Source: Nitrosomonas nitrosa (GTDB lineage Bacteria > Pseudomonadota > Gammaproteobacteria > Burkholderiales > Nitrosomonadaceae). From it: a stretch of DNA of 64,000 bases. The stretch lies in assembly GCF_003051105.1 (NCBI RefSeq), contig NZ_QAOO01000011.1:1-64000 (forward strand). The letters are read 5' to 3'. The position numbers and the translations under genes are program-made. Under the pieces are notes generated by a model, which was not told the DNA's origin, did no database searches, and worked only from the letters and a program-made list of their open reading frames with translations. Below are positions 1 through 64,000 of this stretch, in pieces (positions within the stretch are counted from its first letter, which is position 1; each line of letters starts with the position of its first letter).

Positions 1-171
1 ACAGTAAAGGGAGAAGGTGTTGAATATGTATCCCGCTTCCCATTTGCAGTGGGAACAGGGGGTAAATCAAATATGCCTTATATCATTGGTGCAGTCCTAC
101 TGATAGCGGGCGTCGGCTTCTTCTTCATGCGCAGTGGTGGTAGTAATAAAAATAATACCGAAGCTGCGTAG
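1..171 (+). CDS. amoD: AmoD-like protein, C-terminal fragment (5' end outside window)
   Basis: The frame is open from base 1 to the TAG at 169-171 and gives 56 residues. They end in a single hydrophobic helix (MPYIIGAVLLIAGVGFFF) followed by a short polar tail rich in Ser, Gly and Asn. In ammonia oxidisers the amoCAB genes are followed by amoE and amoD and then copC-copD. AmoD/PmoD-family proteins are periplasmic with one C-terminal membrane anchor, which matches both this topology and the copC that follows 108 bases downstream. The identity rests on topology and gene order, because the diagnostic N-terminal part is missing. Any exported protein with a C-terminal anchor is the alternative. 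Confidence 0.55.
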   Translation, partial: TVKGEGVEYVSRFPFAVGTGGKSNMPYIIGAVLLIAGVGFFFMRSGGSNKNNTEAA

Positions 172-278
172 CCATACAAATTACTATTTACAATCATTAA
201 AGAGAACCATGCTTTTACTCGGCAATCTAACAAAATAATAAATTGTCGATGTGTCAGACTAAAATGAGGAGTGCTTAA

Positions 279-704
279 ATGAGAATAAAATGGACGGTAT
301 CACTGTTAAAGCGTTTTTTTACATTACCGATAATAATAATGATAATGACTTTGGTGCATACAGATCAGGTTTTTGCGCATGCTTCTTTAGTTAAGGCCGA
401 GCCTGCACGTCGAGCAGTATTATCTACAGCACCTACACAAGTTCGTCTTTGGTTTAATGAGGAAATTGAGGCGGCCTTTGCATCACTTTCAGTACTAGAT
501 GAAGATAAAAAGTCAATAACCGATAACAAAGTCGCTGTGCATCCAGAAGATCCCAAATCAATAGTTCTGGAGTTACCTGAAATACCTGTGGGACGTTATA
601 CAGTAAAATTCAGGGTGCTCTCGGTAGATGGTCATGTGGTTGATTCTGAATATAATTTCACAATTTCTGACACAGTAAAGGCTAAAGTTAAAGAAGATGA
701 TTGA
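279..704 (+). CDS. copC: CopC family periplasmic copper-binding protein
   Basis: The protein has 141 residues. A long signal peptide ends at VFA, so the mature chain starts with His (HASLVKAEPA), the classic CopC N-terminal Cu(II) ligand. Family hallmarks are visible: the LWFNEEIE strand, and a C-terminal DGHVVDSEYNF segment supplying the second His. The ATG is preceded by GAGGAG. CopC carries or stores copper in the periplasm. The last 8 bases overlap copD, so the two are probably translationally coupled. Its position after the putative amoD suggests copper supply to, or protection around, the copper enzyme ammonia monooxygenase. Confidence 0.93.
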   Translation: MRIKWTVSLLKRFFTLPIIIMIMTLVHTDQVFAHASLVKAEPARRAVLSTAPTQVRLWFNEEIEAAFASLSVLDEDKKSITDNKVAVHPEDPKSIVLELPEIPVGRYTVKFRVLSVDGHVVDSEYNFTISDTVKAKVKEDD

Positions 705-2718
705 GATTGTTGCTACATTCGCTCGATGGTCTCAGCTTGTTGCTAATCTGATAATTTTTGGAAGTTGTGTTTTTCTTGCAATAGCTGGACAGCAGAGAGC
801 TGTATTTGAAAGTTCTTGGGCGACCCGTTTAGAGCGCGGGTTCCCTTGGATGGTTGGTGTAATCCTTATTGGATTATTAGGTATTTTAGCTACCACGACG
901 GGAGAAGCGACGGGTATTGTAGCTAATACTTGGCGACCAGGTGCGTGGCTAGAAATAGTGCAGCAGACACGCGTAGGACACATGTGGGCTACAAGAGCAG
1001 TTTTTGCTTTAATTTTGTTAGCTGTGATTTTATATCTTCAACATGTGTACAGAGTGAGATGGCATTACATCCTGTGTGCCGGTGCAGCAGCGTTGCCCTT
1101 GATAGCGGGTTCACTCGTGAGTCATTCGGCAGCTGAGGAGATGTCTGTAATCTCTATACTGCCCTATGCGTTGCATATCCTCTTGGCAGGTATTTGGTTT
1201 GGTGCGTTACCGGCATTCTTACTGATCATATTCAGTAAGAAAGAACCCGATAAGCCATTAGATTTATTAAGCATCGAGAGCCTAAAGAAATTTTCATCGA
1301 TTGCTTTACCCGCTATGGTTATCATAATTGCTACGGGTGTGATCGTTGCTGATCGCATGATTGAAGAGGATTATCATGCACTGGTTGCCAGTTCTTATGG
1401 TTGGTTGATCAACATAAAGCTTTCAGTTTTAGCAATTGTTTTGGTTATAGCTTATCGGGCACGCTCAAAATGGCTGCCATTGTTTACGCAGACCAGCAAT
1501 GTTGAACAAGTTCAAAGTGGTGGCGAACATCTCAAAAAATGGGTGGGGATCGAATTTGTCCTGGCCGTCATTTTAGTATTGCTTGCAACTATTTTAGCTA
1601 ACACCATTCCTGCGAAGCATGCAATGGTAGAGAATTGGCCTTATTCCTTTAGATTTTCAATCGATGCTACTTGGGATGAGCCAAATGTTCCACTTTTCTT
1701 TTGGAGTGGGGTCGCGTTGTTTTTAATGGCAGCGGGTTCGATTTGGCTGGGTATCAAAAATAATTGGGAAAAGAAAAAGAAAATCGGGATTCCAGTGGCG
1801 CTGGTAGTTGCATCTGCTGCTGTGGCTTTACCACCACTGGCAATTGATGCTTATCCAGAAACTTATCAGAATACACCCGTTCCATTTGATGCCATTTCCA
1901 TATCAAATGGTTCGGTATTTTTTGCTGAGAATTGCACAACCTGTCATGGCCCACAAGGTAAAGGCAATGGTATAGCTGCTAAAGCATTCAATCCGCCACC
2001 CGCTGATTTATTGACTGAGCCCCATACCGCAAGACACACTGCGGGTGATTTCTTTCACTGGTTGACCTATGGTATAGCTGAAACGGGTATGCCAGGTTTT
2101 TCTAGTAATTTAACGGAAGAAGATCGTTGGGATGTTGTTAATTATATGCACGCCATGTCGAGAGGCTATCAAGCGCGTTTACTCAGTCCACAAGTGGTTG
2201 CTGAGAAACCTTCAATTGGCCCTCCGATTTTTTCTTATTTTGCTCATGATGGTTCCAGTGGTTATCTGAAAGATTTTCGTCAGAAAAAAAATGTGGTACT
2301 TGTGCTATTTACATGGCCACAATCTGATGAGAGATTGGAAGAGTTAAAAGCGGCGTATAGCCGATTGAGTGAACTCAACACAATTGTGCTAGCTGTTCCA
2401 ATGAATCAACTAGATAATCAAGAGATCATGGAGATAGCGGAAGATATACCGTTTCCAGTCGTAACAGAAGGTGCATTAGAAATAAAGAATAGCTATATTT
2501 TATATCGAAGAACGCTCACTCATCCCGATATCTTGGGCGAGGGCATCATTCCAGAGCATTTAGAATTTTTGATAGATCGCTTTGGCTACTTGCGTGCAAG
2601 ATGGATCCCTGGTATAGATGAAAATGGGTGGGAAGATATAAATTTTCTGACACGACAACTGGTTCAACTTAACAGTGAGAAAGAGATTCTTCCTCCACCA
2701 AGTGATCATGTACACTGA
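697..2718 (+). CDS. copD: CopD domain protein fused to cytochrome c and a thioredoxin-fold-like C-terminus
   Basis: The protein has 673 residues, about twice a minimal CopD. Residues ~1-390 form a multi-helix inner-membrane CopD domain (copper transfer). Residues ~400-485 form a class I cytochrome c domain with haem motif CTTCH at 413-417 and a probable axial Met in ETGMPGF near 466. Residues ~510-673 resemble a redoxin/SCO-type fold (NVVLVLFTWPQSDERLEEL), but I see no CxxxC pair in it, so catalytic redox activity is doubtful. The start overlaps copC by 8 bases. CopD-cytochrome c fusions occur in ammonia and methane oxidisers. The electron-transfer role is inferred. Confidence 0.88.
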   Translation: MIEIVATFARWSQLVANLIIFGSCVFLAIAGQQRAVFESSWATRLERGFPWMVGVILIGLLGILATTTGEATGIVANTWRPGAWLEIVQQTRVGHMWATRAVFALILLAVILYLQHVYRVRWHYILCAGAAALPLIAGSLVSHSAAEEMSVISILPYALHILLAGIWFGALPAFLLIIFSKKEPDKPLDLLSIESLKKFSSIALPAMVIIIATGVIVADRMIEEDYHALVASSYGWLINIKLSVLAIVLVIAYRARSKWLPLFTQTSNVEQVQSGGEHLKKWVGIEFVLAVILVLLATILANTIPAKHAMVENWPYSFRFSIDATWDEPNVPLFFWSGVALFLMAAGSIWLGIKNNWEKKKKIGIPVALVVASAAVALPPLAIDAYPETYQNTPVPFDAISISNGSVFFAENCTTCHGPQGKGNGIAAKAFNPPPADLLTEPHTARHTAGDFFHWLTYGIAETGMPGFSSNLTEEDRWDVVNYMHAMSRGYQARLLSPQVVAEKPSIGPPIFSYFAHDGSSGYLKDFRQKKNVVLVLFTWPQSDERLEELKAAYSRLSELNTIVLAVPMNQLDNQEIMEIAEDIPFPVVTEGALEIKNSYILYRRTLTHPDILGEGIIPEHLEFLIDRFGYLRARWIPGIDENGWEDINFLTRQLVQLNSEKEILPPPSDHVH

Positions 2719-2780
2719 TGTTGCAAAATCGTTATCGTTTCACGATCCTTATCTTAATCAATAAACCTAGGAGGAAATAA

Positions 2781-3287
2781 ATGAGAAGACTAGTCGTTAC
2801 ATCTGTTTTTCTAAGTGCGCTGATGGTGCCCTATTTCACAATGGCACATACTGATGAGTATTTAGCTACTGTGGAAGCACCTCACGGTGGTCAGCTACGT
2901 GCAGCCGGGCCCTTTCATTTAGAACTGGTAGCTCAAGATGGAGAACTAAAGTTGTATATAACAGATCATGGGGACAAGCCAATACCAGCACGTGGCGGCC
3001 AGGGAAAGGCTAATATCCAAGAAGGTAAGGATGGGAAGAGACAATCAGTGACACTTGAACCAGTATTTGCAAATATGATGAGAGCAAAGGGTGATTTTAA
3101 AATCACATCTGACACTGCTGTAGCTGTTTTTGTGGCTATTCCTGGGTATGAGACGCAAGGAGCTCGTTTTGTTCCACAAGGTGCCAAAGGATCGGAGAGC
3201 GATAGTCATGATCAAAGTGACGATCATGATCATCATGATGATGATGAAGATAAGGATGATAGCCATAGCCATGGACATCATCATTGA
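2781..3287 (+). CDS. Exported His/Asp-rich putative metal-binding protein
   Basis: The protein has 168 residues and a signal peptide ending near TMA-HTD. A ~100-residue globular part contains an EAPHGGQL motif seen in small periplasmic proteins near copper and nickel/cobalt efflux genes. The last ~30 residues are almost only His, Asp and Ser (for example DDHDHHDDDEDKDD) and end in HSHGHHH. This tail is a probable low-affinity metal sponge. A good AGGAGG site lies before the ATG, 62 bases after copD, so it probably belongs to the copC-copD transcript. A periplasmic copper buffer is the likely role, from context; the metal is not determined by sequence alone. Confidence 0.75.
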   Translation: MRRLVVTSVFLSALMVPYFTMAHTDEYLATVEAPHGGQLRAAGPFHLELVAQDGELKLYITDHGDKPIPARGGQGKANIQEGKDGKRQSVTLEPVFANMMRAKGDFKITSDTAVAVFVAIPGYETQGARFVPQGAKGSESDSHDQSDDHDHHDDDEDKDDSHSHGHHH

Positions 3288-3338
3288 TGTAAATCAACGG
3301 ATCTAGTTTCTAGTTGTAGTAGTTAGAAAATAGCAGCT

Positions 3339-3375
3339 AACGCGGGATAGATCTATTACAGATCTATCCCGCGTT
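3339..3375. terminator. Perfect 16-bp inverted repeat at the convergent gene ends
   Basis: The left arm is 3339-3354 (aacgcgggatagatct), the loop 3355-3359, and the right arm 3360-3375. The arms are perfectly complementary. The right arm encodes the last codons of cobO and the loop contains its TAA. No long T tract follows on either strand. It could act as a bidirectional terminator or RNA-stabilising hairpin between the copCD transcript and cobO. Confidence 0.65.
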
Positions 3376-3964
3376 GTGCTTTGATGCCCGAGTAAAAGGC
3401 ATGTTTTACATTGCAAAATTCAGTAACGGTATCGGCTGCCTCGCAAAACGCCTTTGGTGCATTGCGCCCCGTGATGATAACGTGCTGCATGGCGGGCCTC
3501 TTTTTAAGATCTTCCAGGGCGAACGCCAGGTCGATCCAACCGTAACTCACTGGATAAGTGAGTTCGTCGAGAACAACAAGATCAATTGACGGATCTTGAA
3601 GAAACCCTCTAGCCATTGACCATCCGCGCTGAGCGGTTTCTATATCATGTGCGAGATCTTGTGTATCCCATGTAAAGCCTTCTCCCAGGACAAGCCAAGT
3701 GACATCGGGTTGTTGGCGCAGAAAAGCTTCCTCACCGGTATCCGAGCGACCTTTAATAAATTGCGCTACCGCAACCCGCATTCCATGACCTAATGCGCGT
3801 ACGACCATTCCGAATGCCGCGCTGGATTTACCTTTGCCATTTCCTGTATGGATTAGAAGCAAGCCTTTTTCTTGATCAGCTTTGGCAATAGCTGCATCGA
3901 TAATTTCTTTTTTACGCTGCATGCGCTGGCGATAGCGTTGCTCACGATTAGGCGTTTCATTCAT
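3356..3964 (-). CDS. cobO: Cob(I)yrinic acid a,c-diamide adenosyltransferase
   Basis: The protein has 202 residues, the full length for the CobO/BtuR/CobA family. It transfers adenosyl from ATP to cob(I)alamin or corrinoid precursors in the cytoplasm. The P-loop GNGKGKSSAA is at ~41-50 and the conserved VVLDELTYPVSYGW follows. A basic N-terminal arm (REQRYRQRMQRKKE) is typical. The gene lies 57 bases downstream of btuB under one cobalamin riboswitch, so the pair makes sense as salvage: import of B12, then adenosylation. No other corrin genes are in the window. The final codons lie within a perfect inverted repeat. Confidence 0.95.
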   Translation of the reverse strand: MNETPNREQRYRQRMQRKKEIIDAAIAKADQEKGLLLIHTGNGKGKSSAAFGMVVRALGHGMRVAVAQFIKGRSDTGEEAFLRQQPDVTWLVLGEGFTWDTQDLAHDIETAQRGWSMARGFLQDPSIDLVVLDELTYPVSYGWIDLAFALEDLKKRPAMQHVIITGRNAPKAFCEAADTVTEFCNVKHAFYSGIKAQRGIDL

Positions 3965-4021
3965 GATAATTAAGGTTGGTTATTGGCGAATGGTTGAAAG
4001 TATTTCCTTGCTGATAAGTAT

Positions 4022-5839
4022 TCAGGATTGATAGCGTAGCGTAAAGAAAATATTTCTTCCGGGTTGATTAAAAAAAGCAGCTGTTTCGTAATGTTCATTA
4101 AAAAGATTCTCTAGGCGTGCTTGTAAACGCCAATTTTTGGCAAAAGCGTATTCCGCTCGCAGATCTACCCTAGTATAACCATTGATCGGATGATTATTTG
4201 CCAAATCATCAAAGCGCTTACTTTCTGCTAGAAATGAGGCACCCAGGCGGTATTTGTTAAACTGTCGATCCGTATCGATCCTGAAAATATGTTTGGCGCG
4301 ACGAGGTAACACCTTATCTTCACTTGAGGAAGTGTTTTCAGGATTCAACAAAGTGAGATTGGCAACGAAACTCCAACCGATTAATTGGGTGCTAAAAACA
4401 CTTTCCAGCCCTTGGATACGTGCCTGACCAATATTGGTTGGCGTAAAGGTCGCGGCATCAAAAGCAATCATGTTGCTGATATGCGTTTCATATACATTGA
4501 GCGATAGCTTGCCAAGACGTGAGGAGCCAGTTACGCCGATTTCGAAGCTGCGCGACTCTTCTGGCCTGAGGTTGGGATTGTTTGAACCGGGGAAATACAA
4601 TTCATTGAATGTGGGTGCTCTGAAAGCATTGCCGAAATTTGCATTCAATCTGAGATACTGCGTAATGGCGTATCCCCAAGACAGGCCGCCTGTCAGCCAG
4701 TTACCAAATTGTTCGTTATGATCCCAACGCAAAGAGAATTGCATATTGTGTGCAGCGATAGCCGCTTGATGCTGAGCAAAGATTCCCCAGTTTTTCCGAG
4801 ATGTCTCTGTAAAATCAATGGTACTTCTGATTTGGTCGTTTAAATAATCAACACCTGTAGTTAAAACATGCTGTTGATTTATCGAAAAATTATTCTGTAG
4901 AAATAATGAATCACGAACAGTATCGAATTGGCTGACGAAAATGTTTCTATTGAAGCTATCCAATTTTTCAAAGCTACGCCCCCCAGTCATATTGAGATGC
5001 CAGAATGCGAATGGTGAATAACGGATCGATCCACCGAATGTCTGTTGAATCACTTTGGAGCGATTAATGAAGCTCCCATCAAATTGGGTTTCTCCAGCGC
5101 TATGCAACAAGTGAGCATCCACTTCCAGGCGGTTGTCGAATCGATAGCCCGCTCGTAAAGTACCCGCCAGATTTCGATAACCATCTTTATCATTTTCTGG
5201 CTCAGTAATAAAGCAGCCTGCACTTTCCGAACCGGTGCAGGCATTGAAACCGCGTGTGCCTATACCGCTCGCATTTAGGTTAAACCACCCTTTTTCTCCA
5301 CCTCCTGACAATCCAACGGAACCATTGATTGAACGATAACTACCTCCCCCCAGGCTCAAGCTTGGTTTAAGTTTACCGCCTCCTTTGCGCGTAAAAATCT
5401 GGATAACACCGCCAATCGCTTCTGAGCCATATAAGCTCGAGCGAGGGCCACGAACGATTTCGATGCGGTCGATTTGATCAAGAGGTAAATTTTCGAAGGA
5501 AGTCGTGCCTGAAGTGACAGAACCGGCTTTAATACCATCGATCAGAACTAACACGTGATCCGCTTCAGTGCCACGCAGAAAAAAGGATGTTTGTTTGCCT
5601 GGGCCACCGCTATTAGCAATATTTAGCCCAGGTATGCCACGCAATAGATCTTCCATGGAGCGTGCCTGTAAGCGTTCAATATCGGCACGTGTGATGACGC
5701 TGACGGATGCAAGCGTTTCATCGGTTGTCTGTGCGGTACGCGTTGCCGTGACAATGACGGGTGCCTGAATATTGTTAGCAAATACGGGTGCAGTTATACC
5801 AAGAGATAAGCCGACACCCAATAAAGGGATTGTTTTCAT
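4022..5839 (-). CDS. btuB: TonB-dependent vitamin B12 outer-membrane receptor
   Basis: The protein has 605 residues from the chosen ATG at 5839, which has GGAGG eight bases upstream and begins a signal peptide (MKTIPLLGVGLSLGITAPVFA). An open frame continues upstream to 6007 but runs through the riboswitch, so that longer start is rejected. Residues ~28-36 (APVIVTATR) are the TonB box region. They are followed by the plug domain (MEDLLRGIPGLNI, IDRIEIVRGPRSSLYGSEAIGG) and a 22-strand-type barrel ending in an aromatic residue near the C-terminus (FFTLRYQS). It imports cobalamin across the outer membrane. Expression should fall when cobalamin is abundant. Confidence 0.93.
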   Translation of the reverse strand: MKTIPLLGVGLSLGITAPVFANNIQAPVIVTATRTAQTTDETLASVSVITRADIERLQARSMEDLLRGIPGLNIANSGGPGKQTSFFLRGTEADHVLVLIDGIKAGSVTSGTTSFENLPLDQIDRIEIVRGPRSSLYGSEAIGGVIQIFTRKGGGKLKPSLSLGGGSYRSINGSVGLSGGGEKGWFNLNASGIGTRGFNACTGSESAGCFITEPENDKDGYRNLAGTLRAGYRFDNRLEVDAHLLHSAGETQFDGSFINRSKVIQQTFGGSIRYSPFAFWHLNMTGGRSFEKLDSFNRNIFVSQFDTVRDSLFLQNNFSINQQHVLTTGVDYLNDQIRSTIDFTETSRKNWGIFAQHQAAIAAHNMQFSLRWDHNEQFGNWLTGGLSWGYAITQYLRLNANFGNAFRAPTFNELYFPGSNNPNLRPEESRSFEIGVTGSSRLGKLSLNVYETHISNMIAFDAATFTPTNIGQARIQGLESVFSTQLIGWSFVANLTLLNPENTSSSEDKVLPRRAKHIFRIDTDRQFNKYRLGASFLAESKRFDDLANNHPINGYTRVDLRAEYAFAKNWRLQARLENLFNEHYETAAFFNQPGRNIFFTLRYQS

Positions 5840-5945
5840 TAAATTTTCCTCCGCGCACACCCGCGCGATAGCATTGATTGGATGTGGGTCATGCGAAGAG
5901 AAACAAACGTATGGCACATTGCCCTCCGCAATACCTGATATTTCT

Positions 5946-6131
5946 TCAGGCCGGTCTCCGGGCTTATGAGTGGATCCTCGATCCCCTATCTGCGCCTTCC
6001 CGTGCAATACACAGTGGCATGTGGCAGATTATTGACTCATTTACCGTTGCGGGGGCAGCGCTGGCTTTATCCTAGTTTGCGGGATGCACCAGCTTCCCGT
6101 TTCACCCCAAGCATTATTGCGAGGGGCACCT
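5946..6131 (-). promoter_or_regulatory. Cobalamin (AdoCbl) riboswitch
   Basis: Read on the minus strand, the conserved blocks appear in order: GGTGC near 6130, GGGAAGC-GGTGC, GCTGCCCCCGCAACGGTAA near 6055, GCCACTG near 6017, GGGAAGGCG near 5997, and the B12 box AAGCCCGGAGACCGGCC at ~5951-5966. These are the core elements of the RF00174 family. It ends about 110 bases before the btuB ATG. That spacing leaves room for an expression platform acting on the btuB-cobO message. Confidence 0.95.
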
Positions 6132-6321
6132 GAAGCAGGGTGCAAAAACTAAAGCAAAGGGCTATCTCTGTCAAGTAATGTTGCGAATTGCAGAGGGCTA
6201 AATTATTTTAGCGTTTATTTAATTTGCTGATTGGTCAGCTCAAATTACGCACTGCTCTATAATCCATAATTAATATTCTTCAAGAAATGCTCAAAGAAAT
6301 AGGAAATAAGGTATTTATATC

Positions 6322-7983
6322 GTGCATGAACCCTTTGCAGAGCTTGCTTTTTTACTGATCATCACAAGTATAGTGGGGGTGATTGCTGTTCATTTACGAC
6401 AGCCAGTACTCATCGCTTATATCCTGGTAGGGATTCTTGTCGGCCCTGCAGGTTTCTCTTTCGTGCAAGCGCATGATCAAATCGATTTACTCGCTCAAAT
6501 CGGTGTTGCTGTTCTGCTTTTTCTGGTTGGGTTGAAGCTGGATCTCCAACATGTACGGCATATCGGCCCGGTTGCATTGGCAACAGGATTAGGTCAACTG
6601 GTTTTCACCATCGTTTTTGGGTTCTTGCTAATCCTCTTGCTTGGGAAGGATTGGCTGACGGCGCTTTATGTGGCCATTGCACTCACTTTCTCTAGCACGA
6701 TTATTATTGTCAAGTTGCTGACTGATAAACGAGAACTCGACGCCTTGCATGGCCGTATCGCAGTGGGTTTTTTGATTGTACAGGATATTGCGGTAGTGTT
6801 AGCTATGATGGTAATGAGTGCGGTGAGGGGGGGAGATGCGGTAGTTGATTCGAGTGGCTGGGTGATTATCGCGTCGTTAATTGCCCGTATTAGTCTCACA
6901 GCACTATTGATGTTTATTGTCATGTGGTACATTGTGCCCTCACTGGTGAGGTACGTTGCTCGATCGCAAGAACTGCTGCTCATTTTTGCCATTGCATGGG
7001 GCACTTTTTTGGCGGCCCTGGGTGAATGGGCCGGTTTTTCCAAGGAAGCTGGTGCTTTTCTAGCTGGCTTCTTGCTGGCCTCAACTCATTTTCGCGATGC
7101 TATCAGCGCCCGTTTGACGGGTATCCGTGATTTCTTACTACTGTTCTTTTTCATCAACTTAGGTGCAAAGCTCGATTTCTCTGTGCTTGGCGCAGAAATT
7201 GGATCTGCTGTTATTTTATCGCTATTCGTTTTGATCGGTAACCCGATCATAGTGATGGCGATCATGGGGTATATGGGTTATCGCAAACGAACTGGTTTTT
7301 TAGCTGGATTGACGGTGGCGCAGATAAGTGAGTTCTCCATTGTATTCATCGTCATGGGAATCAGCCTCGGTCATTTGGAGCAGGACGCGCTTGGCCTGAC
7401 GACGCTCGTTGGCGTGGTAACGATCGCCTTATCCACCTATATGATTTTATACTCACAACGTTTGTATGAATCCTTGACGCATTGGCTAAGTCTGTTCGAG
7501 CGTACCCATCCCTACCGGGAGATTGCGGTAGAGCAGCAACACTTGGTAGAGAACGATCCCAAGATCATCATTTTTGGTCTAGGGCGCTATGGTGCCAGGG
7601 TACTGAAGCATTTACATCATCATGGCGTGGGTGTATTGGGAGTGGATTTTGATCCCGAAGCTGTCAGGGCATTGAGGCATCGAAATATGCCTGTACGATT
7701 TGGAGATGCAGAAGATCCTGCATTTCTTGGTTCGTTACCGTTTGCAAAAGTTGATTGGATCGTCACAACGATACCGGAGTGGAACGCTAATCGATCATTG
7801 CTGCATGCCCTTAAAGAAGCTGGGTTTAACGGACGTATCGTGGGGCTGGTGCGAGATGACGAGCATGCTCTGGCTTTACAGAAAGCAGGTGTTACGCGTG
7901 TGGTGAATATTTTCCAGGAAGCAGCTGATCTTGCAGCAGATTATCTTGCAAAAGAAATTGAGATTCAGGAAAAGACGACATAA
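6322..7983 (+). CDS. CPA2-family cation:proton antiporter with a TrkA-N (RCK) domain
   Basis: The protein has 553 residues. Residues ~1-385 form a 12-13 helix Na+/H+-exchanger-like membrane domain, including GILVGPAGFSF and the conserved half-helix region SKEAGAFLAGFLLAST. Residues ~413-530 form a Rossmann RCK/TrkA-N domain (KIIIFGLGRYGARVL) that would bind NAD(H) or nucleotide and gate transport. The GTG start at 6322 is preceded by AGGAAATAAGG. It is related to KefB/KefC/YbaL, but no glutathione-binding region can be assigned by eye, so a K+/H+ or general monovalent cation antiporter is the safest call. Confidence 0.85.
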   Translation: MHEPFAELAFLLIITSIVGVIAVHLRQPVLIAYILVGILVGPAGFSFVQAHDQIDLLAQIGVAVLLFLVGLKLDLQHVRHIGPVALATGLGQLVFTIVFGFLLILLLGKDWLTALYVAIALTFSSTIIIVKLLTDKRELDALHGRIAVGFLIVQDIAVVLAMMVMSAVRGGDAVVDSSGWVIIASLIARISLTALLMFIVMWYIVPSLVRYVARSQELLLIFAIAWGTFLAALGEWAGFSKEAGAFLAGFLLASTHFRDAISARLTGIRDFLLLFFFINLGAKLDFSVLGAEIGSAVILSLFVLIGNPIIVMAIMGYMGYRKRTGFLAGLTVAQISEFSIVFIVMGISLGHLEQDALGLTTLVGVVTIALSTYMILYSQRLYESLTHWLSLFERTHPYREIAVEQQHLVENDPKIIIFGLGRYGARVLKHLHHHGVGVLGVDFDPEAVRALRHRNMPVRFGDAEDPAFLGSLPFAKVDWIVTTIPEWNANRSLLHALKEAGFNGRIVGLVRDDEHALALQKAGVTRVVNIFQEAADLAADYLAKEIEIQEKTT

Positions 7984-8013
7984 CCTACTGGATTGATTCT
8001 TTCCCAGTATCGG

Positions 8014-8616
8014 TTAGCGTTTTTTTGCAACGATCGCATATCTTCCTTTGTCACGGCCGGTGGTCGGTGGATTCATGAATTCACTTATAAGCATATGAAA
8101 ACCCAGATCAGTTAGCACGTTAAGTATTTTGTGGGGAGGAAAAGAGTCATAGAAAAATTCTTGACCCAACATGTAATCCGTGAAGGGTGGATGCTCCGAG
8201 CCTCCAACAGTGAGCATGAGCGCGCCATTGGCAAGCAAGCAGTTTGCCATGCGACCGAGTATCGCTTCATGAAAATTTCGCTCAATATGAAATAGCGCAT
8301 CCCAGCAGATGATGCCTCCGCAAGGCGCTTCAAAAGGATATTTCTCTAACTTGCCAAGAACCCATCTTTCCTTTGGATAGTTCGCTTTTGCAATCGCCAG
8401 CATATTTTCGGATTGATCTATGCCGATCACTGACCAACCGCGTTTGATGGCGTAGGCGGCCATCGGGCGTCCGGTACCACAGCCAGCATCCAGTATAAGA
8501 GAAGCAGCCGGAAGTTCGGCAAGGAAGGTATCGAGGTATGCCCGCTCACGCCCAAAAAATGTTTTTCTGGCAGCATGCCACTGCTTTGCAATAGCGTTGT
8601 AGGCAGTCCGATTCAT
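8014..8616 (-). CDS. Class I SAM-dependent methyltransferase
   Basis: From the ATG at 8616 the protein has 200 residues (MNRTAYNAIAKQW). An upstream in-frame start at 8697 would add 27 residues without resemblance to the family. SAM motif I is LILDAGCGTGRPM at ~42-54, followed by the acidic loop GIDQSENML. Motif-like ICWDALFHIE is typical of small Methyltransf_11/25 proteins. The substrate is unknown. It stands alone between convergent and divergent neighbours with no clear ribosome-binding site, so the start is moderately uncertain. Confidence 0.8.
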   Translation of the reverse strand: MNRTAYNAIAKQWHAARKTFFGRERAYLDTFLAELPAASLILDAGCGTGRPMAAYAIKRGWSVIGIDQSENMLAIAKANYPKERWVLGKLEKYPFEAPCGGIICWDALFHIERNFHEAILGRMANCLLANGALMLTVGGSEHPPFTDYMLGQEFFYDSFPPHKILNVLTDLGFHMLISEFMNPPTTGRDKGRYAIVAKKR

Positions 8617-8825
8617 AGAAAATGATAAGGTGATTTCATAACAATACACGGTGCGCGTATACTCAATTTTTAATAAAAAGTGAGGATGCGCTAACACAGA
8701 CTTGTGTGAGAATAGCCGAGATTAAGCGCATAGAAAGGGCTATTTTCAAAGTAAGCTCTGTAACGGTTTCATTCTACGATCCTTTAGCAAGCGCTATCCA
8801 TCCAATTTCATTAGAAGGAAACAAT

Positions 8826-10595
8826 ATGATCTTACGTTCTCGCTTCTTGCTTCGTATCCTGATTTACTTCGTTATAAGTGCATTCTTTCCCGTTTACGCA
8901 GAAAATTATAAACCTACCTCTATTGATTCCATCCTCTATTTCCAGGCAGCGGTTAAGGATGCCGAATACTGTTCGATGGTTGTCAAAAACGGTGAACTGA
9001 TAGCGATCAACCGCAGTACTGGCAAGCCGCTGAGTAATGCAGCCATGACATGTCCCGATATGTTTTCGTGGAAGCTCTTTGCTGAGGTGATTCAGGATAA
9101 ATTCTGGTCAAACTGGGCTGATGAGAACGACAACTGGCCGGCTCAGCCTTATGCACTTTGTCAAGCTGACCAGAGGCCCGGCAAGGATGCATGTTGCCAG
9201 CCGGGTTCGGCTAACAACGATCCCAATCATTGCCCAGTTTATCCGGGTACTCAGCATACTGCCAAACTCAAGCGTTTGACGGAAGCTTTGACTGAAGAAG
9301 CACATACACTCGCGCGTGATCCTGCTTTGCAGCGTGATACTCGCCTACCCTTTCATGATGCGCTGCATCCGCTTAGTCGCATGATCAAACTCCAGTCGAC
9401 CAAGAAAACGGCTGATGCACCTCCCCCTTCCTGCTCTGCGGTACCCGTCAATGGCAAGATCGAAGATCTGGTGGCAGACATCATCAAGAAATTTAATCCA
9501 TCCGATGCCGAAAGTACCGGCCGCGTCATCCGCCAGACCAACGCTGAGTTGACGATACGCAACCAGGTATTCCATGATTATCTATTTACCAATAATTTGT
9601 ATAACGCCAATGGGGTGGTCGATGTTTTTAAGGCAAACCAGATAAATCTGCAAACAGAAGCACCCTATCGCCGCGTCAACCAATCTGCTTACGGGGGGAA
9701 AGCGGGTATGCTTTCCCGGGTGGATTTGCCACCGGATGCCATCATGATCAAGAGCAACTGGCTGCACCATGATCTCGCTATCGCCTTGGGGCTGCCGGAT
9801 GATCCCAAGCAGTACATCAGCAAATTGTTGCAGACACAGATTGATCTGCAAGCGCTCGGAATCAGCAAATCTCCACTGACGTGCAATCTTGACGGTATCC
9901 ATCACCTGGTCGCCTTCCATATTTCCTCCAAAGACATCCCAAATTGGGTATGGACGACTTTCGAACACATCAGTTTGCCGGGTCGTTGCGATATCACCGG
10001 TTGCAATGACGCCTATGGCTATGCAAGCAGCGACAAGAATCGCCCGGTCGGCACCGCTGCCAATTATGTCAAGCCCAATCAGCGGAGCGATCAATTGAAT
10101 TCACCCAGCATCGTATTTAATCCTGATCAGGGTTATCCGTTGGAAATAATCCGTCCAGAATGGGATAAGTTGCTCACCGCGCTGAATGTCGGCAGCGGAA
10201 GCAGCACAAGTCAGGTTGAGCCCGATCCAGAGGATGTCGCCTGGCGTAATTTTCGCCTCAAGGGTTCGCAAGTAGAGTTTGTCAATTCTATTGGCCAGCC
10301 GACCCTGTTGGGTAATTCAGTTACCGAAGCGGGTTTTATGGATGGTTCAAGCTGTATTAGCTGCCATGCAAGGGCGGGCGCAGCATTGAATAGTGACGGC
10401 TCAGCCAATTTTCTTGCGTTGTCCGTTTTCGAGCGTAACCTGACCGATTTTGGCTATGCACGCAGCCACCATGGTGTTCCCGACCCATTCTGGTTCTACA
10501 ATGATAATAACAGTCGACCTAACATGCTGGTGATGCAAACGGACTTTATTTGGGGATTTCTCAACGCGAGCCCTATTGTGACCAGCAAGCCTTAG
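8826..10595 (+). CDS. Exported protein with one c-type haem-binding motif
   Basis: The protein has 589 residues from the ATG at 8826, with GAAGGAAA before it. It starts a signal peptide (FLLRILIYFVISAFFPVYA). I do not recognise the central family. Near the C-terminus, CISCHARAG (~510-518) is a canonical CxxCH haem attachment site, so the protein is probably a periplasmic cytochrome-like protein. Extra Cys pairs (DACCQPG, CDITGCND) suggest disulfides. Similar large single-haem proteins are annotated only as cytochrome c family or hypothetical. The upstream in-frame start at 8706 is less likely, because it places 40 residues before the signal peptide. Confidence 0.75.
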   Translation: MILRSRFLLRILIYFVISAFFPVYAENYKPTSIDSILYFQAAVKDAEYCSMVVKNGELIAINRSTGKPLSNAAMTCPDMFSWKLFAEVIQDKFWSNWADENDNWPAQPYALCQADQRPGKDACCQPGSANNDPNHCPVYPGTQHTAKLKRLTEALTEEAHTLARDPALQRDTRLPFHDALHPLSRMIKLQSTKKTADAPPPSCSAVPVNGKIEDLVADIIKKFNPSDAESTGRVIRQTNAELTIRNQVFHDYLFTNNLYNANGVVDVFKANQINLQTEAPYRRVNQSAYGGKAGMLSRVDLPPDAIMIKSNWLHHDLAIALGLPDDPKQYISKLLQTQIDLQALGISKSPLTCNLDGIHHLVAFHISSKDIPNWVWTTFEHISLPGRCDITGCNDAYGYASSDKNRPVGTAANYVKPNQRSDQLNSPSIVFNPDQGYPLEIIRPEWDKLLTALNVGSGSSTSQVEPDPEDVAWRNFRLKGSQVEFVNSIGQPTLLGNSVTEAGFMDGSSCISCHARAGAALNSDGSANFLALSVFERNLTDFGYARSHHGVPDPFWFYNDNNSRPNMLVMQTDFIWGFLNASPIVTSKP

Positions 10596-10883
10596 AAAAT
10601 CAGATTTGTACTCTTCGGTCTGCGAATCGGCGCCGCTCTGATCCGCAGACCCTCTCCGGCTTCTTGAGCGCTGCCTAATCGAACAAATGTGATAGACATT
10701 GATTCCTTCTTTATCAAATCAGTTGAACCCGATGATGGACATGCATACCCTTAACTGGGCACAATAAATCTGTATCTGATTAAAGAGGCTTACATGAATT
10801 TATTTTAATGGCATCAGGCGCCTTATCACTATCAGTGACTATCAGTGGGTGTAAGTAACCCCATTTTTACTTGCCTAAAATAT

Positions 10884-11507
10884 ATGCCTAGCTTACCAAT
10901 AGAGCCGATGATTCATCGAGCCGAATGCACAGAAAATTCGGTGCTGGCTACAACGCTAGCCGCTGCATTCGATAATGACCCCGTAGCGAGATATTGTATT
11001 CGCGCTGACTCACGCCGAGATTGGGCGATGCATGCCGGTTTCAAACGGGCGCTCGATATCTATTGTTTCTACGGCATGACATTTGCCGCCATGAATGGTG
11101 CGGGTGTCGCACTTTGGGCTCGTCACGATCAGTGGCAACTGACCTTCTGGCAGGAATGCATGCTGATTCCACTCTATGTCCGCATCTGCGGTATCCGTCG
11201 CTTCATGCGATTAAGCCGTGGATTCGAAACAATGAAATGGGCTCACCCAGTAGTCCCCCATTATTATCTTTACATGATTGGCGTCCATCCCGATTGCCAA
11301 TCACAAGGTTTGGGCGCCGCGCTGCTGCGCGTCATGCTCGAGCGTTGTGACCGCGAAAAAATGCCGGCCTACTTGGAGGCTACGCATCCTCGCAATATAT
11401 CATTCTATCGGCGGCATGGATTTCAGGTTATTCGAACGCTTACATTCGGTCCTGGTGGGCCCCCCATTGCAGCTATGTGGCGGGAACCCCAACTCACGGC
11501 AGCGTGA
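10884..11507 (+). CDS. GNAT family N-acetyltransferase
   Basis: The protein has about 207 residues from the ATG at 10884; starts at 10845 (GTG) or 10908 are also possible. The acetyl-CoA binding region is clear: YLYMIGVHPDCQSQGLGAAL, containing the Q-x-x-G-x-G/A loop, then the C-terminal HPRNISFYRRHGFQV motif. The substrate is not predictable. It is related to the GNAT group found in bacteria and fungi that modify small amines. No neighbour shares its orientation closely enough to suggest an operon. Confidence 0.85.
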   Translation: MPSLPIEPMIHRAECTENSVLATTLAAAFDNDPVARYCIRADSRRDWAMHAGFKRALDIYCFYGMTFAAMNGAGVALWARHDQWQLTFWQECMLIPLYVRICGIRRFMRLSRGFETMKWAHPVVPHYYLYMIGVHPDCQSQGLGAALLRVMLERCDREKMPAYLEATHPRNISFYRRHGFQVIRTLTFGPGGPPIAAMWREPQLTAA

Positions 11508-11892
11508 TACAAAGAAAATCCTCGGTAACCACCGAGGGTGATAATTATTGAGTTCACGTCCATCGCAATTATCAATTGACTTCTCTTTCTGCCGACATAC
11601 AATCATTGGAAGTGCTGCTTCCTGCAAGGTATCAGCGAATCAGCATGAAATGGTGGGCGTAAAGCTTCGATGTGCGGTAACCTTGCTCATCCAGGTGTTG
11701 ATGTTCGGCCGCGGTTTGGCCGCGGCTAAGGGTGTGACGTACAGCACGAGCCAGCAGATTGTACGATGCAAGTGGCTGGCAGGTGGATGATGAAGGAAAG
11801 AGGAATGCGCTCCTAATGTGCTTGTCCCAATTTCGGTCTGGCGTGTGCACCTGATTCGTAGCGTCGGACCCAATCAGCGAAGGAGGTACGTC
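11508..11892. other. Intergenic region without a supported gene
   Basis: It holds a small perfect hairpin (CCTCGGT-AACC-ACCGAGG, 11520-11537) just after the GNAT gene, possibly a weak terminator. Overlapping short ORFs on both strands at 11548-11904 have no ribosome-binding site or recognisable domain. The last bases contain the AGGAGG of the next gene. Confidence 0.5.
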
Positions 11893-12885
11893 ATGAACGA
11901 TCATCGATTTATTCTTTGCGCACGCGCTACCAAAAGTGGGAAATTCATACCAGAACCAGGCCCATCCCGATATTTACGTGTACCCATTGGAGAGATACCT
12001 GCCCCTGCCCATGAAATTTCCAAGACGCTGTGGGTAAAAGCGTTGCGCAAGGCCGCGATTTGGGGCAAAGATGCGCGAAACGAGGCGCTGGACAGAGGAG
12101 ATTTGCTGGTTTTTGTACATGGCTACAATAATGACCTTAAGATCATCACTGATCGCCATGATCAATTAAAACATGATCTAAGCAAGGTGGGCTTTAAGGG
12201 CGAGATCATGACGTTTTGCTGGCCAAGCGACAATAAAGCGCTCAATTACCTTGAAGATCGGCATGATGCCAAGCGGTCTGCCATGCAATTGGTATCTGAT
12301 GGGATCGCACTGCTTTCGCTGCATCAAACTGTCGACTGCACGATCAATGTGCATCTGCTTGGCCATTCAACGGGGGCATACGTTATACGCGAAGCTTTCG
12401 ACGATGCGGATGATGTGGCATTGCCTAACAATGCCTGGCTTGTCAGTCAAATTGTTTTCATCGCGGCAGATGTATCATCAAACTCGATGCATGACGGTAA
12501 CAGTTCGACGGAATCTCTGTATCGGCACTGTACGAGATTGACGAATTACTTTAATCAGCATGATTCTGCGCTGAAGCTGTCAAACGCCAAACGCGTCGGC
12601 ATTGCGCCCCGCGTCGGCCGGGTTGGATTGCCTTTCAATGTGCCGGTTAAAGCTGTCGATGTCGACTGCTCAGATTACTTTAATCTGCTGAATACGGATG
12701 CTGCGGTAAGGAGTGAGGATCAGGCTGTACTGCTTGGATCTTTCGATCACTCGTGGCATATCGGTAATCGCGTATTCATGCAAGATCTATTTGAAACGCT
12801 AAAAGGCGATCTGGATCGCTCTGTCATCCCAACGCGCGACTTGCAAGACGGCAAGTTAAAGTTGAAGAGGCAGATTAACCCTTGA
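11893..12885 (+). CDS. Alpha/beta hydrolase (lipase-like, DUF900-type)
   Basis: The protein has 330 residues from the ATG at 11893, which follows a strong AGGAGG site; an in-frame start 25 codons earlier lacks one. The fold is suggested by LLVFVHGYNND (strand b3 and oxyanion HG) and by the nucleophile elbow LLGHSTGAYV around residue 158. Downstream Asp and His (SFDHSWH near the C-terminus) could complete a catalytic triad. DUF900-type hydrolases are cytosolic or exported esterases of unknown substrate; no signal peptide is visible here. Confidence 0.78.
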   Translation: MNDHRFILCARATKSGKFIPEPGPSRYLRVPIGEIPAPAHEISKTLWVKALRKAAIWGKDARNEALDRGDLLVFVHGYNNDLKIITDRHDQLKHDLSKVGFKGEIMTFCWPSDNKALNYLEDRHDAKRSAMQLVSDGIALLSLHQTVDCTINVHLLGHSTGAYVIREAFDDADDVALPNNAWLVSQIVFIAADVSSNSMHDGNSSTESLYRHCTRLTNYFNQHDSALKLSNAKRVGIAPRVGRVGLPFNVPVKAVDVDCSDYFNLLNTDAAVRSEDQAVLLGSFDHSWHIGNRVFMQDLFETLKGDLDRSVIPTRDLQDGKLKLKRQINP

Positions 12886-12955
12886 ATGAGTGCTAATCTT
12901 TAGACGAGTTCAAGCTATTCCTATTTTACGACCCTACTCAATCAGGAGACACACC

Positions 12956-13558
12956 ATGGCAAAAATCCTTGTCCTTTATTACAGCATGTATGGCCATATC
13001 GAAACCATGGCGAAGGCAGTGGCTGAAGGTGCCGACAGCGTTGGCGGAACAGACGCCACCATCAAACGTGTACCGGAACTCATGTCGGAAGAAGTGGCCC
13101 GTAAGGTTGGGGCCAAGCTCGATCAAGCCGCTCCAATCGCAACGGTGGATGAACTGCCAAATTATGATGCTATCATTTTTGGGACGCCCACCCGTTTTGG
13201 CAATATGTGCGCGCAGATGCGTAATTTTCTTGATCAGACGGGCCGGTTATGGCTGAGTGGTGGTTTAATCGGCAAAGTGGGCAGTGTTTTCACGTCTACC
13301 GGGACGCAACATGGTGGGCAAGAGACCACCATTACTTCATTCCATACCACCTTGCTGCACCACGGTATGATCATCGTGGGTGTCCCCTATTCTTGCCAAG
13401 AGATCATGAACATGGACGAAATTACCGGTGGATCGCCTTATGGGGCGAGTACGCTTGCGGGGGGTGATGGAAGCCGACAGCCGTCGGCGAACGAATTGAC
13501 GATCGCACGCTTCCAGGGCGCGCATGTCGCTGAGATTACGAAGAAATTGTCAGTCTAA
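12956..13558 (+). CDS. wrbA: NAD(P)H:quinone oxidoreductase, WrbA type
   Basis: The protein has 200 residues, the standard WrbA length. The flavodoxin-like FMN site is seen in [17 protein letters not shown] at ~5-21. The second FMN loop is [15 protein letters not shown], and the [13 protein letters not shown] stretch is typical of WrbA. It reduces quinones with two electrons and avoids semiquinone radicals. The ATG at 12956 has AGGAGA upstream; the longer open frame from 12890 is ignored. It follows the hydrolase by 70 bases, possibly on one transcript. Confidence 0.95.
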
Positions 13559-13641
13559 TTAGACTGACCTGCAAGGAAGGATCTCTCCCAGATGCGCCAT
13601 TCATTGCAGCGCTATCCATTTACCATTAGCAGGAGAAAGAA

Positions 13642-14463
13642 ATGGTCAACCAATCGTCTGAAGCGCTTTCACCCGTTTTGTATCTCCCGCATGGTGGCGG
13701 GCCATTGCCGATTTTGGGGGATAGCCAACATGAGAAGATGGTTGCATTTCTGAAAGAAATCGCAGACAAGCTGGCTGAGCCTTCTGCGATTTTAGTCATC
13801 AGTGCGCATTGGGAGGAAGAGCGAGCGACGGTTACAGGTGGGGGGCAGCCTGGAATCATCTACGATTACTACGGCTTCCCTGCCGAAGCTTATCAAATAC
13901 GGTATTCTGCGCCAGGCCATCCTCAGCTTGCAAAACAAGTACACGCGCTGTTAATGGACAGCGGAATTCCCGCACAAATCGATGAACAGCGAGGTTTCGA
14001 TCATGGCATGTATGTGCCGCTTAAGCTGATGTACCCGCAAGCGCAGATCCCTTGCATTCAGCTATCCCTTCTCAAGAATTTGGACCCTGCAGCACATATC
14101 GCACTAGGAAAAGCACTCGCTGCATTAAGAAAGCAACCGATTTTGATTGTCGGATCAGGCATGTCGTTTCATAACCTTAAAACATTTTTCTCGGGAGGCA
14201 TGAATGGTATCAAAGAAAACATTGAATTTGACGACTGGCTGATCGAAACCTGCGCTCATCCAGCGATTTCGCTGATAGAGCGCGAACAGCGATTGCTTGA
14301 ATGGGAAAAGGCACCTTCCGCACGATTTTGTCACCCGAGAGAAGAGCATCTTTTGCCGTTACATGTTTGTTATGGGGTTGCTTGCGCCGATACGCCGATC
14401 GCACAAGTCGTCTTTAATGAGGATGTGATGGATAAAAGAGTGACAAGCCTGCTGTGGCAGTAG
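13642..14463 (+). CDS. ygiD: Class III extradiol (LigB/DODA-type) dioxygenase
   Basis: The protein has 273 residues, matching the family of 4,5-DOPA dioxygenase-like YgiD proteins. Putative metal ligands are in YLPHGGGPLPIL (~14-25) and ISAHWEEE. The substrate pocket motif DHGMYVPLKLMYP and GSGMSFHNL near 173 are both typical. These single-domain Zn/Fe enzymes open catechol rings. The physiological substrate in this organism is unknown. The AGGAGA ribosome-binding site supports the ATG. The gene converges on the next SDR gene. Confidence 0.88.
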   Translation: MVNQSSEALSPVLYLPHGGGPLPILGDSQHEKMVAFLKEIADKLAEPSAILVISAHWEEERATVTGGGQPGIIYDYYGFPAEAYQIRYSAPGHPQLAKQVHALLMDSGIPAQIDEQRGFDHGMYVPLKLMYPQAQIPCIQLSLLKNLDPAAHIALGKALAALRKQPILIVGSGMSFHNLKTFFSGGMNGIKENIEFDDWLIETCAHPAISLIEREQRLLEWEKAPSARFCHPREEHLLPLHVCYGVACADTPIAQVVFNEDVMDKRVTSLLWQ

Positions 14464-14503
14464 AAAAATGGGCATTTTGGGCATCGCAAGGTAAGTTTTA
14501 GTT

Positions 14504-15319
14504 CTAAATTCTCATCTTGCGCCTGACTGTCCAGTCAAAAAGGCGGCTTCCGAGTAACCACCTCGCTACCACCGCTGTTTTGGCGTCCAGTGGTAAAGCA
14601 TGCCGCATCGGGGGAAAGGAAGCCGTAGCGGCATCGAGCACGGCCTGAGCAATGATTTCCGGGCCGGGTGCTAGTGGTTCTCCCGACAAAAGACGCGGCA
14701 GTGCAGTGAGTAATTTTTGATAGGCAGGGGGATGTTCGACAGTTTTGAGTAATTCAAATTCTTTTTCGGCAAATTCAGTTTTGATCAGGCCAGGCGCGAT
14801 TACCATGACATTGATACCCAATTTCATGACTTCACCGCGCAAGGTCTCCGATAAGGCTTCTATCGCGTGCTTGGAAGCCGCATACCAACCAAAACCCGGA
14901 ATGGAGATTTTGCCTAGAATCGAAGCAATATTGATAATGCAGCCTGATTTCTGCGCGCGCATATGCGGCAATACCGCCTGCATGAAACGTGCATAACCAA
15001 AAACATTGACTTCAAACTGGCGATGGGCTGCTTCCATGGAAACGCATTCGATCGCCCCCAGCTGACCGTATCCCGCGTTATTGACGAGCAGGTCGATCCG
15101 TCCTTTGGTGGCCATGGCATGGCTTACCGCTGCCTCGATAGCGGCTGCATCAGTCACATCCAAGTGAATAGGCTCGATCCGATCGGAGCGGATCTGTTCT
15201 AATCGATCCATGCGTCTTGCCATGGCGAAGACATAATAGTTGTTGTTGGCAAGTAATAAAGCGGTCGCTCTACCAATGCCACTGGATGCACCAGTGACCA
15301 ATGCGATGCGTTGTGTCAT
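14504..15319 (-). CDS. SDR family oxidoreductase
   Basis: The protein has 271 residues and is a classical short-chain dehydrogenase. The cofactor motif TGASSGIGRA is at ~10-19, NNAGYG near 87, and the catalytic YxxxK in WYAASKHAIEAL near 155, with the upstream Ser in NIASILGK. The Arg in AMARRMDRL at the end of b2 favours NADP(H). The substrate is not predictable. It is monocistronic, and a 286-base gap separates its start from the divergent Zur-regulated operon. Confidence 0.9.
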   Translation of the reverse strand: MTQRIALVTGASSGIGRATALLLANNNYYVFAMARRMDRLEQIRSDRIEPIHLDVTDAAAIEAAVSHAMATKGRIDLLVNNAGYGQLGAIECVSMEAAHRQFEVNVFGYARFMQAVLPHMRAQKSGCIINIASILGKISIPGFGWYAASKHAIEALSETLRGEVMKLGINVMVIAPGLIKTEFAEKEFELLKTVEHPPAYQKLLTALPRLLSGEPLAPGPEIIAQAVLDAATASFPPMRHALPLDAKTAVVARWLLGSRLFDWTVRRKMRI

Positions 15320-15556
15320 GATAAGCCATAAAAGTGTTTAACCAGGAAAATAACCGGTTCATTCCCAGAAAGCAACAAAATACGACAAAATATCAGAATT
15401 TATGAGTAAATCGGCTTAATCTCAGCTTTTTCAAAGGTTGGTGTTATTTTGATTAGCGTATAGCTTTTCGAGCTGGCGAGGTATGTTTCTTCCGTGCTAT
15501 CACCCTTTTTCATGAAAATAAGACCCATTTAAACAGTAAAAATACTTAATTTATAT

Positions 15557-15578
15557 ATGTTATGTTGTATCATAACAT
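15557..15578. promoter_or_regulatory. Putative Zur operator
   Basis: A perfect 8-bp inverted repeat, ATGTTATG-N6-CATAACAT, lies 28 bases before the COG0523 start. It resembles the proteobacterial Zur box core (TGTTATA...TATAACA). A Fur-family gene with Zur features is three genes downstream, which makes zinc-dependent repression of this operon likely. Confidence 0.75.
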
Positions 15579-15605
15579 TATCTAATGATTCTGGAGTTCC
15601 TTTGC

Positions 15606-16832
15606 ATGGCTACTTTAAATGCGCCTGATAATTCTTCCTTCCGCTTACCTGTGACAGTTCTTTCGGGTTTCCTGGGCGCGGGTAAAACCACGGTTTTGAA
15701 TCATATCCTCAATAATCGCCAGGGTCTGCGCGTGGCGGTCATCGTAAATGACATGAGCGAGATCAATATCGATGCAGCAACGATCGAAAAAGAAATCGCG
15801 TTCAACCGTGCCGAAGAAAAATTGGTCGAGATGAGCAATGGCTGTATTTGCTGCACATTGCGCGAAGACCTTTTGATTGAGGTGCGCAAGCTGGCTGCGG
15901 AAAGAAAATTTGATTATCTGGTAATCGAGTCTACTGGCATCTCTGAGCCATTGCCGATTGCAGAAACGTTTACTTTTGCGGATGAGAATGGCGTCAGTCT
16001 ATCGGATATCGCGCGGCTGGATACCCTAGTCACTGTGGTCGATGCGGTCAATTTTCTTGATGATTTTGACGAAGCGAAAATGCTGCAAGAGACGGGAGAG
16101 AGTCTTGGCGAGGATGATGAACGGAGCGTAGCCGATTTGCTGGTCGATCAGGTCGAGTTCAGTGATGTCATTTTGATCAATAAGGTCGATCTGGTGACTT
16201 CGGACGGGTTGACAAAGCTACAAGGCATTTTACGGTGCCTCAATCCGCAAGCTGAGATCATCGCGATCGAGAATGGGCAAGTTGAATTAACCAAAGTGTT
16301 GAATACCGGCCGATTCAGTTTTGAGCGCGCCCAACAAGCCCCAGGGTGGCTCAAGGAATTACGTGGCGAACATATTCCAGAGACCGAGGAATACGGTATC
16401 AGCAGCTTTGTTTACACAGCGAGGAAACCGTTTCACCCACAACGCTTTTACGATTTTCTCCATCAACCTTGGACAGAGGGCAAGTTACTGCGCTCAAAAG
16501 GCTATTTTTGGTTGGCGACGCGGCCTGACTATGCCGGGCAATGGAATCAGGCAGGGGGTATCGCACGTTATGGCTATGGCGGAATGTTCTGGAAAGCAGT
16601 GCCAAAATCGCAATGGCCCCAGCATGAAGATGATCTGGCATCGATCCGGGAACAGTGGGTGGAACCATTTGGTGATATGCGACAGGAGCTGGTCTTCATC
16701 GGACAACATCTTGACGAACAAGCGATCCGCCAATGGTTAGACGAATGCCTGCTGAGCGATGCCGAACTTCAGGCTGGCAAAACCTATTGGTCAACATTGC
16801 AGGATCCCTTTCCTTCCTGGGACAGGGGTTGA
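15606..16832 (+). CDS. COG0523 (CobW/ZigA-like) GTPase, probable zinc metallochaperone
   Basis: The protein has 408 residues from the ATG at 15606; GGAG lies upstream, and an alternative TTG-type start at 15585 is weaker. The N-terminal GTPase has P-loop [12 protein letters not shown] at ~17-28, the metal motif GCICC near 80 and NKVD near 195. The C-terminal CobW_C domain carries the HPQRFYDFL motif. These proteins deliver zinc to client enzymes during zinc limitation. The operator in front, the DUF1826 partner and the Zur-type regulator behind all support a zinc role rather than a cobalamin (CobW) one. Confidence 0.9.
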
Positions 16833-16833
16833 T

Positions 16834-17505
16834 ATGCGTACGTCTACACAGCGAGTTGGCTTACCCGGCCACTTCTCAGCAAAGGAAGGGATGAGTGCGG
16901 TAGGCCATGAGCCAGAGATATGCACGCGTATCTACGATAGGCACATCCATTTGTGCATTTTGCAGCGTGTGCTGGGTGTCGATATCAAACGCTATGCCGC
17001 TCATGTGTGCCAAGAATATGTTGGTTTTGAGTTGGCACAGCCAATCAATGTGACGTACGCGAGAGCAACCCTGAAAACCATGTTGCCTCCGCATCCCACG
17101 TTGAGTGCCTTTGCTGAGGATGTAGGCTGGGTGGTCGAGATGTTTGCCTGCTTGTTCGATTTGGCCAATGTCGGTTTACGGTTGAACGTGCTTGCCAAAA
17201 CCATGTGCCCCCGTTTCCATACGGACAAAGTGCCATGCCGTTTGATCACAACCTATGCTGGCAAAGGCACGGAATGGTTGGATCACAAATCCATGGATCA
17301 TGTTATGCTTGCAGCTTGCAATGAGTTTAATGAAAAGGCAGGCAGATTTGCTGGGCAAACCCCCATCCAATGCTTGCAGGAAGGGGAAATTGCCTTGCTG
17401 AAAGGTGACCGATGGGATGAACAAGGAAGCCATGGTGTGATTCATCGTTCTCCCACGCTTGATCCAGGCGAAGTACGACTACTGCTTACCTTGGATTTCG
17501 TTTGA
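16834..17505 (+). CDS. DUF1826 domain protein
   Basis: The protein has 223 residues and starts 1 base after the COG0523 stop, so co-translation is likely. It matches the DUF1826 family in length and in conserved stretches such as CPRFHTDKVPCRLITTYAGKG split around HTD, plus GTEWLDH and HRSPTL. The spaced His and Asp residues (FHTDK...) look like a 2-oxoglutarate/Fe-type or metal site; that is inference. DUF1826 genes commonly sit next to COG0523 zinc chaperones. Its biochemical role is unknown. Confidence 0.8.
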   Translation: MRTSTQRVGLPGHFSAKEGMSAVGHEPEICTRIYDRHIHLCILQRVLGVDIKRYAAHVCQEYVGFELAQPINVTYARATLKTMLPPHPTLSAFAEDVGWVVEMFACLFDLANVGLRLNVLAKTMCPRFHTDKVPCRLITTYAGKGTEWLDHKSMDHVMLAACNEFNEKAGRFAGQTPIQCLQEGEIALLKGDRWDEQGSHGVIHRSPTLDPGEVRLLLTLDFV

Positions 17506-17558
17506 GCCCGCTATGAATACTGCTTGTTCGTTTATTGAGTCATGGGAAATGAACAAAA

Positions 17559-18023
17559 ATGTCCGCCGATATTGACCATATCATCCAGAAATCACAAGAA
17601 GCATGCGCATCGGCAGGTGCTAAATTAACGCCCAAGCGTAGAAATGTACTTGTCGTGCTGCTCAGCTCCCCAATACCGCTTTCCGCTTATGAAATTGCGG
17701 AAAGATATAAAACGCGGTTCAATGAATCGCTGCCCGTTATGTCGGTTTACCGCATATTGGATTTTCTGATTCATGAAAAACTGGTGCACAAGCTCGAAAC
17801 AGCCAGCCTGTATGTCGCGTGCGCTCATATTGCCTGTGATCATCAGCATGAGACGCCGCAATTCCTGATATGTGACCGCTGTCTTACCGTCAAGGAAATT
17901 GGCATCAAAAAGCACATCATGCTAGAGCTCGCGCGCAGCATCCAAACTACTGGCTTTACCCTGGCCCACCAGCAACTTGAGCTGCATGGGCTGTGCGCGC
18001 GTTGTCAAAATGACTCAAGGTAA
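17559..18023 (+). CDS. zur: Fur-family transcriptional regulator, probable Zur
   Basis: The protein has 154 residues. The N-terminal winged helix spans ~20-85 (KLTPKRRNVLVVLLSSP, then the VMSVYRILDFLIHEKLVHK recognition region). The C-terminal metal domain has ACDHQHETPQF, two Cys in ICDRCL and two more in LCARC near the end, the structural zinc site. Placement behind the zinc chaperone and a Zur-like operator favours Zur over Fur. It would repress the operon, including itself, when zinc is sufficient. Confidence 0.88.
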   Translation: MSADIDHIIQKSQEACASAGAKLTPKRRNVLVVLLSSPIPLSAYEIAERYKTRFNESLPVMSVYRILDFLIHEKLVHKLETASLYVACAHIACDHQHETPQFLICDRCLTVKEIGIKKHIMLELARSIQTTGFTLAHQQLELHGLCARCQNDSR

Positions 18024-18126
18024 AGACAGCATGCTGGCATCATGGCAAATACCCGCAAGCTAAAATGTTAAATCATTACGAAGTCACGTTTCAAAACGAA
18101 TGGGTTCTTGATATTTATGGTTGCGA

Positions 18127-19194
18127 TCATTTATCTGTATCCGGCTTTTTCTTGCTGTTGATCAATAGATTGGGTGGTGGCCCGATCGGCTCGAAGTCCT
18201 TTAACAAGGGAACATCATCCTTGTAGACCCATCGGATATCCATATCGAACGTACCCTGCGGCCCCCAGCTGCCCGTGAATTTCTTGCCATCCGGGGTAAA
18301 AGTCCAGCACATATCTTCTCCGGCGGTATTGATGGCATCCCCGAGATTCAATGGTTGCTGCCATTCGCCCTCTTCATTCTGATGCGAAATCCATTCATCA
18401 TGCCCACCCCGTGAGCCTAGGTCAGGCCGCATGCTGGTAATGATCAGGCTCTTGCCGTCCTTTGACAGGCCAGTCCAGTGCATATGGTCGCGGTGCGGAG
18501 AATTGATTTTCGGTCCCAAGCTCTCTGGTTCCTGCCATACGCCGTCCTTTTTTTCAACCTTCCAAATATCGCTATCCTGTGTCACACCCGGCTGATGATA
18601 GCTAAAGTAAATCAGGCTATCAGAGGCGATGATCGGGCAATGCTCTTCGCCGGTCGGCGTATTGATATTCGGTAGCTCGGGCACATCGTTCCAATTTCTG
18701 GCTGACTGCCATACGCCATCAATTTTTTGAACGACGTAGAGATCGCCCGACAATAAATTTCCGGGCTCGTATCTCGTGAAATAAATTACATTTCCATCAT
18801 CGGAAAAGCTTGGTTCCAGTTCCCAGGCGGAGGTATTAATGTTCGGCCCGACAGTAGGGTCGATATCGGGTCCCAAATGTATGGGCTTTTGCCATACACC
18901 ATCCACGCTGTGAGACATCCAGATATCGAAGCTGTAGGGGCTACCCGGCGATTCGATGCTGCCCTCGCGGGTTGAAACGAAGATCGCTGTTTTGCCATCC
19001 GCACTATAGGTAATCTCAAGTTCCGCACCGGGAGAGTTGATGGGTTCGCCCATACTTCTTGACACTCGTGGCCCTTCTGTCGCCCCTCCGCTGCCAGACC
19101 CGTGCATGCCTGGCATGGCGTAAGATACGTCGTACGCCAGCATGAGTACGAGTGATAAGAAACCAGATTTTGGCATAAGTAATTTATCTTTCAT
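18127..19194 (-). CDS. Exported PD40/WD40-like beta-propeller protein
   Basis: The protein has 355 residues, with a signal peptide ending near YDVSYA-MPG. The body contains repeated TolB-type blades, seen as GKTAIFVSTREG, GNVIYFTRYEPG, DSLIYFSYHQPG and GKSLIITSMRPD, each followed by a WQ(K/S)P or WQEP motif. Periplasmic location is expected; the function is unknown. The strong GAGGAG site supports the ATG. There is no clear operon partner. Confidence 0.82.
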   Translation of the reverse strand: MKDKLLMPKSGFLSLVLMLAYDVSYAMPGMHGSGSGGATEGPRVSRSMGEPINSPGAELEITYSADGKTAIFVSTREGSIESPGSPYSFDIWMSHSVDGVWQKPIHLGPDIDPTVGPNINTSAWELEPSFSDDGNVIYFTRYEPGNLLSGDLYVVQKIDGVWQSARNWNDVPELPNINTPTGEEHCPIIASDSLIYFSYHQPGVTQDSDIWKVEKKDGVWQEPESLGPKINSPHRDHMHWTGLSKDGKSLIITSMRPDLGSRGGHDEWISHQNEEGEWQQPLNLGDAINTAGEDMCWTFTPDGKKFTGSWGPQGTFDMDIRWVYKDDVPLLKDFEPIGPPPNLLINSKKKPDTDK

Positions 19195-19239
19195 GCACCG
19201 ATTCTCCTCTTAAGAATTTAGGATTCTTTTTTTACTTGT

Positions 19240-19896
19240 TCATATATCAATCTCTCTTTGCGGTGCATATTCCGCGCCGAGATTATCCGGATCGATGCGC
19301 TGACGCAGCGTATCGAGCGGGCAATAGCCGCTGACAAGCAAATAATAACCTTTCGCATCCTGGGCAACGATAGAAGGAAAACCCCTTACTCCCCACTGAA
19401 TGGTCTGCTGAAAATGCTGTTGGGTAGTTTGTTTGGCAGTATCCGACGCAAAGATTTGTGAGAAAGGGTCAGTAGGGATGCCACAGCCTTTCGCCAGTTG
19501 AGTCAGTACATTCGTTTGCGTCACATCGGCTTGTCCCACGTAAAAAGCAGATTGAATCGCTGCAAGCAACGAGAACGTGCGGGAGGGATCGACGATCGAC
19601 GCGCTGACGACAGCGCGGCAGGCAGGCTCGGTATCGTAAATGAATCCTGGCGGCAACGCGCCATCGAAATTGAAGGGTTGACCGGTCATCCGTTGGACGT
19701 TTTGCCAATGATGCAATATTTCGGCCCGTTTTTCAGGGGTGAGTGGTTCTGTCGTTCCAGGACGCAATCTGCCCATTACCAGCTTGATTGTCAAGTGTTC
19801 GCGATACGCTTGCCTGATTGCCTCGATGACAGGCGAAAACCCCCAGCACCAGGAGCACATGGGGTCAGCGACATACCACAGTGTGCGTTCATTCAT
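19240..19896 (-). CDS. DsbA-family thiol oxidoreductase, cytoplasmic FrnE-like
   Basis: The protein has 218 residues. The active site CSWC is at ~14-17 (DPMCSWCWGF) and the cis-proline is in GVRGFPSIV near 172, with an inserted helical domain between, as in DsbA/FrnE. No signal peptide is visible, so it is probably cytoplasmic, like the frnE/2-hydroxychromene isomerase branch. It lies 18 bases downstream of typA and may share its transcript. The substrate is unknown. Confidence 0.85.
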   Translation of the reverse strand: MNERTLWYVADPMCSWCWGFSPVIEAIRQAYREHLTIKLVMGRLRPGTTEPLTPEKRAEILHHWQNVQRMTGQPFNFDGALPPGFIYDTEPACRAVVSASIVDPSRTFSLLAAIQSAFYVGQADVTQTNVLTQLAKGCGIPTDPFSQIFASDTAKQTTQQHFQQTIQWGVRGFPSIVAQDAKGYYLLVSGYCPLDTLRQRIDPDNLGAEYAPQREIDI

Positions 19897-19914
19897 CCCG
19901 ATGAGCTAAAATCT

Positions 19915-21729
19915 CTAGGCCGCAGTACGGGATGCTCTTTTGCGTTCATGCTCCAATAGGAGGCGTTTGCGAATGCGGATACTTTTGGGGGTAATTTCTA
20001 CCAGTTCGTCGTCAGTGATAAACTCGATAGCGGATTCCAGCGTTAACTGGATCGGCGGTGTCAGCGCCACGGCCTCATCATGACCCGAAGCACGAATATT
20101 GGTTAACTGTTTGCCCTTGATTGGATTGACCACGAGATCGTTGTCACGGCTATGAATGCCGATCACCATACCTTCATATAACGGATCGCCTGGACTGACG
20201 AACATGCGTCCACGCTCCTGCAGCTTCCATAATGCATAAGCAACCGCTTCACCATTTTCGGCAGAAATCAACACACCATTTCTGCGTGCAGCGATTTCCG
20301 GGCGCATCGGTGCGTATTCGTCGAAGACATGACTCATCATGCCGGTACCACGCGTCATGGTCATGAATTCAGACTGGAAACCGATCAGACCGCGCGCAGG
20401 AATCCGATAATCCAGTCTGACTCGGCCATGCCCATCCGACACCATATCGAGCAAATCACCGCGGCGTGCGCCGAGTGCTTCCATCACAGCGCCCTGATTC
20501 TCTTCGTCAACATCAACCGTAAGTACCTCAAACGGCTCACATTTTGCACCATCGATCTCGCGGATGACTACTTTTGGTCTTGAAACAGCTAGTTCATAAC
20601 CTTCGCGCCGCATATTCTCCAGCAAGATGGTCAAATGCAATTCGCCTCGTCCGGAAACCAGAAATGAATCGGTATCTGCCGTTTCTTCCAGCTTGAGCGC
20701 TACATTGGTGAGCAGTTCTTTTTCCAGACGCTCGCGTAATTGCCGGCTGGTCACGAATTTTCCTTCCTTGCCTGCAAAAGGTGAGGTATTGACTTGAAAA
20801 GTCATGGACAGCGTTGGCTCATCCACCACAGGCATCGGCAATGCTTCAGGTTGATCGAAATCCGCCAATGTCGTGCCGATACTGAGCGCATCGATGCCGT
20901 TTACCAACACGATATCACCCGCCATGGCTTCTTCCATCGGTACCCGCTCCAGGCCGCGAAAACCGAACACTTGATTGACACGCGCTTTTTTGGGCGTTTG
21001 ATCACCGGTCATGACCATCACATCCTGAGCAGGCTTGAGGCGTCCGCGCGTAATGCGTCCGATACCGATCCGGCCAACGAAGCTGGAATAATCCAGCGCG
21101 CTGATTTGCAGTTGTAGCGGCTCATCGGGATTGCCGGTGGGGGCAGGCACATGCTTGAGGATGGTTTCAAACAGCGGACGCATATCGGTGCTGGGTTGCG
21201 CCGGATCGAGCGTGGCATAACCATTCAGCGCAGATGCATAAACTACCGGAAAATCCAGTTGCTCCTCGGTCGCATTCAACTTGTCGAACAAGTCAAAGGT
21301 ATGGTTGATCACCCAATCGGGCCGTGCACCAGGGCGATCGATCTTGTTGATCACCACAATAGGCCGTAGTCCCAATGCCAGCGCTTTCTTGGTGACGAAG
21401 CGTGTTTGCGGCATGGGACCTTCCACGGCATCAACCAATAACAGCACGCCATCGACCATCGATAGAACGCGCTCCACTTCGCCACCGAAATCCGCATGAC
21501 CGGGGGTGTCGACAATATTGATATGCACCCCTTCATAATCGACTGCGCAATTCTTGGAAAAAATCGTGATGCCACGTTCGCGTTCGATGTCGTTGGAATC
21601 CATAACACGTTCGGCAATATGCTGATGTGCGGCAAATGTCCCTGCTTGATGCAGCAATTTGTCAACCATGGTGGTCTTGCCGTGGTCAACGTGAGCAATA
21701 ATGGCGATGTTACGAAGTGGGCGTGACAT
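19915..21729 (-). CDS. typA: Ribosome-associated translational GTPase TypA/BipA
   Basis: The protein has 604 residues, full length. G1 is AHVDHGKTT at ~11-19, G2 is in [12 protein letters not shown]3 is [14 protein letters not shown] and G4 is [13 protein letters not shown]-like domains III and V and the BipA-specific C-terminal domain follow, ending in a basic tail. It binds 70S ribosomes, assists 50S assembly and supports stress and cold responses. It heads a short leftward unit with the DsbA-like gene. Confidence 0.97.
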
Positions 21730-22185
21730 AAGATAAGTCCCTAAGAATTAAGCTGAAGAAATAAAAAAACATAATATTATATCAGAAAATCAGTGACATA
21801 ATTATCTTTAACCTGTTTTTGTCCACAAAAAATCTTCCGTCAAAAGAGCATGCTTCTTACGTGTTTGCACGTATTTTTCTGAAGAGCGTATTTCGATAAC
21901 CTATCGGCGGAATAGAACTTAAACCGGCATGTATCAACTTTTTGATCTCTGGCATCTGGGCTATGCTCAGGTTCGATATTGCATGTCATGACGCGATAAC
22001 CTTGCACACTTTTCCACTCATCTTGCAAAGGGAGCTATGAGCATTACGACAAAAAAGGAAAGGCAGGACAATTCGCTGTTCTTTGCAGCCTTTCAGGAGC
22101 CTGGCTGATACGAATAAGCTTCCGTTTTTCTCTTGATTCAAGGGTTGTTTTTTTGTTCGAGAATACTGGGTACGCGAGGTTAGAC
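21730..22185. other. Divergent intergenic region between typA and the sigma-54 activator gene
   Basis: It contains promoters for both sides by position, but I cannot assign them firmly. A 23-codon ORF at 22037-22110 has GGGAG before its ATG and might be a leader peptide; support is weak. No other gene or repeat is seen. Confidence 0.45.
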
Positions 22186-23568
22186 ATGGCTATCAGAGTT
22201 TGGGTTCGCTGGTTGAGTGGCTTTCAGGAACAAACTGTGCATGAAATGACTGATTGCCTGATCCGACAGGGTATCGAAGTTCAAGATCAAGATGATTATT
22301 TATCCAATCACCCTGGTGTGATTTTCAGTAATCAAGTCACGCCAGCCCTATGCGAACAACTTCGTGAGCTGAGCCGTAACGGCCAAATACGGATTCTTGT
22401 TTGTTGTGATGGGGCTATTCCCAGCAATGCCGTATGGCAGTTATTGGAAGCAGGTGCTGCCGACGTCTTGGCCAATGCGGAATGGAGCCCGCTAATCTAT
22501 GAGATCATCTCTCGTCTTCAACGCTGGGAAGCAGTCGATCGCATCGTGCATTCACCCGAGGTGCAGCATGTGCTGGTGGGAGAAAGCCAAGCTTTGAAGG
22601 CGATCCTGCGCCAAGTGGTAGAGGTGGCGCATTTTACCGATGCTTCTGTTTTGATTCTCGGTGAAAGCGGCACGGGTAAAGAGTTGCTGGCGAATCTCAT
22701 CCATACGCTGGATCCCCGCCCTGATAAAGGCGATCTGGTCATTCTAGATTGCACGACCATTGTTCCGGAGCTGTCCGGCAGCGAGTTTTTCGGTCATGAA
22801 CGAGGTGCCTTTACCGGCGCGGCGTCCGCGCGGGATGGCGTTTTCGCGCTGGCGAACGGGGGCACCCTGTTTCTGGATGAAATAGGTGAGTTGTCACTGG
22901 CATTGCAAACCCAGTTGCTGCGTGTCATCCAGGAACATACCTTTAAACGCGTCGGTGGTAACGCTTGGCAGCACACTTCTTTTCGTTTGGTGTGCGCGAC
23001 TAACCGCGATCTCTGGGCGCAAGTTCAACGCGGAGAATTCCGTGCCGACCTTTACTATCGTATCGCCAGTTATGTTTGTCAATTGCCTCCCTTGCGGGCG
23101 CGCCCTGAAGATATTCTTCCACTGGCCAACCATTTCCTGAAGACAAGCTATCCTGATCAAGCCCCCCCCGAATTGGATGCCCCCGTGCAGGAGTACCTGT
23201 TGCGCCGCGAATACCCCGGTAATGTGCGCGATCTCAAACAAGTCATCGCCCGTATGCTCTGCCGTCACGCAGGTAAAGGTGCCATCACAGTGGGGTGCAT
23301 TCCACCGGATGATCGTCCGCTGTGGGCAGAGGGCTGGCAAGAATGGCGCGATACGGGCTTCGAGCGCGCGATCCGTGTTGCATTGAATCGTGGCGTCGGA
23401 CTCAAAGCTATCAGCCGGAACACTGAAGAGACGGCATTCCGTATCGTGTTGGAGCAAGTAAACGGCAATACCCAACAGGCTGCTCAGCTCTTGGGGGTAA
23501 CAGACCGTACTGTTCAGAATTGGAAGAAAGATAGATCATCGGTCAATAAGACTGAGCAATTGTTTTGA
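22186..23568 (+). CDS. Sigma-54-dependent transcriptional activator with a degenerate receiver domain
   Basis: The protein has 460 residues from the ATG at 22186 (GAGG upstream; the TTG at 22153 adds 11 unlikely residues). Residues ~1-125 look like a receiver-type fold (IRILVCCDG, GAADVLANAEWSPL) but lack the phospho-Asp/Lys pattern. The AAA+ domain (~130-365) has Walker A GESGTGKE, the sigma-54 contact loop GAFTGA and Walker B GTLFLDEIGE. A Fis-type helix-turn-helix ends the protein (NTQQAAQLLGVTDRTVQNW). It converges on the eight-gene operon whose promoter is a sigma-54 site, so it is the likely local regulator. Its signal is unknown and probably not phosphorylation. Confidence 0.92.
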   Translation: MAIRVWVRWLSGFQEQTVHEMTDCLIRQGIEVQDQDDYLSNHPGVIFSNQVTPALCEQLRELSRNGQIRILVCCDGAIPSNAVWQLLEAGAADVLANAEWSPLIYEIISRLQRWEAVDRIVHSPEVQHVLVGESQALKAILRQVVEVAHFTDASVLILGESGTGKELLANLIHTLDPRPDKGDLVILDCTTIVPELSGSEFFGHERGAFTGAASARDGVFALANGGTLFLDEIGELSLALQTQLLRVIQEHTFKRVGGNAWQHTSFRLVCATNRDLWAQVQRGEFRADLYYRIASYVCQLPPLRARPEDILPLANHFLKTSYPDQAPPELDAPVQEYLLRREYPGNVRDLKQVIARMLCRHAGKGAITVGCIPPDDRPLWAEGWQEWRDTGFERAIRVALNRGVGLKAISRNTEETAFRIVLEQVNGNTQQAAQLLGVTDRTVQNWKKDRSSVNKTEQLF

Positions 23569-23589
23569 TGAATATAACTATTCAATAGC

Positions 23590-24366
23590 TTACCTTACAT
23601 TCGGATGTCGCTGACCAGCCGTTATCGCCTTGCGTCGCCAAGCCGTGCTGATCAAATTTTCAAAATTTCTTCCCAGAATCAAGCTTTCCTGGAAGGGCGG
23701 CAAGCGCAATGCCTTGATTTTGGCAAGTTCAACTCCCGGGTGTAGCCAAGGCCCATCCGAGCCAAATAAAAGCTTAGTCGCTCCTGCCCGTTTGACGGCT
23801 TGTTCCAGCAGATCAAAGCGCCGCACGCCAGCCGTATCCGCGTACATATTCGGATGGCGCACCAGTTGGTCAATCATGGCCAATTGAGCGCGCCAGTCAT
23901 CGGCAAAGCTGCCAAGATGTGGAATGATAAAGTTGACGTCTGGATATTCCTGGGCCAGCAGTTCACAGACGGATACTTCACCCGCGACATCGTACAGTAC
24001 CGGTAAAGCATAGGCCCGAGCGGCTGCACAGATCTCGCGTGTGATAGCCGCATCATGGCGATGAACCTTGATGCCGACGAATCCGTAGCGTTTAACGGCT
24101 ATGCTGACCCGTTCGTGCACATGCCCCCGGTCTCGCTCGGCATGCACGAAGGCAAAACCGTAAAAGCGCTCAGGCTTGCTCGCGACAATGCGCGCCACTT
24201 GTTGGTTGGCGACGGCATAGTTCGAATGAAACGCAGAAAACAGCACTGTGCGATGAATCCCTGCTGCCATAGCGCGGCGCAAATAGTCCTGCAAGGGGGC
24301 TCGGGTGTCCCACGGCCCGGTTAAACCATCGCCCATACCGGCGTGGCAGTGGCAATCGATGATCAT
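23590..24366 (-). CDS. Amidohydrolase_2-type metal-dependent hydrolase
   Basis: The protein has 258 residues from the ATG at 24366; the open frame to 24471 overlaps the upstream gene and is rejected. TIM-barrel metal ligands are visible: DCHCHAGMG at 4-12 (HxH), a central KVHRHD, IPHLGSF with the next His, and LLFGSDGPW with the last Asp. Such enzymes hydrolyse or decarboxylate small aromatic or lactone substrates; the substrate is unknown. The ATG overlaps the protease stop as ATGA, so it is the last gene of the sigma-54 operon. Confidence 0.85.
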   Translation of the reverse strand: MIIDCHCHAGMGDGLTGPWDTRAPLQDYLRRAMAAGIHRTVLFSAFHSNYAVANQQVARIVASKPERFYGFAFVHAERDRGHVHERVSIAVKRYGFVGIKVHRHDAAITREICAAARAYALPVLYDVAGEVSVCELLAQEYPDVNFIIPHLGSFADDWRAQLAMIDQLVRHPNMYADTAGVRRFDLLEQAVKRAGATKLLFGSDGPWLHPGVELAKIKALRLPPFQESLILGRNFENLISTAWRRKAITAGQRHPNVR

Positions 24367-25763
24367 AAGGCGACGCCTCTCTTCGCGTCGTAGTCCTCGT
24401 TTATCCAGTCGCGTATCTGCCTGACCACCTGCCGCGTTAGCAAGACGCCGATTTTGGGGTCGCTCGTACAATCTTCGCCGACCTGTTGCGTCGTGCAGTC
24501 ATCCAGGGCAGGGGGTGTTTCACAATTACCGCAACCGCCATGGTGAACTGCGATCAGATACCGTCTCTTTGATTTTTCATCCCAATACCAAACCGGAGAC
24601 CCGCTGATGCCTTGGGAGGTATCGGCGGCATAGGTAATGAGTTGACGGACTGGCCGTTTCCTCGCAGTTGGACTCGCACTTCTGACCATGGCTGGGACAA
24701 GTATAGGCCGACCGTTGTCATGTTTTCGATAACCGCAAAGATTGAGTGCTTTCCCAGTCAGTGTCTGGATGCCGTGTTTGGGTAAGGCTTCCACGGGCAG
24801 CAATAAAGTGTCGTCTACTTTCCCTTTATTGCCCCAGAAGCTCAGCATCTTATTCTTTAGTTTGCCAAACCTTCGATATGCGATGGGTGGATTGGGCAAC
24901 CTGATTAGGCCGAAATCGAAGCGTGGGTCGAATTGGCTGGACCGCCAATGGGGGTGTGATTGCCAATCGATGGGCTTTGTCTTTGACCACGAGAAGGGAG
25001 TCCGCAAGCCATCAGCGCCGGCAGCAACATTGATGGTGAGTACTTCGGCTGGCGTAGTGGGATCGTTTGCCCAATTCGCGTCAAAAACATGCGCGGCCGT
25101 GAGCACGTGTCGCGGGCCGATGAGCGTGCCGGTCGCAAATGATTGTTTGATCTTCCCATCTGGCTGTTTTAAAAACACCCGCAAGCGGCATATCCATCTG
25201 AACGGCACTTTCGTCATATCGATATGACGTCGCGCCGACAAGTGCCCAAAAGCGCTTTCTTCGCCCCATTCCCGTTGGGGCTGACGCGGGTCGACCGGTT
25301 CGTCAAAACTGTCGACCGCGGTACCGAGACCCAGGAAGGGGTGAATATACGTCACCGGCGGTATCCAGATCGTGGCGAAGCATTTCCTGTCACCACAGGT
25401 GAAACGGGGCAAGAACGAAATCACGCCTTTCCCGAAATATTTGCGTTCGAAAGCATTTCCGGGTGGCCGCCAGAATTTCATATTCAATGGATGACTGTTG
25501 ATGGTTTGTGCACGCTTCAGGCGTTCCGCGCCAGACTTGAGACCATACGCGCGTCCCGCCGTTTCGAGAAGCCCGCCTCCACCATACTTGATTTTGTAAA
25601 AGTGGCCTGGAACGGGGGTATCGCTCATCAAGGAATTTACTTGCTCAAACTGGAAGCCGTCACTCGCGATCCCTGGCCCTGGAGGGTTGAACGAACCGAA
25701 CGGCCCGCCCGTTTTACCTGGCGGATTTTCCAGTCCCAATTCCACCAACCCCAAGGTGTTCAT
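24363..25763 (-). CDS. Trypsin-like serine protease with a LysM-like N-terminal segment
   Basis: The protein has 466 residues. Residues ~54-100 (FYKIKYGGGGLLETAGRAYG...INSHP) resemble a divergent LysM-type module. The protease domain spans ~195-440: catalytic His in VLTAAHVF (~225), Asp in DFGLIRL (~283) and Ser in GISGSPVWYW (~388), as in V8/trypsin-like endopeptidases. A Cys-rich stretch follows. No Sec signal peptide is visible, which is unusual for this family. The start overlaps the upstream stop as ATGA. Processing of other products of this operon is a testable guess. Confidence 0.85.
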   Translation of the reverse strand: MNTLGLVELGLENPPGKTGGPFGSFNPPGPGIASDGFQFEQVNSLMSDTPVPGHFYKIKYGGGGLLETAGRAYGLKSGAERLKRAQTINSHPLNMKFWRPPGNAFERKYFGKGVISFLPRFTCGDRKCFATIWIPPVTYIHPFLGLGTAVDSFDEPVDPRQPQREWGEESAFGHLSARRHIDMTKVPFRWICRLRVFLKQPDGKIKQSFATGTLIGPRHVLTAAHVFDANWANDPTTPAEVLTINVAAGADGLRTPFSWSKTKPIDWQSHPHWRSSQFDPRFDFGLIRLPNPPIAYRRFGKLKNKMLSFWGNKGKVDDTLLLPVEALPKHGIQTLTGKALNLCGYRKHDNGRPILVPAMVRSASPTARKRPVRQLITYAADTSQGISGSPVWYWDEKSKRRYLIAVHHGGCGNCETPPALDDCTTQQVGEDCTSDPKIGVLLTRQVVRQIRDWINEDYDAKRGVAL

Positions 25764-27703
25764 TTCAGCTCCGGAGTCTCGTCAGAGCAGAACACTCCGC
25801 ACGAGAACGATCCAGTCCCGCTCATGCTCGTACGTTTGCAAGGGCTCCATCTTTGAGACTTCGGAAGCCATACCCAGCAACGCGTGACGACCGTTCCGCT
25901 CAACCCGCTGGAGGGACCAGTAAATTGCTGACACATGCCCTGGCAAAAGTTTTTCGCGTTCGCTGCCGTCATAAGTGAAGGGCCCTGTTCCTGGAGACGT
26001 CGAACATTACCCTTCTTCGGACGTAACCAGACGTCGAAATAGTACCAATTTTTCTGATCACGGTGTGTTTCGAACTCGTCGGCACTGCTTTCGGCATTGG
26101 ACGCACTGAATGGAGATTCCGGCTCGAATTCATCTAACATGGCCACTTCTCTTAACCCACTTGAATAATCTTGCGATGTGGCGGAATTCATCAAACTGCT
26201 CGCCGGTGCTCTCAGCACAACGATCTTGTCGCCACGGCGCAGCCATCGGCCATGTTGCGCTGCTGTGCCAGGCATCCCGAATCGGCCGGACTCACTCAAG
26301 TGAAGATAAGGCAGATGTTTCTGAGCCGCATTGATAATCGCTTCGTTAACGGCCATTTCCGCATCGATATCGGGCGACGTCAGCGCTGCTTGGCGCATTG
26401 CTGTGCCTGCAATACGGACAAAGCGCCGCGCCCTTTCCAATTCTGCTTCTTCCGCGTTCAAGCCGCTGACTTCAAGTTCCAGTGCTTTGCTCAGCGCTGA
26501 TCCCACGGCGCCACCGATTGCCGTACCGACGCCCGGTATTGGAATGAAGGAGCCCAACACTTTGCCCGCGACTGGCAGCGCTACTTTTGCCAGGGATTTC
26601 AGCCCTTTGCCTAGGACAGGCAGTACTCTTTTGCCGATGAAGCGGCCTGCTTTCTTGAGGCCCCGGCCTATGCCTTTGAACAACTTGCCAAGAAACTGAT
26701 CCAGTTCTTCCTCGCTGGAAATCGAGAGCAACTCCGCAGCGAGTTCGATTTCTTCCGATTCACTGAACGGGCTTGCCAGCGCCAATTCGAGCTCGCGATC
26801 ATTGGTAACCAGACCCGTTGGATTGAGGGTGGCCCGAAGACTCTCTTCGATCGATTTGTGTTGAGGCGTTGGATACCAGCAAAAAGCATAACTGTCGGGA
26901 TCAAGACCATGGGATCTGATTTGTCGATGGTGCACTCTCATTCGTACATACAGATTCCCGGTCTGGCCCACATAGCCGATGTGGCCACTGGGCGAACGAT
27001 TGCGGAAAATGAGGAGATATACCCCCCCTTGTTGAGGTGCATTGTTCCATTGCGACAAGGGATAACATCGTTTGCTGTCCCATAAGGTCTGGTGTTTTGC
27101 TTTCATGCGGCGGACGAGCGTTTGAAAATGGGCTTGAAAGTCTGCAGGCAATTCCATTTCCAGCCACTCGTTCTCGTAACCCGTGCCCAATTCCATTTCC
27201 GCTGCTGATAGTTCGCCACCCCGCCTTTCACAAGCGGATCTCAATGCTTCTTCGGTATCGGGACCGGCAATGCCGGTTGTCCTGAGTCCCTGCTGCTGTT
27301 GAAAGCGCCTGATGGCACTGCGCGTTTCCGGCCCTATGGTGCCGGTCACCGGCAATTGCGTGTCCAGCGCCTGATTTAGGCAGTCTTGCAGCCAGCGCAC
27401 TCGCTCTGAGCCCACCGGTCCCGACTCGATCGGATAGGGTTCGCTCGTGATACCATAAGGTTCGCGTATCACCCCCCAAGGCCGCCGCCGTCCCCTCGGA
27501 GCAGGACGGGGCCGGGCAAGCGGTGGGCGTTGACTTCCTTTCGGGCGCAATCCCAGCCGAGCACGCGAGCCTGCGTATCGACGCCCGCCACCATAAGCGC
27601 CCCGCCGCCCCCGTTCGCCTTCCTCTTCCTCTTCAAATAATTCACTCTGCAATTCGGGTGCGATTTCGAAAGGTATCGTTTCAAAGCTGAATTCTTGGTT
27701 CAT
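25760..27703 (-). CDS. Multidomain protein: peptidoglycan-binding, GIY-YIG-like, glycine-zipper module
   Basis: The protein has 647 residues. After an acidic then Arg/Gly/Pro-rich N-terminus (1-95) comes a PG_binding_1 domain (~103-157, with GTIGPETRSAIRRFQQQQGL). A GIY-YIG-like fold follows at ~226-290 (GGVYLLIF, HIGYVGQTGNLYVRMRVHHR). Next is the module shared with the two small operon proteins: EEELDQFLG (331-339), a Gly/Ala-rich hydrophobic zipper (~350-405), ERARRFVRIAG and GRWLRRGDKIVVL (485-497). The last ~130 residues are Cys- and Trp-containing and unrecognised. AAGAGGTG supports the ATG. No signal peptide is visible. Function unknown. Confidence 0.85.
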   Translation of the reverse strand: MNQEFSFETIPFEIAPELQSELFEEEEEGERGRRGAYGGGRRYAGSRARLGLRPKGSQRPPLARPRPAPRGRRRPWGVIREPYGITSEPYPIESGPVGSERVRWLQDCLNQALDTQLPVTGTIGPETRSAIRRFQQQQGLRTTGIAGPDTEEALRSACERRGGELSAAEMELGTGYENEWLEMELPADFQAHFQTLVRRMKAKHQTLWDSKRCYPLSQWNNAPQQGGVYLLIFRNRSPSGHIGYVGQTGNLYVRMRVHHRQIRSHGLDPDSYAFCWYPTPQHKSIEESLRATLNPTGLVTNDRELELALASPFSESEEIELAAELLSISSEEELDQFLGKLFKGIGRGLKKAGRFIGKRVLPVLGKGLKSLAKVALPVAGKVLGSFIPIPGVGTAIGGAVGSALSKALELEVSGLNAEEAELERARRFVRIAGTAMRQAALTSPDIDAEMAVNEAIINAAQKHLPYLHLSESGRFGMPGTAAQHGRWLRRGDKIVVLRAPASSLMNSATSQDYSSGLREVAMLDEFEPESPFSASNAESSADEFETHRDQKNWYYFDVWLRPKKGNVRRLQEQGPSLMTAANAKNFCQGMCQQFTGPSSGLSGTVVTRCWVWLPKSQRWSPCKRTSMSGTGSFSCGVFCSDETPELK

Positions 27704-27726
27704 GATTCACCTCTTAAAAATGTGGT

Positions 27727-28854
27727 TTATCCTCTTGGCTGGCAGGCCAAAACTGGCCGCCCCTTGGGTGCTTCAATATTTGTGGGCGCTTCGATTTCAT
27801 GAGCTAATGCATCCAGCATGTCGATGCATTGATCGATCTCCTCGGCACGATGCCGTGCCGTGAGCAAAAAACTTAAACGGGCTGCTCTATTATGGCGTGG
27901 CCGGGTTAATACGGTTTGCACACCCCACTGCGCAAGACGTTGATGCAGCCGTATCGCAGCTTTTTCCGTGATGCCGCACAAGGTCTGCACGGGAAACCAA
28001 CCGCCCGTGGAAGACCATCCAATGCCCGCCAATCCACTGCGGAATTGCCCCACTCGCTGTGCCAGCCTTTGTCTCAGCAGATTACCCTGAAGTCGGTTGA
28101 CGGCCAACGCATGAATGGCGGCCTGGATGACAGCCACCGAAGGTGGACTGCTATGGACGCGCGTGTCGCTCGCGGCCGTAAAGCGCTTGAGCAAACGGTC
28201 ACTCCCAGTCAGCACTGCTACCGGCACTCCCAATCCTTTGGCCAGTGAAGAACCCACCAGAATGTCCGGGCCGGTATGCCCACTCCAGCGCAAAATACCT
28301 CCCCCACCAAGACCATAGGGGCGATGCAATGCGGGGGCTTCTCCCAAGACACCGAGTGCCTGCGTGTCGTCCAGCACTAGGAGACCGTCGAAACGCCTGA
28401 CGATGTCCAGATAGTCACCGATAGGCGCTGCCGTACCACAGGCGGGACAGAAGCCATTGGCGACGACCACTGGATATTTCCTGTTACGCGCCTGTCGCGT
28501 AATTTTGGTCAAAAGCGCATTGGCGTCGTGGTGGCGAAAGGGGTGAATAGCTACCCCTCTTGCACTTAAACGCACCATGCCCCAGCGAGCAATCGCATAA
28601 GTACCCTCATCCAGATACAACGTCACAGGTTGTCGGCACAGCATCCCGAACAAATCCCAGAACAGATGCAAGGTAGAAGGCATCAGCACGCCTCGCTCGC
28701 ACCCTTGCAATCGTGCCAGTTTCTGAGCGACTTCCGCAGCGCCAGGCGGCTCGGCTAGTGCAGCCGGCATACCCAAGGTGAGCTGCTGCCAAGGCTGCAG
28801 CAGCCGGCTTGGGTGATGCAATCCAAGGTAGAGTGCCGAGGTGAAGTCGATCAT
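27727..28854 (-). CDS. Alpha-oxoamine synthase-like PLP enzyme (fold type I)
   Basis: The protein has 375 residues. It resembles 8-amino-7-oxononanoate synthase/KBL-type enzymes: FDGLLVLDDTQALGVLGE carries the PLP-pyridine Asp and the DD/His-loop equivalent, and the probable Schiff-base Lys is in GSSLAKGLGVP (~230). LYLGLHHPSRLL replaces the usual YLGL start. The family condenses an amino acid with an acyl-CoA and releases CO2. Lack of any other biotin genes and its position inside the sigma-54 operon argue against a biotin role. It may make a small lipid or modify a partner. The substrate is unknown. Confidence 0.8.
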   Translation of the reverse strand: MIDFTSALYLGLHHPSRLLQPWQQLTLGMPAALAEPPGAAEVAQKLARLQGCERGVLMPSTLHLFWDLFGMLCRQPVTLYLDEGTYAIARWGMVRLSARGVAIHPFRHHDANALLTKITRQARNRKYPVVVANGFCPACGTAAPIGDYLDIVRRFDGLLVLDDTQALGVLGEAPALHRPYGLGGGGILRWSGHTGPDILVGSSLAKGLGVPVAVLTGSDRLLKRFTAASDTRVHSSPPSVAVIQAAIHALAVNRLQGNLLRQRLAQRVGQFRSGLAGIGWSSTGGWFPVQTLCGITEKAAIRLHQRLAQWGVQTVLTRPRHNRAARLSFLLTARHRAEEIDQCIDMLDALAHEIEAPTNIEAPKGRPVLACQPRG

Positions 28855-28865
28855 GACGGCGCATC

Positions 28866-30989
28866 TCAGCTTGCCCGTTGTTGGCTCGCCAGCCGCTTCT
28901 GCAACAACACCGATGGCAAGGTGGAATCCACGCGTGCATTCACTGTTGGATCAGCCGATAGATCCACGCCCGTTGCAGCACGGTAAGCATGGATATAGCC
29001 TTGCACCTGGGGTCGGAAGAACCGTGCCCAATTGAGTGCCTTCACCGGTTCGAATTCATCGCTCCAGTGGCCCCAGCGGATGGAAAGCAGCAGCTGCTCG
29101 CCGAACATGCCCAGGTTGCGGAAGTGCAGCACGCTGGTGTCGGTCCATCCCTGTAGTTTCTTCATGGCATCGACACGATCCATCCACGGCTCGGGGTAAG
29201 CCACCATGATGCGGGTTGGCAGCAATTCCCGGAATTCGGGGCGTGCGAGTAGCCACTGCTGCATCAGCATTTCGATGCGAGCAGTCGATGGCAAATCACC
29301 GAACTGGTTGTGCGCACCCTGGGAAAGAATCAAATGCACTTCCTTGAGGGCATTGAGCACCGGGAAGGCATCCGCCTTGACCGTGGTATCGTCATCCTGC
29401 TTATAAAAGACGGTGCACAAGCGCAACAAGTGGTGGAAGGCTTCCAGGAATTTCGAACGTGTGTCCACCGGGCGAAAATCCTGCACGGCTTTGCCCTCTA
29501 GCCGCAAACCGTAATGATGATCGTATTCGTAGTTGCGGCGACTGATGGTCAGCCGATGTTGCTCATCCTGAATGTAGCTCCAGAGCAAATTGTTGAGTGG
29601 GCGCAGAGGATCCATTTCTAAGTTGGCGAGCGGATCCTGCATGGACGAGCGTATATTCTGAAAACGTCGAGACAGCGCATTCATCGTTTGCACCAGCATG
29701 CCCTCTTCGTGCCAGTAAGACCAAATCAGCTCCAAAAAGCAAGGGTTGGCGAGTTTTTCTTGCAATAAACCGAAGCAATTATCCAATTCCCTGCCGGGTA
29801 CGGCGTCTTCAAATGTGCCTGATTTAATCGGGATATCAGGGAGCTTCCGTCTGATAATGGCCAGGTAGGGTAATACATCGCCATTGCCATCGACGCCAAC
29901 CAGGTAATCGTTGTTGAAGGCGTTGCGTAGCCCGTTCTGTGGAATCGGTAGGTCTCGTCTATCGAGATAGGCGTTATCGCTATCCGTGTCGAACGGTTGC
30001 AATTCATCCTGAAGAACGCCGCAATTCACCATTACGAACGCTTCAGTTGCCGCTTTTACGACGCGATAGGTATCGGAATCAGTAAAGGACAGGAAACGTC
30101 TGCTGATAAGCTTTCGATATTCGCTATCCTTGAGAGGGAAACGATTGGCTTCAAAACCCGGCGCAGGCAGCTTGCCGCCACAGAAAATCCAGTCCATGAA
30201 ACTGAGGTACTTGTTAAACGAAAGCGCGTCCGTACTATTGCGGATCGCTGTCCAGAACGCAGTGTCCTCCGTGAAAGAAGTCTCGGTACGCGTCATGGTG
30301 GTGATCGTTTTGATTTCTCCGGAAATGGCCTGCCTGGGTGGATCCTCGGAGTTAACCGTACCTGGAACATCCATTTCCATCGCGGGGCCACTCGCTTCGC
30401 CATCAGCGGGCAATCCTGTTACTGACAGCAGTATTCTGTTGATACCCGCCTCGGTGGGAGTAAACAGTATTTCCCGGTTATCGGCATCCACCAGCGTCAA
30501 AGTGGCCTTGCCGTCGGGAGCACGCCAGCGCAGCTTGCTGATGCGGTTCTTCATGACATTCTCATCGCCAATATCCGCGATCAGGTGCAGAGGGCTGCCT
30601 ACTGTTGTTTGATTGCAATCAATCAATGTGCAGTCAGCCAGTGCCTTCTTCGGATTGATCTTCACATTGATGGGATCCTCGAAACACACGGATGAGGTGC
30701 ATCCGCATTCCACTACCACAGTTTTCGGATCAAGATCGTTGAAAGATTTGCAGGAGAGGGTGTAAGTCCCTGCTGGAACGCCGGTAAAGACGCAGCATCC
30801 ATTCTTGTCGGTGTATGCAGATTGGAATAGCTCTCTTGCTTGTGCAGATTTTTTAGCCGCGCCGGGTTTTTCCATGGCGTAGCCTTTTTCTATGGTAACA
30901 AGCGCCCCGCGGATCGGTCTTTTATCTTCACAATTGCCCGTTACCTGAACTGTAATGGTGCCGGCTGATGAATCTTCTATGGTTTTCAT
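28866..30989 (-). CDS. Large protein with a carboxypeptidase-regulatory-like N-terminal domain
   Basis: The protein has 707 residues. Residues ~10-95 form a Cys-containing prealbumin-like/CarboxypepD_reg-like domain (GALVTIEKGY...GCCVFTGVPAGTYTLSC). Residues ~115-225 may be an Ig-like fold (LHLIADIGDE, ILFTPTEAGINRILLSVTG). The remaining ~470 residues are mostly helical with no family I recognise. The start overlaps the upstream stop by ATGA and has an AGGAG site, so it is co-translated with the HExxH protein. No signal peptide or membrane helix is apparent. A scaffold or cell-surface-like architecture is an inference. Confidence 0.75.
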   Translation of the reverse strand: MKTIEDSSAGTITVQVTGNCEDKRPIRGALVTIEKGYAMEKPGAAKKSAQARELFQSAYTDKNGCCVFTGVPAGTYTLSCKSFNDLDPKTVVVECGCTSSVCFEDPINVKINPKKALADCTLIDCNQTTVGSPLHLIADIGDENVMKNRISKLRWRAPDGKATLTLVDADNREILFTPTEAGINRILLSVTGLPADGEASGPAMEMDVPGTVNSEDPPRQAISGEIKTITTMTRTETSFTEDTAFWTAIRNSTDALSFNKYLSFMDWIFCGGKLPAPGFEANRFPLKDSEYRKLISRRFLSFTDSDTYRVVKAATEAFVMVNCGVLQDELQPFDTDSDNAYLDRRDLPIPQNGLRNAFNNDYLVGVDGNGDVLPYLAIIRRKLPDIPIKSGTFEDAVPGRELDNCFGLLQEKLANPCFLELIWSYWHEEGMLVQTMNALSRRFQNIRSSMQDPLANLEMDPLRPLNNLLWSYIQDEQHRLTISRRNYEYDHHYGLRLEGKAVQDFRPVDTRSKFLEAFHHLLRLCTVFYKQDDDTTVKADAFPVLNALKEVHLILSQGAHNQFGDLPSTARIEMLMQQWLLARPEFRELLPTRIMVAYPEPWMDRVDAMKKLQGWTDTSVLHFRNLGMFGEQLLLSIRWGHWSDEFEPVKALNWARFFRPQVQGYIHAYRAATGVDLSADPTVNARVDSTLPSVLLQKRLASQQRAS

Positions 30990-32347
30990 GTCATTCTCCT
31001 GAGTGAATAATTAATAAAACGGTTTTGCTGAAACTGAGCCGTTACCGGTAATTGGCGAGGGCCGGATCGCATCGAGCAGTCAGCGGCTGTTTGCAAGGTG
31101 CTGCTGAGTGCCCAGTGGGTCAGCAATTTACCCAGAATGGTGCTTTCCTGTTCCGGGCTCAGGCGACTGTCAGCACGCGCCTGGCCGATCACGGCAAAGA
31201 CCAAGGTAGGGGGGGCGCGGTACATTTTCGACGGATCTTGTTGCCAGAGCCTGAAGAGCGCTTGCAAATGATGGGGTTGACGGTTCCATACCTGTAAGGC
31301 TTCAGCCAAACTGCGGCCCCGCAGGCATTTTGGCCGGTGGTTGATCAATAGTGCGACAAAGCCAGGTAACGTTGCCTGTAAGGCGTCATAGTTCTGCCGT
31401 TGTGCAGCATTCAGCCCGCTTAGCGGGTAAAACGCCTCCCACAATCTGGCCAAGCGTTCCCATTGCGGGTGGGGATAGAGCGCCTCACCTATGGCGCAAC
31501 TCAGCTTGACGCGAATCCAAGGTGGAGGGTGCGGATCATCCCGATTCAAGTGAAACACGAAGGCGCGCGGCAAGCTGACAACCCCCATGAGGCCCAGGGT
31601 AGATGCGATGCCGATACGGGAAACCGACCAAAGGTCAGCCACGATTTCAGAAATCCACCGCTCCCATAACGACCAGACGGCACTGTGCGAGCCGCTACCG
31701 CGTTGCATACCCTGCAGAACGGGCCGCAGTGAATTCGCGAGATTGAGCAGGGCGGCAGCCTGATGACCGACCTCGTGAATCAGCGAAGAGGCGATGCCAC
31801 TGCCAATCATCCGTTCGCGCGGCACGCGTATCACCGCTACCGGATTTTCACCACCGCCTGGCAAACGTGTTCGTGCACGTCGGATAGCGGCTCCGGCGCC
31901 ACGATCGAGATAGCAGATGACAGGCGGCACCTCGTAATAATGACCGGGTAGTGCCAGAGCATCGGCAGAAACGACATCCAGTCCAGAAAGCCAAACGCCG
32001 GTTTCATGCTCGCTGCGTTGCGTCAACACATCGTTGAACAAATCAAACTGGGTCAGCACGGTATTGAACCTGAGCCGCAGAAGCGAAAACAGTCGCTGCG
32101 CTTGCGCTGGGCTGGCGCTTTGAGCGGATGGGCTATGCAACCAGCGGATATAGCGCTCAATCAATCTCCTGAGCTCCCGCCGGCCTTTTGTGAGATGCTG
32201 TTCAATACTGATTTGTGCTGCTGGTAAGATAGCCGCCGCCGGCACCATCGTTTCATGCAATGCGAAAGGCTTGATGCGTTTCAATCGGGTCATTAAGGCG
32301 CGAGCTTCCTGCTCGAGCATCCATGTGGCGTAGGAAACGGCGGCCAT
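30986..32347 (-). CDS. Putative zinc metallopeptidase-like protein (HEVGH)
   Basis: From the ATG at 32347 the protein has 453 residues, starting 5 bases after the preceding stop; the longer frame to 32431 overlaps the upstream gene. The motif SSLIHEVGHQAAAL at ~187-200 is a gluzincin-like HExxH, and a downstream SEIVADLW about 65 residues later could give a third ligand (Glu/Asp). Otherwise it is helical and not recognised. No signal peptide is seen. It could be a protease acting on the glycine-zipper proteins encoded just upstream, or a catalytically silent structural relative. Confidence 0.72.
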   Translation of the reverse strand: MAAVSYATWMLEQEARALMTRLKRIKPFALHETMVPAAAILPAAQISIEQHLTKGRRELRRLIERYIRWLHSPSAQSASPAQAQRLFSLLRLRFNTVLTQFDLFNDVLTQRSEHETGVWLSGLDVVSADALALPGHYYEVPPVICYLDRGAGAAIRRARTRLPGGGENPVAVIRVPRERMIGSGIASSLIHEVGHQAAALLNLANSLRPVLQGMQRGSGSHSAVWSLWERWISEIVADLWSVSRIGIASTLGLMGVVSLPRAFVFHLNRDDPHPPPWIRVKLSCAIGEALYPHPQWERLARLWEAFYPLSGLNAAQRQNYDALQATLPGFVALLINHRPKCLRGRSLAEALQVWNRQPHHLQALFRLWQQDPSKMYRAPPTLVFAVIGQARADSRLSPEQESTILGKLLTHWALSSTLQTAADCSMRSGPRQLPVTAQFQQNRFINYSLRRMT

Positions 32348-32352
32348 GATGG

Positions 32353-33039
32353 TCAAGCCCCAAACAAAATGATTTTGTTGCCGCGACGCAACCAACGTCC
32401 GCTTTTTGCACCGCGTCCACAAGTGGGGCAAGCTGTCCCCATCATGCCGCCAGGCGTGACGGTAGGGGCACTACTTGTCAGGCCTGGCGCAAGCTGACGG
32501 GCGGCAGCCAGTACGGCCGATTGCGCCACCGCTCTCGGATTGGCCGTCGGCGGTGCGGAGGCTGCGTTTTTAGCGGCCGTACCGGCAAATTGAACAAATC
32601 TTTTTGCGGCTTCGTATTCTTGGTCTTCCAGACTCAATCCTTCCAACTCCAAGCCAAAGATTCGGCCGGCAGTGGACGCAACCTGGCTGCCTAATTTGGC
32701 GCCGCTACTGCCCCCGAAATAGCCGCCTATGGCGCTGCCAACCATGGGGAAGGCTTTTTTGGCAGCGCCTTTCAACAGTCCGCCGAGTTGTTGACCTACC
32801 GGTGACTTGATAAACTGGCCCGCAGCGCGGCCAGCTCTTTTAATGAGGTTGCCCAAGAACTGATCCAGTTCAGCTTCGCTATTGATCTCCAATAGCTCGG
32901 CTGTGAGTTCCATGGCTTCTGCTTCATTAAAAACACCTGCTTCAGCACCCCATTCGGCTTCATCGTATTCGTATTGTTCGTGTTCATAGCTCTCCAACTC
33001 AGAGTCGGTTTCCAGAGTGGTGCGGTCGATATCGTGCAT
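32353..33039 (-). CDS. Glycine-zipper protein with EAELDQFLG and GRWLRRG motifs (paralogue 2)
   Basis: The protein has 228 residues. It has an acidic Glu/Tyr-rich N-terminus (ELESYEHEQYEYDEAEWG), the motif EAELDQFLG at 55-63, and a Gly-zipper hydrophobic stretch (~95-130, GSAIGGYFGGSSGAKLGS). A conserved helix AAKRFVQFAGTAAKNA follows. A CPTCG motif at ~204-208 is absent from its partner. It ends with GRWLRRGNKIILFGA at 214-228. Paralogue 1 upstream has exactly the same length with the C-terminal motif at the same position. GAGGAGG precedes the ATG. Zipper segments can insert into or pack within membranes; the role here is unknown. Confidence 0.82.
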   Translation of the reverse strand: MHDIDRTTLETDSELESYEHEQYEYDEAEWGAEAGVFNEAEAMELTAELLEINSEAELDQFLGNLIKRAGRAAGQFIKSPVGQQLGGLLKGAAKKAFPMVGSAIGGYFGGSSGAKLGSQVASTAGRIFGLELEGLSLEDQEYEAAKRFVQFAGTAAKNAASAPPTANPRAVAQSAVLAAARQLAPGLTSSAPTVTPGGMMGTACPTCGRGAKSGRWLRRGNKIILFGA

Positions 33040-33078
33040 GGTGTAATCCTCCTCGAAAAATATATGACTAGGTAGGGT

Positions 33079-33765
33079 TCAGGCATTGAGGATGATGATG
33101 TTGCGGCCTCGCCGAATCCATCGCCCACTACTCCGGCCCTTGCCCATCGATGCACTTGTACTTGTGCCAGCACCTAACAAGGCAGGCGCAAATTTTCGCG
33201 CGGCTTTAGCGGCGGCTGCTTGAGCTGCTCGTCGTGGATCGGTAGACGCAGGTGCTGAAACCGCATTTTTGACGGTATTTGCGGCAAACCGGACGAATTG
33301 CTTGCCGCCTTCGAATTCACGGTCTTCCTGGCTGAGCGCTTCTAGTTCAAGTCCCAGCGCCTTGCCTGCCGCTGAGGCAAGACCACTGCCAATCTTGGCG
33401 CCCAACGGGCCGCCGAAATAGGTGCCCAAGGCGCCACCTGCAATCGGTAAGGCTTTTTTGGCCACACCTTTGAGCACCCCGCCTACCGCCCGTCCGATGG
33501 GCGATTTCACCACCTTCTTGATGGCGCTCCCCGCCTTCTTGATCAATTTGCCTAGAAAGAGATCGAGTTCCTCTTCGTTGGTGACTTCCATGAGCTCGGC
33601 AGTCAACTCCATTACCTCGCTCTCGTTGAATACTTCGCCCCATTCGGCTTCTTCAAACTCGAATTGCTCGAATTGTTCATTCTCAAACTGTTCGCTCTCG
33701 TATTGTTCGCTCTCGAAGCTGCTCATTTCAGGATCGAATTCGAATGTGTTTTCGCTTTCATACAT
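33079..33765 (-). CDS. Glycine-zipper protein with EEELDLFLG and GRWIRRG motifs (paralogue 1)
   Basis: The protein has 228 residues from the ATG at 33765, with GGAGGA eight bases upstream; the TTG at 33780 overlaps that site and is rejected. The N-terminus is a repetitive acidic aromatic tract (ESEQYESEQFENEQFEQFEF). Then come EEELDLFLG (64-72), basic KKAGSAIKKVVKSP, a Gly-zipper (~107-135, GGALGTYFGGPLGAKIGSG), an Ala-rich helix and the terminal GRWIRRGRNIIILNA. It is the first gene after the sigma-54 promoter, so it may be the most highly expressed product. Self-assembly, membrane insertion or a processed secreted peptide are all possible. Confidence 0.82.
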   Translation of the reverse strand: MYESENTFEFDPEMSSFESEQYESEQFENEQFEQFEFEEAEWGEVFNESEVMELTAELMEVTNEEELDLFLGKLIKKAGSAIKKVVKSPIGRAVGGVLKGVAKKALPIAGGALGTYFGGPLGAKIGSGLASAAGKALGLELEALSQEDREFEGGKQFVRFAANTVKNAVSAPASTDPRRAAQAAAAKAARKFAPALLGAGTSTSASMGKGRSSGRWIRRGRNIIILNA

Positions 33766-33907
33766 GGCTGATTCCTCCAATTGTCAGGTTTGCCGTCACA
33801 GTCCGGCCGATGGCTGAATCACTCATCGGGACCGGTGCTTACGCGTTTTGGGTTTGCTCTCGTCAGGGCAACCCGCATAACTTTGGTTGCCTTCACAATA
33901 AATAGAA

Positions 33908-33922
33908 GCAAGTAGCGTGCCA
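33908..33922 (-). promoter_or_regulatory. Sigma-54 (-24/-12) promoter
   Basis: On the minus strand the sequence is TGGCAC-GCTAC-TTGC, an exact match to the core TGGCACG-N4-TTGC with the required GG-N10-GC spacing. Transcription would start near 33896, leaving a leader of about 130 bases before the first glycine-zipper gene. The only sigma-54 activator seen in the window converges on the other end of this operon. Confidence 0.88.
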
Positions 33923-34281
33923 GAAATAGTTGTAACTCGACTTTCCGGCTGGTAAGTTGATCAATTCATTGGAAATGTTGTGAAATAATCGATGAGTTAC
34001 TGGTCATGGCAGAAAAGTGGAAACCTATGCGTTGGCGAAGCAGGTTTCGCTCGATGCCATAAATAGGGTTTGCAAGACGAAAAATATTTCGGCAAAGTCG
34101 GATTGGGTCGATTAGATATGCAGCCGTTACGCGAGATGGCGTATGCTGTAGTTTGTTTTGGCAAAAATCCCCATTGGAGAAAGTGCGCGCACACACGCAG
34201 TGATGACCCGCACAGGGTTCGATCATAGGGATCGTTCAGAGCAAGCAACGTGTATTTACTTCATATTCAGGAAACGAAAAG
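33923..34281. other. Upstream region shared by the sigma-54 operon and ribE
   Basis: Activator binding sites for the leftward sigma-54 promoter are expected here, but no convincing inverted repeat was identified by eye. No FMN riboswitch core is seen before ribE. No ORF with a credible start was found. Confidence 0.4.
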
Positions 34282-34890
34282 ATGTTTACAGGTATTATCG
34301 AAGCCGTCGGAGAGATTAAGCAGATTACCCCGAAAGCCAATGCGCTCAGCCTGCATATTGCACCAGGCAAATTGGATATGAGCGATGTCAAGATCGGTGA
34401 CAGTATTGCGGTCAGCGGCGTTTGTTTGACGGTCACTTCACTGGCCGACAATAGGTTCACCGTCGATGTTTCTGACGAGACGTTACGCTGTACGCACGGC
34501 CTGAATAGCGTCCACAATCTCGTCAATCTGGAAAAAGCGATGCGGCTATCGGATCGCTTGGGAGGACATTTGGTAAGTGGCCACGTGGAGGGTGTCGGTG
34601 AAGTGATTCAATTCGAGCCGGTTGGCGAAAATATCCGTTTTGTGATCAAATCGCCTGCAGCACTGCTAAAATATATTACTGTGAAAGGATCGCTAACGGT
34701 CAACGGTGTCAGTCTGACGGTCAACCAGATCGATGGCGACCACTTGGAGATCAATCTCATCCCCCATACCTTAGCCGAAACGAATCTGAAACATCTCAAA
34801 CCGGGTGAGCGAGTCAACCTGGAATCGGATATGCTGGCACGTTATGTCGCGCGTCTGATGGATGTGGCTTCACCAACCCTAAGCAAGTAA
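34282..34890 (+). CDS. ribE: Riboflavin synthase, alpha subunit
   Basis: The protein has 202 residues with the two-barrel repeat of the family: MFTGIIEAVGEI at the start, and internal symmetry between SVCLTV-type (VSGVCLTVTS) and VNGVSLTVNQ segments. The dismutation of two 6,7-dimethyl-8-ribityllumazines gives riboflavin. It is followed after 7 bases by ribBX and then ribH, a standard riboflavin run. A ribD gene, often adjacent, is not in the window; the sigma-54 operon occupies the upstream side. Confidence 0.96.
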   Translation: MFTGIIEAVGEIKQITPKANALSLHIAPGKLDMSDVKIGDSIAVSGVCLTVTSLADNRFTVDVSDETLRCTHGLNSVHNLVNLEKAMRLSDRLGGHLVSGHVEGVGEVIQFEPVGENIRFVIKSPAALLKYITVKGSLTVNGVSLTVNQIDGDHLEINLIPHTLAETNLKHLKPGERVNLESDMLARYVARLMDVASPTLSK

Positions 34891-34897
34891 AAAAACT

Positions 34898-36013
34898 ATG
34901 ACAATTAGCTCCATCGAGGAAATCATCGCTGACTTCAAGACCGGAAAAATGGTCATTCTCATTGATGAAGAAGATCGTGAGAACGAAGGTGATTTGGTGC
35001 TGGCTGCGGATTTCGTCACAGCCGATGCCATCAACTTCATGGTCAAGTATGGCCGTGGCCTGGTATGTTTGACCCTGACCGAAGAGCGCTGTCATCAGCT
35101 CAAATTGCCGCTGATGGTCTCCGCCAATTATTCGTCGCATGGGACGAATTTCACCGTATCGATTGAAGCGGCGAGCGGTGTGACAACCGGTATATCCGCA
35201 GCAGATCGCGCCCGTACCATCCAAGCCGCAGTGAACAGCGATGCCAAACCCGAAGATATCGTCCAACCCGGCCATATTTTTCCGCTGAAAGCGCAGAAGG
35301 GGGGCGTATTGGTGCGCGCGGGGCATACCGAGGCAGGCTGTGACTTGGCGCAGATGGCAGGATTGACACCGGCTGCGGTGATTTGCGAAATCTTGAAAGA
35401 TGATGGCGAAATGGCGCGCTTGCCCGATCTCATCGAATTTGCGGCGCAACATCAACTCAAAATTGGCACCATTGCCGATCTCATCCATTACCGAAGTTTG
35501 ACGGAAAGCTTGGTCACGCGTGTGGCCGACCGTCCCATCCAAACCATTTATGGTGAATTCCGCCTGACGGCCTACCACGATAAAACCGCCAATACCACGC
35601 ATTTGGCGCTGGTGAAAGGCACGCTTCATCCCGAGAATGAAGTGCTCGTGCGCGTGCACGAACCGCTGTCCGTGATCGATGTGCTGGATATCGAAGACAA
35701 CACCCATTCTTGGAGCATCAATGACGCCATGCGGATCATTGCAGAAACGGGACAGGGTGTGATCGTATTGCTCCATCGCAAAGGCGATGCGGCCGTGCTA
35801 ACCGAACGTTTGTTGCAAATGAAAGCGCAACGTCCTGATTCCGCCAAGACCGATTTGCGTGATCATGGCATTGGTGCGCAGATCCTGAAAGATCTCGGGG
35901 TCGGTAAAATGCGGCTGCTGGCCACACCCCGCAAAATGCCCAGCATGACAGGATTTGGCCTGGAAGTGACCGGCTATCTTGAAACCCAGAATAAACCTAC
36001 CGCTTTGCGGTAG
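34898..36013 (+). CDS. ribB: 3,4-dihydroxy-2-butanone 4-phosphate synthase with a degenerate GTP cyclohydrolase II domain (RibBX)
   Basis: The protein has 371 residues. The N-terminal RibB domain (1-205) has the catalytic acidic loop [16 protein letters not shown] and [14 protein letters not shown]. The C-terminal ~165 residues align with RibA in layout, but the zinc-binding Cys cluster (normally around CLTGD...RCDC) is replaced by [18 protein letters not shown], so GTP cyclohydrolase activity is not expected. Such hybrids are known as RibBX, and a separate RibA should exist elsewhere in the genome. It sits between ribE and ribH. Confidence 0.93.
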
Positions 36014-36074
36014 AATTGAAACTTTTTGTTGAATCTTTTTCCTTAAATTTTTTAGCACGCTTACTGGAGCCAGC

Positions 36075-36554
36075 ATGGCGTATTATGACAACATTCCCGA
36101 ACAAGAAACGAACCTCGATGGTGCCGAGCTTCATATTGGCATCGTGATGAGCCGCTTCAACGTTGAAGTGGGCGAAGGATTGCTCGGTGCCTGTACCGAA
36201 GAATTGGCAAAGCTCGGGGTGCAAGCTTCGAACATCCTGCTGATCACGGTACCGGGTGCGCTGGAAATTCCGTTGGCACTCCAGAAAATGGCCTTATCCG
36301 ATCAATTTGATGCGCTGATCGCATTGGGTGCCGTCATCCGTGGAGACACCTACCATTTTGAAGTGGTAGCGAACGAATCGGCCGGAGGGGTGGTTGCTGT
36401 TCAGCTCGATACCGGCATTCCGGTGGCAAATGGCATTCTCACGACGGACACCGATGATCAGGCTCTTGCCCGGATGACGCAAAAAGGTATCGATGCCGCG
36501 CGCGCTGCGGTTGAAATGGCGAATTTGCTGGCAAAGTTCGATGAATTGACATGA
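36075..36554 (+). CDS. ribH: 6,7-dimethyl-8-ribityllumazine synthase
   Basis: The protein has 159 residues, the usual size. Motifs include [14 protein letters not shown], the [11 protein letters not shown] loop, [14 protein letters not shown] with the catalytic His, and [14 protein letters not shown]. It condenses the ribityl-aminouracil with the butanone phosphate made by RibB and forms icosahedral or decameric shells. It is in the same direction as ribE-ribBX and nusB, consistent with the common ribH-nusB pairing. Confidence 0.97.
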
Positions 36555-36632
36555 ATAACGTGACCGCATACCTCCATCCATTTGTGGGGCAGCACTCACC
36601 ACAGCTCGTTCGCATACTTTAAGCAACTTTCC

Positions 36633-37127
36633 ATGGCGGCTATACAATCAACCCCTCCTGCAAAAACAGGCTTTAAATACAAGAAGCGCCGTCATCTGTC
36701 ACGTGAACTGGCGCTGCAGGGTATTTATCAATGGCGAATTGCGGGGGGTGAAGCAAGTTTTATCGAAGACCAATTGCGGGAAACGAGTATTTATTCGAAA
36801 GTAGAAGAAGCTTTTTTTTCGCGCCTATTTCTCGGTACAATCAACAACGCAACGATGTTGGAACAGCAAATCCAACCCTATCTCGATCGCGCGATGGCTG
36901 ACCTCAGCCCTGTCGAATCGTCCATACTCCTTCTCGGTACGTATGAACTCATCCATCATGTGGAAATTCCTTATCGCGCCATTATCAACGAAGCGATAGA
37001 GCTGGCCAAAACCTACGGCGGAACGGATGGCTACAAATACATCAATGGCGTACTGGATAAACTTGCGACAAAGTTGCGTGCTGTCGAAGTGCAATCGCAA
37101 GCCAGGAAGAAGGAGGAATCCCCATAA
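36633..37127 (+). CDS. nusB: Transcription antitermination factor NusB
   Basis: The protein has 164 residues from the ATG at 36633 (MAAIQSTPP); the frame is open to 36582 but the extra 17 residues are unlike NusB. Family features are the basic N-terminus ([20 protein letters not shown]), [13 protein letters not shown] and the C-terminal [19 protein letters not shown]. With NusE it binds boxA RNA for rRNA antitermination. It follows ribH, as in many proteobacteria. Confidence 0.96.
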
Positions 37128-37192
37128 ACGTTTGTGATCGTTGTTGCCTGGCAGAAGTGGGTTGATCACCTGCAGGCTATAATAGGTAAGGC

Positions 37193-38164
37193 GTGAATTC
37201 CGAGTTTGATCTCATTCGTCGCTACTTTACTCGGCCGATTCATCGGGCGGTATTGGGTATAGGGGACGATGCCGCGTTGATCGCTTGTGACCCTGGTATG
37301 GATTTAGCCATCTCCACCGATACATTGGTCGCGGATCGGCATTTCTTTACCGATACGGATCCGGGCAAGCTCGGCCACAAAGCGCTGGCGGTCAATTTGT
37401 CCGATATGGCCGCCATGGGCGCGACACCGCGTTGGGTTACGCTCGCGCTGACGTTGCCGGTCGATCGGATACAAAGCCAGCCGGACTGGCTGGAAGCGTT
37501 CATGCGGGGTTTTTTTTCGCTGGCAAATGCCTACCAGGTGGAGCTGATTGGTGGTGACACCACCCGCGGCCCCTTGAATATCGGCGTTCAGATCATCGGC
37601 GAAGTTGCCAAGGGCAAGGCGCTGAGAAGAAGCACCGCATTGCCTGGAGATGACATCTGGGTTTCTGGGCAATTGGGCGATGCCGCAATGGCACTTGCGC
37701 ATCTGCAACGGCGCATCGAGCTCGATCCGGCGGAATTGGCAGCCTGCCTGCCTGCTCTGCTCACGCCCACGGCACGTGTCGAACTCGGGCAGCAATTGAT
37801 CGATCTTGCTCGCAGTGCGATCGACATTTCCGATGGTTTGCTAGCCGATCTTGGGCATATCCTGGAATGCTCCCACACTGCCGCAACGGTCTATTTAGCA
37901 AAAATTCCCTGCTCAACCGTTGTAAAAAAACACATGGCAACAGCATTGGCAGTTGACTGCTTACTGGCGGGGGGCGATGATTATGAACTGTGTTTTACCG
38001 CACCCGAATCCAAGCGAGTTGAGATCATGCAGCTAGCGCAACAATTGGCTATCCCTTTGTCCTGCATAGGAGAAATCACCGAAGGCGAAGGCTTGCGCGT
38101 GCTTGATTCGAACGGTAATGCCCTAACATACGAGAAAAAAGGCTATGACCACTTCCTTACCTGA
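37193..38164 (+). CDS. thiL: Thiamine-monophosphate kinase
   Basis: The protein has 323 residues with a GTG start preceded by AGGTAAGG. N-terminal FDLIRRYF, GIGDDAALI, STDTLVADRHF and NLSDMAAMGATP are family signatures, and the C-terminal half has AIDISDGLLADLGH and GGDDYELCF. It phosphorylates thiamine monophosphate to the active pyrophosphate. The pgpA start lies within its last 20 bases. Confidence 0.97.
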   Translation: MNSEFDLIRRYFTRPIHRAVLGIGDDAALIACDPGMDLAISTDTLVADRHFFTDTDPGKLGHKALAVNLSDMAAMGATPRWVTLALTLPVDRIQSQPDWLEAFMRGFFSLANAYQVELIGGDTTRGPLNIGVQIIGEVAKGKALRRSTALPGDDIWVSGQLGDAAMALAHLQRRIELDPAELAACLPALLTPTARVELGQQLIDLARSAIDISDGLLADLGHILECSHTAATVYLAKIPCSTVVKKHMATALAVDCLLAGGDDYELCFTAPESKRVEIMQLAQQLAIPLSCIGEITEGEGLRVLDSNGNALTYEKKGYDHFLT

Positions 38165-38690
38165 ACCCTATCAATCCAATTTCAAGCTTCCCCCTTTGCA
38201 GCCTGATATGGCGTTCGTGCACAGCCGTTTCGCGCACTTCATCGCATTCGGCGGGGGGGTCGGTTTAAGCCGGTATGCGCCAGGCACCATGGGAACGCTT
38301 ATCGCTTTTCCAATCTTCTGGACGCTCAATTCGATGTTCGAGCCCATCGCGCTATTGCTGGCGATCGATATTTTTTTCATTGCCGGTATTTGGGCTTGCA
38401 GTGTGACTGGCAAAGCGCTGAACGCTCACGACCATTCGGGCATGGTATGGGATGAAATCGTCGCGTTCATGCTGGTGCTTTATTTCATTCCCGATCATTG
38501 GTTGTGGGCAATCGCCGCCTTCATCTTATTTCGTTTCTTTGACATTCTCAAACCTCCGCCGATCAAGTATTTTGAACGCAAGCTGCGCGGTGGGCTCGGC
38601 GTCATGTTCGATGATTTGCTCGCTGCTTTCTACACTTTGCTTTGTCTGGCTGGCTGGAAATCACTCGTGTTATTCGAAAGCTATTTTTAA
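38145..38690 (+). CDS. pgpA: Phosphatidylglycerophosphatase A
   Basis: The protein has 181 residues and is an integral membrane protein. Signatures are FGGGVGLSRYAPGTMGTL, the acidic HDHSGMVWDEIVAFM segment and FRFFDILKPPPIKYFE. It dephosphorylates phosphatidylglycerol phosphate during phospholipid synthesis. The start overlaps thiL by 20 bases, the common thiL-pgpA arrangement. Confidence 0.96.
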   Translation: MTTSLPEPYQSNFKLPPLQPDMAFVHSRFAHFIAFGGGVGLSRYAPGTMGTLIAFPIFWTLNSMFEPIALLLAIDIFFIAGIWACSVTGKALNAHDHSGMVWDEIVAFMLVLYFIPDHWLWAIAAFILFRFFDILKPPPIKYFERKLRGGLGVMFDDLLAAFYTLLCLAGWKSLVLFESYF

Positions 38691-38699
38691 CAATCTGAA

Positions 38700-39215
38700 A
38701 TGAAGTGCGATGATCAAACACTGCAAGTGCTTGCCCAGGAAGTAGGGGCTGCCCTTGCTGGGCGGGGGTGCTGGCTGGTGAGCGCGGAATCGTGCACGGG
38801 GGGATGGATAGGGCAGGCTGTAACATCCCTAGCAGGCAGCTCGGCTTGGTATGATCGTGGATACATTACCTATAGTAATCAGGCAAAGCAGCAAATGCTG
38901 GGCGTACAAGCGATCACCTTGGCTCAACATGGCGCCGTCTCCGAGCAAACTGCGCAAGAAATGGCGGCGGGCGCGCTCAAAATGAGTGCGGCGCAGGTAG
39001 CTGTGGCTGTCACGGGTATTGCGGGCCCTGGTGGGGGATCGGCAGACAAGCCGGTCGGTATGGTTTGTTTTGGATGGGCGCTCAAACAGGGCCTCGCCAG
39101 AACGCGAACCTGCTTTTTTTCAGGAGATCGGGAAGCGGTCAGGCGGCAAGCCGTGGCCACCGCCTTGTCTGGTCTGCTCGAACTACTGAACGAATTACCG
39201 CCCTCAGTGGCCTGA
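38700..39215 (+). CDS. pncC: Nicotinamide-nucleotide amidase (CinA C-terminal family)
   Basis: The protein has 171 residues, a stand-alone CinA C-terminal domain. The signature SAESCTGGWIGQAVT (~29-43) holds the catalytic Ser, followed by DRGYITYSNQAK and GIAGPGGGSADKPVGMV. It deamidates NMN to NaMN in pyridine nucleotide recycling. It starts 9 bases after pgpA, completing a thiL-pgpA-pncC unit. Its end overlaps the convergent yqhA by 12 bases. Confidence 0.94.
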   Translation: MKCDDQTLQVLAQEVGAALAGRGCWLVSAESCTGGWIGQAVTSLAGSSAWYDRGYITYSNQAKQQMLGVQAITLAQHGAVSEQTAQEMAAGALKMSAAQVAVAVTGIAGPGGGSADKPVGMVCFGWALKQGLARTRTCFFSGDREAVRRQAVATALSGLLELLNELPPSVA

Positions 39216-39818
39216 TTCCGTCCTGCTTTGCAAGGTCGAAGCCATCAGTCGATCCGTGTAGGCAATCGCCACCGCGGATAGCAAGAACGTAATGTGGATA
39301 GCCGTTTGCGCAATCAGTGTTTTCTCGTCATAAGCGCTGGCATTGATAAACGTTTTCAGTAAATGAATCGACGAAATGCCGATGATGGCCGTGGCCAGTT
39401 TGATTTTCAATACGGACGCATTGACATGCGACAGCCATTCCGGCTGGTCAGGGTGACCTTGCAGATTCATGCGCGATACGAACGTCTCGTAACCACCGAT
39501 GATGACCATGATCAACAGATTGGAAATCATTACCACATCGATCAGACCCAATACCACCAGCATGATCGCAGTTTCGGTGATTTTTAGAGGCGCATCGTCA
39601 TCTTCCGGAGAAACACTATGCAGAATATGCTGCAGTGCATCTTTGTCACCCATGATCGCGCCCATCAAGTCGGTCAGTTCGACCCAGAAATGGAAAACAT
39701 AGATGCACTGTGCGAGCACTAGCCCCAGATAGAGCGGCAACTGCAACCAACGGGATAAAAACAAAAAGCGTGCGATCGCTGAAATTCTTTTTTTGTCAGT
39801 ATTTTGATGGATATCCAT
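39204..39818 (-). CDS. yqhA: YqhA/UPF0114 family inner-membrane protein
   Basis: The protein has 204 residues with four hydrophobic segments (LQLPLYLGLVLAQCIYVFHF; ETAIMLVVLGLIDVVMISNL; KLATAIIGISSIHLLKTF; AIHITFLLSAVAIAY). The pattern ARFLFLSRWLQLPLYLGL and the NLLIMVIIGGYETFVSR loop match UPF0114. The function is unknown. The start lies next to a small exported-looking ORF on the other strand. Confidence 0.9.
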   Translation of the reverse strand: MDIHQNTDKKRISAIARFLFLSRWLQLPLYLGLVLAQCIYVFHFWVELTDLMGAIMGDKDALQHILHSVSPEDDDAPLKITETAIMLVVLGLIDVVMISNLLIMVIIGGYETFVSRMNLQGHPDQPEWLSHVNASVLKIKLATAIIGISSIHLLKTFINASAYDEKTLIAQTAIHITFLLSAVAIAYTDRLMASTLQSRTESGH

Positions 39819-40037
39819 ATGTCGTCAAATCGGTTACTTTTTTGGTTTTGCGTAGGATTGTGCTGTGGCAAAGGTCAGGCTCAAGCGAATCGATCAGGCT
39901 GCTTGCGGAGCCTGATCGATAGCTTGATAACCGACTATTGCCAATTGCGCAGCAAAATCAGATTGTCATGTAGCTTTCATCCGCTTTCTTCTCATGAAAG
40001 AAGGTCGGGATATCAAATTTTGCTGGACGATGAATAG
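39819..40037 (+). CDS. Possible small exported protein
   Basis: There are 72 residues from the ATG at 39819 (an in-frame ATG at 39804 also exists). The first 23 residues look like a signal peptide (MSSNRLLFWFCVGLCCGKGQ, then AQA). The rest holds three Cys (CLRSL, DYCQL, LSCSF). It matches no family I know and lacks a clear ribosome-binding site. A strong hairpin lies inside it, so it could instead be non-coding sequence between two leftward genes. Confidence 0.35.
   Translation: MSSNRLLFWFCVGLCCGKGQAQANRSGCLRSLIDSLITDYCQLRSKIRLSCSFHPLSSHERRSGYQILLDDE
39891..39918. terminator. Perfect 10-bp stem-loop after mtkB
   Basis: CGATCAGGCT, an 8-base loop, then AGCCTGATCG. It lies 136 bases downstream of the mtkB stop in the only gap of this segment. 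There is no T run on either strand, so it is a hairpin of uncertain function (terminator or mRNA 3' stabiliser). Confidence 0.5.
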
Positions 40038-40054
40038 AGACTAGCGATGAAACA

Positions 40055-40942
40055 CTAAAGACGAGCCAATACTTCCGCGACCGTTTGTCCCATCAACGCA
40101 GGGGTGGGGCAAATGGTGACACCCAATTCCTTCAGGCGTTCGACTTTTTCCGCGGCGCTCTCGCCAGCGGTGGAAATAATTGCACCCGCATGGCCCATCC
40201 GCCGCCCAGGGGGTGCGGTCAATCCGGCAATATAGGCGATCAAAGGCTTGCTCATGTTTTCTTTGGCAAAAATACCCGCTTCCACTTCTTGCGGCCCGCC
40301 GATTTCACCGATCATCAAGGCCACTTTGGTTTCGGGATCTTGCTCCAGTTTTTCCAGTACATCGCGGTGCGAGCTGCCGATGATAGGATCACCGCCAATC
40401 CCGACCGAGGTCGAGATTCCGATACCGAGCCGGCGCATTTGGTCTGCCGCCTCATAGCCGAGCGTTCCCGAGCGCCCGACGATGCCCACATTGCCGCGTT
40501 TATAGATATGGCCAGGCATAATGCCTAACATGGCCCGCTCCGGGCTGATGGTGCCGGAGCAATTCGGGCCGGTCAGCATCATGCGTTTCGCTTTAGGGAA
40601 TCGGCGTAAAAAGCTTTTGACCGTCATCATATCCTGAGTCGGAATTCCATCCGTGATGGAAACACAATATTGGATGCCTGCATCGGCGGCTTCCATAATC
40701 GAATCCGCTGCAAAGGCGGGCGGTACGAACACGATGCTCGCTTCCGCACCGACTTGCTCGACCGCTTCTTTCACGGTATTGAAAACCGGCAATCCCAAAT
40801 GCGTCTGTCCGCCCTTGCCCGGTGTTACGCCACCGACCACGTTGGAACCATATTCGATCATCTCCTGCGCATGAAAGGTACCAATCCGGCCGGTAAAGCC
40901 TTGCACGATGATGCGCGTTTTTTCGTCAATTAAAATAGCCAC
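40055..40942 (-). CDS. mtkB: Malate-CoA ligase (succinyl-CoA synthetase-like), alpha subunit
   Basis: The protein has 295 residues with a GTG start and GGGAG upstream. It has the SucD fold: VQGFTGRIGTFHAQEM, the CoA-binding GGVTPGKGG, TGPNCSGTISP, GRSGTLGYEAA, and the phospho-His region RRMGHAGAIISTAGE. It pairs with mtkA 15 bases upstream. Adjacent malyl-CoA lyase shifts the call from succinate to malate thiokinase. Succinyl-CoA synthetase is the alternative if this genome has no other sucCD. Confidence 0.85.
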   Translation of the reverse strand: MAILIDEKTRIIVQGFTGRIGTFHAQEMIEYGSNVVGGVTPGKGGQTHLGLPVFNTVKEAVEQVGAEASIVFVPPAFAADSIMEAADAGIQYCVSITDGIPTQDMMTVKSFLRRFPKAKRMMLTGPNCSGTISPERAMLGIMPGHIYKRGNVGIVGRSGTLGYEAADQMRRLGIGISTSVGIGGDPIIGSSHRDVLEKLEQDPETKVALMIGEIGGPQEVEAGIFAKENMSKPLIAYIAGLTAPPGRRMGHAGAIISTAGESAAEKVERLKELGVTICPTPALMGQTVAEVLARL

Positions 40943-40957
40943 TCTGTCTGTTCTCCC

Positions 40958-42139
40958 TTACCCTTGTTTTGCAACCATTTCGTCGCGTGCCCGGACCACT
41001 TTCTCTGCTGCATCCGCCAATGTTTCTGCCGTAATGATCGGTAAGCCGCTGTCAGCAATGATGCGGCGGCCTTCTTCGACGTTGGTGCCGGACAAGCGTA
41101 CGACCAGCGGCACTTTCATGTCGATATTGCGCACAGCCTGAACGACCCCTTCGGCGATCCAGTCGCAGCGATTGATGCCGGCAAAAATATTGACCAACAT
41201 CGCTTTGACGCCTTCATCCGCGAGTACTAAGCGGAATGCTTTCTCAGTCCGCTCCGCCGACGCGCCGCCGCCTACATCCAGAAAATTGGCCGGCTCCCCG
41301 CCTGCCAGTTTGATCATGTCCATGGTCGCCATCGCCAAACCCGCGCCATTGATCATGCAGCCGATATCACCATCCAGCCCGACATAGCTCAAACCGGCTT
41401 CTGCGGCGGCCACTTCGCGTGGATCGATTTGCGTGTTGTCACGCAATTCCGCGATTCGATGGCGGCGGAACAAAGCGTTCTCGTCGAAACTCATTTTTGC
41501 GTCCAACGCCATCAACTCATTGTTTTTGGTTACGACCAGCGGATTGATTTCCAGAATATTGGCGTCCAGGTCACGCAAGGCGCGGTAGCACCCTTTGATG
41601 GTCTTGACCGCGTGATTGAGCAAGTCTTCGCCGAGACCCAAGGCAAACGCCATGGTGCGCGCCTGAAAATCCTGCAGCCCGACTGCCGGTTCTACATAGA
41701 TTTTGATGATGGCATTGGGGTCGGTGACGGCCAGGCGTTCGATTTCCATACCACCCTGGGCCGAACCGACCATGATGACACGTTCATGGCTGCGGTCGAT
41801 CATGAACGATAGATAAAGCTCTCTGGCGATTTCCGTGCCAGCCTCGACATATAGCCGGTTACAAATCTTACCGGCCGGGCCGGTCTGATGCGTGACCAGT
41901 TTTTTGCCCAAAAGCGCCTCAGCGGCCGCCTCTACTTCATCATGTGTCCGGCAAACTTTGATGCCGCCTGCTTTGCCACGGGCGCCAGAATGAATCTGCG
42001 CCTTGATGACCCAGACACTTCCATCGATTTCCCGGCAGCGCTGCACGGCTTCGTCGACCGTATAGGCCAAGCCGCCCTCTGCAATCTTGACGCCATACTC
42101 AACCAGGATTTCTTTTGCCTGATACTCGTGAATATCCAA
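40958..42139 (-). CDS. mtkA: Malate-CoA ligase, beta subunit (ATP-grasp)
   Basis: The protein has 393 residues. The apparent TTG start ([17 protein letters not shown]) is preceded by GGGAGAAAG. ATP-grasp features: [34 protein letters not shown], and [13 protein letters not shown] with [12 protein letters not shown]. Several stretches are closer to methylotroph MtkA than to SucC as I know them (for example [20 protein letters not shown] and [11 protein letters not shown]). It makes malyl-CoA from malate, CoA and ATP. The operon order is mcl-mtkA-mtkB. Confidence 0.87.
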
Positions 42140-42188
42140 TGTCTTTCTCCCTTTTCTTTCAAAGAACTATCAATCAGCCGACTGTGGG

Positions 42189-43139
42189 CTATTTATTTTT
42201 TGCGGCAATCGCTTCGGCTGCTTTCACAATGTTATTGGCCATTCTTTCCGAAGCGGCATCGATCAGACGACCATCGAGCGAAGCGGCGCCTTTGCCCTGG
42301 GCGGCAGCTTCTTTCAACGCAGCCAGGATGCGTTTGGCTTTTTCGATTTCTGCGGCGGGCGGTGTAAAGACCTCATTGGCCAGCGCAATTTGTGTGGGAT
42401 GGATGGCCCATTTGCCTTCGCAACCCAGCGCAGCAGCCCGTTTGGCTGCCAGCTTGTAGCCCTCCGGATCCTGAATATCGCCAAAAGGTCCATCGATCGG
42501 CCGCAACCCAAAAGCGCGGCATGCGACGGTCATGCGGCTGATCGCTGCGTGCCACTGATCGCCGGGATAATCGGGATTGAGCCCGCCAATGTTGGTGGTG
42601 CGGGCGCGGTTACTGGCTGCATAGTCGGCCACGCCGAAATGCAGCGCTTCCAGCCGTCCGCATGCCCCACTACGCGCGATATCCTCGACATTCGCCATGC
42701 CCAGCGCCGTTTCGATGAGCGCTTCCAGCCCGATGCGGTTTTTGAGTCCTTGCTGCATTTCCAGTTGGCTGACCATGGCTTCCACCATGTAAACGTCGGC
42801 ATAAACACCGACTTTCGGGATCAACAGGGTATCGATTTTATGCCCTGCCTGTTCGACCAGATCGACCACGTCCCGCACCATATATTGCGTGTCCAGCCCG
42901 TTGATGCGTACCGACAGCGTAATGCCGTGTCCTTTCCAGTCGAGATCGTTGATCGCCTGAATGATGTTTTTCCGGGCCTGTAATTTATCGTCGGGCGCAA
43001 CAGCGTCCTCCAGATCCAGAAAGATGAAATCCACGCCGCTTTTCAATGCCTTCTCAAACATTTCCGGGCGCGAACCGGGTACGGCCAACTCGCAACGCTG
43101 CACGCGCTGAATCTTGGTTTCATATAGTGTGTGACTCAT
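42189..43139 (-). CDS. mcl: Malyl-CoA lyase (CitE/HpcH-type CoA ester lyase)
   Basis: The protein has 316 residues. It closely follows the Methylobacterium MclA pattern: RCELAVPGSRPEMFEKAL, DFIFLDLEDAVAPDDK with the Mg ligands, RINGLDTQYMVRDVVDLVE, GLEALIETALGMANVE, HFGVADYAAS and EGKWAIHPTQIALANEVFTP. It cleaves L-malyl-CoA to glyoxylate and acetyl-CoA. GGAGG lies before the ATG. With mtkAB it forms the cleavage half of a serine-cycle-like route. In an autotroph this would feed glyoxylate to glycine or run in reverse. Confidence 0.92.
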   Translation of the reverse strand: MSHTLYETKIQRVQRCELAVPGSRPEMFEKALKSGVDFIFLDLEDAVAPDDKLQARKNIIQAINDLDWKGHGITLSVRINGLDTQYMVRDVVDLVEQAGHKIDTLLIPKVGVYADVYMVEAMVSQLEMQQGLKNRIGLEALIETALGMANVEDIARSGACGRLEALHFGVADYAASNRARTTNIGGLNPDYPGDQWHAAISRMTVACRAFGLRPIDGPFGDIQDPEGYKLAAKRAAALGCEGKWAIHPTQIALANEVFTPPAAEIEKAKRILAALKEAAAQGKGAASLDGRLIDAASERMANNIVKAAEAIAAKNK

Positions 43140-43502
43140 TTTTCCTCCAATAAATAAAATAAATCGATACGTCAGTAGCGCTGAATCAAAAGCGGGAAGC
43201 GGAAGCGAAACATGCTCGGGATTTTGTTGAAGCTATCGATAAAGCGTGAGAAAAGAATGGTTGGCGCTGGCCATTCCTGTTGGTTTTTTTTGTATGCTCA
43301 AGCTGATATTTTCCGGATAATCGAGGTGAATGGTTGTTCAAATCGGGTGCAATTATATCACTGGCTGGTATCGGATTTGAGTTTGTCTCATGGAATGGAT
43401 ACGAACAATCAACCATGCTCGGCAGATTGCCGGTAATTGGAAAAACTGAGTGGCGCTTGGCCATGTCATCGTAAATTCATAAAATCAAGGAGAAAATTGA
43501 TC
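43140..43502. other. Divergent promoter region, mcl / ybjQ
   Basis: It is bounded by the start of mcl on the left and the AAGGAGA site of ybjQ on the right. Short ORFs on both strands have neither ribosome-binding sites nor known domains. No repeat or operator was recognised. Confidence 0.45.
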
Positions 43503-43823
43503 ATGCTACTTACCACCACGCCCCATATCGACGGGAAGCGCGTTACGAAATATTGTGGCATCGTTGCCAGCGAAGCTGTGCTCGGTGCGAATGTATTGAA
43601 AGATCTTTTTGCCGGGATTCGCGATTTTGTCGGCGGGCGTTCAGGCACCTACGAGAAAGAGTTGCAGCGTGCGCGCGATTATGCGTTGGAAGAGCTGCAA
43701 GAGCGCGCCGAGGAACTCGGCGCCAACGCAGTCGTTGGCATCGACATCGATTATGAAGTGCTCGGTAAGGAAAATGGCATGCTGATGGTATCGGTCAGCG
43801 GGACGGCGGTTTTCGTCGAATAG
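43503..43823 (+). CDS. ybjQ: YbjQ/UPF0145 family protein
   Basis: The protein has 106 residues from the ATG at 43503 with AAGGAGA; a 22-residue upstream extension is unlikely. Family motifs: [34 protein letters not shown] and [18 protein letters not shown]0145 proteins form pentamers and are often called heavy-metal-binding domain proteins, with no proven role. Confidence 0.93.
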
Positions 43824-44025
43824 TCACTGTCACCGCGGCAGGGGTTACCCCACCTTGCCGTGGTAAATTATAGGCAAGCAAATGAGCAAATAGGGGTCGT
43901 GCCCGCCTTGAGCCGTTGGCTATGGGCTGGTCAAATTTTTAGATGGTTTTCCTGCTTGGAAAGGGTGTATATTTTTTCTATTTCTTTCTATTTCCTTTGA
44001 CGGCTTCCAGCTGACAATTAAAATC

Positions 44026-45354
44026 ATGGCGAAACACGCTAAAAAAATCTACGTGCTCGATACTTCCGTGCTGCTGTTCGATCACAATGCCATCAAGAAT
44101 TTTGAAGAAAACGATGTCGCCATCCCCATTACCTGTCTGGAGGAGTTGGATCGCTTCAAGGTCGGCAATGAGATGAAAAATTTCGAGGCACGGGAGGTCA
44201 TCCGCTTTCTGGACAAGCTGTCGGGAAACAATGGTTTGAGTGACTGGATTCCGCTTGGACCCAAGCAAGGAAAGTTGAAGATCGTCATGTCCAACCTGGT
44301 CAGCGGCATGGATGCTGAAGAAATCTACGGTAAAGGAAAAAACGATCACAAGATCATCAATGCCGCCCTTACGCTCGCGCAGGCCGAAAAAACGGCCAAG
44401 GTGGTTCTGGTCACCAAGGACATCAATTTGCGGTTGAAAGCCAAAGCGATCGGCTTGCCTTCCGAAGACTATGAAACGGGCAAGGTCAAGAACGTCAAAA
44501 ATATTTCGACCGGCTTTCCCGTGATCGAGCACGTCGCGCCCACTATCATCAGTGCGCTGTATCACAAAGGCAGCGTGGAGGAAGCCGGTTTGCTCGGCAG
44601 CCACAAAATCGCCAATGGCTATTATATTCTCAAAAGCGGCAGCGACTCGGTGCTGGCGCGCTACCATCAAGCGACCGACACCGTCGAGCGGGTTGAAAAA
44701 AGCTATGTCTACAACATCAAACCCAGAAATGCCGAACAGGCTTTCGCAGTCAATGCGCTGTTGAACGACGAGATCAAGCTTGTCGCTCTGCAAGGGGTGG
44801 CGGGTACCGGCAAAACCCTGCTGGCGCTCGCATCGGCGCTCGAGCAAAAAAATAAATTCAACCAGATCATCCTCGCGCGGCCGGTCATCCCGTTGAGCAA
44901 CCGCGAAATCGGCTTTTTGCCGGGCAGTGCGGAAGACAAGATATCGCCCTATATGCAACCCTTGTGGGATAACCTGACCTATATCAAAAGCCAGTTTCGT
45001 GCAACCGAGCGAAAATCCAAGGTATTGGACGACATGGAAGAAAGCGGCAAGCTTTCCATCACCGCGCTCGCTTTCATTCGCGGGCGCAGCCTGTCCAATG
45101 TCATGTTTATTATCGATGAAGCGCAAAACCTGACGCCGCACGAGGTGAAAACGATCATCACCCGGGCGGGCGAGGGTACCAAGGTCGTGTTCACGGGGGA
45201 TATCAACCAGATCGACACGCCTTATATGGACGAGCAATCCAATGGGCTGACTTACCTGATCGACCGCTTGAAAGGGCATGCATTGTTTGCGCATATCCGT
45301 CTGGAAAAGGGCGAGCGCTCGGCCTTGGCCAATCTGGCTAACGAATTGCTGTAG
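44026..45354 (+). CDS. phoH: PIN domain - PhoH ATPase fusion protein
   Basis: The protein has 442 residues. An N-terminal PIN ribonuclease-like domain (YVLDTSVLLFDHNAI, with acidic residues in TCLEELDRF and TKDINLRLKA) is joined to a C-terminal PhoH domain with Walker A GVAGTGKTLLA (~262-272) and Walker B MFIIDEAQNL. This PhoH2/YlaK-type architecture has been linked to RNA unwinding and cleavage. The long antisense ORF on the other strand is a shadow. Confidence 0.94.
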   Translation: MAKHAKKIYVLDTSVLLFDHNAIKNFEENDVAIPITCLEELDRFKVGNEMKNFEAREVIRFLDKLSGNNGLSDWIPLGPKQGKLKIVMSNLVSGMDAEEIYGKGKNDHKIINAALTLAQAEKTAKVVLVTKDINLRLKAKAIGLPSEDYETGKVKNVKNISTGFPVIEHVAPTIISALYHKGSVEEAGLLGSHKIANGYYILKSGSDSVLARYHQATDTVERVEKSYVYNIKPRNAEQAFAVNALLNDEIKLVALQGVAGTGKTLLALASALEQKNKFNQIILARPVIPLSNREIGFLPGSAEDKISPYMQPLWDNLTYIKSQFRATERKSKVLDDMEESGKLSITALAFIRGRSLSNVMFIIDEAQNLTPHEVKTIITRAGEGTKVVFTGDINQIDTPYMDEQSNGLTYLIDRLKGHALFAHIRLEKGERSALANLANELL

Positions 45355-45415
45355 CCATCGCTTTGGAAACAAAATACTTTTGACTATTGAAAAAAATCTC
45401 TCACAGGAGCCGCCT

Positions 45416-45565
45416 ATGAAAGTAGAAGTGACCGTTGAACTGGATATCAATCTGTCCAAGGCCAGTATCGAAGATATCAAGAAATTGCTGGAAGAAATGA
45501 TGAACCCGACCAAATTCGACGCGCTGGAAGCGATCACGATCAAGAATATCAAACTGGGCATTTAA
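45416..45565 (+). CDS. Small acidic hypothetical protein (49 aa)
   Basis: ATG at 45416 with ACAGGAG eight bases upstream. The 49 residues suggest a strand, a helix and a strand (KVEVTVELDIN, KASIEDIKKLLEEM, EAITIKNIKLGI). A real short gene downstream of phoH is likely because of the good initiation signal and regular structure. No family is recognised. Confidence 0.6.
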   Translation: MKVEVTVELDINLSKASIEDIKKLLEEMMNPTKFDALEAITIKNIKLGI

Positions 45566-45603
45566 GCGGCGATCGCACACACGATTGGCACAAACCCCTA
45601 GGG

Positions 45604-45710
45604 TATATACTCATCGCACCTCAAAATTCAGCACCTATACCTGCTCCCGCTGGGAGAAGGTTGGATGAGGGATGATAAAAAATTGAATTTTGAGGTGCGA
45701 AGCGTATATA
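45604..45710. repeat. Inverted-repeat element, copy 1
   Basis: About 107 bases with terminal arms TCGCACCTCAAAATTCA (45614-45630) and its exact complement at 45684-45700, extended imperfectly by TATATAC/GTATATA. The centre reads CTCCCGCTGGGAGAAGG then TTGGATGAGGGATGATAAAA. A diverged copy is at 48636-48735. It is non-coding and looks like a MITE or REP-type element. Confidence 0.8.
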
Positions 45711-45759
45711 TAGTGCATCGGTTTATGCTTGCCCCGAGCGATAGCGTGAGAGACACGTC

Positions 45760-46191
45760 ATGAATGAGCTATATTTATATATTCAACAATGGATTCCGCT
45801 GCATGTGCTGATCGGTTTTACCATCGCATCGATTGTCGGTTTGATTGGTTCCGTGATCACGATCCCGATCATTCTGATCCGTTTGCCCGCGGACTATTTT
45901 GACACGCGCATCCCGCGCTACTGGATGAAAGACCATCATCCGGTACTGCGTATCATCGGCCTGATCCTCAAGAATTGCGTCGGTTCGGTATTCTTGGTGG
46001 CGGGTTTTATCATGCTGTTTTTGCCTGGACAAGGCATTCTCACCATGTTGATCGGCATTTCCTTGCTGGATTTTCCTGGAAAGCGCGAACTGGAAGCCAA
46101 AATCGTCGGCCGGCCCGGCATATTGAAAGCGATCAACGCCATGCGCCATAAATTTCATAAACCGCCTTTGATACTGGCCCCCGATCGTTAG
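45760..46191 (+). CDS. Membrane protein, PGPGW-like family
   Basis: The protein has 143 residues with two or three hydrophobic helices (LIGFTIASIVGLIGSVITIP and GSVFLVAGFIMLFLPGQGIL) and a LPGQGILTMLIGISLLDFPGK signature, read here in two parts around GQG. It resembles the short putative membrane proteins of the PGPGW type. Role unknown. It is preceded by the inverted-repeat element. Confidence 0.7.
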   Translation: MNELYLYIQQWIPLHVLIGFTIASIVGLIGSVITIPIILIRLPADYFDTRIPRYWMKDHHPVLRIIGLILKNCVGSVFLVAGFIMLFLPGQGILTMLIGISLLDFPGKRELEAKIVGRPGILKAINAMRHKFHKPPLILAPDR

Positions 46192-46234
46192 TATTCCCGC
46201 TGAGAGACTGTGAAAATGAAATTTTGCTAAAAAA

Positions 46235-47152
46235 TCAGCGGACAGGCTTGTTTTTCCGCTTTGCACGCGGATGCGCGCTGTCGTAAATTTTGGCGAGATG
46301 TTGGAAATCGAGATGGGTATACACCTGCGTGGTGCTGATATTGGCATGCCCCAGCATTTCCTGCACGGCACGCAAATCTCCGCTCGATTGCAGCAGGTGA
46401 GAGGCAAACGAGTGCCGCAATGCATGGGGAAAGACAGGGTTATCGAGCTGTTGCCGGGCGGCGCGGGCTTGCAAGCGGTATTGAACCGCGCGCGGGCTGA
46501 TCGGCTTGCCTTGGCGCGAAAGAAAGAGTGCGTTTTCTTCCTGCGCTGTCATCCCTTGCCGTAACGCGAGCCAAGCCTGTAACGCCTGCAGCGCAAAGCG
46601 ACCCACCGGTACGATGCGGGTTTTGCTGCCTTTGCCGTGCACCCGCACCGTGCCATCCGCAAAATCGATATCTTTGGGCGTCAGCCCGGTCAATTCCGCT
46701 AGACGCAGGCCGGATGAATAAAACAATTCGAACATCGCGCGGTCGCGCACTTCGAGCAGATCGCCAGGATCGAACGCCATGAGCTTGGCGGCTTCCTCCG
46801 GCGAGAGGGCATGCGGTAAATTTCCGGGCGATTTGGGGACGCGCACGCCCAGGCACGGATTGTCGCTGAAACTATGATGGCGGATCAAATAGCGGTAAAA
46901 ACTGCGCCAGGCGGAGAGCATGCGTGCGAGACTCCTGCCGGAAAGTCCGCTCGCATGCAGTTTGAACACGAAATGGCGAATATCGTGCATGTGCAATGCG
47001 CGCAACGGCTTACCTGCGGAATGGTGCAGCAAAGCGGCCAGGTCACGTGCGTAGCTTTTTTCGGTCAGCGGCGAAAACCCCCGTTCTTGGGTCAAATGCG
47101 CGAGAAAGGCGCCGACCAGTGCTGCCGGGTCGTCAGGATTGGGGGGGGGCAT
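46235..47152 (-). CDS. xerC: Tyrosine recombinase XerC
   Basis: The protein has 305 residues. The N-terminal SAM-like core-binding domain is followed by the catalytic domain with the conserved residues: Arg in SSGLRLAELTGL, Lys in VHGKGSKTR, HxxR in HALRHSFASHLL, His in LGHANISTT and the nucleophile Tyr in QVYTHLDF. With XerD it resolves chromosome dimers at dif. It overlaps the DUF484 gene by 20 bases, the usual xerC context in proteobacteria. Confidence 0.95.
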   Translation of the reverse strand: MPPPNPDDPAALVGAFLAHLTQERGFSPLTEKSYARDLAALLHHSAGKPLRALHMHDIRHFVFKLHASGLSGRSLARMLSAWRSFYRYLIRHHSFSDNPCLGVRVPKSPGNLPHALSPEEAAKLMAFDPGDLLEVRDRAMFELFYSSGLRLAELTGLTPKDIDFADGTVRVHGKGSKTRIVPVGRFALQALQAWLALRQGMTAQEENALFLSRQGKPISPRAVQYRLQARAARQQLDNPVFPHALRHSFASHLLQSSGDLRAVQEMLGHANISTTQVYTHLDFQHLAKIYDSAHPRAKRKNKPVR

Positions 47153-47828
47153 GTGCTGGCAGGTCGATACGATAATCGGTCAGCCGGGCGAGCGTGCTCG
47201 CGATCAGCTCGCCCAGCCGTTCCAGATAAAGCGTGCCCATATCGGGATAAAACCGCTCCAATGACGGGCTGCCCATCGCCAATAAACCGATGGGCTGATT
47301 CCTGCGAAGTGGAATCAAGGAAAAAGACTGCAAACGCTTGGCATCCTGCCCGAACCATTGTTTGATCTCATCTGCCAGCAGCGATCCGCAATAAGGTCTT
47401 TTCATGTTATCGATCAGGACGCGCACTGCATCGCTGACCGGTGTGAATTCGAGGCGCGGTTTTTTGCGGCTGATCTCGTACGGAAACCATAACCGGATGA
47501 CCGCATGAGAGATGGAAAAATCATCCCGTAAATGATCGTACAAACCTTGCAGCATCGTTTCCAGCGTATTGAACGAGATGAGTGCCACGGTGAGCCGGTG
47601 CATTTTCTCGCCGATGGCGTCGTTGTTTTCGCCAATACTGATCAATTCATGCAGCCTCTGCTGCAATTGACCGTTTTTTTCCCGCAATGACGCGATCTGC
47701 CGCTCACTGATCGAGATCGCCCGGCCGTCGTAAGGATGCGGGATCCTGATTTCAGCCAGCATTTCGGCATAATCATCAAAAAATTGCGGATTGTTCCGCA
47801 GATAAAAGGCAACTTCTTCCGGTTTCAT
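47133..47828 (-). CDS. DUF484 (GAF-like) family protein
   Basis: The protein has 231 residues. The N-terminus KPEEVAFYLRNNPQFFDDYAEML is diagnostic of DUF484; it is followed by a coiled-coil (SLREKNGQLQQRLHELI) and a GAF-like domain ending with LLAMGSPSLERFYPDMGTLYL. It is almost always found directly upstream of xerC, as here. The function is unknown. Confidence 0.93.
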   Translation of the reverse strand: MKPEEVAFYLRNNPQFFDDYAEMLAEIRIPHPYDGRAISISERQIASLREKNGQLQQRLHELISIGENNDAIGEKMHRLTVALISFNTLETMLQGLYDHLRDDFSISHAVIRLWFPYEISRKKPRLEFTPVSDAVRVLIDNMKRPYCGSLLADEIKQWFGQDAKRLQSFSLIPLRRNQPIGLLAMGSPSLERFYPDMGTLYLERLGELIASTLARLTDYRIDLPAHAPPQS

Positions 47829-48038
47829 AACTCGCTCTGATGGATTCTTGGAAAAAAGAGGATATTAACGTAGAAACCTGATCACTGTGAGTGCACTTCC
47901 AACAAAAAATCATTCAGCGAGGCGGGCAGGGGCGTCGCTAGCGTCGATATCATTGCTTTTGAAAAAGACAGCGTTATGTTTTTGTAGACCGGCTAACATT
48001 AATTTATGATCGATTCTTTGCGTTGAAAAAGTAAAACT

Positions 48039-48287
48039 ATGATCGAGGTCAAATCCGTCGAAACGACAGATGAATTTGCTTTGTTGCTGACTTTCAATAA
48101 CGGTGAGCGGCGCTATTTCGATATGCGTCCTTATTTGCATTACCCGGTATTTCGCCGACTGGCCAATCCAGGCTTTTTTTCTTTGGCTTATGTCGACTAC
48201 GGCACTGTCGTGTGGCCAGGTAATATCGACATCGCACCTGAGACACTTTTCGACAGTTCTGTCCCTATCGATTCGATGCCGGTCTGA
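48039..48287 (+). CDS. DUF2442 domain protein
   Basis: The protein has 82 residues. The pattern EVKSVETTDEFALLLTFNNGERRYFDMRPYL followed by FFSLAYVDYGTVVWPGNIDIAPETLF (both quoted here in part) is typical of DUF2442. These small proteins are often encoded near toxin-antitoxin genes; no DUF4160 partner is seen next to it, so it may be solitary. Confidence 0.85.
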   Translation: MIEVKSVETTDEFALLLTFNNGERRYFDMRPYLHYPVFRRLANPGFFSLAYVDYGTVVWPGNIDIAPETLFDSSVPIDSMPV

Positions 48288-49136
48288 TTCCATTTTGACG
48301 CTTACCCTTTAAGCAAAAGCGGCATATGTTGAGGGCGGTGGATCGCCGGATAAGTAACGTTTCCTTGTCCCGCTAGCCTAAGCCCCTTCATTCCAAATAA
48401 CGGCTAATGATCGTACGCATGACCAGCAATCGGTGTTAAAATGGAAAAATATCAAGCTTTACTCACAGACAAAAATCATATCAATGTGACAAAAATCACT
48501 CGCTTATCAGTCCCTGGGATGCACAATGCAAATTTAAGGCGCAACCGTAGGGTTCAAACAAAATGGAGAAATGCGCACTTTGAAGAAGATAACCGGCCAG
48601 CATTAGATTTGGGCGTGGTGGGATCGTGAATTATCTATACTTCGATCCTCGAGATTCGGCATCTATGCTCTTCTCCTGCTGGGAGAAGGTTGGATGCGGG
48701 GCGATAAAAATCGAATTTAGAGATGCGATGAGTATAAATGCATGGCTGCCAGCCTGACACCAAGTGTAACGCACGGGAGTCGTTAGCCAAAAAGATTAAA
48801 TGACCCTTTTTTGTTCGTTAACTATCGTTTTGACCATTTGTTTTTTTGTTAAGGTATCGCCCTAATTGTTGCAAATAAGCAACAGAGTATGATTTGAGGT
48901 TGCCGGATTGCTTGCATGCGCTGGATTTTTTAGGCAGAATCGTCGAAACTTGTCAACTGTGGCGATTTCTGATAGCTACCATTGTCATTGTCATGAAATA
49001 TGCAATCAGGCAACAGGAACGCGAAAACTGACTTTTAACAGCTTGCAAGGATGAATTGTTTTATATTCAGCAATTTCGTGACATATGGTGTTTTGTCTGA
49101 AGTTTTTTTAACTCTTATTAAAAGGAAGCTCTTGTT
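48288..49136. other. Long intergenic region upstream of the S-layer gene
   Basis: It contains repeat copy 2 (48636-48735) and an AT-rich 5' region. A possible promoter near 48832 (TTGACC with a poorly matching -10) is not firm. The last bases carry AAAAGGAAGC before the S-layer ATG. A 62-codon ORF at 48441-48629 has no known domain and is not called. The large leader may hold regulatory RNA structure. Confidence 0.45.
48636..48735. repeat. Inverted-repeat element, copy 2
   Basis: The centre matches copy 1 closely (GCTGGGAGAAGGTTGGATG, then a GGGG/GATAAAAA tract), with degraded arms: TATACTTCGATCCTCGAGATTC on the left against GAATTTAGAGATGCGATGAGTATA on the right, each quoted in split form by position. 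It lies in the S-layer upstream gap. Confidence 0.7.
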
Positions 49137-51650
49137 ATGGCTATTTCTGACACTCAAAAAGAATATATCGTAGGACTGGTCGTAGGCTTGTTTAACGCTG
49201 CGCCTGGTGCTAACTATCTGCGTGAACTTTCTAATGCGATCGAAGCAGGTACCTCATTCGAAGATCTTGCTGACTTTCTCGTTTCCACTCCTCAGTTTCA
49301 GCAAGATATTTTGAAAGGCAATGTCACTGTTTCCAATCAGGTATCCGTGTTGTTAAACAACTTTGGATTGGCACCGGGCAATACCGATCCCGCCAGCCCC
49401 GCTGCCGCTTTTGCAGATGTGGCCGCGTTGTTCAAAAACAAGATTCTGGTTGCGGGTATTTACTCAAGAGAAAATTCTGATGACAACGTAGCTGACTTAC
49501 AAGCTATCCTAGCAGGCGTAACGGCAGCAGGACCTGCGAATGAAGCCGATGCGATGGCATATCTGGAAGATCTCGGATTTGGCGAAAATCCGGGCAGCAC
49601 GTTCACACTAACGATCGGTGAAGATAAGCTTACCGGAACAACGAATAACGATATTTTTGATGCGCCTGTTATACAAAGCAATGCAGGCACAACGATCGAT
49701 ACCCTTGAGTCTTTCGACATTATTGATGGCAATACTGGAACAGATACCCTGAATGCAACTATCAATAGCGGACGTCCTGCACCCGTACTGAAAAATATCG
49801 AAAATGTCAATCTGCGTTTTACTGCCGCGCAATCAGTTGATCTTAGCAGTTCTAGCGGTGTAGAAACGGTTACCTTGGCCAATGGTACAGCTGTAGGTAC
49901 CGTTACCAGCGTAGGTAGCGCTGCTAATCTAGCAGTAAAAAATCAAGTGCAAAATGCTAATTTTAGCGGCTCTACTGCAGCCACTCTAGGCTTGGCGTTG
50001 GATACAGTGGGTAATTTCACAACGCCAACACAAACTGTTGTTAATTTAGGGAGTGCTGTTCCTTCAAAAGCAACGACCTTAAATGTGACGGCTAATAATA
50101 CCAATGCAGAAGTGACAGACTCTAATGCTGGCGAGATAATTAAAACGCTGAGCATTGCTGCTTCTGGTGAAAATATTCTGAAAATGACTGAAGCTGCTAA
50201 AGCGACTTCTGTGACGGTCAGTGGCGAGGGATCGGTTGATTTGACTGGTGCTGCTTTCACCGGTGCATTGACCAAGTTTGATGCGGCTACCAATACCGGC
50301 GGTGTTCAAGCAAATATTCAAAGTACCGCCGCGGCGACAGTGACCACAGGCGATGGTGCAGATACAATCGATATGGATACTGTTGTAACGAAAGATTCAT
50401 CGGTTGCATTAGGTAAAGGTGACGACAAACTTTATGTAGGCGCGCAACTTGCTAACCTCAACAAAGGCGCTGACGGAGGTGAAGGGACCGATATCATCAA
50501 CATCACTGATGGCGCAACGTTGGATGCAACAAACTCAAAATTTATTACCAATTTTGAAACGCTGGATGTCTCGGGTGGAACGGGTAACTATGATGTGTCT
50601 CTGAACAATTTTGCTACTGTCCAGATCGATGAAGCCATCAATGGCGCGCTAGCTGGTGCTGTTGATTTCAAAAATGCGCCGGATAGCTTCACGCTTAATA
50701 TTGCCAGTGAAGCAGGAACAGGCGCTGATTTTGCGGTCGGTAATACTATTACAGTGACTGGTAAAGATTACACCGGAGCGACTGCTACAGCCGATGCGGA
50801 AACCTTTACTTTGGTTGCAACTATACATGATGGTGATGAGGATAATGTTGCTAATGGTAATATTGTCGCTAACGCTATTACAGTAGCAGATGTTGAGCAC
50901 TTGGTTATTGATGCCAATGTGGGTACCCTTGATGGTGGCACTGATGCACTAGCCGCTTCTGAGCACACATTGAAAGCTGCAATTACTGCAGCAGCAGCAG
51001 AAACACTGACGATCAAGGGTGATGCATCGGTAGATCTTTCAGGGGTTACAACGATTGGTGTGGTAAGTAAAGTCGATGCAACTACTTCCAAAGGCAATGT
51101 TACCATTGATTTTTCTACTCAAGGCAATAGCGTGGCTTATAACGGCTCAGAGGGTGTTGATACTTATAAAGGAAGCGCAAAAGGTGATGTTATATACACC
51201 GCTCAAGGTGCCGACGTAGTAACACTTGGAGCCGCAGGAGCGCGTGATACCTTCGTTTTGAAGGCTGCTACTGACTCTCAAATTACGGATACAAACGAGG
51301 ATGGCAAAATTGACCTCACTAACGACACCGGTTTTGATGAAATAGTTGTATTCAACGGTGGTGGTGGTTTAACCAATGATCGTCTGGATGTCACTAATTT
51401 TGCTTTCAGTGGTGCGCAACGGGGCGTATCAGATGTTTCTGGTTCTGTCACTGCAGCTACCGATTTGACTAGTATTGCAGATCTGTTTAATACGCCAGCA
51501 GGTGATCGTGGCGTGGCTTACTCTTCAGTTGGAGCTAATATCTACGCGTTTATCGATGCTAACAAAGATGGGAACTTCACTGCGGCTGATGATTTGATCG
51601 TTAAGCTGACGGGCGTGGCTACCTTGTCGGAAACCGACATCAACTTCTAA
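49137..51650 (+). CDS. S-layer / RTX-like secreted surface protein
   Basis: The protein has 837 residues, very rich in Ala, Thr, Gly, Asp and Asn, with no Cys seen, as usual for S-layer or type I secreted proteins. The N-terminal ~110 residues (TQKEYIVGLVVGLFNAAPGA, YLRELSNAIEAGTSFEDLAD) resemble the DUF4214-like anchoring region of S-layer proteins. The middle is repetitive beta-structure. Calcium-type motifs occur as TGDGADTIDMD, GKGDDKLYVG, and near the end DANKDGNFTAADD. No signal peptide is present, so export by a type I system is expected. AAAAGGAAGC precedes the ATG and a strong terminator follows. Confidence 0.8.
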   Translation: MAISDTQKEYIVGLVVGLFNAAPGANYLRELSNAIEAGTSFEDLADFLVSTPQFQQDILKGNVTVSNQVSVLLNNFGLAPGNTDPASPAAAFADVAALFKNKILVAGIYSRENSDDNVADLQAILAGVTAAGPANEADAMAYLEDLGFGENPGSTFTLTIGEDKLTGTTNNDIFDAPVIQSNAGTTIDTLESFDIIDGNTGTDTLNATINSGRPAPVLKNIENVNLRFTAAQSVDLSSSSGVETVTLANGTAVGTVTSVGSAANLAVKNQVQNANFSGSTAATLGLALDTVGNFTTPTQTVVNLGSAVPSKATTLNVTANNTNAEVTDSNAGEIIKTLSIAASGENILKMTEAAKATSVTVSGEGSVDLTGAAFTGALTKFDAATNTGGVQANIQSTAAATVTTGDGADTIDMDTVVTKDSSVALGKGDDKLYVGAQLANLNKGADGGEGTDIINITDGATLDATNSKFITNFETLDVSGGTGNYDVSLNNFATVQIDEAINGALAGAVDFKNAPDSFTLNIASEAGTGADFAVGNTITVTGKDYTGATATADAETFTLVATIHDGDEDNVANGNIVANAITVADVEHLVIDANVGTLDGGTDALAASEHTLKAAITAAAAETLTIKGDASVDLSGVTTIGVVSKVDATTSKGNVTIDFSTQGNSVAYNGSEGVDTYKGSAKGDVIYTAQGADVVTLGAAGARDTFVLKAATDSQITDTNEDGKIDLTNDTGFDEIVVFNGGGGLTNDRLDVTNFAFSGAQRGVSDVSGSVTAATDLTSIADLFNTPAGDRGVAYSSVGANIYAFIDANKDGNFTAADDLIVKLTGVATLSETDINF

Positions 51651-51659
51651 CCTTTGGTT

Positions 51660-51690
51660 AGTAGCGTGGGCACCGTTCATGTGCCTACCA
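51660..51690. repeat. Dispersed GTGGGCAC palindrome, copies at 51660 and 53031
   Basis: GTAGCGTGGGCACCGTTCAT-GTGCC here matches GTAGGGTGGGCACCGTTTCA-TGTGCCCAC at 53031-53060. Each is followed about 15-20 bases later by an AACCGCTCCC-type terminator. The pairing of palindrome plus terminator looks duplicated as a unit. Confidence 0.7.
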
Positions 51691-51698
51691 ACATGCTT

Positions 51699-51736
51699 AA
51701 AAAAAACCGCTCCCGGTTTCCCGGGCGCGGTTTTTT
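51699..51736 (+). terminator. Rho-independent terminator of the S-layer gene
   Basis: Stem AACCGCTCCCGG / CCGGGCGCGGTT with a TTTC loop, preceded by A8 and followed by T6. It can work in both directions. A related terminator recurs at 53079-53106. Confidence 0.88.
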
Positions 51737-51764
51737 CATGGTAAAAGCGGCCTCTGGCCACTTC

Positions 51765-51828
51765 AGCCCGCGTAGTACGTGAAATAACGCCAACCGATGA
51801 TGCAATGCGCTTCGCTTATTGCGCCTGC
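51765..51828. repeat. GCGCAATAA-type dispersed repeat family (six copies in 51.7-54.0 kb)
   Basis: Copies share CCCGCGTAGGGCGCAATAAC then CATCGGGCATTGCGCCGNATGTG-like text. I see copies at ~51765-51828, 52369-52410, 52498-52600, 52972-53028, 53397-53450 and 53932-53980. The same type of YD-rich REP sequence is common in proteobacterial genomes. Each copy sits at the 3' side of a small ORF or ORF pair. Confidence 0.7.
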
Positions 51829-51865
51829 AGTAGGTAGGGAATGTAGCTGAATTTAGGGGGGGGGA

Positions 51866-52357
51866 ATGAAAGAAATTTTATTAAATCAGGCGTTTGAAGA
51901 GAGCAGGTATTATAGAAAATTTCATCATACTGTTTTTGTATTGACTGCGACGTTGTATGCGGGATTAATGGCTTTGCAGCTCAATGCAAATAATTCTCTT
52001 TGCATTTCGAGCGATACGATTACTTTCTGTCTTTTGGCGTTTGTGATTGTGTTCGTAATTCCGGGATATTTTTGTTATTTAATTTGTGAATACCACGAAA
52101 AAATATCGAAAATAAATGCTGTAATCTCGATTTACTCAAGAAATCTCCTTAAATCAATCAGGATTAATGATCCTGAAATACCTCAAGAATGTCTTGATGA
52201 GTTTTTATTTAAAAAATATGGAGATGCTGTAATCGCAAGAAATTGTTGCTTCAACCGCGCTGTTGGCAAAGGTCATTGGTTCTTTATAGTAATCGTGCTT
52301 TTACTGGTACTAATTAATGTTGTTATTTATATGTCGTGTTGCATTAACTCCATTTAA
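51866..52357 (+). CDS. Hypothetical membrane protein (163 aa)
   Basis: ATG at 51866 follows a G-rich tract. Three hydrophobic helices are evident: TVFVLTATLYAGLMALQL, FCLLAFVIVFVIPGYFCYLI and HWFFIVIVLLLVLINVVIYM. Between them is a cytosolic charged segment with ECLDEFLFKKYGDA. Base composition is more AT-rich than flanking genes, suggesting transfer. No family recognised. Confidence 0.6.
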   Translation: MKEILLNQAFEESRYYRKFHHTVFVLTATLYAGLMALQLNANNSLCISSDTITFCLLAFVIVFVIPGYFCYLICEYHEKISKINAVISIYSRNLLKSIRINDPEIPQECLDEFLFKKYGDAVIARNCCFNRAVGKGHWFFIVIVLLLVLINVVIYMSCCINSI

Positions 52358-52664
52358 CTCGCTTAACAAGCAATAACCCTCGGACATTGTGCCGTAATGT
52401 GGAGTTACAGCACAAAGGGGTCAGGCCTCTCATCATGACACGCGTACATGCACATCGTGAGGCCTATTCTTGCGTTACGGGCCGCTCTTAAAAAGGCAGC
52501 CCGCGTAGGGCGCAATAACCATCGGGCATTTCGCTGGATGTGGGATAAAAAGTGATACTTATTACGGCGCAATGCGCTTTGCTTATAGCGCACGCTAAAA
52601 AAAAGCCGCCAGCCGAATTGGTTTCTCATTGTCTACTGGCTTATCGTGGCGCTATAATTTGTTC

Positions 52665-52871
52665 ATGAACAATGATCAGTTAAAACATATTGCTGCCGTT
52701 CTCCATGTCATGGCGATTGGCCTGTTTGCAGTATTTGGCTATACGGGTTTGATGGCTCGGCCGGTGGAATGGCTGCAAATAGGGTTTGCTGCACTGGGTT
52801 TTTTGAACATCGAATGCCTTGCTGTATGGATATTGTCCTACATTCGCAGGGATAAAGAAGGAGGGCAATGA
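52665..52871 (+). CDS. Small membrane protein, 68 aa (pair A, first member)
   Basis: From the ATG at 52665 (MNNDQLKHIAAVLHVMAI) the protein has two hydrophobic helices (LHVMAIGLFAVFGYTGLM; WLQIGFAALGFLNIECLAVW) and a charged C-terminus (SYIRRDKEGGQ). The start at 52629 lies in repeat sequence. A 32-residue ORF begins 1 base after its stop. No family recognised. Confidence 0.5.
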   Translation: MNNDQLKHIAAVLHVMAIGLFAVFGYTGLMARPVEWLQIGFAALGFLNIECLAVWILSYIRRDKEGGQ

Positions 52872-52872
52872 A

Positions 52873-52971
52873 ATGTCAACCGAATTGATTGCATTGCTGA
52901 TTTCACTGGCAGTCATCAACCTGATCGGCTTAGGCCTGATCTGGTATATCAAACATCACGACAATAATTGA
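52873..52971 (+). CDS. Tiny single-helix membrane protein, 32 aa (pair A, second member)
   Basis: ATG at 52873, with GGAGGGCAATG just upstream inside the previous gene. The 32 residues are one membrane helix (LIALLISLAVINLIGLGLIW) with a His/Asp tail. Coupling to the 68-aa gene (1-base gap) suggests real expression. It is too short for routine calling. Confidence 0.5.
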   Translation: MSTELIALLISLAVINLIGLGLIWYIKHHDNN

Positions 52972-53078
52972 CAACCCGCGGAGGGCGCAATAATCATTGG
53001 GCATTGCGCCGCATGTGAAATAACAGCTGTGTAGGGTGGGCACCGTTTCATGTGCCCACGTGCGGCGTATTCAAAAAA

Positions 53079-53106
53079 ACCGCTCCCGGGAAACTGGGAG
53101 CGGTTT
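53079..53106 (+). terminator. Rho-independent terminator after small-protein pair A
   Basis: AACCGCTCCC / GGGAGCGGTT stem with an 8-base loop, flanked by A7 and T5. It is almost a copy of the S-layer terminator. A weaker relative is at ~53480-53512 (GCCGCTC...GGGCGGTTTTTTT). Confidence 0.85.
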
Positions 53107-53176
53107 TTCTATGGCCGCTTAAGCGCCGGGACAGCGCTTCTACGATAATCGTGTAGATACGATTTTCTGGTTGGGT

Positions 53177-53263
53177 GTGTTATTTTCGCTATTTTTGTTG
53201 TTGGTTATTTTCTTATTAATCCTTAAAATTTCTAATAAAACAAAAGAGATCAGGGGGTTATAG
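53177..53263 (+). CDS. Possible tiny membrane ORF, 28 aa (pair B, first member)
   Basis: GTG at 53177 (TTG at 53171 is another option). One strong helix (VLFSLFLLLVIFLLILKI) and a Lys-rich tail (SNKTKEIRGL). No convincing ribosome-binding site. Called only because it sits directly before another tiny membrane ORF with a good site. Confidence 0.3.
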   Translation: MLFSLFLLLVIFLLILKISNKTKEIRGL

Positions 53264-53265
53264 TT

Positions 53266-53355
53266 ATGGAGCTGGCTTTGCTTGCAATTATTGGCATTGC
53301 TGTGCTGACAGCGGCATTAATGTTGTTTGCAGTATATAAGCTGTCAGAAGAATAA
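53266..53355 (+). CDS. Tiny single-helix membrane protein, 29 aa (pair B, second member)
   Basis: ATG at 53266 preceded by CAGGGGG. The 29 residues are a single hydrophobic helix (LALLAIIGIAVLTAALMLF) and a charged end (YKLSEE). It lies 2 bases after the preceding ORF stop. Confidence 0.45.
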   Translation: MELALLAIIGIAVLTAALMLFAVYKLSEE

Positions 53356-53608
53356 TTCTGTAAGGTGAATTTTCTGCCGGGTAATTCTTTGCTCTGGGTC
53401 ACGTAAGGAATAACGCCGACCGATGGTGCAATGCGCGTTGCTTATTATCCTACCACCTCACTCTACAACTGAAGCCGCTCGGGAAAAAACATCAGGGCGG
53501 TTTTTTTACCATCCGGCGTGCTATATGCTTTTATCTGTAAATTTTAAAGAAGTACAGCTTTATTGAAGTGGAATTGACTTAAATTTTCAATCAGCGTAGC
53601 CTTTTGAC

Positions 53609-53839
53609 ATGAGTAAGTTGGATAGATTAAAGGCTGAAATTTCTTTTCATGAAAAAATGTTTTTTACAGCAATCGCCATGATCCTTGGGTTGCTGGGATG
53701 GGCCGCAAACAATTATTTATCGGTCAGTGCTGGGGTTCTTTTGTTAGCCATGATTAGCCTGATCGGTGCAGCCGGTTTTGGTGTCTGGAACTATAAAAAG
53801 ATCAAACAATTACTGGAGAGACTGGAAAATGTTGAATAG
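53609..53839 (+). CDS. Small two-helix membrane protein, 76 aa (pair C, first member)
   Basis: The 76 residues begin with a charged helix (SKLDRLKAEISFHEKMFF), followed by two membrane helices (AIAMILGLLGWAANNYLSVSA; LLAMISLIGAAGFGVWNY) and a coiled Lys/Glu end (KIKQLLERLENVE). It resembles short phage or accessory membrane proteins, no family assigned. A 34-residue ORF overlaps its end. Confidence 0.6.
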   Translation: MSKLDRLKAEISFHEKMFFTAIAMILGLLGWAANNYLSVSAGVLLLAMISLIGAAGFGVWNYKKIKQLLERLENVE

Positions 53840-53933
53840 TATCCTGATGGCGATAATGGGGTGTATTTTTATTGCCTTTGTCTATTACCTTGCGTACGAC
53901 GCATGGAAAGATTATTCAAAAAAGGACGAGTAG
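53829..53933 (+). CDS. Tiny single-helix membrane protein, 34 aa (pair C, second member)
   Basis: ATG at 53829 overlaps the preceding stop by 11 bases; CTGGAGAG lies just upstream. One helix (MAIMGCIFIAFVYYLAYDAW) and a Lys-rich tail (KDYSKKDE). Overlap with its partner suggests coupled translation. Confidence 0.5.
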   Translation: MLNSILMAIMGCIFIAFVYYLAYDAWKDYSKKDE

Positions 53934-54134
53934 CCCGTGTAAGGCGCAATCGCCATCGGGCGTTGTGCCGTTATGTGAAAAATGGGGGTTTATTCGCGTT
54001 GTTGATTGCCCCCTATGGCAAACGAATCTGTCTCAGCCTGCATAGGACGATGGAATGGACTTTTCCCACTCAATGGCATTGCAATGTACCAAACTAAAGA
54101 TTTTAGCAATCAAAGAGTGAGTGGGAGGAAGGTT

Positions 54135-54284
54135 ATGAAAATCACCCGTGTTGGGATAGATTTGGCGATTTGGCAGTGTGCCAAGGAAGGATGCATCAGC
54201 CTGACGCAGGCGCAATGGGGAGTGGTTGATCATGGGAGTGGATTGGTGTCGATTGAGCGCGACAATTTGTATCAAGAAATATAA
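54135..54284 (+). pseudogene. IS110-type transposase 5' remnant
   Basis: The ATG at 54135 with GGAGGAAGG upstream begins MKITRVGIDLA, which matches the usual start of IS110-family transposases (MKIT.VGIDLAK). After about 11 codons the family pattern is lost (IWQCAKEGC) and the frame stops at 54284. It is most likely a decayed element end, though the short frame (49 aa) could still be translated. Confidence 0.6.
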
Positions 54285-54409
54285 CTGAAAGCCAATATTG
54301 ACGCCGCTTTTAGCGGCTCCCCTGGAATAATAACGCCATGAAAACGCTAGCAAAGTCATCGATTGATTGAGGTCAACTCGACCCCGACCCCGACCTCGAC
54401 CCCCGACCC

Positions 54410-54486
54410 TGAAAAATGGCTAACCGAAACCCTCGAAAAACTCTCCGCCTGACCTCATAGCCGCATCGACGAACTTCTGCCGTTTA
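54410..54486 (+). pseudogene. IS66-type transposase C-terminal remnant
   Basis: Translating from 54411 gives KWLTETLEKLSA, stop, PHSRIDELLPF, which follows the C-terminal IS66 TnpC pattern (WL.DVL.R...HP..RIDELLP). An in-frame stop breaks it. Upstream 54373-54410 is a short tandem of CCCGAC-like units. The rest of the gap 54285-54594 holds no intact gene. Confidence 0.6.
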
Positions 54487-54594
54487 CGTCAGAGGCTATT
54501 CATCCCTGATTTACGTGCCTTGATTCCGATATTTACGGCAGTAAATTCCGTAATTTACGTTGAATGATTCCGGTATTTTAGATACCATGAGGAT

Positions 54595-55857
54595 ATGACT
54601 GTGACATCTCTCTTCCCGCGTCGAATCGAACCGCGCATTGCTGAAGCTCTGCTGGACACGCCTGTCGTGTTACTGGCGGGTCCTCGCCAGGCAGGCAAGA
54701 CAACGCTGGTACGGCAAATTGCTGAGCAACAGGGGTTGCGCTATCTGACCATGGATGATGAGCTGACATTGCTGTCGGCACGGGAAGACCCGGTCGGTAT
54801 GATCCGTAGCCTGGATCGAGCGGTGATCGACGAAATTCAGCGCGCGCCCCAGTTGCTGCTGGCCATCAAGAAGAGCGTGGACGAGGACCGGCGCCCAGGG
54901 CGCTTCCTGCTGACCGGTTCAGCCAACTTGATGGCGTTGCCAACCGTAGCCGACTCACTTGCTGGCCGGATGGAAGCCCTGTCGTTGTTGCCGTTGTCGC
55001 AGAGCGAGATCGAGTCGTGCTCAGCGAACTGGATCGATGGCGCATTCGCGGGCCGTATACTCAAGGTGAATCAGCCCGCACTGGGCAGTGATCTGATCGA
55101 GCGCGTGCTGCGTGGCGGCTACCCCGAAGCGATTTCACGCGCATCGGCCAAACGCCGTGTGGTGTGGGCGCGTCAGTACATCAATGCCATCATTCTGCGC
55201 GATGTTCGTGACGTGGCTGGTATCGAGAAGCTCGACCAGTTGCCGCGATTCCTACGTGCCCTGGCACAGACGGCGGGCCAGATGTGCAATTACACCCAGC
55301 TTGGTGGTCAGGTCGGGTTGGATGGCAAGACTGCCTCGCGCTACGTCGGTGTATTCGAGCAGATGTACCTACTTAAGAGGATCGATGTCTGGGCACGTAA
55401 CCGACTGAACCGCGTGGTGAAGACACCAAAGTTGCAGTTCATCGATACCGGCTTGCTGGCTGCATTGCTTGATTTGACAGCCAGGGAGGTGCATCAGGAC
55501 CGTACGCGGTTTGGTAATGTACTGGAGACCTTTGTCTTTGGAGAGTTGCTGAAGCACGCGACCATGGCAGATGGCGACTATCGGCTTATGTATTACCGAG
55601 ACGCTGACAAGTTTGAGGTCGATATCGTGATTGAGAATACGGCAGAACGGCTGATAGGGGTTGAGGTCAAAGCTGCCGCCACTGTTAAGGAAAACGATCT
55701 TCGTGGGCTCAAGAAGCTTGCGAGCCTAGCGGGTAACCACTTCAAGATGGGCGTATTGCTGTACGACGGTACTGAGACGATGCCGCTCGGAAACGGGATT
55801 TGGGCAGCGCCGTTGTCGACCTTATGGGGCAAGGAAGGTAAGGCTGTGTTCATGTAG
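54595..55857 (+). CDS. AAA ATPase with DUF4143 domain
   Basis: The protein has 420 residues. Walker A is LLAGPRQAGKTTLVRQ at ~27-42, with the AAA_14 strand LDRAVIDEIQRAP (Walker B) and FLLTGSANLM (sensor). The C-terminal DUF4143 domain has LQFIDTGLLAALL and a restriction-endonuclease-like core YYRDADKFEVDIVIE and GVEVKAA. These proteins are common accessory genes, often in mobile islands, with unknown function. GAGGAT is close to the ATG. It is more GC-rich than the small-ORF region before it. Confidence 0.9.
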   Translation: MTVTSLFPRRIEPRIAEALLDTPVVLLAGPRQAGKTTLVRQIAEQQGLRYLTMDDELTLLSAREDPVGMIRSLDRAVIDEIQRAPQLLLAIKKSVDEDRRPGRFLLTGSANLMALPTVADSLAGRMEALSLLPLSQSEIESCSANWIDGAFAGRILKVNQPALGSDLIERVLRGGYPEAISRASAKRRVVWARQYINAIILRDVRDVAGIEKLDQLPRFLRALAQTAGQMCNYTQLGGQVGLDGKTASRYVGVFEQMYLLKRIDVWARNRLNRVVKTPKLQFIDTGLLAALLDLTAREVHQDRTRFGNVLETFVFGELLKHATMADGDYRLMYYRDADKFEVDIVIENTAERLIGVEVKAAATVKENDLRGLKKLASLAGNHFKMGVLLYDGTETMPLGNGIWAAPLSTLWGKEGKAVFM

Positions 55858-56048
55858 GGTTGTAGAAGATAAAGTAACTCTCATTGGCGTATTAATATTA
55901 ATTTCGGCCCGGCCCGCCTTCTTTATTCGAGAAAGCTTGGTGGAAAGTAATTGGAGCATTCGAACTCCTGATTATCGGCCTGACCCCGATATGTTGCGAT
56001 ATGATCTGAATAGATCAAATTCTTCATTCGCGACCCCATCATGCGGAA

Positions 56049-56237
56049 TCACAGATTAGAAATTATTTTTTCAAGTGGAATACTTTTATCTTTCTTTGAT
56101 TCCTCTTTAGCTTCTCTTAAATCCCTCAGGTCTTCATAATCGTGCATCAGTTCCATCAATGCCTGATATTCTTCGTAAGGAAGCACGACGAATTCATTCT
56201 TACCTTCTTTTTCTAATATCTGTGGATGGAGTTTCAT
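56049..56237 (-). CDS. Antitoxin of a RelE-type TA pair (Phd/RelB-like)
   Basis: From the ATG at 56237 the protein has 62 residues (MKLHPQILEKEGKNEFVVLP), followed by YEEYQALMELMHDYEDLRDL and an acidic/basic C-terminus. The N-terminal VVLPYEEY pattern is typical of Phd/YefM-type antitoxins. It starts 4 bases after the toxin stop. The order is toxin first, unlike classical relBE. Confidence 0.82.
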   Translation of the reverse strand: MKLHPQILEKEGKNEFVVLPYEEYQALMELMHDYEDLRDLREAKEESKKDKSIPLEKIISNL

Positions 56238-56241
56238 AGCA

Positions 56242-56493
56242 TTATTTCTGTAAGTAAATTTCTTTTCGATGCTTGATTCGATAAATAATAATTTTGTGGT
56301 TCTCAATCTCAAAGAGTACTCGATAATTCCCAACACGCAGTCGATATTCTGGACTAAAGTTTGTTAGTTTCTTGGTATCTCCGGATAACCCATTCTCAAG
56401 CACTTTTATCTTTTCAATAATCTTCTTGACATCTAATTTCGGTAAATCTTTCAGATCTTTAATAGCCCTCGGCATCAATTCAATCTGATACAC
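56242..56493 (-). CDS. RelE/ParE-family toxin
   Basis: The protein has 83 residues: YQIELMPRAIKDLKDLPK, KIIEKIKVLENGLSGDTKKL, YRLRVGNYRVLFEIENHKI and IYRIKHRKEIY. This is the full RelE fold, including the basic RLRVGNYRVLFE strand and the C-terminal Arg/Lys-Tyr. It would cleave ribosome-bound mRNA. Composition is AT-rich, consistent with transfer. Confidence 0.9.
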   Translation of the reverse strand: MYQIELMPRAIKDLKDLPKLDVKKIIEKIKVLENGLSGDTKKLTNFSPEYRLRVGNYRVLFEIENHKIIIYRIKHRKEIYLQK

Positions 56494-57041
56494 AGCTTAC
56501 CCTCATGATCTAACCTTAATTTTGATACAAAATATATACTCTATGTAGTTTTATGAATATCTAAAATAGGTTGACTTCTGCAAGTTTAACACGAGCACAT
56601 CCTAGCGTTATCCTAGACTTTTCAGCAACCAATAGCGACCTGACCTTCTCTTACAAAGGGTTAATTTTGGCGCAGAGCTAAAATAGAGTGAAACAGAAGA
56701 CAAAACTTGCCCCAAATTCCCACAGTAGTAGCGTATATCGGTCGCTATCTTACTGCTAAATAACGATAATTTTTTTCGTGCTCCATCGTTCCTGCTATTA
56801 TGTACTTCGCAATGACAGGCATTACCTTTATTCCGAATTAAACTTAAAGAATGGGCAAATTATATGAAATTAAAAATTCAATCGCGGAATTTGGACAATA
56901 TTTATTTCTTGACAATCTATTTTGGTCATGATAAATCTATTGCTGTCTTTCAGTAACAAATTAGAAGGGCAAGTGGTCGTAAATATATTTTAGAAGATCT
57001 ATTTTGTTATATTTTTTTTTACTATATAGGAGACTGCAAAA
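56494..57041. other. AT-rich intergenic region
   Basis: It holds the promoter of the TA pair (left) and of the small lipoprotein (right). No ORF with a start signal, no known RNA and no repeat was identified by eye. Confidence 0.45.
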
Positions 57042-57182
57042 ATGAAACTTTCACTCATATTAGCTGCACTCTTAGTAGCATCTTCACTAACGGCCTGCAT
57101 GGATCCTAAACCAGGCCAATATCCTCCAAGCCTCATGATGGAGCGTGATACCATGCCGGACAAAGTAGATGACAAAAGTTAA
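57042..57182 (+). CDS. Small lipoprotein, 46 aa
   Basis: ATG at 57042 with AGGAGA. Lys-Leu start, hydrophobic core and lipobox SLTAC give a clear lipoprotein signal (MKLSLILAALLVASSLTAC). The mature part is only ~28 residues (MDPKPGQYPPSLMM then DKVDDKS). Good terminator downstream. Function unknown; entericidin-like small lipoproteins are the nearest analogy. Confidence 0.75.
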   Translation: MKLSLILAALLVASSLTACMDPKPGQYPPSLMMERDTMPDKVDDKS

Positions 57183-57228
57183 AACAAAAATAGACTCGAA
57201 TATGAACCAAATATGACTCTGGAACTAT

Positions 57229-57256
57229 AACCGCCCTAAGTGGGCGGTTTTTTTTT
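57229..57256 (+). terminator. Rho-independent terminator of the lipoprotein gene
   Basis: AACCGCCC-TAAGT-GGGCGGTT followed by a T run. It lies 46 bases after the stop codon and 25 bases before the convergent antiporter stop. Confidence 0.9.
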
Positions 57257-57280
57257 GTAAGCTGTTTTTATAGACGGCAA

Positions 57281-58249
57281 TTAGCCAAAAGCGCTATGTA
57301 TCAGATACGCAGTATAGCCAATGAAGCAGAGTAACAGTGAAGTGCCTTCGAGCCGGTTAATACGTCCAGGCCCGCTCGATTGATAACCGATAATGAATAG
57401 CCACACGGTCAACGTACCCATGATGGCAATATCCCGATAAAACACCTCTTGCCCCACTTCCAAAGGATGAATTGTTCCGGCGATACCTACCACGGCGAGT
57501 GTATTGAATAGATTGGAGCCGATGACATTGCCTACCGCGATGTCGTGTTCACCTTTGCGGGCAGCGATGATCGATGAGGCGAGTTCGGGAAGGGATGTGC
57601 CGACAGCCACGATCGTCAGTCCGATGATCAGATCGCTTACTCCAAAACCACGCGCGATCTCGACAGCGCCCCATACTAAAATGCGTGAGCTTATAATCAA
57701 TAACACCAAGCCGAGTACAAGCCAGAATAGTGCCTGACGAAGCGTCATGGTGCGGACTTCCAATTGTTGCGCTATGTTTTCACCCAATGCATCAGCTTGT
57801 TTCTGCAATCCTTGCCAAATTGCCCAACTCATCAATCCAGCAAATACGACCAGTAAAGTAATGGCATCGAGACGGGAAATACTCCCATCCCAGACTTGCC
57901 AGGCCGCCAGCACTGTTACAGCGGTCAGAATAGGCAATTCTTTTCGCAAAACCTGTGAATGGACTGTGACCGGACTAATCAAGGTCGTTACACCAAGAAT
58001 CAATGCAATATTAGCAATATTCGAACCATAGGCATTACCGAGAGCAATACCGGGATTACCCTGCGAAGCGGCGAGCGCAGAAACGACCATTTCTGGTGCG
58101 GAAGTGCCAAAACCAACCACCACCATGCCGATCAGAAGCGGGGGCATGCCGAAGTAATGCGCGGTGGAAGCCGCACCATTCACGAAACGATCAGCGCTCC
58201 AAACCAGCAACATCAGTCCGCATACAACGGCAACAAAAGCCAACATCAT
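57281..58249 (-). CDS. yrbG: Calcium/sodium antiporter, CaCA family (YrbG-like)
   Basis: The protein has 322 residues with about ten helices. Both CaCA signature repeats are present: VGFGTSAPEMVVSALAA (~47-63) and VAVGTSLPELASSIIAA (~217-233). It exchanges Ca2+ for Na+ or H+ across the inner membrane. It converges with the small lipoprotein gene. Confidence 0.93.
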   Translation of the reverse strand: MMLAFVAVVCGLMLLVWSADRFVNGAASTAHYFGMPPLLIGMVVVGFGTSAPEMVVSALAASQGNPGIALGNAYGSNIANIALILGVTTLISPVTVHSQVLRKELPILTAVTVLAAWQVWDGSISRLDAITLLVVFAGLMSWAIWQGLQKQADALGENIAQQLEVRTMTLRQALFWLVLGLVLLIISSRILVWGAVEIARGFGVSDLIIGLTIVAVGTSLPELASSIIAARKGEHDIAVGNVIGSNLFNTLAVVGIAGTIHPLEVGQEVFYRDIAIMGTLTVWLFIIGYQSSGPGRINRLEGTSLLLCFIGYTAYLIHSAFG

Positions 58250-58697
58250 AATGCAGTCCTCGGGGAGGATCTTTTCAGCGGAATCCTGGCTAGTTGTGGC
58301 AAGTTTGCTAAAACACCCAGCTGTAGGTATTGTCCTTTGGTCGGTTCATGAACGATGTCCCTGTAAGCATCATGCTGAAGCGGTTTACTCATTTTCATAA
58401 TGTGATGTTTTAGCCACCCACGCATATTATTTTTTATCTCTATTACGCCTGTGCAAACGAAACTGGCATTTTACGCGGAAGTGCTCGTGAAAAACAAAGA
58501 TAAGTAGTTTGATGAATTAGAGATAGGGAATGAGCAGCGATAGGTAGGGAACGCAATCCCAGAAGGTTTCTCGCATTAATTTTTACAGTGGAAGACGCTT
58601 GGATTAGGCCTAGATCCGTTATAAGGTTAAACCCCGTAGCTGCAAGATGAATTTTATGTATGGGGTTGAGGAATCGATCTGAGTTGTTGCATTGCCA
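58250..58697. other. Intergenic region between the antiporter start and M28 peptidase end
   Basis: It is the upstream region of the antiporter. No supported ORF, repeat or RNA seen. Confidence 0.45.
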
Positions 58698-59570
58698 TCA
58701 TTGTGCCTTCACCAGCGTTGCCAGCGCGTTTGCTAGTCCATCGACCACTCTTGCCATTGGGGTGTAACTGAGCTTTTCGGGTGTATCGCTCGCGCGATGG
58801 TAATGGGGGTTGCGATAAAAGGCCGTGTCCGTCACCATGATTGCCTGATAGCCTGCGTGCCAGAAGGAGATTTGGTCGCTCCAGGCAACACCGGGTACGA
58901 ACGCGGGGCTGGTGAGGGTTTCGAACGGAAAATCCGATCGGGCAGCGAATGCGCGCGCGAATTTCTTGAGTGCCTGGCGGGATTTGAGATTGGAAACGAA
59001 GCCAATGAAGTTACCGTGATCGGGATAGAACCAGCGCAAACAGGGCGGATAAGCCTGGCTGCCAGGCTGATCGCTATAGTAGCCAAGCATTTCAAGCGAG
59101 AGCATCATGCGAATATCATCGTTGCGTGCGCGTGCCGCTTGCGCATAGATTTTACTGCCCATCGCGCCGAAATAGAAAAAAGGTGGCTCTTCGTTGACGA
59201 ATGCGACCAGCCGCAACGTACGGGCTGGTTGGCTTCCGGAAAGCAACCGCGCGATTTCGAGCAGTGCTGCAATGCCTGAAGCATTGTCGTCTGCGCCTGG
59301 GCTGCCCGTTACGCTGTCGTAATGCGCACCGGCGAGGATGATTTCACCGGGAGAGGTGCTGCCTGTGATTTCGATTTCGAGGTTTTCACTCCAAACCCCT
59401 TTGGCGTAATAACCTTGGGTGTGGACTTCATAGCCAAGCTGCTGCCAAGTGGTACGGATATAATCGGCCGCAACGTGCAGCGCCGTGGGCCGATAGACGT
59501 TACGCTCGCCGATGTCGAGAGCGAGTTTATTGACGTGCGATTGCAGGCGTTGTTCGAGCAATGGGTTCAT
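58698..59570 (-). CDS. M28-family zinc metallopeptidase
   Basis: The protein has 290 residues with no signal peptide apparent. Zinc ligands by family pattern: AGAHYDSVTGSPGADDNASG (His and bridging Asp), FVNEEPPFFY (catalytic/zinc Glu pair), MLSLEMLGYY and the final His in HYHRASDTPEKL. It removes N-terminal residues from peptides. It starts with ATGA overlap on the DUF504 stop, so the small RNA-end-related genes and this peptidase are one transcript. No functional link is known. Confidence 0.88.
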   Translation of the reverse strand: MNPLLEQRLQSHVNKLALDIGERNVYRPTALHVAADYIRTTWQQLGYEVHTQGYYAKGVWSENLEIEITGSTSPGEIILAGAHYDSVTGSPGADDNASGIAALLEIARLLSGSQPARTLRLVAFVNEEPPFFYFGAMGSKIYAQAARARNDDIRMMLSLEMLGYYSDQPGSQAYPPCLRWFYPDHGNFIGFVSNLKSRQALKKFARAFAARSDFPFETLTSPAFVPGVAWSDQISFWHAGYQAIMVTDTAFYRNPHYHRASDTPEKLSYTPMARVVDGLANALATLVKAQ

Positions 59571-59845
59571 CGTTTTAGTTTACTCCCCGTCGCGGGATGC
59601 CGTTCCCAAATCAGTACATTATCCCGCCAAACTTTCCGTACACGATGCAATGGCACCGTGTGGAGCGTGCCGTCGTTTTCTTCCGCATCGAAAGTAAAAT
59701 GTTGCCCCGGTTCGATAACGATCCGTTCGAGCGGCACGCGTTTGAGCGTGCGGGCAACTTTATCTTCATAAGCGAGCTCGAATTTTCCTTTGCCGAATTC
59801 TGGGTCCCAGCGAATACGCGCGAGTAGTTCGTGTATTGGGATCAT
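59567..59845 (-). CDS. DUF504 (MJ1316-type RNA cyclic-phosphate end recognition) protein
   Basis: From the ATG at 59845 the protein has 92 residues (MIPIHELLARIRWDPEFGKG), covering the whole DUF504 family, with EDKVARTLKRVPLERI and VPLHRVRKVWRDNVLIWER. The Pfam description of this family is an RNA cyclic-group-end recognition domain. Its overlap by ATGA with an rtcA-like C-terminus fits, since RtcA produces 2',3'-cyclic RNA ends. Confidence 0.85.
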   Translation of the reverse strand: MIPIHELLARIRWDPEFGKGKFELAYEDKVARTLKRVPLERIVIEPGQHFTFDAEENDGTLHTVPLHRVRKVWRDNVLIWERHPATGSKLKR

Positions 59846-60042
59846 GGCAGCTTTCTCAAAAGGATGACGATAAAATGGATCTGTCCTGCAGGTTCTGCTA
59901 TCGTAAAAGTAACCGGTAAAAATTGCTCGATCAGCCACATCGCTGTGCGCGCGTGCAGCGAAATGTGGCGTGTCGTGAATGATCCGCCCTTGGCGAGCGC
60001 CGGATAAATCAGTATCTGGTCGGCTGCATGCATATCGAGCAT
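59842..60042 (-). pseudogene. rtcA: RtcA (RNA 3'-terminal phosphate cyclase) C-terminal remnant
   Basis: The 66-residue frame AADQILIYPALAKGGSFTTR then LHARTAMWLIEQFLPVTF follows the C-terminal RtcA pattern (ADQLLLP.ALA....F......LHL.TN..VI..FLPV.F). The upstream in-frame TAG about ten codons before the ATG cuts it off, and the next gene lies only ~50 bases further. Most of the cyclase is missing. It might still be expressed as a short protein from 60042. Confidence 0.65.
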
Positions 60043-60090
60043 GCTATTTGCGGCGTCCAGCCGATTATTTCGCTATTCTTGGGCAACCTC

Positions 60091-61347
60091 CTAGACCAGC
60101 CATTTCGGGAACAACAGCAACACCACGCCTAATGTTAGCATGACGAGACCACTGATTAGCTTGAGTAAACGTCCGGTTCGCTCGGTCAGCTTGTGGCTGC
60201 TCAACGCCATGACAGCTATGCCGACCATGAGGGCATCGTCAGCAATATAGCCTAAAATATAAAGACCCAGGTAGGCATGATAAGCGATTGGGCTTAAGTC
60301 TTGTTGTGTGAGGATTGCCGTATAGATTGCTGGAAAACCGGCGGTGCAAAGTAATTCGATGAAGTTGACCATGACCGCCAGCGTAGCAACCGCAGTCAGT
60401 GCTGGCAATGTCTTTTCTGTAGCCAGAATCGCCCTCGCGCGGGCATATACCCCGGGTTTGGCGGAATCGGGTATGGATAATGAAAATCCCCTTTTCCATG
60501 CGACAAAATCCTTTACATTCAGCCCGCCAATCGCCAAGGCCAGGCCGCCTAGTGTCCACCTCATGGCAGCCGAAAGGCCGATCAGTAGGAATACATTCAG
60601 CCAGGCCGCCATGAACGCATAATAGACCATACCGCTCACGATGACGAATGTGCCCGCAATCAGCGCCATTTTTTGACGATTTTGCAGATGGATCAGCATG
60701 GATAACAGAAATAACAACACCCACATGGCGCAGGGATTGAATCCATCGAGCAAGCCGATGGCGAGAGTAAACACAGGCAGTCCCAGATTGGTTACGCTGA
60801 GCGTGCCGAAGAGCGTGGTTTCAACATGATTGGGCTTAGTCTCTTGATGATGTGCGGTTTGATCGATCAAATCGGCCAATAGCAGGCCCATATGGTCAGC
60901 ATGGTCGAATCCCACCAATATCTGATCTTTAAAGCGGAAAGTCGGGACGCCGGGAGGCCAAACGCCCGCTTTTAGTGCGTGCTGCATCAGATCGTTGCGT
61001 GCATCGGTATCATGGTCTACCGGGCGATAGATAATCTTCAACCAAGGACGTTCACTGGCTAACTGGGTGAGATATGCTTTGGCTTTTGCACAATGCGGGC
61101 AGCCATCCCGCACAAAAACCTCCAGCACATCGTCATGAGCTGAGGCCTGAACGGATTCCGCGGTGACGGGTGGGGAGAGCAGCAATAAGATCAATAAACA
61201 GCCAAGCCCCATCGAAATATTGAAGTACTTGGGATAAATAAAGTGAAATGGTAAGTAGAGAATTTCTTTTCTCACTTCTTGGTGCCAGTCGGGGGAGTCG
61301 TCTTTATATACTATACTTCTTCTCTTTGAGTTGTAAGTGTGAGTCAT
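60091..61347 (-). CDS. Glutaredoxin-like - DsbD/CcdA-like membrane fusion protein
   Basis: The frame is open to 61470, but 61389 is the start of the divergent gene. A start at 61347 or at 61212 (MGLGCLLILLLLSPPVTA, a signal peptide) is likely. A thioredoxin-like domain with DGCPHCAKAKAYL is followed by ~six helices with GLLDGFNPCAMWVLLFLLSM, the CcdA/DsbD core. The fusion would move reducing power or copper-related redox across the inner membrane. Length ~420-370 aa depending on the start. Confidence 0.8.
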   Translation of the reverse strand: MTHTYNSKRRSIVYKDDSPDWHQEVRKEILYLPFHFIYPKYFNISMGLGCLLILLLLSPPVTAESVQASAHDDVLEVFVRDGCPHCAKAKAYLTQLASERPWLKIIYRPVDHDTDARNDLMQHALKAGVWPPGVPTFRFKDQILVGFDHADHMGLLLADLIDQTAHHQETKPNHVETTLFGTLSVTNLGLPVFTLAIGLLDGFNPCAMWVLLFLLSMLIHLQNRQKMALIAGTFVIVSGMVYYAFMAAWLNVFLLIGLSAAMRWTLGGLALAIGGLNVKDFVAWKRGFSLSIPDSAKPGVYARARAILATEKTLPALTAVATLAVMVNFIELLCTAGFPAIYTAILTQQDLSPIAYHAYLGLYILGYIADDALMVGIAVMALSSHKLTERTGRLLKLISGLVMLTLGVVLLLFPKWLV

Positions 61348-61388
61348 TTTCTGAGTGAGTGGCCCCATGAAACGAATCGGATGAATCA

Positions 61389-62993
61389 ATGATAAAACCA
61401 GACGTTGATCTTGCTGAAATTCAGCAAAAATGCTTGATTGAAGGATTGCGCGATCCGACACGCTATCCACATCCTGTGAAAAATATCCAGCATGTGGAAA
61501 CGCATATCTCCCATCTATTGCTGACAGGCGAATTTGCTTACAAGTTTAAGAAACCGCTGAATCTGGGTTTTCTTGATTTCAGCGCATTGGAGAAACGCCG
61601 CTTTTACTGTGAGGAAGAACTGCGGCTCAATCGTCGGCTTGCACCGGATGTTTATCTGGAAGTGGTCAGTATTAACGGTGAAGTCTCATCGCCATCTCTC
61701 AATGGTGCAGGGCCGGTATTGGATTATGCGGTCAAAATGCGGCAATTTGATCCGGAATCGACACTGGATCGTCTTGAGGAGCAAGCTGGCTTGCTCCTGC
61801 GTCATGTCGATATGATTGCGGATAAGTTAGCGGATTTCCATTCACGGATACCGCTTGTGCCCGACGAGTTGCCTTGGGGCAAGGCAGAAACGTTATTGCA
61901 GCCGGTTACGCAAAATTTTGAGCAAATGGCTACGCTAGTTGATGGTGATGATGAAATGATAGCTTTGTTGACCGGGCTTCGTCACTGGAGTGAAGCCGAG
62001 CATACAAGGCTGGCAACTGATTTCGAGTGTCGGCGCGCGCAAGGATTTGTCAGGGAATGCCATGGTGATTTGCACCTTGGCAATATGGCCTGGCATGGAG
62101 AGACATTGCTGATATTCGATTGTATCGAGTTCAATCCTGCACTGCGGTGGATCGATGTGATATCGGAAGTCGCCTTTTGCTATATGGATTTGCTGCATCG
62201 CAATCATGATGATTTGGCTTGCCGTTTCCTCAATAATTACTTGTCGCGGACGGGGGACTATGCCGGCGTAAAGCTTTTACGTTACTACGTGGTTTACCGT
62301 GCCATGGTGCGCGCAAAAGTAGCGTTTATCCGGGCAAATCAGTCAGATTTATCGCCTTCAAGCGTTGCACAGGAAAGGCAGCAAGGGATCGGTTATCTTC
62401 ACTTGGCCAAGCGATTTTGCCAACCTGAAAAAGTGAAATTGGTGATTACGCATGGCCTATCAGGCTCGGGTAAGACGACATTTGGCCAACAGCTAATCAT
62501 GCAGCTTGGTCTGGTCATGCTGCGATCCGATATCGAACGCAAACGCCTGGCGGGATTGGATGCGCTAGCCAGAAGCGGTTCAACGCTTGAAGGAGGTATT
62601 TACACGCGAGATTTTTCCCGAAGTACCTATCAGTATTTGGGAGAGCTTACCGGAGTGCTGCTGAATGCGGGTTGGAGTGTGCTGGTCGATGCGACTTTTA
62701 TCGCGCATTGGCAGCGTAGTTTATTTCAGCAAATCGCCGTACGATGTGGAGCGGCATTTTATATTCTGGATTTTTCAGTGCCTGAATCCGTGCTCAGACA
62801 GCGTGTTCAGGCGCGCAGTACAGCAGGCAGAGACGCTTCCGAGGCGGATATGGCTGTTTTAGAACAACAATTGAAGACCCAAGAGCCATTGTTACCTGAT
62901 GAATTGTCCTTTGTGGTGGAAGCGATGACCCTTCAATCGGTAGTGGCGCAATTAAAAACTGTCGATGATTATCCGAGTGAGTCAAAGGCGTGA
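61389..62993 (+). CDS. Phosphotransferase-like - P-loop kinase fusion (COG2187/COG0645)
   Basis: The protein has 534 residues. The N-terminal ~330 residues are an aminoglycoside-phosphotransferase-like kinase domain ([14 protein letters not shown] then [20 protein letters not shown]). The C-terminal ~180 residues are a P-loop kinase ([40 protein letters not shown]). Such fusions are widespread and uncharacterised. The end overlaps convergent yaiI by 12 bases. Confidence 0.88.
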
Positions 62994-63440
62994 CTGAATA
63001 CGACGCGTCATAAAGCTGTCGAGTTTCGCTGCAAATACCTGCCGATCAGCCATCCTAAATGACGTGGGGCCTGTGGTATTCACGCCACTGTTACGAAGTT
63101 CTTCCATGAAGTTGCGCATGGAAAGGTACTCTTGGATGTTGTCAGGCGTGTAGAATTCACCGCGCGGGTTGAGCGCATGCCCCCCCGCCGCAATTACCTG
63201 CGCTGCAAGCGGAATATCGGCTGTAATGACCAGATCGCCAGCTTGCAGCTTCAATACAATTTTGTTATCCGCTGCATCAAAACCGGGGGGTACTTGCAGC
63301 GTCTTGATGTAAGGGGAGGGCGGGACGCGCAGTGGTTTATTGGCAACCAAGGTGGTCATAATCCGTGTGCGTTCTGCCGCACGGAATAATATTTCCTTGA
63401 TAGCAACGGGACAAGCGTCTGCGTCTACCCATATTTTCAT
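62982..63440 (-). CDS. yaiI: YaiI/YqxD family protein (UPF0178)
   Basis: The protein has 152 residues with the PIN-like UPF0178 signature at the start ([18 protein letters not shown]), [13 protein letters not shown] and [16 protein letters not shown] putative nuclease-like fold with unknown function. Full length, ordinary context. Confidence 0.92.
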
Positions 63441-63528
63441 GATTCGGACAAAAATTGAAATAAAATGATCTGCTATGGCGCTATGGCGCTATGGCATCAA
63501 AGCTTTGAGGCTGTTTTTCAATACCCAG

Positions 63529-64000
63529 TTAACGCCCACGATTACTGGAAGGACGACTCGGTTTTTGTGAAAACCAGGTGGTCTGGGGCATAGCCTGATG
63601 GCGTGCGGCTTCTGACATTTTTTTTGCAGGTTGTTTTTTGGGTGAGTTTTGTGGATCACCCGATAGCGGGCGACTACCCATTGGTTTTGATTTTTGGGCT
63701 AGGTTTTGTTTGTGTTGTTCTGATCGCCCATTTTCTGTGCGGCTATGTACATGCATGCCGGTACGTTCCTCGGTTTTTCTGCCGACCTGGCGCGCTTTTT
63801 TGTTTGGGTGGGTGACCGGGCGTTGTTGTCTGGGTGGTCTCGCTTCTTCGGGTTCTATTTCGACAGGGATGATAAACCCTTCAACCGTTGTTTTGGGAAT
63901 TTCATGCTTAATCAAGCGCTCGATATCGCGAAGGTATTTCATTTCTTCGTGAGCCACCAACGAGATGGCCGAACCAGAGCTGCCCGCGCGGCCCGTGCGT
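63529..64000 (-). CDS. rhlE: DEAD-box RNA helicase, RhlE-like, C-terminal fragment (5' end outside window)
   Basis: The frame is open to the window edge. It begins RTGRAGSSGSAISLVAHEE, helicase motif VI (HRxGRxGR-type), then KYLRDIERLIKHEIPKT. A long basic, Pro/Arg/Gln-rich tail follows, ending in RPSSNRGR, as in RhlE/DbpA-like helicases. Tail length ~110 residues. Confidence 0.9.
   Translation of the reverse strand, partial: RTGRAGSSGSAISLVAHEEMKYLRDIERLIKHEIPKTTVEGFIIPVEIEPEEARPPRQQRPVTHPNKKARQVGRKTEERTGMHVHSRTENGRSEQHKQNLAQKSKPMGSRPLSGDPQNSPKKQPAKKMSEAARHQAMPQTTWFSQKPSRPSSNRGR

Follow-up and report, generated by a model that had tools for sequence, protein, structure and literature searches.

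A glycine-zipper protein module at the head of a conserved operon with murein-directed cargo and apparent sigma-54 control

In a stretch of the Nitrosomonas nitrosa genome (the window, 64,000 nucleotides of contig NZ_QAOO01000011.1), three genes encode copies of one protein module with an acidic N-terminal part, a glycine zipper and a GRW motif near its end. The locus raises the questions of whether this module belongs to any known family, which genes accompany it, and what the assembly may do.

The module and its family

The sequence-only reading of the window had proposed that a single module occurs in three proteins of one operon, and this held when the open reading frames were checked and the copies aligned. 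Module protein C (228 aa, positions 33079..33765, reverse strand) is composed of an acidic N-terminal part, an EEELD helix, a basic amphipathic stretch, a glycine zipper, two helices and a GRWIRRG hairpin. Its ATG lies at 33765, with a GGAGG ahead of it, and its stop codon ends at 33079; the mechanically called ORF begins five codons earlier, at a TTG. Module protein B (32353..33039, reverse strand) begins with MHDIDRT. Both small proteins were indeed found to have 228 residues with the GRW at residue 214, as had been claimed. The third copy (26207..26779, reverse strand) comprises residues 309–499 of a 647-aa cargo protein; its GRW falls at residue 485, and the C-terminal extension runs to residue 647. 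Its proposed position between a GIY-YIG-like domain and the extension held only in part, as the GIY-YIG match is sub-threshold, and a clear PG_binding_1 domain in the same protein had been omitted. The proposed order of elements is conserved, and in the wider family the motifs are common, not universal. Core identity to copy C is 54% for B and 38% for the third copy. Alignability of the three modules had been named beforehand as a refuting test; all three align far above chance, with pairwise local scores of 514, 314 and 316 (the maxima from 300 composition-preserving shuffles per pair were 78, 71 and 62; Z 37 to 58).

An alignment of 70 members shows the same layout, in which the acidic N-terminal part is followed by an EELD..LG-like helix, a basic amphipathic stretch, the glycine zipper and two helices, commonly with a C-terminal hairpin bearing GRWxRRG at the end. 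The median charge of residues 1–60 is −14 and is negative in every one of 69 members, and the basic segment (residues 73–107) has a median charge of +7 and reaches at least +2 in 70 of 70. Glycine pairs at G-x3-G spacing number 405 (shuffle mean 170, maximum 206), and the excess at G-x7-G (257 vs. a shuffle maximum of 180) fits the same period; the x0, x1, x2, x4, x5 and x6 spacings fall inside or under the shuffle ranges. Because the 70 sequences are related, these counts are not independent. A loose GRW pattern was found in 89 of 123 family ORFs and an EELD.FLG-like pattern in 107, so the motifs cannot be called universal. In 39 of the 53 loci described below, one or more module ORFs have an MHDIDR start or a near variant of it, a pattern seen in none of 4258 other ORFs. 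This restriction to module ORFs indicates that the family likely contains at least two old protein types, with B of the window belonging to the MHDIDR type.

The AlphaFold model of the module (mean pLDDT 74.8) contains helices at residues 48–59, 64–78, 89–105, 108–116, 120–136, 146–169 and 177–192 and a hairpin at residues 215–226. The zipper turn is modeled with low confidence (pLDDT 44–58 at residues 111–140), which counts against the lytic reading discussed below. A fold search with this model returned no PDB match at E 0.001 or better, and a second look gave a best Z of 4.0; this too weighs against that reading. Membrane insertion had been suggested for the module. By hydropathy alone, every 19-residue stretch of all 70 members stays below a mean of 1.6 (the highest value was 1.59). 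A classical transmembrane helix is therefore not predicted, which is a further point against lysis; the prediction is at most of an amphipathic or oligomerizing helix, and there are no experimental data on insertion itself.

The claim that the module is a new protein family is supported. In Pfam, both small proteins gave only matches below the cut-offs, and in NCBIfam the same was true of C, with no match for B, so a hit to an already characterized family, which would have refuted the claim, did not occur for these proteins in either collection. Within these cut-offs the module family corresponds to no named family. When the 70 members were scanned singly against Pfam, only scattered weak matches appeared, most frequently to TRI4_N in 15 members and Gly-zipper_Omp in six (E up to 0.1, best 8e-4). 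The module shares its GxxxG periodicity with Gly-zipper_Omp, a resemblance that we read as compositional; only 6 of 70 members match, and weakly. The acidic part, the EELD helix and the GRW hairpin are, to our knowledge, not known from Pfam glycine-zipper families. PADLOC returned nothing for either small protein; among PHROGs, C weakly matched one tape-measure-like family and one of unknown function, and B matched none. Sequence searches of the PDB gave weak rows only, and a module profile produced eight rows, mostly designed helical proteins, with a best E of 7.6e-4.

The operon and its cargo

The wider operon, its sigma-54 control and its cargo had not been seen in the sequence-only reading, and in our judgement they make a larger story than the module alone. 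A search of named genomes yielded 52 more loci, spread over at least seven phyla, in which the module heads a conserved operon. The module gene or genes are followed by an HExxH protein, a protein of ∼710 aa (working name CPreg), usually a BioF-like enzyme, and exchangeable cargo; the tail often contains an amidohydrolase and a sigma-54 activator. Among the 53 loci including the window, the module was identified in 53, the HExxH protein in 48, CPreg in 48, the BioF-like enzyme in 43, the amidohydrolase in 31 and the activator in 26, and as loci are cut by contig ends, these counts are lower bounds. Those without an HExxH gene (L028, L029, L037, L043, L054) and those without CPreg (L028, L029, L034, L037, L054) all reach a contig edge there, and the BioF-like gene appears to be truly absent from L027, L040 and L047 and perhaps L045. 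Genes for M20-like peptidases, a name that rests on our own reading of the sequence, are present in eight loci. In high-GC loci some gene calls are in the wrong frame, and the profile-based correction covers the core genes only. The module, HExxH and CPreg genes thus travel together, with the BioF-like enzyme in most loci. The three unnamed core families are conserved over at least seven phyla, with no Pfam or NCBIfam match above cut-off. No description of the operon was found in the part of the open-licence PMC literature that was searched.

In the window, the unnamed HExxH protein (453 aa, 30986..32347, reverse strand) contains HEVGHQ, encoded at 31760–31777, and EIVAD (an E-x3-D motif), encoded at 31634–31648. 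It had no match in Pfam, NCBIfam, the PDB, PADLOC or PHROGs at the limits used. H190, E191, H194, E233 and D237 (numbered on the window ORF, 30989–32344) are invariant in 26 aligned HExxH proteins, two of them at 23% identity. HExxH with a downstream glutamate (E-x3-D) is the motif of gluzincin metallopeptidases, and we describe the protein as gluzincin-like on the basis of the motif only; fold, zinc binding and catalysis are inferred. CPreg (707 aa, 28866..30989, reverse strand), likewise unnamed, has a weak, sub-cut-off carboxypeptidase-regulatory-like N-terminal part, followed by a C-terminal part of ∼480 aa that is strongly conserved and mainly helical. The model of this C-terminal part (mean pLDDT 61) found no PDB match at E 0.001 or better; rows for tryptophan dioxygenases at E of about 1 to 4 are too weak to serve as evidence, and a profile search of the PDB gave a single row at E 0.3. 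The BioF-like PLP enzyme (375 aa, 27727..28854, reverse strand) matches Pfam and NCBIfam families, with bit scores far under the NCBIfam cut-offs. Alpha-oxoamine synthases such as BioF carry a PLP lysine, an aspartate and a substrate histidine. The lysine and aspartate are kept in 28 of 28 sequences, but the histidine position is glutamine in 26 and leucine in two, so the full residue set expected of an alpha-oxoamine synthase is not present. Pfam further identified a trypsin-like serine protease, the N-terminal part of which is unnamed (24363..25763, reverse strand), and an amidohydrolase (Amidohydro_2; 23590..24471, reverse strand), whose true start is probably inside the ORF.

The 647-aa cargo protein of the window (25760..27703, reverse strand), defined by its ORF, Pfam matches and alignment, contains the PG_binding_1 domain (residues 99–154, 27242..27409, reverse strand; 58.5 bits) and the GIY-YIG-like stretch (26909..27028, reverse strand; 16.4 bits vs. 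a cut-off of 22.6) in addition to the module. It matches PHROG endolysins, chiefly through the PG_binding domain. Pfam recognized no murein hydrolase domain in this protein, which counts against a lytic reading. Thirty downstream proteins, hand-picked and not a random sample, were scanned with Pfam. PG_binding_1 is above cut-off in 18 of them and exactly at cut-off in one more, and nine carry a murein hydrolase domain above cut-off: Amidase_2 in L009, L012, L032 and L047, M74 in L016 and L028, VanY in L027, Glucosaminidase with DUF2272 in L035, and M23 in L010. The other 21 (e.g. from L017, L021, L046, L048 and L074) have no such domain above cut-off, which also speaks against lysis. These include another L028 protein with DUF2272 and no murein hydrolase domain. 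Other cargo carries Beta-lactamase2 (L040), OmpA (L017, L032, L076) or trypsin (L047) domains, and the remaining scanned proteins have no recognized enzyme domain above cut-off. All GIY-YIG-like stretches (window, L012, L032) are below cut-off. A peptidoglycan-binding domain is often coupled to an amidase, VanY, M74 or glucosaminidase domain, and the module itself is fused into cargo proteins next to varying domains.

An N-terminal tag (hydrophobic-x-hydrophobic, then P-F or E-F) occurs in 18 of 48 cargo ORFs vs. 14 of 423 flanking ORFs. The pattern was defined post hoc, the sequences are not independent, the 48 ORFs include some doubtful gene calls, and under an earlier, stricter pattern the counts were 3 of 48 vs. 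2 of 423. Sixteen N-termini of module and cargo proteins were inspected, of which six were placed at a wrong internal methionine and uninformative; none of the ten correctly placed ones contains a 12-residue stretch with a mean hydropathy above 0.62. As judged by hydropathy only, without a signal-peptide predictor, the wall enzymes of the cargo thus have no obvious signal peptide in the N-termini examined. The gene maps revealed no recurrent small gene behind the cargo, small ORFs not having been surveyed systematically. No trafficking domain was recognized by Pfam in the 30 scanned downstream proteins, and the module could be an unrecognized one.

Sigma-54 control and the actinobacterial rpoN genes

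Upstream of module protein C, a −24/−12 promoter of the form TGGCAC-N5-TTGC is located at 33907..33922 on the reverse strand (weighted score 14 of 15). A sigma-54 activator (bEBP) with GAFTGA is encoded at 22153..23568 on the forward strand and faces the operon from its far end. The −24/−12 consensus and the scoring weights used in the scan are general knowledge. A TGGCAC-N5-TTGCA-like site with a score of at least 13 of 15 precedes the first module gene in 35 of 51 loci, as compared with 2.7% of mononucleotide shuffles and 5.7% of 964 other windows of the same loci; scores of at least 14 were reached in 24 of 51 loci vs. 0.8% of control windows. L032 and L054 were left out of the 53 for lack of upstream sequence, and L028 and L043 were counted although both are truncated and the operon does not begin with their first module gene. 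The scan found no site in L015 and L016; in L022 the site is inside an over-extended ORF, and the score of 11 in L023 probably has the same cause. Most loci that include the distal end of the operon have the activator there, and GAFTGA was found in 24 of 27 activator ORFs. Residues 136–459 of the window activator (AAA and HTH parts) match PADLOC RtcR_PspF2 (E 3.2e-90). The activator thus resembles those of the RtcR/PspF type, but its N-terminal sensor part is outside the match, and the operon is not an RNA-repair operon. The promoter motif and the activator genes, without experiment, make it likely that the operon is switched on through sigma-54.

Seven loci (L036, L037, L038, L041, L049, L052 and L053) are actinobacterial. 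In all seven genomes, the RpoN DNA-binding domain (PF04552) has exactly one match, above cut-off, and coordinates and a profile of these ORFs place this sole detected rpoN just upstream of the module genes in 7 of 7 loci, at a distance of 105 to 201 bases in six and 800 bases in L041. Six of the loci have a promoter score of 14, and L052 scores 12, at another place. The activator is present in six, and the L037 contig ends before that position. In the four proteins that were scanned (L036, L038, L041, L052), the core-binding and DNA-binding RpoN domains are all above cut-off; the activator-interacting domain (AID) of RpoN is above its cut-off of 23.8 in L052 (33.6), below it in L036 (19.7) and L038 (19.3), and has no match in L041. 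PF04552 is above cut-off in nine of 296 genomes from the phylum of L036 (Arthrobacter sp. Leaf137), Leaf137 included, so RpoN is rare in this phylum, not absent. The matches in the other eight genomes (seven at E 1e-50 or better, one at 1e-36) are nearer to ordinary RpoN than the operon-linked ones are. A 2025 survey (PMC12316311) reported RpoN candidates in 4 of 173 Actinomycetota, of which three were judged not bona fide and one misclassified; a Modestobacter candidate was among those treated as not bona fide, and the phylum was concluded to be effectively without functional RpoN. The rpoN genes named there include ones from Modestobacter, Alloactinosynnema and Citricoccus. The seven loci described here, and not the survey's own strains, suggest that such divergent actinobacterial rpoN genes serve the operon. 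Whatever the operon does, these loci bear on the survey's conclusion and give the divergent sigma factors a role open to assay.

Distribution and possible function

Of 398 genomes from the phylum, four carry the HExxH marker, as do 19 of 100 from the family, with the genome of the window included in both counts; in two of the 19 the protein is only distantly similar. Module matches were also found on four large plasmid records. A riboflavin synthase gene and typA flank the operon both in the window and in genome G468. The two genes are separated by 140 bases in G407, a genome without an HExxH match, and in the other seven operon-free genomes tested they are far apart, so there is one clean example of an empty site among eight. 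The operon of G474 is at another site, and operon flanks differ within one genus. An HExxH tree of 48 rows, which left out two distant relatives and copies from genomes without a taxon name, requires seven changes of phylum label (the minimum is six) and groups Actinomycetota in one clade. This rules out rampant exchange between phyla, and the spread is therefore patchy but mostly along phyla. A phage origin was rejected, with no match of module C in phage records and no HExxH relative in viral contigs, where none of 92 pattern matches could be confirmed.

The gene set and order, the promoter, the activator, the pattern of charge and zipper and the murein-directed domains in part of the cargo are shown. 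From these we infer, without experiment, that the operon is lytic or antibacterial and switched by sigma-54: the glycine-zipper proteins would act on membranes and the cargo would cut murein. This is the best of the readings considered, though slightly more apt to be wrong than right. An envelope or other stress signal would act through the activator to open the promoter, and the acidic N-terminal part would restrain the basic amphipathic and glycine-zipper part, so that it stays in solution and does no harm. Processing of the module or cargo, perhaps by the HExxH protein, would free the glycine-zipper part, which would then insert into a membrane and oligomerize. Cargo enzymes without an obvious signal peptide, often sharing the N-terminal tag, would pass or follow, and the wall would be cut. 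Membrane action, acidic restraint, HExxH processing and cell breakage are all inferred. The target may be the producer (release or altruistic lysis) or a neighbor, and the evidence does not decide between them; as no immunity genes were noticed, in the absence of a systematic search, we lean slightly towards lysis of the producer. The lytic reading does not account for CPreg, the BioF-like enzyme or the amidohydrolase, and this counts against it.

Two known kinds of system are comparable. Phage holin-endolysin modules combine a membrane-active small protein with murein hydrolases, and the operon resembles them in its proposed membrane-active small protein and in murein hydrolases without visible signal peptides, which are found beside the module in 9 of 30 scanned proteins and are absent from the window's own cargo. 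It differs in that the module has no holin-like transmembrane helix (70 of 70, hydropathy only), that the operon is under apparent sigma-54 control with further core genes, and that phage records and viral contigs lack module C and the HExxH protein, respectively. With polymorphic toxin systems (PMC3482391; in part general knowledge) it shares the pairing of an invariant part with effector domains that vary, several of them directed at peptidoglycan, as well as the peptidoglycan-binding domains of some architectures; at the operon, the module or PG_binding_1 is combined with Amidase_2, VanY, M74, Glucosaminidase, OmpA and others. Polymorphic toxins have an immunity gene next to each toxin. At the operon, without a systematic search, no adjacent immunity genes were noticed; its constant genes are unnamed families, and Pfam recognized no trafficking domain in the 30 scanned proteins.

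The facts also permit other explanations. A less likely possibility is that the module is a delivery element or scaffold, which would build a secreted particle or mark cargo for some exporter as yet unknown and would not itself damage membranes; the cargo would then act on neighbors, outside the cell. Its fusion into cargo beside varying domains, the N-terminal tag common to much of the cargo, and the MHDIDR N-terminus, which like a recognition tag is fixed across phyla as the rest of the acidic part varies, are in its favor. However, no known secretion apparatus was recognized in the operon. The T6SS sheath family (VipB) is absent from the window's own genome and present in 4 of 15 operon genomes, all Oxalobacteraceae; four of the 15, the own genome included, carry the tube family PF06841, on other contigs (none of 14 control genomes match); and 8 of 15 show neither family. 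Within this sample of 15 genomes, T6SS or eCIS as the carrier was ruled out, the sheath and tube genes being outside the operon and mostly absent.

Ordinary envelope remodeling fits many of the same facts as the lytic reading. In this explanation, the operon would serve sigma-54-controlled repair or recycling of the cell's own wall: the module would stabilize membranes, murein enzymes would trim, and the M20-type peptidase and amidohydrolase would recycle fragments. It is supported by the wall and envelope functions reported in PMC12316311 as enriched among predicted sigma-54 targets in some classes, and by the M20-like genes in eight loci and amidohydrolase genes in 31 of 53. We nevertheless consider it unlikely in view of the patchy presence within phylum and family, the change of cargo between loci, the flanks that differ within one genus and adjoin without an operon in G407, and the lack of an obvious signal peptide on the wall enzymes examined. 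Finally, the likeness of the module copies might be mere low-complexity acidic and glycine-rich sequence, as the acidic part and the zipper are compositionally biased. This is all but excluded by the Z scores against composition-preserving shuffles, which rule out chance similarity of the copies, and by the 52 other loci that hold the same module with the same neighbors.

Returning to the lytic reading, the presence of the operon in at least seven phyla, its apparent sigma-54 switch and its often wall-cutting cargo raise the possibility of a bacterial cell-breaking machine that has not been described before. If so, it would represent a new route by which wall-cutting enzymes without signal peptides reach their target. 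A bolder version goes further, and taken as a whole we would wager against it. It holds that the machine is portable, with its own activator and promoter; that zipper proteins of old types, one of them with the fixed MHDIDR N-terminus, silenced by their acidic half, would together with a dedicated metalloprotease and the other unnamed core proteins release exchangeable murein hydrolases and nuclease-like domains, all without signal peptides; and that in Arthrobacter-like and related Actinobacteria it would have its own divergent sigma-54, forming a native sigma-54 regulon. Were this true, such a regulon would exist in lineages for which RpoN candidates were dismissed as non-functional. Because the unnamed core families sit alongside an evident switch and a recognizable type of cargo, the system is directly testable.

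Distant relatives of the operon are found in G447 (L070) and G476 (L071), each of which has an HExxH protein of 23% identity. In both loci, acidic proteins with very basic or glycine-zipper stretches, identified by eye, adjoin the HExxH gene. L070 contains M74 cargo with PG_binding_1 and one protein with an acidic stretch ahead of a long run rich in Lys/Arg; L071 contains an acidic protein with a weak module match (E 1.5e-5), as well as an M20-like gene and an amidohydrolase. These loci lend support to a common theme of an acidic and basic amphipathic protein next to a protease-like protein, with a wall enzyme in L070.

Empty site and base composition

In G407, a genome without a match to the operon's HExxH protein, the riboflavin synthase and typA genes (G407:C1:717240-719776) are separated by a gap of 140 bases, whereas the same gene pair in the window (21729-34282) has the whole operon in between. 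Comparison of the gene spacing shows that the G407 locus is an empty site relative to the window.

The G+C content is 0.54-0.56 in the operon stretch (window 24001-34000) and 0.50-0.52 immediately outside; 0.55 is also reached elsewhere in the window (40-42 kb).

RpoN genes at actinobacterial operons

Actinomycetota are reported to lack a functional RpoN (PMC12316311). In each of seven actinobacterial genomes (loci L036, L037, L038, L041, L049, L052 and L053), the sole detected RpoN adjoins the operon, with its ORF located upstream of the module genes. Stronger RpoN matches were found in eight further genomes of the same phylum, the genomic context of which was not covered.

Related operons and proteins

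Two distant sister operons (L071:6628-16065 and L070:5086-13235) encode distantly related HExxH proteins (23% identity), and also acidic or very basic proteins; the profile of the core protein CPreg had no match in either. In some divergently transcribed proteins (L017:7756-9426, L026:8061-9371 and L035:8058-9683, minus strand), segments resembling the module precede a series of repeats rich in glycine and alanine; the L017 protein had no Pfam match at E 0.01.

The N-terminal part of the serine protease ORF (window 24363-25763, minus strand) and L033:16362-16843 have a common stretch, PGxFYKIxY..GGLLxTAGRAYGL, then HPxNxxFW. Pfam gave no match for this stretch, which appears, by resemblance only, to be an unnamed LysM-like domain.

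The N. nitrosa genome itself encodes T4 gp19-type tube proteins (G000:C5:133175 and G000:C27:16427). VipB, the T6SS sheath family, had no match there, and the tube proteins could belong to another contractile system or a prophage.
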